Positions 1-34,160 of a stretch of DNA of 34,160 bases are shown piece by piece (positions within the stretch are counted from its first letter, which is position 1; each line of letters begins with the position of its first letter). The DNA comes from Candidatus Gastranaerophilales bacterium (GTDB lineage: Bacteria > Cyanobacteriota > Vampirovibrionia > Gastranaerophilales > Gastranaerophilaceae), in the NCBI GenBank assembly GCA_947624645.1, contig CANQLG010000020.1:1-34160 (forward strand). Direction: 5' to 3'. A program made the translations under genes and the position numbers. The notes beneath the pieces were generated by a model that saw only the letters and a program-made list of their open reading frames with translations, was not told where the DNA came from and made no database searches.

Positions 1-310
1 GGATAGCACCATCCATTTGAGCAGCACCTGTAATCATGTTTTTAACGTAATCAGCGTGCCCTGGGCAGTCAACGTGAGCATAGTGTCTAGCGTCTGTTTC
101 ATATTCAACGTGAGCTGTAGAGATAGTAATACCTCTAGCTTTTTCTTCGGGAGCAGCATCGATTTCATCAAACTTTTTAGCTTGAGCTTTACCAACTGCT
201 GCCATACAAGATGTAATTGCTGCAGTTAATGTTGTTTTACCGTGGTCAACGTGACCTACGGTACCAATATTAACGTGCGGTTTGTTTCTTTCAAACTTTT
301 CGCGTGCCAT
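1..310 (-). CDS. tuf: Elongation factor Tu, N-terminal part (runs off the window)
   Basis: EF-Tu is the GTPase that delivers aminoacyl-tRNA to the ribosome. Only the first 103 codons are present. The G1 loop GHVDHGKT is at residues 19-26, the switch I motif RGITI at 59-63 and the G3 motif DCPGH at 81-85, all intact. The start is fixed by an AAAGGAG SD (complement of 320-326) ten bases upstream. It is the last gene seen of a tRNA-Thr/Tyr/Thr-tuf transcription unit, the arrangement known for tufB in Proteobacteria. [12 protein letters not shown] and the [15 protein letters not shown] stretch resemble cyanobacterial and related EF-Tu, but this alone does not fix the lineage. The identification is certain; only the C-terminal part is missing. 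Confidence 0.98.
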
Positions 311-377
311 GAGTTTAAACTCCTTTTTCTGTAATTATTTGTACTATACTATATTTTTTGATTATAGATTATTTAAA

Positions 378-449
378 AGCCCTTGACGGGACTTGAACCC
401 GTGGCCTCTCCCTTACCAAGGGAGTGCGCTACCACTGCGCCACAAGGGC
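378..449 (-). tRNA. tRNA-Thr (anticodon GGU)
   Basis: On the complement, the acceptor GCCCTTG pairs with CAAGGGC; the D stem is GCGC/GCGC. The anticodon stem CTCCC/GGGAG encloses the loop TTGGTAA, giving anticodon GGT. The T arm is ACGGG-TTCAAGT-CCCGT. The discriminator is U73 and no CCA is encoded. The other tRNA-Thr in this window also has U73, so this looks like a lineage feature rather than an error. It lies 68 bases upstream of tuf in the same orientation. Confidence 0.96.
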
Positions 450-591
450 TCATTTGTTTCGAGCCTGTTGTGCATCACTGCTCGGCAGAGTATTCCTCTC
501 AGAAAACAATACTTAATTGTTTTCTTCGGCAGAGTGCCACAAGGACCCATTTGTTTTTGAGCCTGCCTCGCCCCGCAAGCTCTTAAAAAAA
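450..591 (-). repeat. Rearranged tRNA spacer with duplicated tRNA fragments and a hairpin
   Basis: This 142-base spacer between tRNA-Tyr and tRNA-Thr(GGU) holds no tRNA, although a tRNA-Gly sits here in the classical operon. Bases 534-565 are a degenerate copy of 437-467, which covers the tRNA-Thr 5' end plus its upstream flank (shared CCACAAGG, CATTTGTTT and GAGCCTG blocks). TCGGCAGAG occurs at 482-490 and 526-534 and resembles the 3' end of tRNA-Tyr. Between them is a perfect 10-bp inverted repeat (501-510 with 516-525, 5-base loop). No T-run follows it on the transcribed strand, so it is unlikely to be a terminator. Confidence 0.7.
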
Positions 592-674
592 TGGGCAGAG
601 GTGGATTCGAACCACCGTAGACTCGCGTCAACAGATTTACAGTCTGTCGCCTTTAGCCACTCGGCCATCTACCC
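592..674 (-). tRNA. tRNA-Tyr (anticodon GUA)
   Basis: This is a type II tRNA with a long variable arm. On the complement, the acceptor GGGTAGA pairs with TCTGCCC (one G-U pair) and the discriminator is A. The anticodon stem ACAGA/TCTGT encloses loop CTGTAAA, giving GTA. The T arm is GGTGG-TTCGAAT-CCACC. No CCA is encoded. It is the second gene of the tRNA-tuf unit. Confidence 0.96.
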
Positions 675-707
675 ATTTGTTTAATTTTTAATGTGCAATT
701 TCTAATT

Positions 708-779
708 AGCCGGTGATAGGAATCGAACCTACAACCTACGGTTTACAAAACCGTTGCTCTACCGTTGAGCTACACCGGC
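708..779 (-). tRNA. tRNA-Thr (anticodon UGU)
   Basis: On the complement, the acceptor GCCGGTG pairs with CACCGGC, with U73 as discriminator. The anticodon stem ACGGT/ACCGT encloses loop TTTGTAA, giving TGT. The T arm is GTAGG-TTCGATT-CCTAT. No CCA is encoded. It is the first gene of the tRNA-tuf unit, starting about 20 bases after the predicted -10 box. Confidence 0.96.
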
Positions 780-799
780 GTATTTTATACGCTTATTGT

Positions 800-828
800 A
801 TAATATAAGGGACATACTTTATTGTCAA
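800..828 (-). promoter_or_regulatory. Strong promoter of the tRNA-tuf operon
   Basis: On the complement there is a perfect -35 TTGACA (828-823), a 17-base spacer and a -10 TATTAT (805-800), pointing into tRNA-Thr(UGU). This is the closest match to a sigma-70 consensus in the window, as expected for a tRNA and EF-Tu unit. Confidence 0.8.
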
Positions 829-883
829 GAAAAAATTTATTTTTTGCCTTTTTGGATTTAATCATATATTATAATTCCATACT

Positions 884-912
884 TTACCAATTTACTTTTT
901 TCGATTTATATT
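884..912 (+). promoter_or_regulatory. Probable promoter of the trxA operon
   Basis: TTACCA (884-889), 17-base spacer, TATATT (907-912), about 35 bases before the trxA start. A second TATAAT lies at 870-875, but I see no good -35 for it. Confidence 0.4.
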
Positions 913-946
913 CCATTAATAAGTTGGTAATTTAAGGAGTATATCT

Positions 947-1270
947 ATGAGCAACGTTATTGAACTAAATGATGACAATTTTAAACAAGAAGTTTTAAAC
1001 GAAGAAAGACTCACTATTGTTGACTTCTGGGCAACTTGGTGTGGTCCTTGCAGAAAATTAGCACCCATTATGGATGAACTCGCCAACGAATACGGAAATA
1101 AAGTAAAATTCGCTAAAATCAAAGCCGATGAAAATATTAAAACCGCTCAAAACTATTCCATTATAGGTGTCCCTTGTTTATTAATTTTTAAAGACGGTGA
1201 ACCCGTTGAAAGAATCGTTAATTTAGTTCCCAAATCAATTATACAAGCTAGTTTAGATAAATATTTATAG
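947..1270 (+). CDS. trxA: Thioredoxin
   Basis: This is a cytoplasmic dithiol-disulfide reductase of 107 residues, the normal size for thioredoxin 1. The active site WCGPC is at residues 31-35, after the usual VDFWAT strand, and the cis-proline is P76. Unusually, the residue after the cis-proline is Cys (GVPC, C77) where thioredoxins normally have Thr. An AAGGAG SD (934-939) sets the start. The stop codon overlaps the SD of the next gene, so it begins a run of same-strand genes with panE and the citrate-type genes. It is a plausible reductant for the Bcp-type peroxiredoxin at 25256. Confidence 0.97.
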   Translation: MSNVIELNDDNFKQEVLNEERLTIVDFWATWCGPCRKLAPIMDELANEYGNKVKFAKIKADENIKTAQNYSIIGVPCLLIFKDGEPVERIVNLVPKSIIQASLDKYL

Positions 1271-1277
1271 AGGATAT

Positions 1278-1736
1278 ATGGCAAACAGAGAATCAAATAA
1301 AGAGTTTTTTAGTTATCAAGGCACTATCAACAGAAAAGATTACATTATCAATATGCTTATTTTAATTGCATTATATACAGGAATTTCTTTTGTAAATTTT
1401 GAAAGCTTTGCTCCCTATATTAGTTATAAAATCTTACTCAATATTTTGATTTTTATGGCAAGTTTGTTTAAGTTTGTAATATTATTCTCCGCATTATCGG
1501 TCATATTCCGCAGAATTGCAGATTTTTCCTTATATAAATCATATAAATTTAATCTTACTATGAAACGAATTTTTGTATTTTTATATGTATTGCCTGTATT
1601 GTATTTATTTTGTATCAGATATTTCCTTGATATTACTCCTGCTTTGGCTAATATTTTGGATATTATTGTCATATTCGTATTCATTCCTTTGGCTTGTATA
1701 ACATCCGTTATTTTTTGTTTTATAAAAGGTAATTGA
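1278..1736 (+). CDS. Small membrane protein, DUF805-like
   Basis: A 152-residue, strongly hydrophobic protein with about four predicted transmembrane segments and no cleavable signal. It opens with FFSYQGTINRKDYIINM, resembling the 'F-x-G-R-I-N-R-x-x-Y' opening of DUF805 (YhaH-like) proteins. A later FRRIADF resembles the family's RRLHD-type motif before a transmembrane helix. The DUF805 assignment is by eye and the function of that family is unknown. It starts 7 bases after trxA, with an SD (AGAGGA) overlapping the trxA stop. It is probably a distant paralogue of the next gene. Confidence 0.7.
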   Translation: MANRESNKEFFSYQGTINRKDYIINMLILIALYTGISFVNFESFAPYISYKILLNILIFMASLFKFVILFSALSVIFRRIADFSLYKSYKFNLTMKRIFVFLYVLPVLYLFCIRYFLDITPALANILDIIVIFVFIPLACITSVIFCFIKGN

Positions 1737-1786
1737 ATTTAGTGAGTTAATATCTTATACTAAATAATAAAAAGAGGATATTAAGA

Positions 1787-2275
1787 ATGAGTGACGACAG
1801 ACTTTTTGCATCAAATAATCCGATTGGAAGAAAATGGTACTTTATTAATATAATTATACTTTCCGTTATAACCATACTTACAAACGCTGTTTTTTTAAAT
1901 TATGTCATACCAAATGCATTAACGGATGCTTATGTAATAATCGCAAAAGGAATAATGTATTTTGCCGACTTAATATATTTAATAACTTTTTTTGCATTAA
2001 TTGACAGAAGATTATATGATGCTTGCGGTTCAAGAGAAGTGCATTCATACAGAAATATCTCCGGTATACTAAAGTTTATAGTTTTTGTACAAATATTTGC
2101 ATTATATTGTCAATGGAAAAATCCAAAACTACCGATATCAAATTCAGATATAAGTAATATTGCTTGGATATTGGATATATTTTTTATAATAATTGTGATT
2201 TTACTTGTATTTTTTAAAGGTAAAATATCAAACTTGTCTTATGACGATTACAGAAAAAAATCAAAATATGAATAA
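1787..2275 (+). CDS. Small membrane protein, DUF805-like paralogue
   Basis: 162 residues with about four hydrophobic segments. It shares the layout of the preceding gene: an N-terminal ASNNPIGRKWYFINI before the first helix, and an internal IDRRLYDACG motif equivalent to FRRIADF, after which the chain turns polar and then hydrophobic again. SD AAGAGG at 1772-1777. Its last codons overlap the panE start (ATGAATAA), implying translational coupling to panE. The function is unknown. The DUF805 relation is tentative but supported by two spaced motifs. Confidence 0.68.
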   Translation: MSDDRLFASNNPIGRKWYFINIIILSVITILTNAVFLNYVIPNALTDAYVIIAKGIMYFADLIYLITFFALIDRRLYDACGSREVHSYRNISGILKFIVFVQIFALYCQWKNPKLPISNSDISNIAWILDIFFIIIVILLVFFKGKISNLSYDDYRKKSKYE

Positions 2276-3167
2276 AGTATTAATATGCGGACTGGGCGGT
2301 TTAGGTTGTATATGTGCAACAGCTATTACCGATTCTCAAACCGCACAATTAAAAGTTTTAGTTGATAAAATCAGACTTGAAAGATACAAAAAAGAAAAAA
2401 CTTTTTTTAACGGAAAAGAGTATAATTTTGAATACATTTTGCCCGAAAACAAAGACTATAAAGCAGATTTAATCATTATAGCAACAAAATCAAACGGATT
2501 AAATCAGGCAATACATGATATTAAAAACTTTGTAAAAGAAGATACCGTTTTCATATCTTTATTAAACGGGATACATAGTGAAAAAGAAATTGCTAAAATT
2601 TATAAATCCGAAAATATTCTTACTTGTTTTTTTATAGGCCATTCTTGCATCAGAATAGGCAGACGTATTACTCAAGACGGTATATATAAGATTGTAATTG
2701 GCGGACTAAATCAAGAAAAACTTAAAAAAGTATCATCTTTTTTTGAAAATACAGGTATAAAATTTGAAATATCAAACAATATTCAAGAGGAATATTGGAA
2801 GAAATTTTTGATTAATACCGGTATAAATCAGCTGAGTGCAGCAACCGGATTAACTTTAAAAGAAATAAAAAAGGATAAAATACTTTCCCAAAAACTTAAA
2901 ACATTAATGTCAGAAGCATCATTGATAGCGGAAAAAGAAGGAATAAAAGGATATAAAAAAATTTATGATTCTGCCGAGAAATTTTTATTTGAAGAAATAG
3001 AAGATGCACTGCCCTCTATGCTTCAGGATATAAGAGCCGGAAGAAAAACCGAAGTGGAAATATTTTCGGGACAAATATTAAAGGAAGCTGAAAAATACAA
3101 TATAAATGTGCCCGAAAATGCTAAAATATATAAAGAAATAAAAGACTTGGAAAGAAATATGTTATAA
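2268..3167 (+). CDS. panE: 2-dehydropantoate 2-reductase (ketopantoate reductase family)
   Basis: The family reduces ketopantoate to pantoate with NADPH for coenzyme A synthesis. The product has 299 residues (E. coli PanE has 303). The dinucleotide-binding loop CGLGGLG is at the N-terminus (G8, G10, G13). LIIIATKSN follows strand 4, LLNGIHSE matches the family's 'QNG' region, and EYWKKFLINTGINQLSA carries the catalytic lysine region. KTEVEIFSG provides the conserved glutamate near the C-terminus. I chose the ATG at 2268 because the glycine-rich strand begins immediately after it; this gives an 8-base overlap with the preceding gene. A longer in-frame start at 2205 would lie inside that gene. 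Substrate specificity within the ApbA/PanE family cannot be proved from sequence. Confidence 0.85.
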   Translation: MNKVLICGLGGLGCICATAITDSQTAQLKVLVDKIRLERYKKEKTFFNGKEYNFEYILPENKDYKADLIIIATKSNGLNQAIHDIKNFVKEDTVFISLLNGIHSEKEIAKIYKSENILTCFFIGHSCIRIGRRITQDGIYKIVIGGLNQEKLKKVSSFFENTGIKFEISNNIQEEYWKKFLINTGINQLSAATGLTLKEIKKDKILSQKLKTLMSEASLIAEKEGIKGYKKIYDSAEKFLFEEIEDALPSMLQDIRAGRKTEVEIFSGQILKEAEKYNINVPENAKIYKEIKDLERNML

Positions 3168-3196
3168 TATCGTTTATAATTAAAAAGGGAAGTATA

Positions 3197-4507
3197 ATGG
3201 CAAAAAAATATATATATTTTGTAGATGTTACAAACAGAGACGGAGTTCAAACTTCAAGATTAGGGTTAGCAAAACTGCAAAAGACAATTATAAATTTAAT
3301 GCTTGATGATATAGGAATCACTCAATCAGAATTCGGGTTTCCAACAACAAAACACGAAATAAATTATTTAAACGGAAATTTAGAGCTTGTAGATAGAGGT
3401 GTAATAACAAAGACCAGATTATCAGGCTGGATGAGAGGTATAGAAGAAGATGTACTTTTGTCATTTCAAAATGTAGCAAGACTAAAGTACATAAATCTTT
3501 CCGTTTCAACGTCAGACCAGATGATAAAAGGCAAGTTTGGCGGCAGAAAGACAAGAGAAGATATAATAAAATCCACAACTAAAGCACTTGATACGGCAAT
3601 AGCATGCGGTGCACAGGATATTGGGGTTAATGCCGAAGATGCTTCAAGAAGCGATATTGATTATTTAATAGACTTTGCACTTGAAGCAAAGAAGCACGGA
3701 GCTAAAAAATTCAGATACTGTGACACATTAGGTTATGATGACCCGATAAGCGCATATGAAAGAATTTCTAAAATAGCTCAAGCAACAAAGATGGATATAG
3801 AATTGCATTTTCATAATGACCTTGGAATGGCTGCGGGCAACTCCGTTATGGGTGCAAAAGCTGCAATAGATGCAGGAGTAAATGCATATATAAATACAGC
3901 AATAAACGGAATGGGAGAAAGAGCCGGCAATGCGGATTTAATATCCTGTCTGCTTGCGGTATTAAAATCCAGCGGAATGCATGATAAATATGAAATTGAT
4001 CCCAATATCGATTTATCTAAGACATGGAAGCTGGCTAAATACACTGCTTATGCGTTTGGTATTCCGATACCCATCAATCAACCGGCAACAGGTGCAAATG
4101 CGTTTGCCCATGAATCCGGAATACACGCAGACGGAGCCTTAAAAGACAGATTAAATTATGAACTGTATGATTATAAAGAACTCGGAAGAGGTGAACCTGA
4201 AATTGTCGAAACAGGCAGAATGATAACAACGGGTGAATATGGCGGAATTAAAGGATTCAGAAATGTTTATGAAAAAATGGAAATAGAATTTCAGGATGAA
4301 GATGAAGCTAGAAACATTCTTGAACTTGCAAGATACGCTAACGTTCATACACAAAAGCCTTTAACACAGAGCGAATTAAAATTTATATATTATTATCCCG
4401 ATATTGCGGCAAAAATAATGACTGTAACACCTTATTATATGCCGACAGGAAACCTTAAAAAGAGGGTTGATAATAACTTTATTACTCAGCCGCACTTATT
4501 TGTATAG
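3197..4507 (+). CDS. Homocitrate synthase / Re-citrate synthase family enzyme
   Basis: A 436-residue DRE-TIM metallolyase that condenses acetyl-CoA with a 2-oxo acid. FVDVTNRDGVQ (8-18) carries the catalytic R-D pair, ELHFHND (202-208) supplies the metal-binding HxH (H204, H206), and NGMGERAGNAD is the family glycine loop. HESGIHADG follows later. It is too short for a full LeuA, lacking the usual C-terminal leucine-binding domain. Its neighbours encode an aconitase-type dehydratase and an isocitrate-type dehydrogenase, so I infer oxaloacetate as acceptor (Re-citrate synthase, a family member known from Clostridium kluyveri). Homocitrate synthase is the main alternative; isopropylmalate synthase is less likely. 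SD AAGGGA at 3185-3190. Confidence 0.8.
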   Translation: MAKKYIYFVDVTNRDGVQTSRLGLAKLQKTIINLMLDDIGITQSEFGFPTTKHEINYLNGNLELVDRGVITKTRLSGWMRGIEEDVLLSFQNVARLKYINLSVSTSDQMIKGKFGGRKTREDIIKSTTKALDTAIACGAQDIGVNAEDASRSDIDYLIDFALEAKKHGAKKFRYCDTLGYDDPISAYERISKIAQATKMDIELHFHNDLGMAAGNSVMGAKAAIDAGVNAYINTAINGMGERAGNADLISCLLAVLKSSGMHDKYEIDPNIDLSKTWKLAKYTAYAFGIPIPINQPATGANAFAHESGIHADGALKDRLNYELYDYKELGRGEPEIVETGRMITTGEYGGIKGFRNVYEKMEIEFQDEDEARNILELARYANVHTQKPLTQSELKFIYYYPDIAAKIMTVTPYYMPTGNLKKRVDNNFITQPHLFV

Positions 4508-4515
4508 GAGAGACT

Positions 4516-5769
4516 ATGGGACAAACGATAGCAGAAAAAATATTATCCCTCCACGCAGGTAAAAATGTTACCCCCGGAGAACTCATAATAGCAAACATAG
4601 ATGCAGTGATGGTTCAAGACGGAACAGGGCCTTTAGCTGTTAATGAATTTAAAAAATTAAACAAAACAAAATTGTTTAATCCCGAAAGAACAATACTTTT
4701 CATAGACCATGCTGCGCCGAGCCCAAGGAAAGAGCTTTCAAATTCACACAGTGTTTTAAGAGAGTTTGCAAAAGAATATGGTGCGGTTCTTTCCGAAATC
4801 GGAGAAGGCGTTTGCCATCAAAGATTGGTAGAAAGCTATATTAACCCCGGAGAAGTATTACTGGGCGCAGATTCTCATACCTGTACCTCGGGAGCTTTGG
4901 GTGCATTTGCAACGGGCGTAGGCTCAACTGATATTGCCGTTGTTATGGCACTTGGTAAAACATGGTTAAAAGTCCCTGCAACTTATAAAATCGTATTAGA
5001 GGGTGAATTTCAAAAAGGAGTTTATGCAAAAGATTTAATTTTACATTTAATCGGTTTAATCGGAGCAGACGGAGCTACCTATAAAGCGCTTGAATTTACG
5101 GGAAACGCCGTAAAAAACCTTACAATGTCAGAGCGTTTTACGATATCGAATATGGCAGTTGAGGCAGGAGCTAAGGCAGGGCTTTTTGAAACAGATGAAA
5201 AAACCTATGAATACTTAAAAGAACAAGGCAGAGCAGATAAATTTAAAGAAATAAAAGCCGACACTGACGCTAAGTATGAAAGAGTAATAAACATTAATTT
5301 AAGTGAATTAAAGCCCACAATATCTTGCCCTCACACGGTAGATAATACAAAAACAATAGATGAACTTGAACATGTTGAAATAAATCAAGTTTATATAGGA
5401 ACATGTACAAACGGAAGAATAGAAGATTTAAGGATAGTGGCAAAAATTTTAAAAGGGAATAAAGTAAAAGAGGGAGTAAGATTATTAGTAGCGCCTGCTT
5501 CAAGAAAAGTTTTTCTTGAGGCGTTAAAGGAAGGACTAATTGAAACCTTTGTAGAAGCAGGAGCGTCAATTGTTACATCAGGTTGCGGAGCTTGCGTGGG
5601 AGTTCACGCAGGAATTTTAGGTGACGGTGAAGTTTGTTTAGCCACGCAAAACAGAAATTTTAAAGGCAGAATGGGAAATACTGAAGGATTTATATATCTT
5701 TCATCTCCCGCAACTGCTGCATATAGCGCAATAAAAGGATACATAGCAGACGTCAGGGAGGTTCTGTAA
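4516..5769 (+). CDS. Aconitase/homoaconitase-type dehydratase, large subunit (LeuC/HacA family)
   Basis: The 417-residue [4Fe-4S] subunit of a two-subunit hydro-lyase. Cluster cysteines are C297 (IGTCTNG), C357 and C360 (GCGACVG). GADSHTCTSGALG (117-129) is the conserved active-site segment. The size and VMVQDGTGPLAV motif match the archaeal-type LeuC/HacA branch rather than the longer bacterial LeuC. Substrate choice resides mainly in the small subunit encoded next, which points to a tricarboxylate such as citrate/isocitrate or homocitrate. The SD GGAG overlaps the TAG of the preceding gene, and the stop overlaps the next start by one base (TAATG), so subunits are made in tandem. Confidence 0.85.
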   Translation: MGQTIAEKILSLHAGKNVTPGELIIANIDAVMVQDGTGPLAVNEFKKLNKTKLFNPERTILFIDHAAPSPRKELSNSHSVLREFAKEYGAVLSEIGEGVCHQRLVESYINPGEVLLGADSHTCTSGALGAFATGVGSTDIAVVMALGKTWLKVPATYKIVLEGEFQKGVYAKDLILHLIGLIGADGATYKALEFTGNAVKNLTMSERFTISNMAVEAGAKAGLFETDEKTYEYLKEQGRADKFKEIKADTDAKYERVININLSELKPTISCPHTVDNTKTIDELEHVEINQVYIGTCTNGRIEDLRIVAKILKGNKVKEGVRLLVAPASRKVFLEALKEGLIETFVEAGASIVTSGCGACVGVHAGILGDGEVCLATQNRNFKGRMGNTEGFIYLSSPATAAYSAIKGYIADVREVL

Positions 5770-6269
5770 TGGAATTAAAAGGAAAAGCATTTAAATTTGG
5801 CGATGATATTTCAACTGACCATATAGCCCCGGGTCGATTATTTCATTTACGCTCCAATCTCCCCGAACTTGCAAAACATGTACTTGAAGACGCAGACCCA
5901 ACATTTGCAACCAAAATGAGTAAAGGTGACTTTGTTGTTGCAGGGAATAATTTTGGTTTAGGCTCATCAAGAGAACACGCACCGCAAATAATAAAAATAG
6001 CAGGCGTCGGAGCAGTACTTGCCAAAAGTTTTGCCAGAATATTTTACCGCAATGCAATAAATATAGGGCTTTTACTTATTGAGTGCGACACCGATAAAAT
6101 AAATGCGGGAGATGAGCTTGAAATAGATATTAAGCAAGGGTTTGTTCATAATATAACTCAAAATATAAAAATGCCGATAACCCCTCTTCCAGACGTAATG
6201 ATAAAACTTTTAAACGAGGGCGGATTAATTGAGCATATAAAAAAGCACGGTGATTTTGATTTGGTATAG
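5769..6269 (+). CDS. Aconitase/homoaconitase-type dehydratase, small subunit (LeuD/HacB family)
   Basis: 166 residues, the normal size for LeuD/HacB small subunits. GDDISTDHIAPGR (11-23) is the swivel-domain opening; the TDHI.P form resembles true aconitases rather than the TDEIIP of LeuD. The following specificity loop reads LFHLRS with Arg28. In methanogen homoaconitase an Arg in the equivalent YLRT loop recognises the extra carboxylate, whereas isopropylmalate isomerases lack it. GLGSSREHAP (63-72) is the catalytic serine/arginine segment. I infer a tricarboxylate substrate: aconitase, or homoaconitase. The start ATG shares its A with the preceding stop; SD GGGAGG at 5757-5762. Confidence 0.84.
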   Translation: MELKGKAFKFGDDISTDHIAPGRLFHLRSNLPELAKHVLEDADPTFATKMSKGDFVVAGNNFGLGSSREHAPQIIKIAGVGAVLAKSFARIFYRNAINIGLLLIECDTDKINAGDELEIDIKQGFVHNITQNIKMPITPLPDVMIKLLNEGGLIEHIKKHGDFDLV

Positions 6270-6277
6270 GAGATAAG

Positions 6278-7273
6278 ATGCAAACAGTTACTTTAATTCC
6301 GGGTGACGGCATAGGACCTGAAATAACAAAAGCAGCAGTTGATATAATAAAAGCAGCAGGCGCTCAAATTGAATGGGATATTCAAAATGCAGGTACGGAT
6401 GTTATTGAAAAAGAAGGTAAACCCCTGCCCGATAGAGTAATTGAATCAATAAAAAAGAATAAAGTTGCACTAAAAGCCCCCGTTACAACTCCTATCGGAA
6501 AAGGATTCAGAAGTGTAAACGTACAACTTAGAAAAGCACTTGACCTCTATGCGAACCTGCGACCTTGTAAAAATATAGACGGTATTAAAACAAGATATGA
6601 TAATGTTGATATAGTGATAGTAAGAGAAAATACTGAAGACTTATACGCAGGTATTGAAAGACAAATTGATGAGGACACAGCCGAGTCAATAAAAATAATA
6701 ACAAAAAAAGCCTCATTAAGAATAGCCGAATTTGCGTTTAATTATGCGGTGAAAAACAATCGCAAAACAGTTCATGCAGTATCAAAGGCAAATATTTGCA
6801 AACTTACGGACGGGTTATTTTTAAACTGTGCAAGAGAAATCTCACAAAAATACCCAAATATAGAATATAAAGAAATCCTTGTTGATAACTTGTGTATGCA
6901 GCTTGTACAAAATCCGGAAAAATTTGATATTTTAGTACTTCCGAATTTGTACGGCGATATAGTTTCCGATTTATGTGCAGGATTAGTAGGGGGGCTAGGC
7001 ATAGCTCAAGGTGCAAATATCGGTATGGATTATGCCGTTTTTGAACCTGTTCATGGCAGTGCACCGGATATTAAGGGGCAAAATAAAGCTAACCCCACCG
7101 CATTAATTTTATCTGCAATTGAAATGCTTAAATATATAAATCAAAGAAATACGGCGGAAAAAATTGAAAGAGCCTTATTTAAAACATTGAAAACAGGTAA
7201 TTGCCTTACGGCGGATCTTGGCGGCGATGCAAGTACAATTGATTTTACTTCTGAAATAATTAAAAATTTATAA
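6278..7273 (+). CDS. NAD-dependent isocitrate dehydrogenase (isocitrate/isopropylmalate dehydrogenase family)
   Basis: 331 residues of the beta-decarboxylating dehydrogenase family. The substrate motif FRSVNVQLRKALDLYANLRP has S79, N81 and R85, the S-x-N-x-x-L-R pattern of isocitrate dehydrogenases; isopropylmalate and homoisocitrate enzymes differ here. R95, R116 and Y123 (RENTEDLYAGIE) complete the pocket. HGSAPDIKGQNKANP has Asp-Ile where NADP enzymes have Lys-Tyr, so NAD is predicted. With the three upstream genes it would make 2-oxoglutarate from oxaloacetate and acetyl-CoA, probably for glutamate. Homoisocitrate dehydrogenase is the alternative. SD GGAG starts at the TAG of the preceding gene. 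Confidence 0.85.
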   Translation: MQTVTLIPGDGIGPEITKAAVDIIKAAGAQIEWDIQNAGTDVIEKEGKPLPDRVIESIKKNKVALKAPVTTPIGKGFRSVNVQLRKALDLYANLRPCKNIDGIKTRYDNVDIVIVRENTEDLYAGIERQIDEDTAESIKIITKKASLRIAEFAFNYAVKNNRKTVHAVSKANICKLTDGLFLNCAREISQKYPNIEYKEILVDNLCMQLVQNPEKFDILVLPNLYGDIVSDLCAGLVGGLGIAQGANIGMDYAVFEPVHGSAPDIKGQNKANPTALILSAIEMLKYINQRNTAEKIERALFKTLKTGNCLTADLGGDASTIDFTSEIIKNL

Positions 7274-7285
7274 TATTATTTTTTT

Positions 7286-7321
7286 TTGTAACAATTTATT
7301 AAAATTATACCGAATTTATAC
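7286..7321 (+). promoter_or_regulatory. First copy of a TTGTAACAATTT...CCGAAT box
   Basis: TTGTAACAATTTATTAAA followed by ACCGAATTTATACA, closely matching the promoter-proximal copy at 7458-7501 (TTGTAACAATTTTTTAAA ... GCCGAATATACA). The two copies are 172 bases apart, upstream of the CHAP-protein operon. A third TGTAACAAT lies at 20984. It could be a regulator site or a second, weaker promoter. The rest of the 7274-7525 gap shows no gene and no clear terminator hairpin. Confidence 0.4.
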
Positions 7322-7457
7322 AAAAAATTTAATTGTAAAAATAATTTTAAACGGATTAGATTTTCTTACTCTGCTTTATGAAACAATAATCTGTGGGAGC
7401 GGAAATTTTAAATACATTTTTTAATTTTTTCATCATAAAAAATGAAATATTACATAT

Positions 7458-7486
7458 TGTAACAATTTTTTAAAGTTTATTATATT
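7458..7486 (+). promoter_or_regulatory. Promoter of the CHAP-protein operon
   Basis: -35 TTGTAA overlaps the TGTAACAAT box, followed by a 17-base spacer and -10 TATATT (7481-7486), about 40 bases before the start of the first CHAP gene. A TTACA-TAT-TGTAA dyad (7450-7462) straddles the -35. Confidence 0.55.
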
Positions 7487-7525
7487 CCTGCCGAATATAC
7501 ATGTGTATATACAAAAGGAGTGAAT

Positions 7526-9511
7526 ATGGTTTCAAATATATTAACATATCTTCAAAAAATACTAGAAGCAGGATCTGAAAAAGTTACTGATAAAAAAGAA
7601 AATGAAAAAGACATCACTTCGCTAGCAGATGTGAGTATTTTTATGTCTGACAAAAAAGATGAAATTGAAGATACTAATAATGATGAATTTATATCATCAG
7701 ATATTAAAACTGCTCAAGAAAACCCCACTCAAGAAATCAACAATGACGAAAAAAAGGAAACGGAAATAAATAAACTATTAAATAATATATACGCAGACAA
7801 CCAAGTTGTTAGTACATTAGATATAGATGGAGATGGTGTATTATCTGACGATGAAAAAACAAAATTTGAAAAATATATTACAGGCTATTCTGATAATACG
7901 GAAGATTTAACTGAAAATGATATTAACAAAGCATATGATGATATAAAAAACGGCACATTTAAATATGGAGAAGAAGAATTACCGGAAGATATTGAACAGC
8001 CTGAAGACACGGATACTACTAACAAAGACGATAAAACACAAGGCGCTGCAAATAATAACAGTGCAAGCAGAAGTGGCGGAGCCGGCGGCAGCGGAGGTGC
8101 AAGCAGAAGCGGTGGAGCCGGCGGTGGTGGAGATAGCTCATATGATGCCGGAAACATTAATTCTGGTGAAAAAAATATTGATAATATGAATAAAGAGGAA
8201 TTGGAAGCTGAATTAACAAAAGCTAATTCTGAGTTAGATGATAAAAAATCAAAACTGGATGAATTACTAAATAATTCTGAGCTTGATGATTTAAAAGAAG
8301 CAGAAGATGAAGCATATGAAGAATACCAAGAACAGCTTCAAGAAGTTGATGAAGAACTAGCGAAACAACTTGATGAAATAAAAACAAATATAGATGAGAA
8401 ACAAAAAGAAATAGATACTAAAGAAAAAGAAATAGCAGACCAGGAAACAACTGTCAGTGAGAATGAAAATAAATATAATAATGCAGTTACGACAAGACAA
8501 ACACTTGAAAGTACATTATCTTCATTGCAATCAGTAGATACATCAAATATGGATGATGCACAAAAAGCCGATCTTCAATCCAAAATAAGCAGTTGCAGTG
8601 CAAAATTATCAGAAGCAAAATCAAATGAAGAAGCAGCAAAAAAAGAATGGGATGAATCAAAGGACAAACTTGAAGAGTTAAAAAAAGAAAAAGAAGATTT
8701 AATCTCAGGCGAAGGCGGATTAAATGACTTAAACAGCCAAATGACAGACAAAGAAAACGAAATTTCAGAAAAATATCCTGAAATTGATGCATCACGCCAA
8801 GCCTATGATGAAGCTAAAGAAGCATATAATGAAGCAAGAGAAAAAAGAGATTCAGAACTTGTAACAGCTAAGGCTGAAGTTCAACAAGCACAAGACCGTG
8901 TAAATGAAATTCAAACAAAAATTTCTCAATGTAATGATAGAGAAACGGTAAGTGAATTTATGCTGGACGGATTAACGGATGATACAAGAAATGCAATTGA
9001 ACTTGCCTTCCAAGAGTTATTTGCCGGAGTACACGAAACCGGAAATAACAGTGGTGAAGTATTAAAATACGGAGCCGGAAAAGGTGTTCCATGGTGTGCA
9101 GCTTTCGTATCTTGGTTATACAGAAAAGGTCAAAATAATATGGACTGTCCTTTGAATTTTAGCGCAGCAGTATCAGGTTTAAGAGATCAAGCTAAAAAAG
9201 CGGGTTATTATTCAGATAAAAGTTCATACATGCCTGTTCCGGGTGATATTATGATACAAAAAAATAATGCATCACATACAGGCTTAGTTGTAGCTGTTGA
9301 AGGTAATACCATATATACAATCGAAGGAAATTCAGGAGATAAAGTAACTCTAAGGAAATATACGGTTGGAAACGGAAGATGGAACAAAATTTCCGGTTGG
9401 ATAAGAATGAATGAGTGGACCGGAGGTTCAAGCAATATTCCGGGAGATACATACCTTTCTTGGATAAAAAAAGGCAACGTTAGTATAGGCAGCAGTAATA
9501 AAACAGTTTAA
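7526..9511 (+). CDS. Coiled-coil protein with EF-hand-like motif and C-terminal CHAP domain
   Basis: A 661-residue modular protein. An acidic N-terminal part contains an EF-hand-like loop DIDGDGVLSDDE (about 94-105). Next comes a Gly/Ser-rich linker (about 175-210) and a long charged coiled coil (about 220-475). A C-terminal CHAP-type cysteine amidase/peptidase domain (about 490-640) has the likely triad C524 (PWCAAF), H584 (SHTGLVV) and E600 (TIEGNS). CHAP domains usually cut peptidoglycan peptides or amides. No signal peptide or transmembrane segment is visible, so the export route, if any, is unclear. I place the start at the ATG at 7526, five bases after AAGGAG; a GTG at 7520 would lie inside that SD. 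The next gene is a paralogue in the same operon. Confidence 0.85.
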   Translation: MVSNILTYLQKILEAGSEKVTDKKENEKDITSLADVSIFMSDKKDEIEDTNNDEFISSDIKTAQENPTQEINNDEKKETEINKLLNNIYADNQVVSTLDIDGDGVLSDDEKTKFEKYITGYSDNTEDLTENDINKAYDDIKNGTFKYGEEELPEDIEQPEDTDTTNKDDKTQGAANNNSASRSGGAGGSGGASRSGGAGGGGDSSYDAGNINSGEKNIDNMNKEELEAELTKANSELDDKKSKLDELLNNSELDDLKEAEDEAYEEYQEQLQEVDEELAKQLDEIKTNIDEKQKEIDTKEKEIADQETTVSENENKYNNAVTTRQTLESTLSSLQSVDTSNMDDAQKADLQSKISSCSAKLSEAKSNEEAAKKEWDESKDKLEELKKEKEDLISGEGGLNDLNSQMTDKENEISEKYPEIDASRQAYDEAKEAYNEAREKRDSELVTAKAEVQQAQDRVNEIQTKISQCNDRETVSEFMLDGLTDDTRNAIELAFQELFAGVHETGNNSGEVLKYGAGKGVPWCAAFVSWLYRKGQNNMDCPLNFSAAVSGLRDQAKKAGYYSDKSSYMPVPGDIMIQKNNASHTGLVVAVEGNTIYTIEGNSGDKVTLRKYTVGNGRWNKISGWIRMNEWTGGSSNIPGDTYLSWIKKGNVSIGSSNKTV

Positions 9512-9555
9512 TAAAAATAAATTTTAAATAAAAGTAAGGATGAAAGGATATATTA

Positions 9556-11967
9556 ATGGGAATTCCGTTTATTTCAAGTAATAGAATTGATACTTCATCA
9601 GCGGCAAATCAAGTAAGACAAAGCCAACAAAAAGTAGATGAAAATACCTCAATATTTGATAGTGCAAAAACTGAAGCCGATAATGCATCACAAAACTGTG
9701 ATACATTTCAATCAAGTTATACAGAAGCACAAAGTGCTGTATCAAATGCACAAAGTGAAGTATCAACAGCGCAGAATGCAGTATCAACAGCACAAGGCAA
9801 TGTATCAACAGCTCAAAGCGCAGTATCAACAGCACAAAGTAATGTATCAGCTGCTCAAACCGCATTAGAGGATGCTTACAGTGTCCCTATTGAAACTACC
9901 GTAAATGAAGACGGAACAACTACCGTTGATCCTTCCAAAAGAATAGAAGCAATAAGTCAAGCAGCTGCAAAACTTGCACAAGAAATAGCCAAACTGGAAG
10001 AAGCTAAAGCTCAACTTGAAACAGCAAACAATGAATTAAATGAAGCTATACAACAAGAAGAAGCAGCAAATACTGCATTAAATGAAGCTATAAGTGCAGA
10101 ACAAACCGCTTCAAATGAACTCAGCGAAGCTCAAACTACTGCTGCTCTGGCACAATCGCAGCTTGAAAATGCTTCTGCCAATCTTGAAACAGCTAAAATA
10201 GAACTCCAAGCTGCTCAAAATGAACTTAGTGCAGTTGAAGCAGAAGCACAAAAAGCCGAAGAAGAAGAAAAAATAAAAGAAACTGAAAGAATTGAAGAAG
10301 AACAAGCAGCAGAAGAAGCCGAAGAAGAAAAAGAAACAAAAGAAGAAAAAGAACCAGAAGAGAGCGAACAAAGTAATAATAATGATGAAAATGCAATTAA
10401 GGATGAAACAATAACCGTTGTTTCTGCTGAAGATAAGTTAGATTTAAAAGAAAATGCCGAAATTATCTTAAACTTTGATCCGGAACACGCTTCTGAAGAA
10501 GAAAGAGAAAAATATAATGCTGCAGTAGCTGAAGTTTCTTCCTTATCAGATAAATCGTATGATGTAAGTAATCCTGAGGTAGCTAGTTATTCGGGATTAG
10601 TCAATGCACTTATGGATGAAAAAATTGAGCCGGATGCAACCGTTGAAAATGACGGGCCAATAGCAATGAGCACAACAAGTGAAAGCGAAAAATATCTGGA
10701 CGAAGTGTCTGACAGCATAGACCAAGATATGGCTGAAACATCAGAGGCTGCTCAAGTTATTGTTAATTTCTCTCAATTGGATATGCCTCAAGACTCAGAT
10801 GACTATTGTGAAGAAGAAAGAACAATTTTAGATAGGTTACCGAGCTTTTTAGAACCTTCCGTTATACTTGAATCAGACGGTCCAAACGGTGACTTCAGAA
10901 GCACAGACCATGATGATAAATTTGAAGAATCTTTAGCAGAGGCTGAAGCTGAAATGAGAGCAAAAGGACTTAACCCTGATGACTCAGAAGTAATCAGATA
11001 CGCAAGAATGGCTATTGAATATAAAAACAGTTCAGAATATATAATGCAAGCTGCAGAAACGATGCCAACTGACCCCGATGCAAAAGTATCAAGTTTATAT
11101 AACGGTTCATATTTTGACTTGGTTTCAAATTTAAATGTAATTGTAACTGAAGGAACAGATGAAAAATTCAGATTTAATGAAGATGGTTCAGGGCTGGATC
11201 CAAACAATCCGATAATCGCTACCGTATTAGAATTAAATGATTTTGACTATGAAAGAAATATTGCAAATGGAGTTGCACCCGAAGTAGCAAGAGCTATACA
11301 TTGGGCAACAACGCAAGTTGGTCTTGCTGAAGATACCGAAAAAAGCCATGAAAACATTGATCCAAATGAATATGAAGTTCCTGAAGGCGATAATAAAGGC
11401 TATATAAGTCAATATTGTGAAGCAGTTGGTGCAGACAATATAGCTTGGTGTGCTGCATTTGTAGCCAATGCTTTTGGTTACGCAGCAGAATTTGATCCGG
11501 AAAATAGTGGATATAATCCTATGTACCCTGCAGAAATTGGTGCTGAAAATATAAATTTATTATTTCCCAATAATTCACCTTCAACAGCTGACTTAGTTAC
11601 AGTAAGATATATTCAGCAAGCAGCAGTTGACTCCGGTTATTTCAAATCCATGGATTCAATTGAAAATGGAGAGGAGCAAATTAATCCCGGCGATGTATTA
11701 ATAATTCGCTATCCTGGTAAGAATACGGGGCATACCGGATTAGTAGTACAATGTGATGAAGATTACATATACACAGTGGAAGGAAATGCAAATCAAGCTG
11801 TCAGACTAAAAAAATATCCAAGATCAATATTAAGAGACTATAATTTCGCTGGATTTATTGACATGAACAGATTATATAGCGGTGGTAATGATTATGTTAT
11901 TCCCGAATGTTCTATACCTGAATATTTATTTGTAGATGTAACCAGCGGTGAATCAAGAACCAGATAG
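9556..11967 (+). CDS. Long coiled-coil protein with C-terminal CHAP domain
   Basis: 803 residues. The N-terminal third is an Ala/Gln/Ser-rich coiled coil containing six exact 7-residue units (SAVSNAQ, SEVSTAQ, NAVSTAQ and so on, residues 60-101). A Glu-rich charged stretch follows (about 230-275), then an acidic middle region. The C-terminal CHAP-type domain (about 575-785) has C632 (AWCAAF), H726 (GHTGLVV) and E742 (TVEGNA), in the same order and context as the upstream paralogue. An insert of about 40 residues after the cysteine makes this copy longer. No signal peptide is seen. SD AAAGGA, in an operon with the 7526 gene, 44 bases downstream. A peptidoglycan-cutting activity is inferred from the fold only. 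Confidence 0.84.
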   Translation: MGIPFISSNRIDTSSAANQVRQSQQKVDENTSIFDSAKTEADNASQNCDTFQSSYTEAQSAVSNAQSEVSTAQNAVSTAQGNVSTAQSAVSTAQSNVSAAQTALEDAYSVPIETTVNEDGTTTVDPSKRIEAISQAAAKLAQEIAKLEEAKAQLETANNELNEAIQQEEAANTALNEAISAEQTASNELSEAQTTAALAQSQLENASANLETAKIELQAAQNELSAVEAEAQKAEEEEKIKETERIEEEQAAEEAEEEKETKEEKEPEESEQSNNNDENAIKDETITVVSAEDKLDLKENAEIILNFDPEHASEEEREKYNAAVAEVSSLSDKSYDVSNPEVASYSGLVNALMDEKIEPDATVENDGPIAMSTTSESEKYLDEVSDSIDQDMAETSEAAQVIVNFSQLDMPQDSDDYCEEERTILDRLPSFLEPSVILESDGPNGDFRSTDHDDKFEESLAEAEAEMRAKGLNPDDSEVIRYARMAIEYKNSSEYIMQAAETMPTDPDAKVSSLYNGSYFDLVSNLNVIVTEGTDEKFRFNEDGSGLDPNNPIIATVLELNDFDYERNIANGVAPEVARAIHWATTQVGLAEDTEKSHENIDPNEYEVPEGDNKGYISQYCEAVGADNIAWCAAFVANAFGYAAEFDPENSGYNPMYPAEIGAENINLLFPNNSPSTADLVTVRYIQQAAVDSGYFKSMDSIENGEEQINPGDVLIIRYPGKNTGHTGLVVQCDEDYIYTVEGNANQAVRLKKYPRSILRDYNFAGFIDMNRLYSGGNDYVIPECSIPEYLFVDVTSGESRTR
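9733..9858 (+). repeat. Six in-frame 21-bp tandem repeats (heptad units)
   Basis: Six units of exactly 21 bp, each coding a heptad of the form (S/N/G)-x-V-S-(T/N/A)-A-Q. The core GTATCAACAGC is nearly invariant at DNA level, so expansion looks recent. Unit number may vary between strains, lengthening the coiled coil by whole heptads. Confidence 0.85.
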
Positions 11968-11969
11968 TA

Positions 11970-12007
11970 AAAAAAGGAGTTTATTATGAATAATAAACTC
12001 CTTTTTT
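11970..12007. terminator. Bidirectional intrinsic terminator
   Basis: A perfect 17-bp stem (11970-11986 with 11991-12007) with TGAA loop, A-run on one side and T-run on the other. It sits between the convergent 803-residue CHAP gene and oadB and would stop both transcripts. Confidence 0.92.
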
Positions 12008-12017
12008 AAAAATAAAA

Positions 12018-13205
12018 TTAGTGCGCAATAAGAGCAAGCAGGACACCTGCCGCAACAGCGCTGCCTATAACACCTGCAACGTTAGGTCCCATTGCGTGCA
12101 TAAGCAAAAAGTTTTGAGGGTTTTCCTCCATTCCTACTTTATTAGATACTCTTGCTGCCATAGGAACAGCAGAAACACCAGCTGAACCTATTAGCGGATT
12201 GATTTTTTCTTTTAAGAATAAATTCATTATTTTAGCCATTATAACACCCGCCGCCGTAGCCAATGAGAATGCAATAATACCTAACAATAATATTTTCAAA
12301 GTTTCAACAGTTAAGAAATGGTCTGCCTGAAGTTTTGAACCTACGGTTAAACCTAAAAATATTGTAACTATGTTAATTAAGGCATTTTGCATAGTATCAG
12401 AGAGTCTATCCGTAACACCGCATTCTTTACATAAATTGCCGAATGTCAATGCGCCAACCAAAGGGCAAGCTGATGGCAGGAATATTAAACAAAGAACTAA
12501 AACAACCAGAGGAAATACAATTTTTTCACGTTTTGACACTTCTCTCAATTGCGTCATTTGTATTTTACGTTCTTCTTTAGTGGTTAACAATCTCATAATC
12601 GGAGGTTGAATAACAGGAACCAATGCCATATATGAGTATGCGGCAACCGCAATTGAACCTAATAATTCTTGTTTTAATTTAGTCGTAACATAAATAGAAG
12701 TAGGGCCGTCAGCGCCACCAATAATACCGATTGACCCTGCTGCCTGTAAATCAAATCCCAGAACCAAAGCTAATAATAAAGCACCAAAAATACCGAATTG
12801 AGCGGCACCGCCTAAAAGCAGGGTTTTAGGATTAGCTATCAAAGGTCCAAAATCCGTCATTGCGCCTACTCCCATAAAAATTATTAAAGGGAATAATCCT
12901 TTATCAATACCTGCTGCAAAAATGATTCCTAAAAAACCGTTTGGGCCTGCAATTTCTTCTCCCAAAGGCATTGGAATATTTGATAATAAACCGCCAAATG
13001 CAATCGGAACCAATAATAACGGTTCAAATTGTTTTTTTATTCCAAGCCAAAGCAAGAAACAACAAATAAGAATCATAATAGGCTGACCAAAGTGTGTTAA
13101 AAATTGTTCCACACAAGTTCCGTCAACACTTGAATGTGCTGTTTTTATGAAATTATAGATACCTGTCGAGTACCATAATTGAGTTAAACCGTCAACTAAT
13201 TGCAT
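12018..13205 (-). CDS. oadB: Na+-pumping oxaloacetate decarboxylase, beta subunit
   Basis: The integral membrane subunit that decarboxylates carboxybiotin and exports Na+. It has 395 residues with about nine to eleven hydrophobic segments. [12 protein letters not shown] (163-174) carries D166, equivalent to the essential D203 of Klebsiella OadB. A late [20 protein letters not shown] carries the conserved N, G, S and R residues of the second Na+/proton site. Start at 13205, preceded by an AGGAGG SD that overlaps the end of oadA. It is the last gene of a birA-oadG-oadA-oadB unit. The related methylmalonyl- and glutaconyl-CoA decarboxylase beta subunits are very similar, and the oadA neighbour decides the assignment. 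Confidence 0.95.
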
Positions 13206-13215
13206 TATTTTCCTC

Positions 13216-15015
13216 CTAGCCTACCGTTGCCATTACCTGACCTGATTGAACTTTATCGCCCTGACCTACTGATAATGAATTAATTGTACCTGAAACGGGA
13301 GATTTTATCGGAGTTTCCATCTTCATAGCTTCGATTACCAATATTTCTTCATTTTCTTCGACGCTGTCTCCGACATTTTTTAATACTCTTAGTACCGCAC
13401 CCGGCATCGGAGCTTTGACTTCCGTACCTTCGGCATTACCTGAAGTATGAGCAGTTTCCTCAATACCATCAGTAATATCAACCGTATATTCTTTACCGTT
13501 AACAATAGCTATACCGTTTTTAAGTTGAACTGCAAATTTTTTACCGTTAACTTTAACAGTGCAGCCCTCAGTATTCGAGCAAGTAACAGCAGCAGCCTCA
13601 GCTTTAGCAGGTTCATTTTTTCTGACACCGATTGTACCGTGACCTTGTAAGAAAGCAATACCTTTTTCTTTACAAGCTGCAGCAATAAATATATTTTCTT
13701 CTGTTTGTTCCAATCCTGCATCTGCAAGCATTTTTTTAGCGGGTTCTATACCCTTATTGGGATCTTTATCATTTAAATCAAGAACAGTTTCGGTAGTAGG
13801 CTGCAAGCCCAATTGTTCCGAAGCTTCTTTAACTACTTCAGGGTCGGGAGTACAAGGAGTTTTACCAAAGTAGCCCAGAACCATTTTGCCGTAGCCCTCA
13901 GTCATTTTCTTCCAAGGTCCGAACATAACGTTAGCGTATGCCTGTTGGAAGTAGAATTGAGAAACAGGTGTAACGGATGTAGCGAAACCGCCTTTTTCAA
14001 CAACTTCTTTCATTGCAGCAACCACTTCAGGAAATCTGTCCATAGTTCCGTTATCTCTCATCATCTGAGTGTTAGCAGTTAACGCACCCCCCGGGAGTGG
14101 TGAAGAAATAATTACAGGATTTACTGCCAATGCTTCAGGAGGCAAGAAGTAATCTTTCATACATTCTTTAAAGATTTCTTCGGTTTCCAATATTTTTTCA
14201 ATATCAATACCGAGGTCATATTCCGTACCTTTTAAAGCATGCCACATAGATACAATATCAGGCTGCGCAGTACCGCCCGATACAGGCTTCATAGAAAGGT
14301 CAATACCATCAGCACCGCCATCTAATGCGGCTCTATATGCTAAAAGTCCCGTACCTGCAGTTTCATGTGAATGGAATCTGATATGAGCATCGGGGCCTAA
14401 GATTTCTCTTGTTCTTTTAACTGTTTCATAAACCTTTTGAGGTGCAGAAGTTCCTGATGCATCTTTAAATGCCAAAGATGTAAACGGTATTCCCGCATCT
14501 AAGATTGAACGAAGTACTCTTTCATAAAATGCAACATCATGAGCTCCCGTACAGCCTATCGGTAACTCCATCATAGTTATTGTGACTTCATGGTTTAAAC
14601 CGTTATCAACTATGCATTGACCTGAATATATTAAATTATTAACATCATTTAATGCATCAAAGTTTCTGATTGTTGTCATTCCGTGTTTTTTGAACATTTT
14701 TGCGTGGAGATTAATAATATCACGAGGCTGTGAATCAAGCCCGACAACATTTACACCTCTTGCCAAAGTTTGTAAATTAATATCAGGACCAACTGTCTTT
14801 CTGATTGTATCCATCATATCAAAAGCATTTTCATTACAATAAAAGATTGGAGATTGAAATCTTGCGCCACCTCCAACTTCAAAGTGTTTTAATCCTGCCG
14901 CAACTGCTGCTTCCAATGCAGGTAAAAAGTCTTTTGTGAATACTCTTGCCCCGTATACGGACTGAAAACCGTCACGGAATGATGTATCCATAACTTTAAT
15001 CTGTTTTTTTGACAT
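13216..15015 (-). CDS. oadA: Oxaloacetate decarboxylase alpha subunit (carboxyltransferase + biotin carrier)
   Basis: This 599-residue protein transfers the carboxyl group of oxaloacetate to its own biotin. An N-terminal DRE-TIM carboxyltransferase barrel (about 1-290) starts with [12 protein letters not shown] and contains FKDASGT and the metal-binding [18 protein letters not shown] middle domain, an Ala/Pro-poor linker and a C-terminal biotinyl domain follow, with EAMKMETP and the biotinylated lysine K565, 34 residues from the end. The first catalytic motif, [16 protein letters not shown], departs from the common DTTLRDAHQSL-ATR form, so this is a divergent branch. Pyruvate carboxylase subunit B is the alternative, but the oadB and oadG neighbours argue for the Na+ pump. 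SD GAGGG. Confidence 0.92.
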
Positions 15016-15046
15016 TTTCTTTCCCTCTTTATATCTATAATACTAA

Positions 15047-15265
15047 TTATTTTCTTAATTTAGCTGCCGCAATTGCAATTGCCAATTCAACATCTCCCGT
15101 ACCGGTCTTTACTGCTGCGGGTACATTTTTAACAGGTTCAGGGAACAATTCATTCAACTTGCATACAACTTTACCCATAATACTTACGGCTAACCACAAG
15201 ATAATAAGAAACGAAAACACCGTTCCCATGCCTGTTGCCATAAGTGCTAAACCTTCATTTAACAT
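15047..15265 (-). CDS. oadG: Oxaloacetate decarboxylase gamma subunit
   Basis: A 72-residue protein with one N-terminal transmembrane helix (about 7-30, GLALMATGMGTVFSFLIILW) and a short cytoplasmic tail, the OadG architecture. The gamma subunit anchors the alpha subunit to the beta subunit and helps assembly. The GMGxVFxFL motif in the helix is typical. The first 7 bases overlap the 3' end of the biotin-ligase gene; SD GGGAG lies inside that gene. The tail lacks an obvious His-rich zinc motif. Confidence 0.88.
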   Translation of the reverse strand: MLNEGLALMATGMGTVFSFLIILWLAVSIMGKVVCKLNELFPEPVKNVPAAVKTGTGDVELAIAIAAAKLRK

Positions 15266-15993
15266 AAAATATCTCCCGTTATAATCTTACATTCATTGTT
15301 ATTTTTATCAATCGCAATTAATAAACCTTCATCATTGATTGATTTTGCGAAATATTCGGATTTAATACCATTTTCGCTGATTAAAATATTTTTTCCGATA
15401 AACTGACATCTGTTTATATAATCATTTTTAATTAAACTAAATCCGCATTTAACAAAATTATCATAATTTTCAAAGAAAATATCCAGTAATTTAGTTAAAA
15501 GAATATTGGAATTATAGTGTTTTTTGGTCAAAATAAAAATTGAAGTTGCTTTTTGGTCAATTTTATTTATTAAATCGCTGCCCATATTAACATTTAATCC
15601 CAATCCTAAAACGACTCCGTTAATTTTATTATTGTACACTGAAGTTTCAGCCAGTATACCTGATATTTTGGAATTATTAACCAAAATATCATTAGGCCAT
15701 TTAATTTGAGGTGTTAAATTAAATTCATGCTCTAACAGTTTACAAACACATACCGATAAGTATTGTGTAAGATTTGGGAAAGGATAATTATCAATATTTT
15801 TGGGTTTCAAAACAAGCGACATATATATATTATCAGAATCATCACTCATCCAGCGTCTGTTGAATCTGCCTCTTCCCGCTGTTTGATGAGAAGTATAGAT
15901 AACGGTACCCTCCTCAAAGAATTTAATATTGTCAATTGCATAACAATTTGTAGAAGGCACTTCCTCAAGCGTTACTATTGAATATTTCGACAT
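15259..15993 (-). CDS. birA: Biotin--[protein] ligase, without DNA-binding domain
   Basis: 244 residues; attaches biotin to the lysine of biotin carriers via biotinyl-AMP. STNCYA (14-19), the adenylate-binding GRGRFNRRW (40-48) and KWPNDI (98-103) are the family signatures, followed by GVVLGLGLNVN. There is no N-terminal helix-turn-helix, so it is a monofunctional class I ligase that cannot act as the biotin repressor. I prefer the ATG at 15993, as homologues start just before this strand; an ATG at 16008 is also possible, and neither has a strong SD. It overlaps oadG by 7 bases and so sits in the operon of its likely substrate OadA. Confidence 0.92.
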   Translation of the reverse strand: MSKYSIVTLEEVPSTNCYAIDNIKFFEEGTVIYTSHQTAGRGRFNRRWMSDDSDNIYMSLVLKPKNIDNYPFPNLTQYLSVCVCKLLEHEFNLTPQIKWPNDILVNNSKISGILAETSVYNNKINGVVLGLGLNVNMGSDLINKIDQKATSIFILTKKHYNSNILLTKLLDIFFENYDNFVKCGFSLIKNDYINRCQFIGKNILISENGIKSEYFAKSINDEGLLIAIDKNNNECKIITGDILC

Positions 15994-16042
15994 GTCTAAA
16001 TACACCATAATCAAATGTATAGTATCACAAACAAAATCTTTT

Positions 16043-16456
16043 TTAAATTTTATTCAGATAGGGCATTAATTTTTCGAACATAAATTTAAAGACTAATTTA
16101 TTATTTATAAGAATATTTTTAGACAAATAGTCGATTTCATATTTTTTGGCGATAAGTTCAATATTATGCATCGCAGAAACAATAACAATAGGAACTCTTG
16201 AATATTCTTTAATTTGTTTAATATGTTCAATTAACCATTCACCGGCAATTAAAGGTTCAAAATCAGACTCCATCTGCAAATCTGTTAAAATAATATGGAA
16301 AGGGTTATCCAGGTTTTTCAATATAATATTATAAGCTTCTCTTGCTGAAGAAACAGCCGTAATTTCAAAAAAATCACCATAAATTTCTTTTATCAAATTT
16401 ATTTCAAACAACAGCCACGACTTTGTATCGTCTACTATTAAAATTTTCTTAGTCAT
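16043..16456 (-). CDS. Stand-alone response-regulator receiver domain
   Basis: A 137-residue CheY-like protein with no output domain. The acidic pocket is D9-D10 (ILIVDD), the phosphoacceptor is D59 (ILTDLQM), the switch Ser is S94 (VIVSA) and the conserved lysine is K113 (YLSK). The loop after D59 is longer than in CheY. No histidine kinase lies nearby, so partner and output are unknown. It lies about 50 bases upstream of birA on the same strand and may be cotranscribed with the oad operon. The ATG at 16456 falls where transcription from the adjacent -10 box should begin, suggesting a leaderless mRNA. Confidence 0.88.
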   Translation of the reverse strand: MTKKILIVDDTKSWLLFEINLIKEIYGDFFEITAVSSAREAYNIILKNLDNPFHIILTDLQMESDFEPLIAGEWLIEHIKQIKEYSRVPIVIVSAMHNIELIAKKYEIDYLSKNILINNKLVFKFMFEKLMPYLNKI

Positions 16457-16462
16457 AAATTT

Positions 16463-16490
16463 ATTATACACAAGTATTAGATTTTAACAA
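16463..16490 (-). promoter_or_regulatory. Promoter giving a leaderless mRNA for the receiver gene
   Basis: On the complement, -35 TTGTTA (16490-16485), 16-base spacer, consensus -10 TATAAT (16468-16463), then only six bases (AAATTT) to the ATG. Start of transcription is expected at or within a base or two of the A of ATG. No SD precedes it. Confidence 0.6.
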
Positions 16491-16559
16491 AATATTATTA
16501 TAAAGAAGGTTATTTGATTAGCAAAAAAAATATATAATACAAAAAAAGTTGGAAGAAAA

Positions 16560-16724
16560 ATGAATATATATACATATTTTAAACAAATAAAAAACAGAAT
16601 TAACAGGATTAACAGATATACAACAAATCCCTTCAATTATAAGGATTTAAACAATCCTTTTGCATCAACATTGCCTAAAACTTATGTTTGGCTTGAAGAA
16701 GATTATAATAATAATATTAATTAA
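16560..16724 (+). CDS. Small hypothetical protein, 54 residues
   Basis: A short open frame with a consensus TATAAT (16533-16538) and a GGAAG SD five bases before the ATG. The product is basic at the N-terminus (YFKQIKNRINRINRY) and ends in a hydrophilic, Asn-rich acidic tail. In between, NPFNYKDLNNPFASTLPKTY has a repeated N-P-F pattern. No membrane segment or known domain. Its stop overlaps the 3' end of the convergent glycosyltransferase by 8 bases. The initiation signals and codon use support a real gene. I do not recognise a function. Confidence 0.5.
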   Translation: MNIYTYFKQIKNRINRINRYTTNPFNYKDLNNPFASTLPKTYVWLEEDYNNNIN

Positions 16725-17673
16725 TTTCTTCTTCAATAATGTATCTGGGGCGAGATTTTACCTCTTGAAATAATTGACCTAAATATTCTGCAATAATGCC
16801 GAGACATAATATTTGTATACCGCAAATAAAACCGATTGCAACAATAATGGTAGCCCAACCTGAAACGGTTGAATGGAAAACATAATAATCAATTATTGCA
16901 CTTATTCCAAGACAAAAACTCATAAGAGCCATTATAAATCCTACAACAGTTACCATTCTTAATGGCACTAAACTGAATGAAGTTATTCCGTTCAATGCAA
17001 GCGAATATAATTGAAAAAACGAAAATTTAGTTTTACCATATTTTCTGGGTTTAACATCAAAATAAACATAATCTTTTTTATACCCCAATTCATTAAATAT
17101 CCCGCGTAAAAACAGATTAGTTTCGGGGAAATTCTTTAGTGTCTGAACAACTTCCCTGCTTACAAGTCTATAATCGGAATGGTTAATTTGTATATTTACT
17201 CCTAAAATATTCATAAATTTATAAAAAGTAAGTGCGGTAATTTTTTTAATAATACCATCGGTTTTACGATCATTTCTGATTCCGCAGACAATTTTAGCTC
17301 CGTTTTTATATTTTTCAATAAATTCTCTGATTTTATTTTCATCTTGTTGCAAATCAGCATCAACAGTTATAAAACAATCAGCATTATATTTATCCGCTTC
17401 AAATAAACCTGCTATTATAGCTTTTTGATTGCCAAAATTTCTGCTGAATTTAATTCCTTTAATTTTCCCGTTAGTCTCTTTATTAAATTTTTGTATCAAC
17501 TCCCAGGTTTTATCATTACTCCCGTCATTTACAAAAAAAATAAAACTGTTTGAATCAATTTGATTAGTTTGTTCAAGTTCTTTTAAAATGTTTAACAGAC
17601 TTGATACTGTATATGGAATCGAATCTTCTTCATTTAAACAAGGAATTATTATCGATAAAATAGGGTTTTTCAT
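16717..17673 (-). CDS. GtrB/DPM1-like family 2 glycosyltransferase, membrane-bound
   Basis: 318 residues. The N-terminal GT2 domain begins LSIIIPCLNEEDSIP and has NDGSND (49-54) and the metal-binding DADLQQDE (105-112). SRNFGNQKAI and the HSDYRLVSREV stretch are typical of enzymes that load a sugar onto polyprenyl phosphate. Two C-terminal transmembrane helices lie at about 235-258 and 270-295. The likely role is transfer of a sugar from a nucleotide donor to undecaprenyl phosphate for modification of lipopolysaccharide, lipid A or wall polymers; the sugar is unknown. It is divergent from a YdjC-type deacetylase, a pairing that suggests the two act on the same glycolipid. SD AAAGGCAG. Confidence 0.88.
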   Translation of the reverse strand: MKNPILSIIIPCLNEEDSIPYTVSSLLNILKELEQTNQIDSNSFIFFVNDGSNDKTWELIQKFNKETNGKIKGIKFSRNFGNQKAIIAGLFEADKYNADCFITVDADLQQDENKIREFIEKYKNGAKIVCGIRNDRKTDGIIKKITALTFYKFMNILGVNIQINHSDYRLVSREVVQTLKNFPETNLFLRGIFNELGYKKDYVYFDVKPRKYGKTKFSFFQLYSLALNGITSFSLVPLRMVTVVGFIMALMSFCLGISAIIDYYVFHSTVSGWATIIVAIGFICGIQILCLGIIAEYLGQLFQEVKSRPRYIIEEEIN

Positions 17674-17732
17674 AATTTAACTGCCTTTTATGTTAGAATT
17701 AATAATAAAATAATAAAATATAAACCGGTAAT

Positions 17733-18572
17733 ATGCAAATGAAAAAAATAATCATTAATGCTGATGATTTCGGATATTCAAAAGAAAATAATGAGGCAAT
17801 AAAAATAGGTTATGAATCAGAAGTTATAACCTCCGCAAGTATAATGACCAACATGTCAGGATTTGAAGATGCTGTTTATAGGGTAATTCCCCAATGTCCA
17901 AATTTGGATATAGGATTTCATTTTAATATAATAGAAGGTAAAAGCCTGACTTCACCGCCGTTATTAACCGATAATCAAGGTTTTTTTAACAAAAATTATT
18001 TATATATTATAGCTAATTCAAAAAGAAAAGACTTTTTGGAGCAAATAGAAGCAGAATTCAGATTACAGATAGAAAAAATTTTAAAATATCATTCAATCAG
18101 CCATATAGATTCGCATGTACATACTCATGCGATTCCTCATATATACAAGCTTATTATGAAGCTTGCAAAAGAGTATAATATTAATTATATAAGGACCCAA
18201 AAAGAAATTCCTTATTTTGTTTGGCATAGTTCATTCAACTTTAAATATCCTGTCAATATATTAAAAAACATACTTTTAAATTATTATACAATATCTAATA
18301 ACAAGAACTGTTATTCGACTAATGATTATTTTATAGGTATTTTATATACTGGGATGATGGATAAAAATTGTATAATAAAAGGATTAAAGAAAATAAATAA
18401 AAAAAATTCAATAACCGAAATTATTTTTCATCCTTGCACAGATATTAAAAAAGCCAATAATTATGCGGAATTTTTAATAACTCAAGATAAAAAATTTAAA
18501 GAAGAATTAAAAATTTTAGGTTTTGAATTAACAAACTACTCCGTTTTAGAAAGTAAATCAGCCTTGGTGTAA
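17733..18572 (+). CDS. YdjC/ChbG family carbohydrate deacetylase
   Basis: 279 residues of the polysaccharide-deacetylase-like YdjC family (ChbG, HpnK). NADDFGYS (9-16) gives the metal-binding Asp, GFHFN a His and DSHVHTHAIPHI the second His cluster, all expected in this order. The family removes N-acetyl groups from sugars such as chitobiose or hopanoid/lipid-linked GlcNAc. Divergent from the GtrB-like transferase, so the substrate may be a lipid-linked amino sugar (inference). The start is uncertain: ATG at 17733, or the in-frame ATG at 17739 just before KKIIINADD. No SD is evident, and a TATAAA lies at 17719-17724. The 3' end overlaps the convergent 767-residue gene by 37 bases. Confidence 0.87.
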   Translation: MQMKKIIINADDFGYSKENNEAIKIGYESEVITSASIMTNMSGFEDAVYRVIPQCPNLDIGFHFNIIEGKSLTSPPLLTDNQGFFNKNYLYIIANSKRKDFLEQIEAEFRLQIEKILKYHSISHIDSHVHTHAIPHIYKLIMKLAKEYNINYIRTQKEIPYFVWHSSFNFKYPVNILKNILLNYYTISNNKNCYSTNDYFIGILYTGMMDKNCIIKGLKKINKKNSITEIIFHPCTDIKKANNYAEFLITQDKKFKEELKILGFELTNYSVLESKSALV

Positions 18573-20839
18573 TCAATATATCCGTCATATTTACAAGAAT
18601 TAACCGTATTTATAATAGAATCAAGGTCATAACCTTTTTGATAAAGGACCCAAGCTAATTCTGACAATTTATCATCAACAATACCGAAACGATTTTTTGC
18701 TGTTTCAAGTAAAATTTTAATATCTTGAGGGTTAAAGGTATCAATTAAACAACAAATTTTTTCTGCACCTTTGCTTGCATATTGATTATCACCTCTTGCT
18801 GTTTGAAGAATATCACCGATATATTCCATAAAATCGGTCTCATTCATATCGTTATTTTCGCTGAATAAAATATCATCAACAATTTCTAATGCGGTTTCAT
18901 CGACATTTTCACCGTCTGATTTAACCATATCAACTATTTCAACCAAATTATTTTTAGTTTCAAAATAAACGGAAGCTTCGGAAAGAAAATCTTTTAATTT
19001 TTCATTATTACAAGCATCAGAAGCTAATTTAGTCATATAAGGCAGTCCGATAGCAGCATGAGAAAGTACTGATACGGTATTAACCATATTTTGGTTATAT
19101 TCACCATTTTCATTTCTTTCAGGTAAACTTAAAAGCGAAGGTATATCTTTGCTTAATGCTCCGTTTTTCTTATATTGTCCTATAACCTTTATAGTATTGA
19201 CATCAATTGAACCGGATTTATCAAGACACAATTTCATTATCTCATCCAAAGAATTAAGTACAACTCCAAATGAAGTTAAAGCCATTAAAATACGAATATA
19301 TTTAATATCAAGTGCACCTTCAGTCGTTTTATATTTGTCAAGAAGTTTATATAAAACATTATCTTCACAAAGAGCAATCTTTTCAATATAATCTTCTTTT
19401 GTTTTGCTAATACTTTTTTCAGATGGAGTTTGTATAAATTGCATTCCTCCATCTTGCCTTTTATATATACTTCCGGCAGGAGTATCTGCAATTTTAACGG
19501 GACGATTTGCTATATTAATAGGACTTTGCTGTTCTTTCAATTCATTCATTCTGTTTTTAACTAACACAGATTTTAAAGTAATAATTGATTTTATTGTCCG
19601 TTCATTAATATATTGTTCTCCTGTTATTTTATCGGTGCCAACTGCGGAATTTAATATATGAAGCACTGCATGAGGAGAGATTTGGGCATTCAAAAGATTA
19701 TTTGCATAATTAATTGTTTTGTCAATATCAAAATTACCTAGAGTAATAAACTTAGCCAAATCAAGAGCAAATCCGTCTTCATAACCGAAAGATTTAACTT
19801 TTGCGATATTTTCACACAAATCAAAATTAATGACTTCAGCTCCATCAACGCCTTTAGCAATTAACGAGCCTAAATTTCCCGATAAAAAAGCAGCAGACAT
19901 ATTTTTTTGAGCAAGCAATGATAATACTGCAACCTTTTCACCAGAGATATTTCCGTTAATATCCCTGCATTTTTGAACAATCAAAGGAACATAGTATTCT
20001 GCTTTTTTACCTTCAGGCTGAAATGCAGAAATTAATTCTAATACATTTTCACTGCATTCGCCATTATTATCTTTACATGCTTCAATTACACGTCCTAAAT
20101 CAAATTCATCGGAGTCATAAGAACTATCTTCAACTGCTTGAACTACATCATCTTCTTCAGAATCTTCGCCAAGATTTTCAACCGATTGTTCTGCATTAAT
20201 TTCTTCAGAATCCTCGCCAAGATTTTCAACTGTCTGCTCTGCATCAACTTCTTCAGAATCCTCACCAAGATTTTCAACTGTCTGCTCTGCATCAACTCCT
20301 TCAGAATCCTCGCCAAGATTTTCAACCGACTGCTCTGCATCAACTCCTTCAGAATCCTCGCAAAGATTTTCAACCGACTGTTCTGCATCAACTCCTTCAG
20401 AATCCTCGCCAAGATTTTCAACCGACTGCTCTGCATCAACTTCTTCAGAATCCTCGCAAAGATTTTCAACCGACTGTTCTGTATCAAGTCCTTCTGTAAC
20501 TTCATTATGCTTTTCTTGCGGTTTATGTATAGGCCTATAATATGGAATTGTTTTGGGTTTTACATCATCCGTTTTTGGTTCTTCGGTTAAAGAATTTACC
20601 TCATGCTCAATCCACTCTAATTCACCATCAAAACCATATTGGTCGGCTAAATCTCTTAATCTGCCAAGAAACTCTAACTTTCTTTGTTTCAATATAGGAG
20701 AATTAGCAAATTCTGATTTAGCTGTTCTTTCAACAAACATTTCATATAATTTCTTTGATCTTTTATATATATCTTCGGGAGATATGGGTTTTGATATTTC
20801 ATTATTACCCGTATTATTTTTAATCGAAAAATCCGTCAT
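18536..20839 (-). CDS. Large hypothetical protein with seven acidic 16-residue repeats
   Basis: 767 residues, no signal peptide or transmembrane helix, no domain I recognise. A helical, basic N-terminus (1-110) precedes seven tandem 16-residue units, consensus EQSVENL(G/C)EDSE(G/E)VDA (121-232), plus one degenerate unit (233-248). The remaining 500 residues are alpha-helical with Leu-rich spacing. Several calcium-binding-like or solenoid-like pieces recur (KDNNGECSENVLELI, RDINGNISGEKVAVL, LDKSGSIDVNTIKVI, KSDGENVDETALEIV), resembling a degenerate internal repeat of D-x-x-G-x-(I/C)-x-x-x-x(3)-(V/I). SD AGGAG. Flanked by a deacetylase and, divergently, the heat-shock cluster; neither suggests a role. 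Confidence 0.8.
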   Translation of the reverse strand: MTDFSIKNNTGNNEISKPISPEDIYKRSKKLYEMFVERTAKSEFANSPILKQRKLEFLGRLRDLADQYGFDGELEWIEHEVNSLTEEPKTDDVKPKTIPYYRPIHKPQEKHNEVTEGLDTEQSVENLCEDSEEVDAEQSVENLGEDSEGVDAEQSVENLCEDSEGVDAEQSVENLGEDSEGVDAEQTVENLGEDSEEVDAEQTVENLGEDSEEINAEQSVENLGEDSEEDDVVQAVEDSSYDSDEFDLGRVIEACKDNNGECSENVLELISAFQPEGKKAEYYVPLIVQKCRDINGNISGEKVAVLSLLAQKNMSAAFLSGNLGSLIAKGVDGAEVINFDLCENIAKVKSFGYEDGFALDLAKFITLGNFDIDKTINYANNLLNAQISPHAVLHILNSAVGTDKITGEQYINERTIKSIITLKSVLVKNRMNELKEQQSPINIANRPVKIADTPAGSIYKRQDGGMQFIQTPSEKSISKTKEDYIEKIALCEDNVLYKLLDKYKTTEGALDIKYIRILMALTSFGVVLNSLDEIMKLCLDKSGSIDVNTIKVIGQYKKNGALSKDIPSLLSLPERNENGEYNQNMVNTVSVLSHAAIGLPYMTKLASDACNNEKLKDFLSEASVYFETKNNLVEIVDMVKSDGENVDETALEIVDDILFSENNDMNETDFMEYIGDILQTARGDNQYASKGAEKICCLIDTFNPQDIKILLETAKNRFGIVDDKLSELAWVLYQKGYDLDSIINTVNSCKYDGYIDYTKADLLSKTE
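20144..20479 (-). repeat. Seven 48-bp in-frame tandem repeats
   Basis: Exactly 336 bp, seven units of 48 bp, high DNA identity with substitutions mainly at the Cys/Gly codon (unit position 8) and the Gly/Glu codon (position 13). The pattern gives an acidic 16-residue repeat. The reading frames on both strands stay open because the unit length is a multiple of three and lacks stop triplets. Confidence 0.92.
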
Positions 20840-20949
20840 ATTTCTCCTATTCTTGTGCTAAGCACATAATCATTTTTACAATCCGATATTTTGTTATTCG
20901 ACAAAATAAAAAATAACTTTAATTTTTTTTCAAATTAATCGCAGTTTCA

Positions 20950-20989
20950 GTTACATTTCGTAATAGATGATTTTATTAATAAATGTAAC
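20950..20989. promoter_or_regulatory. Inverted repeat GTTACATTT-N22-AAATGTAAC
   Basis: Perfect 9-bp arms (20950-20958 and 20981-20989) in the divergent intergenic region between the repeat protein and the 21075 gene. The right arm continues as TGTAACAATATTTTAAA, matching the TGTAACAAT boxes at 7287 and 7458. Probably an operator for a dimeric regulator; the regulator is unknown. Confidence 0.4.
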
Positions 20990-21074
20990 AATATTTTAAA
21001 AAATAAGAAATACAGGTTATTCAAAAAACTTTAATCTAATGTGAAAGCATGAAAATAATAAAAAGGTAAGTAAA

Positions 21075-21410
21075 ATGAATAATTCGGAAAAAAAGATTAC
21101 TTTAGAATGTATACAATCGGAAAATAATATATCGCAATACTCAAATAAAACAGCATCAAACCCTATTAATATAAAAATGAGTACAGATAAAAAATTAGAA
21201 TTAATGATAAAAAATATTTTGGATACAGAAATACCAAGACTAAAAAATTATCCGTTATTACACGATTTAATATTGTACACAGTAACCGAAAAGCTGACGA
21301 CTGTACAAAGTGTTAAAAATGTTTTATCATATATAAAAGAAAATAAAGTAAAAAAAGTAAATGATATCTGCTTCAAAAATGGAGAAATTCGGATAAAATG
21401 TTCAACTTAA
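21075..21410 (+). CDS. Small hypothetical protein
   Basis: 111 residues, soluble, no recognised domain. The N-terminal 35 residues look disordered. The remainder is helical, with MIKNILDTEIPRLKNYPLLH followed by a TEKL stretch, which is similar in spacing to the next protein (EMLVNEFSEDIKKMKSYDFL). SD-like AAAGGTAAG. Its 3' end overlaps the start of the next gene by 13 bases, so the two are probably translated together. First gene of a run leading to hsp20. Confidence 0.6.
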   Translation: MNNSEKKITLECIQSENNISQYSNKTASNPINIKMSTDKKLELMIKNILDTEIPRLKNYPLLHDLILYTVTEKLTTVQSVKNVLSYIKENKVKKVNDICFKNGEIRIKCST

Positions 21411-21676
21411 AACAATTTAAGTTAGTAAAAGAATTAAAAAATATAAAACCGCAGACACAGTGGCTTCAATTTGCAAATTCAAATAAAAATAATATTTTAA
21501 ATTCCATTTTGGAAGAAGAAACTAAACTTCGTACAAGTGTGGAAGAAATGCTTGTAAATGAATTTTCCGAAGATATAAAAAAAATGAAGTCTTATGATTT
21601 CTTGGTCGATTCGGTTGTAAATAAATTAAAAGAAAAACAACTGGGCGATATTTCAGATTTAGAAGATATTGAATAA
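21398..21676 (+). CDS. Small hypothetical protein, possible paralogue of its upstream neighbour
   Basis: 92 residues, charged and helical, no known domain or membrane segment. The middle region (about 40-80), with E-M-L-x(2)-E-F then KKMKSYDFLVDSVVNKLKEK, parallels the upstream protein's helical part (E-I-P-R-L-K-N-Y-P-L-L-H-D-L...EKL). The start is the ATG at 21398 inside the preceding gene, with only a weak GGA upstream, implying coupled translation. Function unknown; it may be a partner or adaptor of the downstream Hsp20 (speculative, context only). Confidence 0.58.
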   Translation: MFNLKQFKLVKELKNIKPQTQWLQFANSNKNNILNSILEEETKLRTSVEEMLVNEFSEDIKKMKSYDFLVDSVVNKLKEKQLGDISDLEDIE

Positions 21677-21722
21677 ATAGTTAAATATTATACCTTATTC
21701 GGTAATGTATAAAAATATTATT

Positions 21723-21754
21723 CTATACAAAATAAAAGAGAAAATTTTGTATAG
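21723..21754 (+). promoter_or_regulatory. 11-bp inverted repeat abutting the hsp20 ribosome-binding site
   Basis: CTATACAAAAT (21723-21733), 10-base spacer, ATTTTGTATAG (21744-21754), a perfect dyad. The right arm's terminal AG is the start of the AGGAG SD (21753-21757), nine bases before the hsp20 ATG. The geometry resembles CIRCE (9-N9-9) but the sequence does not. It could be an operator, or an RNA hairpin that hides the SD until heated. Confidence 0.55.
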
Positions 21755-21763
21755 GAGAAGTTT

Positions 21764-22228
21764 ATGAAATATTTAATCAAAAAACCCGACACTTTTTTAA
21801 ACACATTAAATGAAGATATTAATGCAATATTACAAAAGAGTTTTGATAACTTATTTCCCGAATACATATTTCATCAGGAATTAAACGGAATGGCAATGCC
21901 TGTTGACGTAAAAGAATATGATAATCAATATTGCGTAAAAGTAGAGTTACCCGGGATAGACAAAGAGAATATCAACGTAGATATAAATAAATCATATGTG
22001 AAAATAGAGGCAACAAAAGAATCCGAAAAAGAACAGGACAACAAAAAGCATAAATATCATAAAACAGAATTCAGATACGGCAACTATTCAAGAACTTTAT
22101 ATTTTCCTTACGAAATAGATATTGAAAAATCAAGAGCTGATTTAAGAAAAGGGATATTAGAAATAACTCTTCCAAAAAAGCAAGAAGAAAATAAAGAGAC
22201 TATAAAATTAGAAATACAAGATAAATAA
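21764..22228 (+). CDS. Small heat shock protein Hsp20 (alpha-crystallin family)
   Basis: 154 residues; an ATP-independent holdase chaperone. The short N-terminal arm (1-42) is followed by the alpha-crystallin domain (about 43-140), with VDVKEYDNQYCVKVELPGI at its start. SRTLYFPYEID and the A-D-L-x(2)-G-I-L-E-I-T-L-P-K motif close it. The C-terminal tail contains IKLEI, the likely I-x-I/V oligomerisation motif. SD AGGAG. The stop shares a base with the next start. An 11-bp inverted repeat directly upstream probably controls it. Confidence 0.94.
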   Translation: MKYLIKKPDTFLNTLNEDINAILQKSFDNLFPEYIFHQELNGMAMPVDVKEYDNQYCVKVELPGIDKENINVDINKSYVKIEATKESEKEQDNKKHKYHKTEFRYGNYSRTLYFPYEIDIEKSRADLRKGILEITLPKKQEENKETIKLEIQDK

Positions 22229-22467
22229 TGACAATAATACTTGGGATAAAACTTCCCGACAAAATAATAAATGCAGTTGAATTACAGAAGATTCTGACCC
22301 GATTCAACTGCATAATTAAAATGCGGATAGGAATAAATAACACATCAATTTTCTGCTCGGATAAGGGAATAATATTACTGCAAATAGACGATAGTGAAAA
22401 CGCAATAGAATTAGAAAAATCACTGTTAGAAATAAGCGGGATAGAAATACAGCGAATGATATTTTAA
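22228..22467 (+). CDS. ACT-like protein of the TM1266 / iron-only hydrogenase regulator type
   Basis: 79 residues. ILGIKLPDKIINAVELQKIL followed by a TRFNCIIKMRIGI strand and later FCSDKGIILLQIDD match, by eye, the small ferredoxin-fold (ACT/NikR-C-like) family typified by Thermotoga TM1266. Members often occur near [FeFe]-hydrogenase maturation genes. No hydrogenase gene is in this window, so the role is open; a small-ligand or redox sensor is plausible. Two Cys (C28, C43) are conserved-looking positions in the clostridial relatives I recall. Translationally coupled to hsp20 (one-base overlap) and followed 16 bases later by the flavoenzyme. Confidence 0.6.
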   Translation: MTIILGIKLPDKIINAVELQKILTRFNCIIKMRIGINNTSIFCSDKGIILLQIDDSENAIELEKSLLEISGIEIQRMIF

Positions 22468-22483
22468 CGGAGCATAATAAAAA

Positions 22484-23848
22484 ATGAGCGAAAAAGTCGT
22501 AATAATCGGTGGCGGTGCGGCAGGTCCAAAGACAGCTGCAAAATTAAGACGCGAAAATCCTAATATAAAAATAGATATTTATACTCAGGAAGAAATAATA
22601 TCATATTCAGCCTGCGGACTGCCATATTATATAGAAAATATAATACAAAATCCCGAAACATTGATTATGCGTACGCCTGAAGATTTTCAAAAACAAAATA
22701 TAGATGTTCACATAAAGCAGCAATGTTTAAAAGTAAATACAAAAGATAAAACCGTTATAATGCAGGATTTAATCTCAGGAAATAAGTATGAAGTAAATTA
22801 TACGACTTTAGTAATCGCCACGGGAGCAACACCCGTAATACCAAATATAGCTAATATAAATTTAAAAAATATATTTACATTGAGAACAATACAAGACGGA
22901 ATAAATATAAAAAACAAGATGCTTGAATCAAAGCGTGCAGTGCTTCTTGGTGGCGGATATATATCTGTTGAATTAATGGAAGCATTTGTACATAACGGAT
23001 TACAGGTAACTTTAATAGAAAAAAATTCTCAAATATTAAAAATGTTTGATGAGGATTTTTCTCAAGCCGTAGCTGATTACATAATAGGTAAGAATCCCGG
23101 GCAGGTAAGTATATTTACAAATGAAGATGTAGTGGCTTTTAGCGGGAATAAAAAAGGAGAAGTTACAAAAGTTATAACTGCCTCAGGCAAAGAAATAGAA
23201 ACGGATTTAGTAATATTAGGAACAGGAGTAAGACCAAATACTGATTTTTTAGAAGGTAGCAATATAAAATTAGGAATTTATAACAGCATAAAAGTAGATA
23301 AAACACTCAAAACATCAATACAAGGTGTATATGCTGTTGGTGATTGCACTGATAATTATAATCTGGTCACAAACAGATATACATGGGTCCCTATGGGGTC
23401 GACAGCAAATAAAGAAGGCAGATGCGCAGCGATAAATATTGCAGGCGGAAGCTGTTTTTTTGACGGAATATTAAACTCCACAATAACAAAATATTTTGAT
23501 TTGACAATATCAATAATAGGAATAAGTTACAAAGAAGCACAAGAGCTTGGATTTCAACCCGAATACGCAATAGTAACAAAACGAGATAAAGCAGGTTATA
23601 TGCCCAATACAGGCACAATAACTTTAAAACTCATAGCAGATAGGAATACTCAAACCATACTGGGTATACAAGGTATAGGAGACGGCGAAGTAAACCAACG
23701 AATCAATACGGTAATACCTGCAATACTGGGGAAAACAAAGCTGGAGACCTTCATGAATCTGGATTTACCATACTCACCTCCGTATTCTCCGGCTATTGAT
23801 CCCGTATTAAATGCCGCTCAAATTGTATATCATAAGATTAACGGTTAG
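22484..23848 (+). CDS. CoA-disulfide reductase / NADH oxidase-type flavoprotein
   Basis: 454 residues of the class III pyridine nucleotide-disulfide oxidoreductases (single catalytic cysteine). FAD-binding VVIIGGGAAGPK (5-16), redox-active C44 in SYSACGLPYYI, and an NAD(P)H-binding VLLGGGYISVE fold. YAVGDCTD is the second FAD motif, and a dimerisation domain follows from about 330. The family includes NADH oxidases, NADH peroxidases and CoA-disulfide reductases; sequence alone does not separate them here. It sits with hsp20 and an ACT-like protein, suggesting a stress or redox operon. The 3' end overlaps the convergent ctpA by 11 bases. Confidence 0.88.
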   Translation: MSEKVVIIGGGAAGPKTAAKLRRENPNIKIDIYTQEEIISYSACGLPYYIENIIQNPETLIMRTPEDFQKQNIDVHIKQQCLKVNTKDKTVIMQDLISGNKYEVNYTTLVIATGATPVIPNIANINLKNIFTLRTIQDGINIKNKMLESKRAVLLGGGYISVELMEAFVHNGLQVTLIEKNSQILKMFDEDFSQAVADYIIGKNPGQVSIFTNEDVVAFSGNKKGEVTKVITASGKEIETDLVILGTGVRPNTDFLEGSNIKLGIYNSIKVDKTLKTSIQGVYAVGDCTDNYNLVTNRYTWVPMGSTANKEGRCAAINIAGGSCFFDGILNSTITKYFDLTISIIGISYKEAQELGFQPEYAIVTKRDKAGYMPNTGTITLKLIADRNTQTILGIQGIGDGEVNQRINTVIPAILGKTKLETFMNLDLPYSPPYSPAIDPVLNAAQIVYHKING

Positions 23849-25067
23849 CAGACATTTTTTCATTTGCAATCATTTGAAGCAAGACTTCCTGCGCTTTTTT
23901 AAGCTGAACATCATCTTTATCTTTAATATTTTGTTCGGTCAGTTCTACTTCTATATCAGGTGCAATTCCTTTTTTATTAATATCGGTTCCGTTGGGGGTT
24001 AAATATTTTTGAACCGTAATATTCAAGCCTGCACCAAACGGAGCCAAACTTTTAACTTCTTGAACAAGTCCTTTACCGAAAGTATTTTCTCCGATTAAAA
24101 TAGCTCTATGATTGTCTTTTAAGGCACCTGACATAATTTCACTTGCAGATGCACTTCCTTTATTAATCAAAACTACTATTGGCTGATTAGAAAAGTATCT
24201 CTTTGTAGATCTTGTTGTATCTTTATAATTATCTCTATCCACCGTACTAACAATAATTTCATCATCCAAAAATAAATCTGAAATTAAAATTGCATTGTTT
24301 AATAAACCGCCGGTGTTAGCTCTTATATCAATAATAAGTCCTTCTTTATCCTTATAATTATTAACTATATCTTTAAATTCAATACCTACATTACGACCCA
24401 TAAAAGAACTCAATCTGATATATCCGATTTTATCATCCAATTTAAAGTTTTCGGGAGTTTTAGAAGAAATAGACTTGATTTCAATCTCATCTCTTACTAT
24501 TCTGTAAGTTTTATTCGGCTGATTTTTACGTTTAATTACAAGCTCGACCGTAGTACCTTTTTCACCGCGAATTTTATCGGCAGCCTTATCAATAGTCATA
24601 TCTTTAGTAGAAATTCCGTCAATAGAAAGAATTTCATCTTCCGCCAAAAGACCTGCTTTTTCACCCGGGGTATCTTCTATCGGAGCAATAATAAGGATTT
24701 TACCGTCTCGCAAGCCTATTTGAATACCTATTCCACACAATGAACCCTTTATTGCATTTTTTTCTTCTTCAAATTCTTTAGGCGGCACAAATCTTGTATA
24801 TTTATCATTTAAACTTGCTACCATTGTATCAATAGCGACATAAGCATCTTCAGGCGTTTTAATTTTGTCATCATATTTATGTCTCCATCTTTTCCAATCC
24901 TGACCGTTATTTGTCTGGTCTAAATATTTAGTATTAACTATTTTCCATACCATATCATACAAAACGGCATCAGAACCTGCAAACGCCGAACCGCTCTTAC
25001 AGCAGGTAATACTTACCACCAATAAAGCCATTGTTATTAATGCGAATTTTTTTAAAAGTATTCTCAC
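23838..25067 (-). CDS. ctpA: Carboxy-terminal processing protease (S41 family)
   Basis: 409 residues. An N-terminal signal (MRILLKKFALITMALLVVS onward, probable cleavage after GSAFA) sends it to the periplasm or outer face. A PDZ domain (about 105-185, with GIGIQIG and AEDEILSIDG) binds substrate C-termini. The S41 protease core has the Ser in NKGSASASEIMSG (about residue 305-309) and the Lys in TFGKGLVQ (about 332). I chose the GTG at 25067 because AAGGAG lies six bases before it; an in-frame TTG at 25085 would place that SD inside the gene. CC in the signal is not in a proper lipobox. It is convergent with the flavoenzyme. Confidence 0.92.
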   Translation of the reverse strand: MRILLKKFALITMALLVVSITCCKSGSAFAGSDAVLYDMVWKIVNTKYLDQTNNGQDWKRWRHKYDDKIKTPEDAYVAIDTMVASLNDKYTRFVPPKEFEEEKNAIKGSLCGIGIQIGLRDGKILIIAPIEDTPGEKAGLLAEDEILSIDGISTKDMTIDKAADKIRGEKGTTVELVIKRKNQPNKTYRIVRDEIEIKSISSKTPENFKLDDKIGYIRLSSFMGRNVGIEFKDIVNNYKDKEGLIIDIRANTGGLLNNAILISDLFLDDEIIVSTVDRDNYKDTTRSTKRYFSNQPIVVLINKGSASASEIMSGALKDNHRAILIGENTFGKGLVQEVKSLAPFGAGLNITVQKYLTPNGTDINKKGIAPDIEVELTEQNIKDKDDVQLKKAQEVLLQMIANEKMSANR

Positions 25068-25255
25068 AACTCTCTCCTTATCCAAACTAATTATAATATA
25101 AATTTGATTATTTGTTTATTCCCCTTATGTTAATAAGACTATTTATATTAGATAAAGTTTCATCATTAAATAAAAATTAAATATACATGTCTTTAAACAT
25201 AAAGCTGATGAAATATTTAAAAATACAACTTATATTGAACAAAAGGAGAAAATTT

Positions 25256-25690
25256 ATGCACTATTTAGATATTGAATTAAAAGGTATTGATGAAAAAGGC
25301 AATGAAAAAAACTATAAACTTTCAGATTTTAAAGGGGAAAATATAATACTGTATTTTTACCCGCAAGACGATACGCCTGTTTGCACAAAGCAGGCACATG
25401 AATTTAAAGAAGCATTAAAAAAATTAAATGAATATGCAAAAGTTATAGGTGTAAGCTCTAACGAAATACAAGACCATCAGGAGTTTCAACAAAAAAATGA
25501 ACTTAATTTTCCTCTGTTATCAGATATTTCCGACAAATTAAAAAATGCTATATTAAGCCACCAAAATAAAATACAAAATATACAAAGATCAACTTTTATA
25601 TTAGATAAAGAAGGGAATATTATAAAATATTGGGAAAAAGTTGATGTGGATGACCATATTAATGAAATATTAGAATATTTTAAAAATTAA
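25256..25690 (+). CDS. bcp: Bcp/PrxQ-type peroxiredoxin
   Basis: 144 residues, thiol peroxidase of the AhpC/TSA superfamily. Peroxidatic cysteine C43 is in DDTPVCTKQA, where the usual form is TPGCT. YFYPQDDTPVCT and RSTFILDKEGNI are the family signatures. No second Cys is present in the whole chain, so it must act as a 1-Cys enzyme with an external thiol such as thioredoxin. Start at 25256, with AAAAGGAG eight bases upstream; an upstream in-frame ATG at 25187 lacks an SD. Followed by a clear terminator. Confidence 0.93.
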   Translation: MHYLDIELKGIDEKGNEKNYKLSDFKGENIILYFYPQDDTPVCTKQAHEFKEALKKLNEYAKVIGVSSNEIQDHQEFQQKNELNFPLLSDISDKLKNAILSHQNKIQNIQRSTFILDKEGNIIKYWEKVDVDDHINEILEYFKN

Positions 25691-25691
25691 A

Positions 25692-25717
25692 AAATACACC
25701 GCATAAGCGGTGTATTT
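25692..25717. terminator. Intrinsic terminator between peroxiredoxin and the convergent unknown gene
   Basis: An 11-bp stem (25692-25702 with 25707-25717) with ATAA loop, GC-rich at the loop end and flanked by A and T runs; usable from both strands. Confidence 0.85.
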
Positions 25718-25749
25718 ACCTTATTTTCCATTCAGATTAATATTTAAAT

Positions 25750-26592
25750 TTACTTTGTAAAAATATTCTTATCTTTAAATTTATATTCATCCTCTTTAGA
25801 TTTTGGGATTTTATTTAATTTTTCTTTTTCAGTTTTATTTTGCTCCTCAGTCTTTGAAACTTCAGAAATTGAATAGTTTAAAGCATTTTTATAATTTTCT
25901 TTATCTTCATTATCTTTTTTTGTACCGGTATAATGAAGTGAGAATGCATTATTTTCAAGCTGAGCTTTCAGTTCTGCATCTTCAACTGATAATCCCCTAT
26001 TAATATATTTCTCTACATTTAGGTTAAACTCAGTTTGAGAGATTTCTTCATCTTCATTGCCTTCAGCACTTGAACCGCCACCGACACTGATATTGATACC
26101 TTCATTTTCAAACTGTTTGATTAAATCAACATCAACGGCAATATCAGAAAGAATTTGATTCATAAATACTTCTTCAACTTCAATAGCAGCATTACCGTTA
26201 GCATCAGCTATAACAATTTCTCCGCCTTTTCCGTCCGAGATAGTATATACATTTATACCGCCGTTTCTAACTTTTCTTGACCCATGTCCGGCTGACTTTT
26301 CATCAACCATATATTGAGTTTGAACCCATTGAGTACTGACGGATAAGCCCATACTTTTTAAAGAACTTACAAAAGTACCATTTTGCATAACATTTCTTTT
26401 ATTACCAAACAATGAAGCCACTCTCGCTTGCAATTCGTAGTCCGCATCACAATCAAAACTATCTGTAATCATATCTTTTACATTATCACCCAAATAATAG
26501 CCATAATGTTCAAAAGATGCTTCATTAGCACTTAAAGAAGTGGTTTTGAATCCTGCTTGTGTTAATTCGTTTTTTATGGAACTCGAAGTCAT
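25750..26592 (-). CDS. Hypothetical protein
   Basis: 280 residues, no signal peptide or membrane segment. The N-terminal 140 residues look folded (TSSSIKNELTQAGFKTTSLS; a Trp/Tyr-rich VSTQWVQTQYMVDEKSAGHG; a Gly/Asp-rich SDGKGGEIVIADANGNAAIEV beta region). An acidic linker with GGGSSAEGNEDEE follows near 175, and a Lys/Glu-rich, probably disordered C-terminus. The layout resembles the other modular, signal-less proteins here (CHAP and repeat proteins), but I find no shared domain. SD GAGGT. Divergent from the radical SAM gene. Confidence 0.65.
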   Translation of the reverse strand: MTSSSIKNELTQAGFKTTSLSANEASFEHYGYYLGDNVKDMITDSFDCDADYELQARVASLFGNKRNVMQNGTFVSSLKSMGLSVSTQWVQTQYMVDEKSAGHGSRKVRNGGINVYTISDGKGGEIVIADANGNAAIEVEEVFMNQILSDIAVDVDLIKQFENEGINISVGGGSSAEGNEDEEISQTEFNLNVEKYINRGLSVEDAELKAQLENNAFSLHYTGTKKDNEDKENYKNALNYSISEVSKTEEQNKTEKEKLNKIPKSKEDEYKFKDKNIFTK

Positions 26593-26691
26593 TTGTTTAC
26601 CTCATTTCTTATTTTATTCTTATATATATAAAGTATATACTCTTTATAGAATTGCCTTTTTTGTATATATCAATTTAATATTTCTTAATAA

Positions 26692-26721
26692 TTAGAAAAA
26701 AAGTCAATAATAATCTATACT
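26692..26721 (+). promoter_or_regulatory. Promoter giving a possible leaderless mRNA for the radical SAM gene
   Basis: TTAGAA (26692-26697), 18-base spacer, TATACT (26716-26721), seven bases to the ATG at 26729 and no SD between. Transcription is expected to begin at or next to the start codon. Confidence 0.5.
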
Positions 26722-26728
26722 TATATGT

Positions 26729-28552
26729 ATGAAAAAAGACAAAATAGTACTGATTTTCCCGCCACAATGGACCCCAATCAGTCCGCATTATGCGTTGCCA
26801 TCTTTAATTGGGCAGCTAAAGTCCAACGGATACAGCGCAAAAGCAATGGATTTAAATATAGATTTTTACGATAAGATTTTAACGAGACAAAATCTTGAAG
26901 ATTCATTTCTTTTAGCAAAAATACAATTAGAAGAATTAAAAAAAGAAATATTAAAGATATATTCTCCCGCTAAAAAAGAAAATGATTATTCATTAGAAGA
27001 AAAAATAATTTTATATAAATACAATTATTTAAAAAAATATTATGCAAATAATGAGGAAAAGGCAAAAATAATTCCGTCTTTTATTGAGGCTGCAAAGAAA
27101 ACTTTTAAAACTGATGACTTTTATAATCCTGTATTATTAATAAAATCTTTGAATATAATAGATAAAGGACTTGAAATAGTTTCTTTACCATATAGTCCTA
27201 CAAGAGTTCAATTTGATTGGATTCAAAATCCTTTCTTTAAATTTAATTTTGAAAGTATTAAATATTTTGTAAATGATACAAACAGCAATATATTTATAAA
27301 ATACTATGAAACAAAAATAGAAGAAATACTTAAAGAAACACCTGACTTAATAGCTGTATCAATAAATTCTTCAAGCCAGATTATAGCAGGATTAACACTT
27401 ACAAGTATATTGAAAAAAAGAACTGATGCTCATATCAATATAGGCGGGAATTTTTTCGGAAGAATTACTGATGAATTAAAAAAATATCCCGAATTTTTTA
27501 ACGATTTTGCCGACAGTATATCAATTGAAGAGGGCGAAGGACCAATACTTAAATTGGCAGAATATATCGCATCCAAAATTCCTATTGAGCAAGTTTCAAA
27601 TTTAATGTATAAAAAGGGGAATGAAATTATACAGAACCCTAAAATGAAGCCGCTGAAACTCGATGAAGTAAGTAATGTAAATTTAGATGATTATGAATTT
27701 AATAAATATTTTTCCCCTGATATAGTTTTACCTTTTCAGTCATCAAGGGGATGTTATTGGGGCAAATGCAGCTTCTGCGATCAAGATTTCGGACAAAACT
27801 TCAATATAAAGAATACGGATAAAACAATAAATGAATTCAAAGAATTAAAAGATAAATATAATATCAGTAAATTTGAATTTATAGATGAATCTGTTTCACC
27901 CGTTTATTTAAAAGAATTATCCGAAAAATTAATAAAAGAAAATGTAAAAATAAGTTATTTTTGTGATGCAAGGCTGGAAACGGCATTCGAATCAGATATA
28001 TTAAAATCGGCAAATGAATCAGGATTAAAAATGATAATGTGGGGATTAGAATCAGGTTCAGCCAAAGTAATGAAGTTAATAAACAAAGGAATAGACTTAA
28101 ACAAACGATTTGAAATATTAAAAAATTCAAATGATGCAAATATATGGAATTTCGCATTTATTTTCTTCGGATTTCCGACAGAAACAAAAGAAGATGCTCA
28201 AAAAACGGTAGATATGATAATAAAATATAAAGACATTATCCACTCATACGGCAGAAGTATATTTACAATGGGACGCCATGCTAAACTTGCACAAGACCCC
28301 GAAAAATACGGAATAACAAAAATATATCCGGCAGAAGAAGAGTTTTCTCCCAATATAAACTTTGAATGCATAGGAATGAATAAATCAGAACTAAAAGAAA
28401 CTCTTCAATATTGTATACAAGAATGTGCCAAAACTTATCAAAATCCGTTATGGATGTATTTAAGATATAGAGAATGGCTATTCCTTTATATAGATAAATA
28501 TGGTAAAAATTATGTAAGTACGTACAATCTTAATTTAAAAGAGGATAAATGA
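26729..28552 (+). CDS. B12-binding-type radical SAM protein with CX4CX2C cluster motif
   Basis: 607 residues. The N-terminal domain begins IVLIFPPQWTPISPHYALPSL and contains SSSQIIAGLTLTSI and a GGNFF segment, the layout of cobalamin-binding radical SAM enzymes. The DxHxxG cobalamin histidine motif is not seen, so B12 may be bound base-off or not at all. The radical SAM core (about 335-560) has C342, C347 and C350 in SRGCYWGKCSFC: CX4CX2C instead of CX3CX2C. EFIDESVSP and IMWGLESGS follow, as in the family. The reaction is unknown. The preceding DNA has a -10 box seven bases from the ATG and no SD. Its stop overlaps the next start. Confidence 0.87.
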   Translation: MKKDKIVLIFPPQWTPISPHYALPSLIGQLKSNGYSAKAMDLNIDFYDKILTRQNLEDSFLLAKIQLEELKKEILKIYSPAKKENDYSLEEKIILYKYNYLKKYYANNEEKAKIIPSFIEAAKKTFKTDDFYNPVLLIKSLNIIDKGLEIVSLPYSPTRVQFDWIQNPFFKFNFESIKYFVNDTNSNIFIKYYETKIEEILKETPDLIAVSINSSSQIIAGLTLTSILKKRTDAHINIGGNFFGRITDELKKYPEFFNDFADSISIEEGEGPILKLAEYIASKIPIEQVSNLMYKKGNEIIQNPKMKPLKLDEVSNVNLDDYEFNKYFSPDIVLPFQSSRGCYWGKCSFCDQDFGQNFNIKNTDKTINEFKELKDKYNISKFEFIDESVSPVYLKELSEKLIKENVKISYFCDARLETAFESDILKSANESGLKMIMWGLESGSAKVMKLINKGIDLNKRFEILKNSNDANIWNFAFIFFGFPTETKEDAQKTVDMIIKYKDIIHSYGRSIFTMGRHAKLAQDPEKYGITKIYPAEEEFSPNINFECIGMNKSELKETLQYCIQECAKTYQNPLWMYLRYREWLFLYIDKYGKNYVSTYNLNLKEDK

Positions 28553-28896
28553 TGGATTTTTTCAAAAAAATAGGTGAAAAATTAGGTTTTGTTGAAGAAG
28601 AAAATAAGACAGAACAAATCAGGCAAGAGCGTGAAAAAATAAAACAGACTCTGATAGATAACCTAAAAAAAATTAATTTTACCGATGCGGAAATCGAAGA
28701 AGTTCTTGCTATACTCACAAAGATGGAAGCAGACGTTCAAGTACAAAAAGACTTGTTGATAGGAACCAATATAAATAATCCGGACCCCGGACCCGTTATG
28801 AACGAAATGCTTGGAGAAATAAGGCGTTTGGAAATCAAAGCAGGTGAAAATATAAAAGCCAAAATAGCAGAAATTCGTGCAAGAAAGTCAAAATAA
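28552..28896 (+). CDS. Small helical protein coupled to the radical SAM gene
   Basis: 114 residues, very charged, predicted to be two long helices (about 5-75 and 85-114) joined by a Pro/Gly loop NNPDPGP. It begins FFKKIGEKLGFVEEENKTEQ, an amphipathic opening that might touch membrane. It could be an accessory or substrate protein of the radical SAM enzyme, since it starts within its stop codon (TGATG; GAGG SD seven bases before the ATG at 28552). The ATG at 28549 is an alternative start. No leader/core features of a ribosomal peptide precursor are evident (no Cys, few Ser/Thr). Function unknown. Confidence 0.65.
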   Translation: MDFFKKIGEKLGFVEEENKTEQIRQEREKIKQTLIDNLKKINFTDAEIEEVLAILTKMEADVQVQKDLLIGTNINNPDPGPVMNEMLGEIRRLEIKAGENIKAKIAEIRARKSK

Positions 28897-29289
28897 CATA
28901 GATTTACTGCAATCTCAGAAATTTATATTAAAGGAGCTTCGCTTTGTATCGCTTATGCTCGTTCTCACCATACTAACTGTAATTTGAATATACAAAACTA
29001 AAACCTGATTAAAACATAATTTTAAATTGATATGAACCAATATTAGCGATAGCTTGTCAAAATCTCAAACCGAGGATATCGCTTTATGGGAAAGCTACGC
29101 AGTTGATAACTCGAGCTACACTCTTTTAATTAAAAGGGCTAAAAAGTTTAGGAACTAATTTAACATTACGATAGACAAACCACATTCCTCTATCAACTTT
29201 TTAAATTAGCAAACAACCCCAAACCACAATCCGAAATGGGTCAATGTCCTAATTTGGTTGGTAACTTAAACTATTATTTTATCAAAGTA
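28897..29289. other. 393-base intergenic region without a convincing gene
   Basis: No open frame with start signals. It contains one copy of the dispersed TTTGTATCGCTT-N-TGCTCGTTCTC element (28943-28966), an A/T palindrome CTTTTAATTAAAAG (29123-29136) and a nested inverted repeat (29155-29163 with 29201-29209, enclosing 29170-29175 with 29189-29194). CAAACCACA occurs at 29176-29184 and again near 29221. It may hold a small RNA or the remains of a decayed gene. Confidence 0.5.
28943..28966 (+). repeat. Dispersed TTTGTATCGCTTaTGCTCGTTCTC element, distal copy
   Basis: 24 bases matching 33974-33997 with one mismatch, 5 kb away and unrelated to coding sequence in both places. A shorter 17-base version is at 33832-33848. 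Probably a short interspersed repeat of this genome. Confidence 0.6.
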
Positions 29290-30084
29290 CTATTTCAAGT
29301 ATTGACGTTTGATTTCTTTTTGCAAATATTCATTGAAAACTTCTACGTTAGGCTTTCTTGGGTTGAAATTACTAAATTCTTTTTGCAGTTCAATATTAAA
29401 ATATGCATCAAACTCAGGTATTCGCAAGATTACATCACGTTCCAAACCCTGTGACTTTATTTCTATAACTTCCTGAATTTTTTTATAAATTTCAAGCGGA
29501 ATAATATTTTTAAGTTCATGTACCGTTTGTTTTAAATCAAGCGGAGGGATTTTATCATATTCATAAACATATTTAGCATTCAAAAGTCCACGCATAGAAT
29601 ATAGATACTTTTTATAAGTTATTGCTTTTGCCTGTTGTATAAATTCCCGATAATTATTTTTGAATAATGAAAAATAGTGTTTGAATAATCTTTCTTGATT
29701 AAAATTTTCTTTCATATATTCACGCAGCGGCAAGTTGTTATCGCCATAATAAACTATCGAAGAATTTAACCATTCAATCGTTGTCGGATTTGAGGCAAGT
29801 AAAAGTTTTAAATATTTAAAAATATCAAATCCGCTCATATCAATTAAAGAGCCTTGTGCTTCGCAAGATTTCAAATCTTTATCAAATGCAAAATTTATAA
29901 CATTTTGTTTAGGATTTAATACAATATAATCATTTATTTTTCTTTTAAAAACAAAACGCACATCAAAGTCGCTGTCTTTACTTGCCATACCCCAAGAACG
30001 GCTTCCGTTTTCAATTGCAAAGATAATTTTTACATTTTTATCTTTTTCTATTTTTTGCAATATTTTTTGTATTTTATTTTTCAT
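29290..30084 (-). CDS. RlaP-type RNA-repair nucleotidyltransferase
   Basis: 264 residues of the polymerase-beta nucleotidyltransferase superfamily, Pfam RlaP type (RtcB-associated). NGSRSWGMASKDSDFDVRFVF (26-46) is the diagnostic motif: G27-S28 then the metal-binding D39 and D41. A helical C-terminal domain follows. The family is predicted to add or process nucleotides at damaged RNA ends; the precise reaction is unproven. It starts three bases after the rtcB stop, with an AAAAGG SD inside the end of rtcB, so the two are one operon. Together they form a ligase plus nucleotidyltransferase repair pair. Confidence 0.88.
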   Translation of the reverse strand: MKNKIQKILQKIEKDKNVKIIFAIENGSRSWGMASKDSDFDVRFVFKRKINDYIVLNPKQNVINFAFDKDLKSCEAQGSLIDMSGFDIFKYLKLLLASNPTTIEWLNSSIVYYGDNNLPLREYMKENFNQERLFKHYFSLFKNNYREFIQQAKAITYKKYLYSMRGLLNAKYVYEYDKIPPLDLKQTVHELKNIIPLEIYKKIQEVIEIKSQGLERDVILRIPEFDAYFNIELQKEFSNFNPRKPNVEVFNEYLQKEIKRQYLK

Positions 30085-30087
30085 GAT

Positions 30088-31314
30088 TTACCTTTTGCCT
30101 TTTCTTTTAAAGTGTTCACTTGCTTTAAAGTTGTATATTGGTTTGATTATTTTAACTATATCTGCTGTTGGAGTTATATTATTTACAATATCATCCATAG
30201 TTTTATATGCCATAGGACACTCATCAAGAGTATCTTTATTAATGGATGTGGAGTATATTCCCTCCATGGAATTTTTAAATTCTTCAACCGTAAAATTCTT
30301 TTTTGCCTTATTTCTGCTGAATAACCTTCCCGCACCATGAGGAGCAGAATAATTCCAATCTTCATTACCTTTGCCTATACAGATTAAACTTCCGTCACGC
30401 ATATTTATAGGAATTAAAAGTTTTTCATCTTTTTTGGCAGAAACTGCACCTTTTCTAAGAATCATTGACTCTGTATCTATGTAATTATGAATTGTCGTAA
30501 ATTCTTCTTTTATGGTTAATCCAAGACCGTTAAGAAGTTCATCTGCCATGGCTTTTCTGTTTAAAACCGCATATTTTTGTACGATTTTCATATCATGAAT
30601 ATAGTCATCAAATAAATATCCGCTTGCATAAGCAAGAGCTTTGGGTATATCCGTTATAATTTGATTTTTTAATTTTGATATTGTTTCTTTAATTTCAGAG
30701 TATCTGCCTTGTAATTTTAAACTTTCCGTTACTTCATTAAGCATTTTTTTAGAGCAGTTATTAAGTTGTTTATATGCTTCTTCCTGATAGTATTCCGCCA
30801 CTTGTTTACCTAAAAATCTGCTTCCTGAGTGTATTACAATATACAAATTACCATTATCATCTTTGTCAATTTCAATAAAATGATTACCACCGCCGAGAGT
30901 TCCGATGCTATGAACCGCTCTGTGTTGATTTATCATATTAAGACAGCATAAATCTTTAATTTCAATTTCATCAATATATTGGTGAGGAATTTTTCTTATA
31001 TTCATTCCGCTTGGAATATTGTCATAAATGAATTTATCAAACTTTTCTAAATCAACGGAAGTATCGGCAAGTTCAATAGTTTCCATACCGCAGCCGATAT
31101 CAACTCCTACAAGATTTGGAACAACTTTATCCTTTATTGTCATTGTCGTTCCGATTGTACAACCTGCACCTGCGTGAACATCAGGCATGATACGAATTTT
31201 ACTATCCTTAATAAAATCTTGATTGCATAACGTTTGTATTTGCAGTTTTGAGGATTCATCAATTTTATCTGTAAATACTTTTGCAATATTTTTTTGACCG
31301 ATAATATTTTGCAT
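30088..31314 (-). CDS. rtcB: RtcB-family RNA ligase (3'-phosphate/cyclic phosphate to 5'-OH)
   Basis: 408 residues, the size of E. coli RtcB. It joins RNA 2',3'-cyclic-phosphate or 3'-phosphate ends to 5'-OH ends using GTP and Mn2+. Metal and catalytic residues are in place: D72 and C75 (GVDIGCGM), H145 (GGGNHFIEI), H162 (HSGSR), H276 (TTIHNYI) and the guanylylated H326 (SAPHGAGR). I start it at the ATG at 31314, preceded by AAAAAGGG; a longer frame would run into tRNA-His. The gene begins only 23 bases after the tRNA-His 3' end and is followed at once by rlaP. No archease gene is seen nearby. Confidence 0.95.
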   Translation of the reverse strand: MQNIIGQKNIAKVFTDKIDESSKLQIQTLCNQDFIKDSKIRIMPDVHAGAGCTIGTTMTIKDKVVPNLVGVDIGCGMETIELADTSVDLEKFDKFIYDNIPSGMNIRKIPHQYIDEIEIKDLCCLNMINQHRAVHSIGTLGGGNHFIEIDKDDNGNLYIVIHSGSRFLGKQVAEYYQEEAYKQLNNCSKKMLNEVTESLKLQGRYSEIKETISKLKNQIITDIPKALAYASGYLFDDYIHDMKIVQKYAVLNRKAMADELLNGLGLTIKEEFTTIHNYIDTESMILRKGAVSAKKDEKLLIPINMRDGSLICIGKGNEDWNYSAPHGAGRLFSRNKAKKNFTVEEFKNSMEGIYSTSINKDTLDECPMAYKTMDDIVNNITPTADIVKIIKPIYNFKASEHFKRKGKR

Positions 31315-31337
31315 ATTTACCCTTTTTATATATTTGG

Positions 31338-31409
31338 GGTGCAAGAAGGGAGTTGAACCCTTGTTATCCGAGCCACAATCGGAGGTTCTACCGTTAAACT
31401 ACATGCACC
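31338..31409 (-). tRNA. tRNA-His (anticodon GUG)
   Basis: On the complement, the anticodon stem TCCGA/TCGGA encloses loop TTGTGGC, giving GTG. The extra 5' G(-1), hallmark of tRNA-His, is encoded and pairs with C73. The acceptor GTGCATG/CTTGCAC has one U-U mismatch (6-67). A CCA follows directly (31335-31337), unlike the tRNAs at the window start. T arm AAGGG-TTCAACT-CCCTT. Nine bases downstream of tRNA-Phe and 23 bases before rtcB. Confidence 0.95.
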
Positions 31410-31418
31410 ATATTAAAT

Positions 31419-31491
31419 TGGCTCCGACTTGATTTGAACAAGTTACGCCCGCCTCTTCAGGGCGGCGCTCTACCGATTGAGCTACGGAGCC
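31419..31491 (-). tRNA. tRNA-Phe (anticodon GAA)
   Basis: On the complement, acceptor GGCTCCG pairs perfectly with CGGAGCC, discriminator A. The anticodon stem CCGCC/GGCGG encloses loop CTGAAGA, giving GAA with G37 instead of the usual A37. T arm ACTTG-TTCAAAT-CAAGT. No CCA encoded. It heads the tRNA-Phe, tRNA-His, rtcB, rlaP series. Confidence 0.94.
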
Positions 31492-31504
31492 TTGTCCGAC
31501 AAAC

Positions 31505-31528
31505 AGGTAGAACTTTTAAATTCTACCT
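31505..31528. promoter_or_regulatory. 8-bp hairpin in the divergent region between tRNA-Phe and the WYL pair
   Basis: AGGTAGAA (31505-31512) and TTCTACCT (31521-31528) with an 8-base A/T spacer, 14 bases upstream of tRNA-Phe. It may be an operator for a divergent regulator or part of the tRNA leader. On the opposite side, TATAAT at 31621-31626 is the likely -10 of the WYL operon. Confidence 0.35.
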
Positions 31529-31645
31529 CTGCCATTATCAGAATAAACTATTTAATTTTAAATATCATTTAAAAAAAGTTGCGAACTTTAACTATTACTA
31601 TTCATACCTTATAATTTTTGTATAATACAGATAAAAGGTAAAATT

Positions 31646-32872
31646 ATGTCTGAATACTCTGAATTAATCAAAAACTTTAGTCGTATAAGAGATTATATGC
31701 GTGAGTTTTTTGTGTTCGGATTTAAGACAAGAAACGATTTTAATCAAAAAAGCAAGCGCACATACGACAATGAACGAAGAAGAATTGAAAATTATCTGGG
31801 AGATATAACAAAATGGGAATACACAAATGGAGGCAAAAAAGTATTTATTTCCGTCGATTTATCTAAAATCCCTGAAAATCCTTTTTATAAAGCATACAAA
31901 TCAAAAAGTTTTACCGATAATGATATTATTCTGCACTTTTTAATTTTGGATATTTTAACAAGTAATGACAATCATACACTTGATGAAATAACAGACATAA
32001 TAAATGACCGAGTTGAACTTATATTTGAGCCTCAAACAGTTAGAAATAAACTCAAAGAGTATTGTGAATTTGGAATTATCAATGCGGTAAAAAATAAAAA
32101 AACATATTATTATTCTTTGAATAAATGTTATTTTAAAGATTTTGGAATTTCAACCGATGCAATTAGTTTTTTTAGTGAGATTGCTCCGTTTGGGGTAATA
32201 GGAAGTTATATTAATGACAAAATCGGAAATAAAAACATTAAGTTTCAATTCAAGCATAATTTTATAGTTAATACGCTTGAAGATAATGTAGCGCTTGATA
32301 TTATAAATGCAATAAAACAGCAAAAACGAGTTATTATTAATAATTTTTCCCGCAGAAAAAATGTAGCCGATAATATTAATATTCTGCCATTGATAATTTT
32401 TGTAAGCGTACAAACGGGAAGAAGATATGTAATTGCACAAGGCAGGGGTAAATTTAGGTTTTCGGTTTACCGTTTGGATTATATAAAAAGTGTTAAAATT
32501 TTAGAAAAAGATGAAAATTTTTCTTCTATTAGGGAAAGTTTAAAATCTTGTTTTGAAAATTCTTTTTCAACGGCATTGGTACAGGAATGTAAGCCTGAAC
32601 ATTTTGAAATGACTTTATTTATTAATGAAAAAAACGAAGATTTTATTATTAAAAGGCTGGAACGTGAAAGCAGAGGCGGTAAAGTTGAAAAATTAAGGCG
32701 TAATATATATAAATATTCAAATGATATTTATGATACGAATGAATTAACAACTTGGATTAAAACTTTTATCGGAAGAATTATTGAATTAAATGGGAATAAT
32801 AAAAAGGTTATAGACCTTTTTTATGAAGATGTTAAAAAAATGGCACAAATGTATGGAGGTATTAATGAATAA
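31646..32872 (+). CDS. WYL-domain protein (first of a tandem pair)
   Basis: 408 residues. An N-terminal helical region begins FSRIRDYMREFFVFGFKTR, followed by a winged-helix-like part (about 85-165, with NDHTLDE-like spacing and YYYSLNKCYF). The WYL domain (about 210-290) has ILPLIIFVSVQTGRRYVIA then FSVYRLDYIKSV; the W-Y-L triplet itself is replaced by R-Y-V. The WCX-type C-terminal extension spans about 310-400. WYL proteins are mostly transcription regulators that bind nucleotide-type ligands, as in PafBC. It is divergent from the rtcB-rlaP unit across a 154-base gap holding a TATAAT (31621) and SD AAAAGG. Likely a regulator of the repair operon (inference from position). Confidence 0.82.
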   Translation: MSEYSELIKNFSRIRDYMREFFVFGFKTRNDFNQKSKRTYDNERRRIENYLGDITKWEYTNGGKKVFISVDLSKIPENPFYKAYKSKSFTDNDIILHFLILDILTSNDNHTLDEITDIINDRVELIFEPQTVRNKLKEYCEFGIINAVKNKKTYYYSLNKCYFKDFGISTDAISFFSEIAPFGVIGSYINDKIGNKNIKFQFKHNFIVNTLEDNVALDIINAIKQQKRVIINNFSRRKNVADNINILPLIIFVSVQTGRRYVIAQGRGKFRFSVYRLDYIKSVKILEKDENFSSIRESLKSCFENSFSTALVQECKPEHFEMTLFINEKNEDFIIKRLERESRGGKVEKLRRNIYKYSNDIYDTNELTTWIKTFIGRIIELNGNNKKVIDLFYEDVKKMAQMYGGINE

Positions 32873-33821
32873 TATATTTTCCGAAATTTTTGGATGCTAT
32901 TATAAAATTATAACAGAAATAGTTAATAACTCACCGGTTAGTGTTAATGAAATCAAAGATATAATAAATGATAACGGATACACTGAGAGCTGTTTTCATC
33001 TTTTACCCCAAATTGAATCATTACCTTTTATTGAAAAAAAAGATGATAAATACTATTCGCTTTTAAAAAATAAAATTAAAATGCCGATTACAAATATTGA
33101 AAAAAGCTGGTTAAAGGCAATATCGCAAGACCCTAGATTTGACTTATTTACAGAAACATATGACAAATCGAAATTAAACGATATTGAACCATTATATGAA
33201 CAGGAACAATTCAAATACTATGATAAATACTCTGATGGCGATGATTATAGAAATTATTACTATCAAAAAAACTTCCGCAAGATTAATACGGCAATGAATA
33301 ACTTAACTCCCGTAAAGATTATATACCAAAGCCCCAACCGAAATAATGAAGAAACTATCGGACATTATATTCCTTTAAAATTTGAATTTTCTCCAAAAGA
33401 TGATAAATTTAGAATTTTCGCAGCAAGAATAAAAGATAGAAAACTATATGACTATGTTTGTTTGAATATGGGCAGAATTTTGGAAGTAAAAAATTCTAAT
33501 GAAATTTTTAAGGGGAAATTAAACCTTGATAATCATATGGAAAAATTTAATTCTAAAGAACCTGTAATAGTGGAAATATATGATGATAGAAATGCCATAG
33601 AACGTTTTATGATAGAATTTTCAACATATCGTAAAGAAAGTGAATTTGATGATAATACAAAAATCTGTACTACAAAAATTTATTATCGTAAATCTGATGA
33701 AATAGAAGTTTTGATTAAACTTTTATCTTTTGGTCCTACGATTAAAGTTCTGGGACCGGAAAATTTTTTGAAACTGATTAAATACAGAATTCAAAAACAA
33801 ATTGAAATGATTAAGAAATAA
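32865..33821 (+). CDS. WYL-domain protein (second of a tandem pair)
   Basis: 318 residues. A short N-terminal helical domain (MNNIFSEIFGCYYKIITEIV) precedes a WYL domain (about 135-215) with HYIPLKFEFSPKDDKFRIFA and LNMGRILEV. A C-terminal extension ends LLSFGPTIKVLGPENF, the usual WYL C-terminal signature. A DNA-binding helix-turn-helix is weaker than in the partner. Start at the ATG at 32865, with GGAGG eight bases upstream; it overlaps the first WYL gene by 8 bases, so the two probably form a heteromer as PafB/PafC do. Ends before a terminator shared with the tRNA-Asp side. Confidence 0.83.
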   Translation: MNNIFSEIFGCYYKIITEIVNNSPVSVNEIKDIINDNGYTESCFHLLPQIESLPFIEKKDDKYYSLLKNKIKMPITNIEKSWLKAISQDPRFDLFTETYDKSKLNDIEPLYEQEQFKYYDKYSDGDDYRNYYYQKNFRKINTAMNNLTPVKIIYQSPNRNNEETIGHYIPLKFEFSPKDDKFRIFAARIKDRKLYDYVCLNMGRILEVKNSNEIFKGKLNLDNHMEKFNSKEPVIVEIYDDRNAIERFMIEFSTYRKESEFDDNTKICTTKIYYRKSDEIEVLIKLLSFGPTIKVLGPENFLKLIKYRIQKQIEMIKK

Positions 33822-33831
33822 CTTATTTTGA

Positions 33832-33911
33832 CTTTTGCTCGTTCTCGCCAAACAAATTCAAAAAAAAGAGAGCTTACGCTCTCTTTTTAAATGGCGGGAC
33901 CGACGAGGCTC
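33832..33911. repeat. Partial duplicate of the tRNA-Asp 3' end, terminator and flank (copy A)
   Basis: CTTTTGCTCGTTCTCGC (33832-33848), a terminator hairpin, then TTTTAAATGGCGGGACC and GACGAGGCTC (to 33911). The same order occurs at 33983-34060, where the last part is the 3' end of tRNA-Asp. The tRNA part is 20 bases, so copy A cannot encode a tRNA. Hairpin arms and loops differ between copies, although both remain able to pair. Confidence 0.75.
33863..33888. terminator. Intrinsic terminator after the WYL operon (copy A of a duplicated unit)
   Basis: An 11-bp stem (33863-33873 with 33878-33888), loop TTAC, A and T runs on either side. It would end the WYL transcript. It is also the downstream part of a duplicated tRNA-Asp 3' end plus terminator unit. 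Confidence 0.85.
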
Positions 33912-33982
33912 TCACAGCTACGTTTCACTCCGCATACAAGCTCACTCGCTTCACCTTCGGTTCAGCGGTTCGTTTTGTATCG

Positions 33983-34060
33983 CTTTTGCTCGTTCTCGCT
34001 TCCTTTCTCAACAAAAAAGAGGACAAAAGCCCTCTTTTAAATGGCGGGACCGACGAGGCT
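33983..34060. repeat. Flank, terminator and 3' end of tRNA-Asp (copy B of the duplicated unit)
   Basis: Partner of 33832-33911, with exact 17-base and 26-base matches at its two ends. The sequence between the copies (33912-33970) is relatively GC-rich, with TTCACCTTCGGTTCAGCGG, unlike its surroundings. Confidence 0.72.
34015..34038 (-). terminator. Terminator of tRNA-Asp
   Basis: Stem AAAAGAGG/CCTCTTTT (34015-34022 with 34031-34038), 8-base loop, followed on the minus strand by a T-run, three bases after the tRNA-Asp CCA. Confidence 0.75.
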
Positions 34061-34119
34061 CGAACTCGCGACCTTCTGCGTGACAGGCAGACACTCTAAC
34101 CAAACTGAGCTACGATCCC
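34042..34119 (-). tRNA. tRNA-Asp (anticodon GUC)
   Basis: On the complement, acceptor GGGATCG pairs with CGGTCCC (one G-U), G73 discriminator, and CCA is encoded. The anticodon stem TCTGC/GCAGA encloses loop CTGTCAC, giving GTC. T arm GCGAG-TTCGAGC-CTCGT. Followed by its own terminator. Confidence 0.95.
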
Positions 34120-34160
34120 AACGCAACTTATTATATTCTAAGCAAAAAAAAATTGCAACA

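Follow-up and report, generated by a model that had tools for sequence, protein, structure and literature searches.

A radical SAM enzyme of cobalamin-dependent fold and two linked proteins form a candidate protein-modification module in Gastranaerophilales

In a contig of a Candidatus Gastranaerophilales bacterium, a radical SAM enzyme gene (P0001) is accompanied by two genes that recur with it in relatives: a gene for a small charged protein (P0002) that overlaps its end, and a divergent gene for a protein that we call SLP (substrate-like protein, P0003). Our preferred reading, which we hold at about even confidence, is that the three genes make up a protein-modification module in which the enzyme acts on SLP, whose sequence includes an EF-hand-like loop, and P0002 serves as an adaptor instead of being modified itself. 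The SLP gene, the third conserved component, is absent from the earlier note on this DNA and surfaced when the neighbours of the enzyme's relatives were clustered. The window is the whole stretch of DNA that was analysed, 34,160 nucleotides long, and the features discussed below are located in it as follows.

25750..26592, minus strand: gene for SLP (P0003, 280 aa), divergent from the enzyme gene; probable substrate, facing the enzyme in 28/28 sampled SLP genomes and single-copy in its own genome
25921..26037, minus strand: C-terminal repeat unit of SLP, 39 aa, ending in YTGT, present here in one copy, located with a repeat profile
26170..26205, minus strand: EF-hand-like loop DANGNAAIEVEE, SLP residues 130-141, with conserved D/N/N/E/E loop positions
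26593..26728, no strand: A+T-rich divergent intergenic region between the SLP and enzyme genes, presumably holding both promoters
26729..28552, plus strand: open frame of the radical SAM enzyme P0001, 607 aa
27752..27778, plus strand: predicted [4Fe-4S] cluster motif C342-x4-C347-x2-C350 of P0001
28549..28896, plus strand: open frame of the small charged partner P0002, 115 aa, beside the enzyme in relatives; probable adaptor

The cysteines C342, C347 and C350 of P0001, in the context SSRGCYWGKCSFCDQ, form the CX4CX2C motif that the earlier note had pointed out. Neither these residues nor their spacing vary among 28 aligned sequences, of which the window's is one, and the motif is present in 80/80 enzyme genes of more than 400 aa from 77 public loci. 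The loci were drawn by two peptide patterns, one of which contains KC[ST]FCD, so that C347-x2-C350 is partly selected for by the way the loci were drawn, and the x4 spacing is not. Judged by this alignment, the CX4CX2C motif of the enzyme clade is not due to chance. P0001 passes the Pfam cut-off of PF04055 (51.8 bits against 29.5) and carries, as predicted from its sequence, the three cluster cysteines of the radical SAM superfamily in the CX4CX2C variant. Pfam places it in the superfamily alone and all its NCBIfam matches fall below their own cut-offs; a dedicated small partner and no assigned reaction, as first proposed, are thus borne out, and the enzyme clade is without an assigned reaction in the libraries searched. 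The top NCBIfam match is TIGR03975 (124.3 bits against a curated cut-off of 281.85, residues 187-536), and the score for TIGR04014, the MgmA family, is 73.1 bits against 360; membership in either family was rejected on these scores. Several of the NCBIfam neighbours carry names that describe B12-binding radical SAM families. Among the best 80 matches of the contig scan, the nearest relative's enzyme, from a Candidatus Gastranaerophilales, has 74% identity to P0001.

We take PoyC to be a member of TIGR03975 and Cx7Cx2C to be the defining motif of that family. Like P0001 as we read it, the TIGR03975 RiPP maturation C-methyltransferases are cobalamin radical SAM enzymes with an unconventional first cysteine spacing, and they alter ribosomal peptides. 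P0001 differs from them in its score and in its motif, the PoyC-type methyltransferases being printed as Cx7Cx2C in PMC5682303; and, in contrast to TIGR03975 systems, the trio has no further gene recurring next to it in more than 9/34 window-type loci. MgmA, the methyl-coenzyme M reductase glutamine methylase (PDB 9ccb), is a B12 radical SAM enzyme methylating a protein residue according to the abstract of PMC11796369; it is alike in fold and in methylating a protein, but it has 17% identity over the aligned part, a different target and the low NCBIfam score given above. The earlier note had treated the extra residue in the first cysteine spacing as a sign of novelty. That sign has lost its force, since Cx4Cx2C is already printed for GenD1, GenK and Sis14 in PMC4340712 and is also found in a queuine lyase (PDB 6p78). 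GenD1 and GenK, the gentamicin C-methyltransferases, are cobalamin radical SAM enzymes that methylate aminoglycosides (PMC4340712); their small-molecule substrate and antibiotic pathway set them apart from P0001. The queuine lyase carries SRPCIWGKCSFCD, i.e. CX4CX2C, but its chain has 251 residues against 607, and the phmmer match covers residues 337-502 only. Among the matches listed, all of them open PMC papers, no title or abstract start describes the module.

The AF2 model of P0001 (pLDDT 93.8, pTM 0.92) has an N-terminal cobalamin-binding-type Rossmann region joined to a C-terminal radical SAM domain, the predicted domain arrangement of class B (cobalamin-dependent) radical SAM enzymes. 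Its best structural matches are OxsB (Z 22.9, 2.9 A over 399 residues, model residues 1-566) and TsrM (Z 21.0, 3.6 A over 435 residues, model residues 2-607), which have 15-16% identity and other substrates and contexts. These are accompanied by AprD4 (Z 20.9), MgmA (Z 20.6 over 359 residues), CysS (Z 19.7), and TokK and MiaB (Z 18.2 each). On the basis of this model, P0001 has the fold and domain arrangement of cobalamin radical SAM enzymes. To our knowledge, AprD4 and MiaB are not cobalamin enzymes, and as they match nearly as well, fold alone is no proof of cobalamin; P0001 nevertheless probably uses it, if the model is a guide. The same two matches are what would be expected if the trio were a stable complex whose enzyme worked without cobalamin chemistry, for example on SLP or RNA, in a reaction like that of AprD4 or MiaB. 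This we regard as quite improbable: the top long matches, OxsB and TsrM, were solved with cobalamin according to the titles of their structures, and the B12-binding names among the NCBIfam neighbours point the same way.

The linkage of the three genes was followed in two overlapping samples. Among 383 genomes of the order (thresholds E <= 1e-8 for SLP and E <= 1e-200 for the enzyme), SLP is found in 28 and the enzyme in 32, and all 28 are among the 32. In every one of the 28, by comparison of coordinates by eye, the enzyme faces SLP on the same contig and the partner lies beside the enzyme, and all 30 SLP places in the 383 genomes are near an enzyme, on the same contig and the opposite strand. 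The four enzyme genomes without SLP (G049, G128, G133 and G366) have the lowest four enzyme scores; the partner adjoins the enzyme in three of them, and in G049 it is beside another paralogue. The partner profile is matched more widely, in 50/383 genomes. In the second sample, 58 relatives that overlap the 383, SLP occurs in 17 genomes, the same 17 that have an enzyme above 730 bits.

At the level of loci, the best 80 matches of the contig scan gave 77 loci. Most of their records are titled Gastranaerophilales; the outlying ones bear the titles Sericytochromatia, Armatimonadetes, Cyanobacteria, Chlorobiaceae, Nitrosomonadales and Defluviitaleaceae. We defined close relatives as the 67 enzyme genes in these loci with at least 780 bits and counted neighbours within 2.5 kb, using mechanical ORF calls for counts and gaps alike. 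The partner is found beside 61/67 and an SLP-type gene beside 61/67; 59 have both, four have neither (L208, L222, L225 and L226), and of the six without a partner and the six without SLP some are at contig ends. The expectation that the small gene always follows the enzyme therefore holds for most but not all relatives: it is directly downstream, on the same strand and within 60 bp, in 55/67 (gaps from -83 to +22 bp), and is missing within 2.5 kb in 6/67. In the 34 window-type loci, which were chosen by their SLP, the partner is present in 34/34; the family that comes next in frequency within five genes reaches 9/34. Conversely, 59/59 partner matches, 38/38 window-type SLPs and 22/25 subfamily-2 SLPs lie within 2.5 kb of an enzyme gene, counts that are limited by loci spanning just about 6 kb on either side and by window-type and subfamily-2 SLP profiles built largely from the loci counted. 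The stricter control is the bacterium's own genome (2,136,895 bases in 71 contigs). Here SLP is single-copy, and four enzyme family members are found, the window copy and those on contigs C17, C14 and C6. Both partners in this genome adjoin an enzyme. The closest enzyme paralogue (C17) has its own diverged partner and SLP-type gene, and the gene map around the C14 member is without such neighbours.

A quick tree of 90 enzymes has one branch (SH-aLRT 95) that gathers 76 rows. Both neighbours are present in 67 of them, the partner alone in 3, SLP alone in 2 and neither in 4; the 14 rows beyond this module clade have neither, their outer order being unsure given the long branches. Neither partner nor SLP-type neighbours were found for the distant enzymes L236-L240, L247 and L289-L293. 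The earlier note had named relatives lacking the small gene as an observation that would count against its proposal, and such relatives do exist at the edge of the family, namely the 6/67 close relatives and the 14 outer rows.

The linkage data also bear on the idea of a small-molecule or lipid substrate, with SLP and the partner as carrier, sensor or regulator of the product. OxsB, AprD4, CysS and TokK act on small molecules, going by titles and general knowledge, and so do GenD1 and GenK, which have the same cysteine spacing. Moreover, a family of 325-345 aa, of which three tested members are short radical SAM proteins, occurs within five genes of the enzyme in 9/34 window-type loci (e.g. 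L061:6079-7074). However, no third family exceeds that frequency, which means that a shared biosynthetic pathway is not seen at the locus, and close clade paralogues have their own SLP-type gene, as would be expected of a substrate. We consider a small-molecule or lipid reaction rather unlikely.

Several other observations were made in these neighbourhoods. A repeat protein of 611-620 aa follows the partner in 6/34 window-type loci (e.g. L061:11233-13095), one member having a sub-threshold C-terminal DnaJ match. In a related genome (G002 contig C5, L054:4231-19900), eight tandem paralogous radical SAM genes of 547-581 aa on one strand are followed by a YcaO cyclodehydratase gene; this array looks like a separate RiPP-type cluster. 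On G017 contig C3 (L055:721-19632), several more distant radical SAM paralogues are interleaved with shorter proteins, two of which, of about 340 aa, are radical SAM proteins by Pfam.

The small partner is coupled to the enzyme as the earlier note had described: the first ATG of P0002 and the TGA stop of the enzyme share the four bases ATGA. Equimolar synthesis, which the earlier note had drawn from this, does not follow from an overlap of start and stop. A second in-frame ATG at 28552 is the better fit to the start in the nearest relative, and AGAGG stands just upstream. The two genes are probably carried on one transcript; promoter-like matches in 26450-29250 number 19 against 16.2 in shuffles and are not clearly above them. 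P0002, which may be helical as the earlier note had it, could not be placed in a known family: it reaches the cut-off of no Pfam family and no NCBIfam model, and against solved structures it gives solely matches with E 0.04 or more. A PqqD-type profile is absent among its Pfam and NCBIfam matches up to E 1, such elements being divergent. We also considered a defence function. P0002 has two weak PADLOC matches (E 3e-4 and 0.0035, one of them MukB-like) that we judged to be coiled-coil chance, and with no PADLOC match for P0001 or P0003 up to E 0.1 the locus was rejected as a defence system.

It was suggested in the earlier note that the small protein is itself what the enzyme modifies. On such a reading the conserved LIGTNIN stretch would be the site, and SLP would be a binding or sensing component. 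The gene is directly coupled to the enzyme and stands beside 61/67 relatives, and G72, N74, I75 and N76 are invariant across 15 subfamily-1 partners. On the other hand, the linkage of SLP is just as tight, and the GTNIN stretch has disappeared from L057, L075, L081 and L083, which keep enzyme and partner, while L073 retains it. Cys, Trp, Tyr and His are all absent from P0002, a composition that would still allow methylation. Finally, sister lineages have a dissimilar protein in its place, which in two outlying loci is fused to SLP, an arrangement that suits an adaptor better than a substrate. Together these points make P0002 an improbable substrate.

SLP itself is modelled by AF2 with residues 31-150 mostly above pLDDT 84, dipping to 70 at 101-110. 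In its loop, positions 1, 3, 5, 9 and 12 are D, N, N, E and E in 37/37 aligned window-type SLPs, which is the metal-ligand pattern of the 12-residue EF-hand loop. Read in this way, the window-type loop would have the ligands of an EF-hand, and SLP may bind a metal there. The Pfam EF-hand profiles PF00036 and PF13202 do not match P0003, and among ten SLP-type proteins their best scores are 14.3 and 13.9 bits against cut-offs of 25.4 and 25.9. Foldseek found no PDB match to the SLP fold at E <= 0.001; VIA-align Z scores stayed at 3.6 or below, a few EF-hand chains being among the weak rows. This does not by itself make the fold a new one. Between subfamilies, window-type and subfamily-3 SLPs align across the loop (94%, E 1.5e-7), window-type and subfamily-2 SLPs solely before the loop (51 columns, 88.8%), and subfamilies 2 and 3 weakly (14.6%).

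The 39-residue YTG repeat at the C-terminus of SLP is present in two or three copies in L173, L181, L183 and L187, and also in L220, of another subfamily. Among locus ORFs its profile matches SLP genes alone at E <= 0.01, and in the bacterium's own genome it has one clear place, the next being at E 0.02. Repeats that vary in number next to a radical SAM enzyme are reminiscent of multi-core precursors; as the unit is modelled by AF2 as a helix pair, this likeness is a lead only. In SLPs of subfamily 3 and the sister lineages (L073, L081, L083, L228 and L242), a Gly/Met-rich stretch of GMG type precedes the loop domain, reading MCGMGMGMG in L073 and L083, and this stretch is a possible modification site; the window SLP is without it.

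A search of the phylum found the enzyme at E <= 1e-100 in 30/386 genomes, and 16 stretches were examined, 13 of them from 12 outlying genomes. Seven of these loci, L282-L288 from six genomes (three contigs being those of L228, L242 and L230), have a partner of about 90 residues in 7/7 and an SLP-type gene in 6/6 where the contig reaches far enough. No homology was found between this partner and P0002 (hhalign probability 0.4% and 0.1%). Two loci have this type of partner and SLP fused in a single ORF, of 405 aa in L287 (E 8e-24) and of 326 aa in the Armatimonadetes locus L229 (E 5e-10). As the partner types are without demonstrable homology, the fusion argument carries over to P0002 by position only. 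The SLPs can be compared more directly. A 97.7% profile-profile match was discarded as inflated, since the same Armatimonadetes row stood in both alignments, and a subfamily-3 profile built without that row (L229) served as a clean test. It matches the SLPs of L228 (1.6e-7), L242 (8e-5) and L229 (2e-4) and some window-type SLPs; in all, 25/3,331 ORFs are matched at E < 1e-3, every one within 1.4 kb of an enzyme gene and 5 of them its own members again. Between sister-lineage and window-type SLPs, 39 columns at the loop align (79%, E 1.6e-5).

In 6/7 sister-lineage loci (L282-L287) the trio is joined by a YD/RHS-repeat protein of about 270-296 aa, and a short contig (L294) carries a partial enzyme with a YD-repeat gene. 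The more distant enzymes of L289-L293 have no YD-repeat gene. No link was found between this gene and the repeat gene downstream of some window-type loci (0.6%), and an apparent enzyme-repeat fusion in L286 is a frame artefact.

Taken together, the linkage, the paralogous sets and the partner-SLP fusions point to SLP as the most likely substrate, with an adaptor role for the small protein. In the mechanism that we propose, P0002 would be a dedicated adaptor bringing SLP to the enzyme, and P0001 would alter the SLP encoded divergently next door. An unactivated carbon would probably be C-methylated or otherwise altered by radical chemistry, and this site may lie in or near the conserved EF-hand-like domain or in the C-terminal YTG repeats. 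We infer the substrate, the adaptor role and the kind of modification together from the pattern described, and the co-occurrence of SLP fits a role as sensor, carrier or inhibitor equally well.

Elsewhere in the window, two long proteins (7520-9511 and 9556-11967) are rich in coiled-coil-like sequence by eye; the first has a C-terminal CHAP domain and the second is just below the CHAP cut-off. A 767-aa protein (18536-20839) has many near-identical acidic repeats of the DSEGVDAEQSVENLG type and no Pfam match at E <= 0.001. At 29290-31344, an RlaP-family nucleotidyltransferase gene adjoins an RtcB ligase gene, an RNA-repair-like pair, and a WYL-domain protein is encoded nearby at 31646-32872.

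The known ribosomal substrates of cobalamin radical SAM enzymes are for the most part short precursor peptides or methyl-coenzyme M reductase. If the conserved set acts on a larger uncharacterised protein, this would be a new kind of substrate for these enzymes, and SLP gives a named candidate substrate to an enzyme clade that lacks an assigned reaction in the libraries searched. The duplication of the set within the bacterium's own genome is a hint that it has a genuine function in these uncultured inhabitants of the gut. A broader reading, which we offer as doubtful though worth stating, is that the module is old, occurring in Gastranaerophilales, in sister lineages within the phylum and in at least one Armatimonadetes-titled record, and that in it a cobalamin enzyme rewrites a dedicated folded protein, at its EF-hand-like domain or YTG repeat, via a separate adaptor. 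If true, these systems would be unlike short-peptide RiPP systems in having a substrate of about 220-540 residues and paralogous sets of enzyme, adaptor and substrate within a genome.
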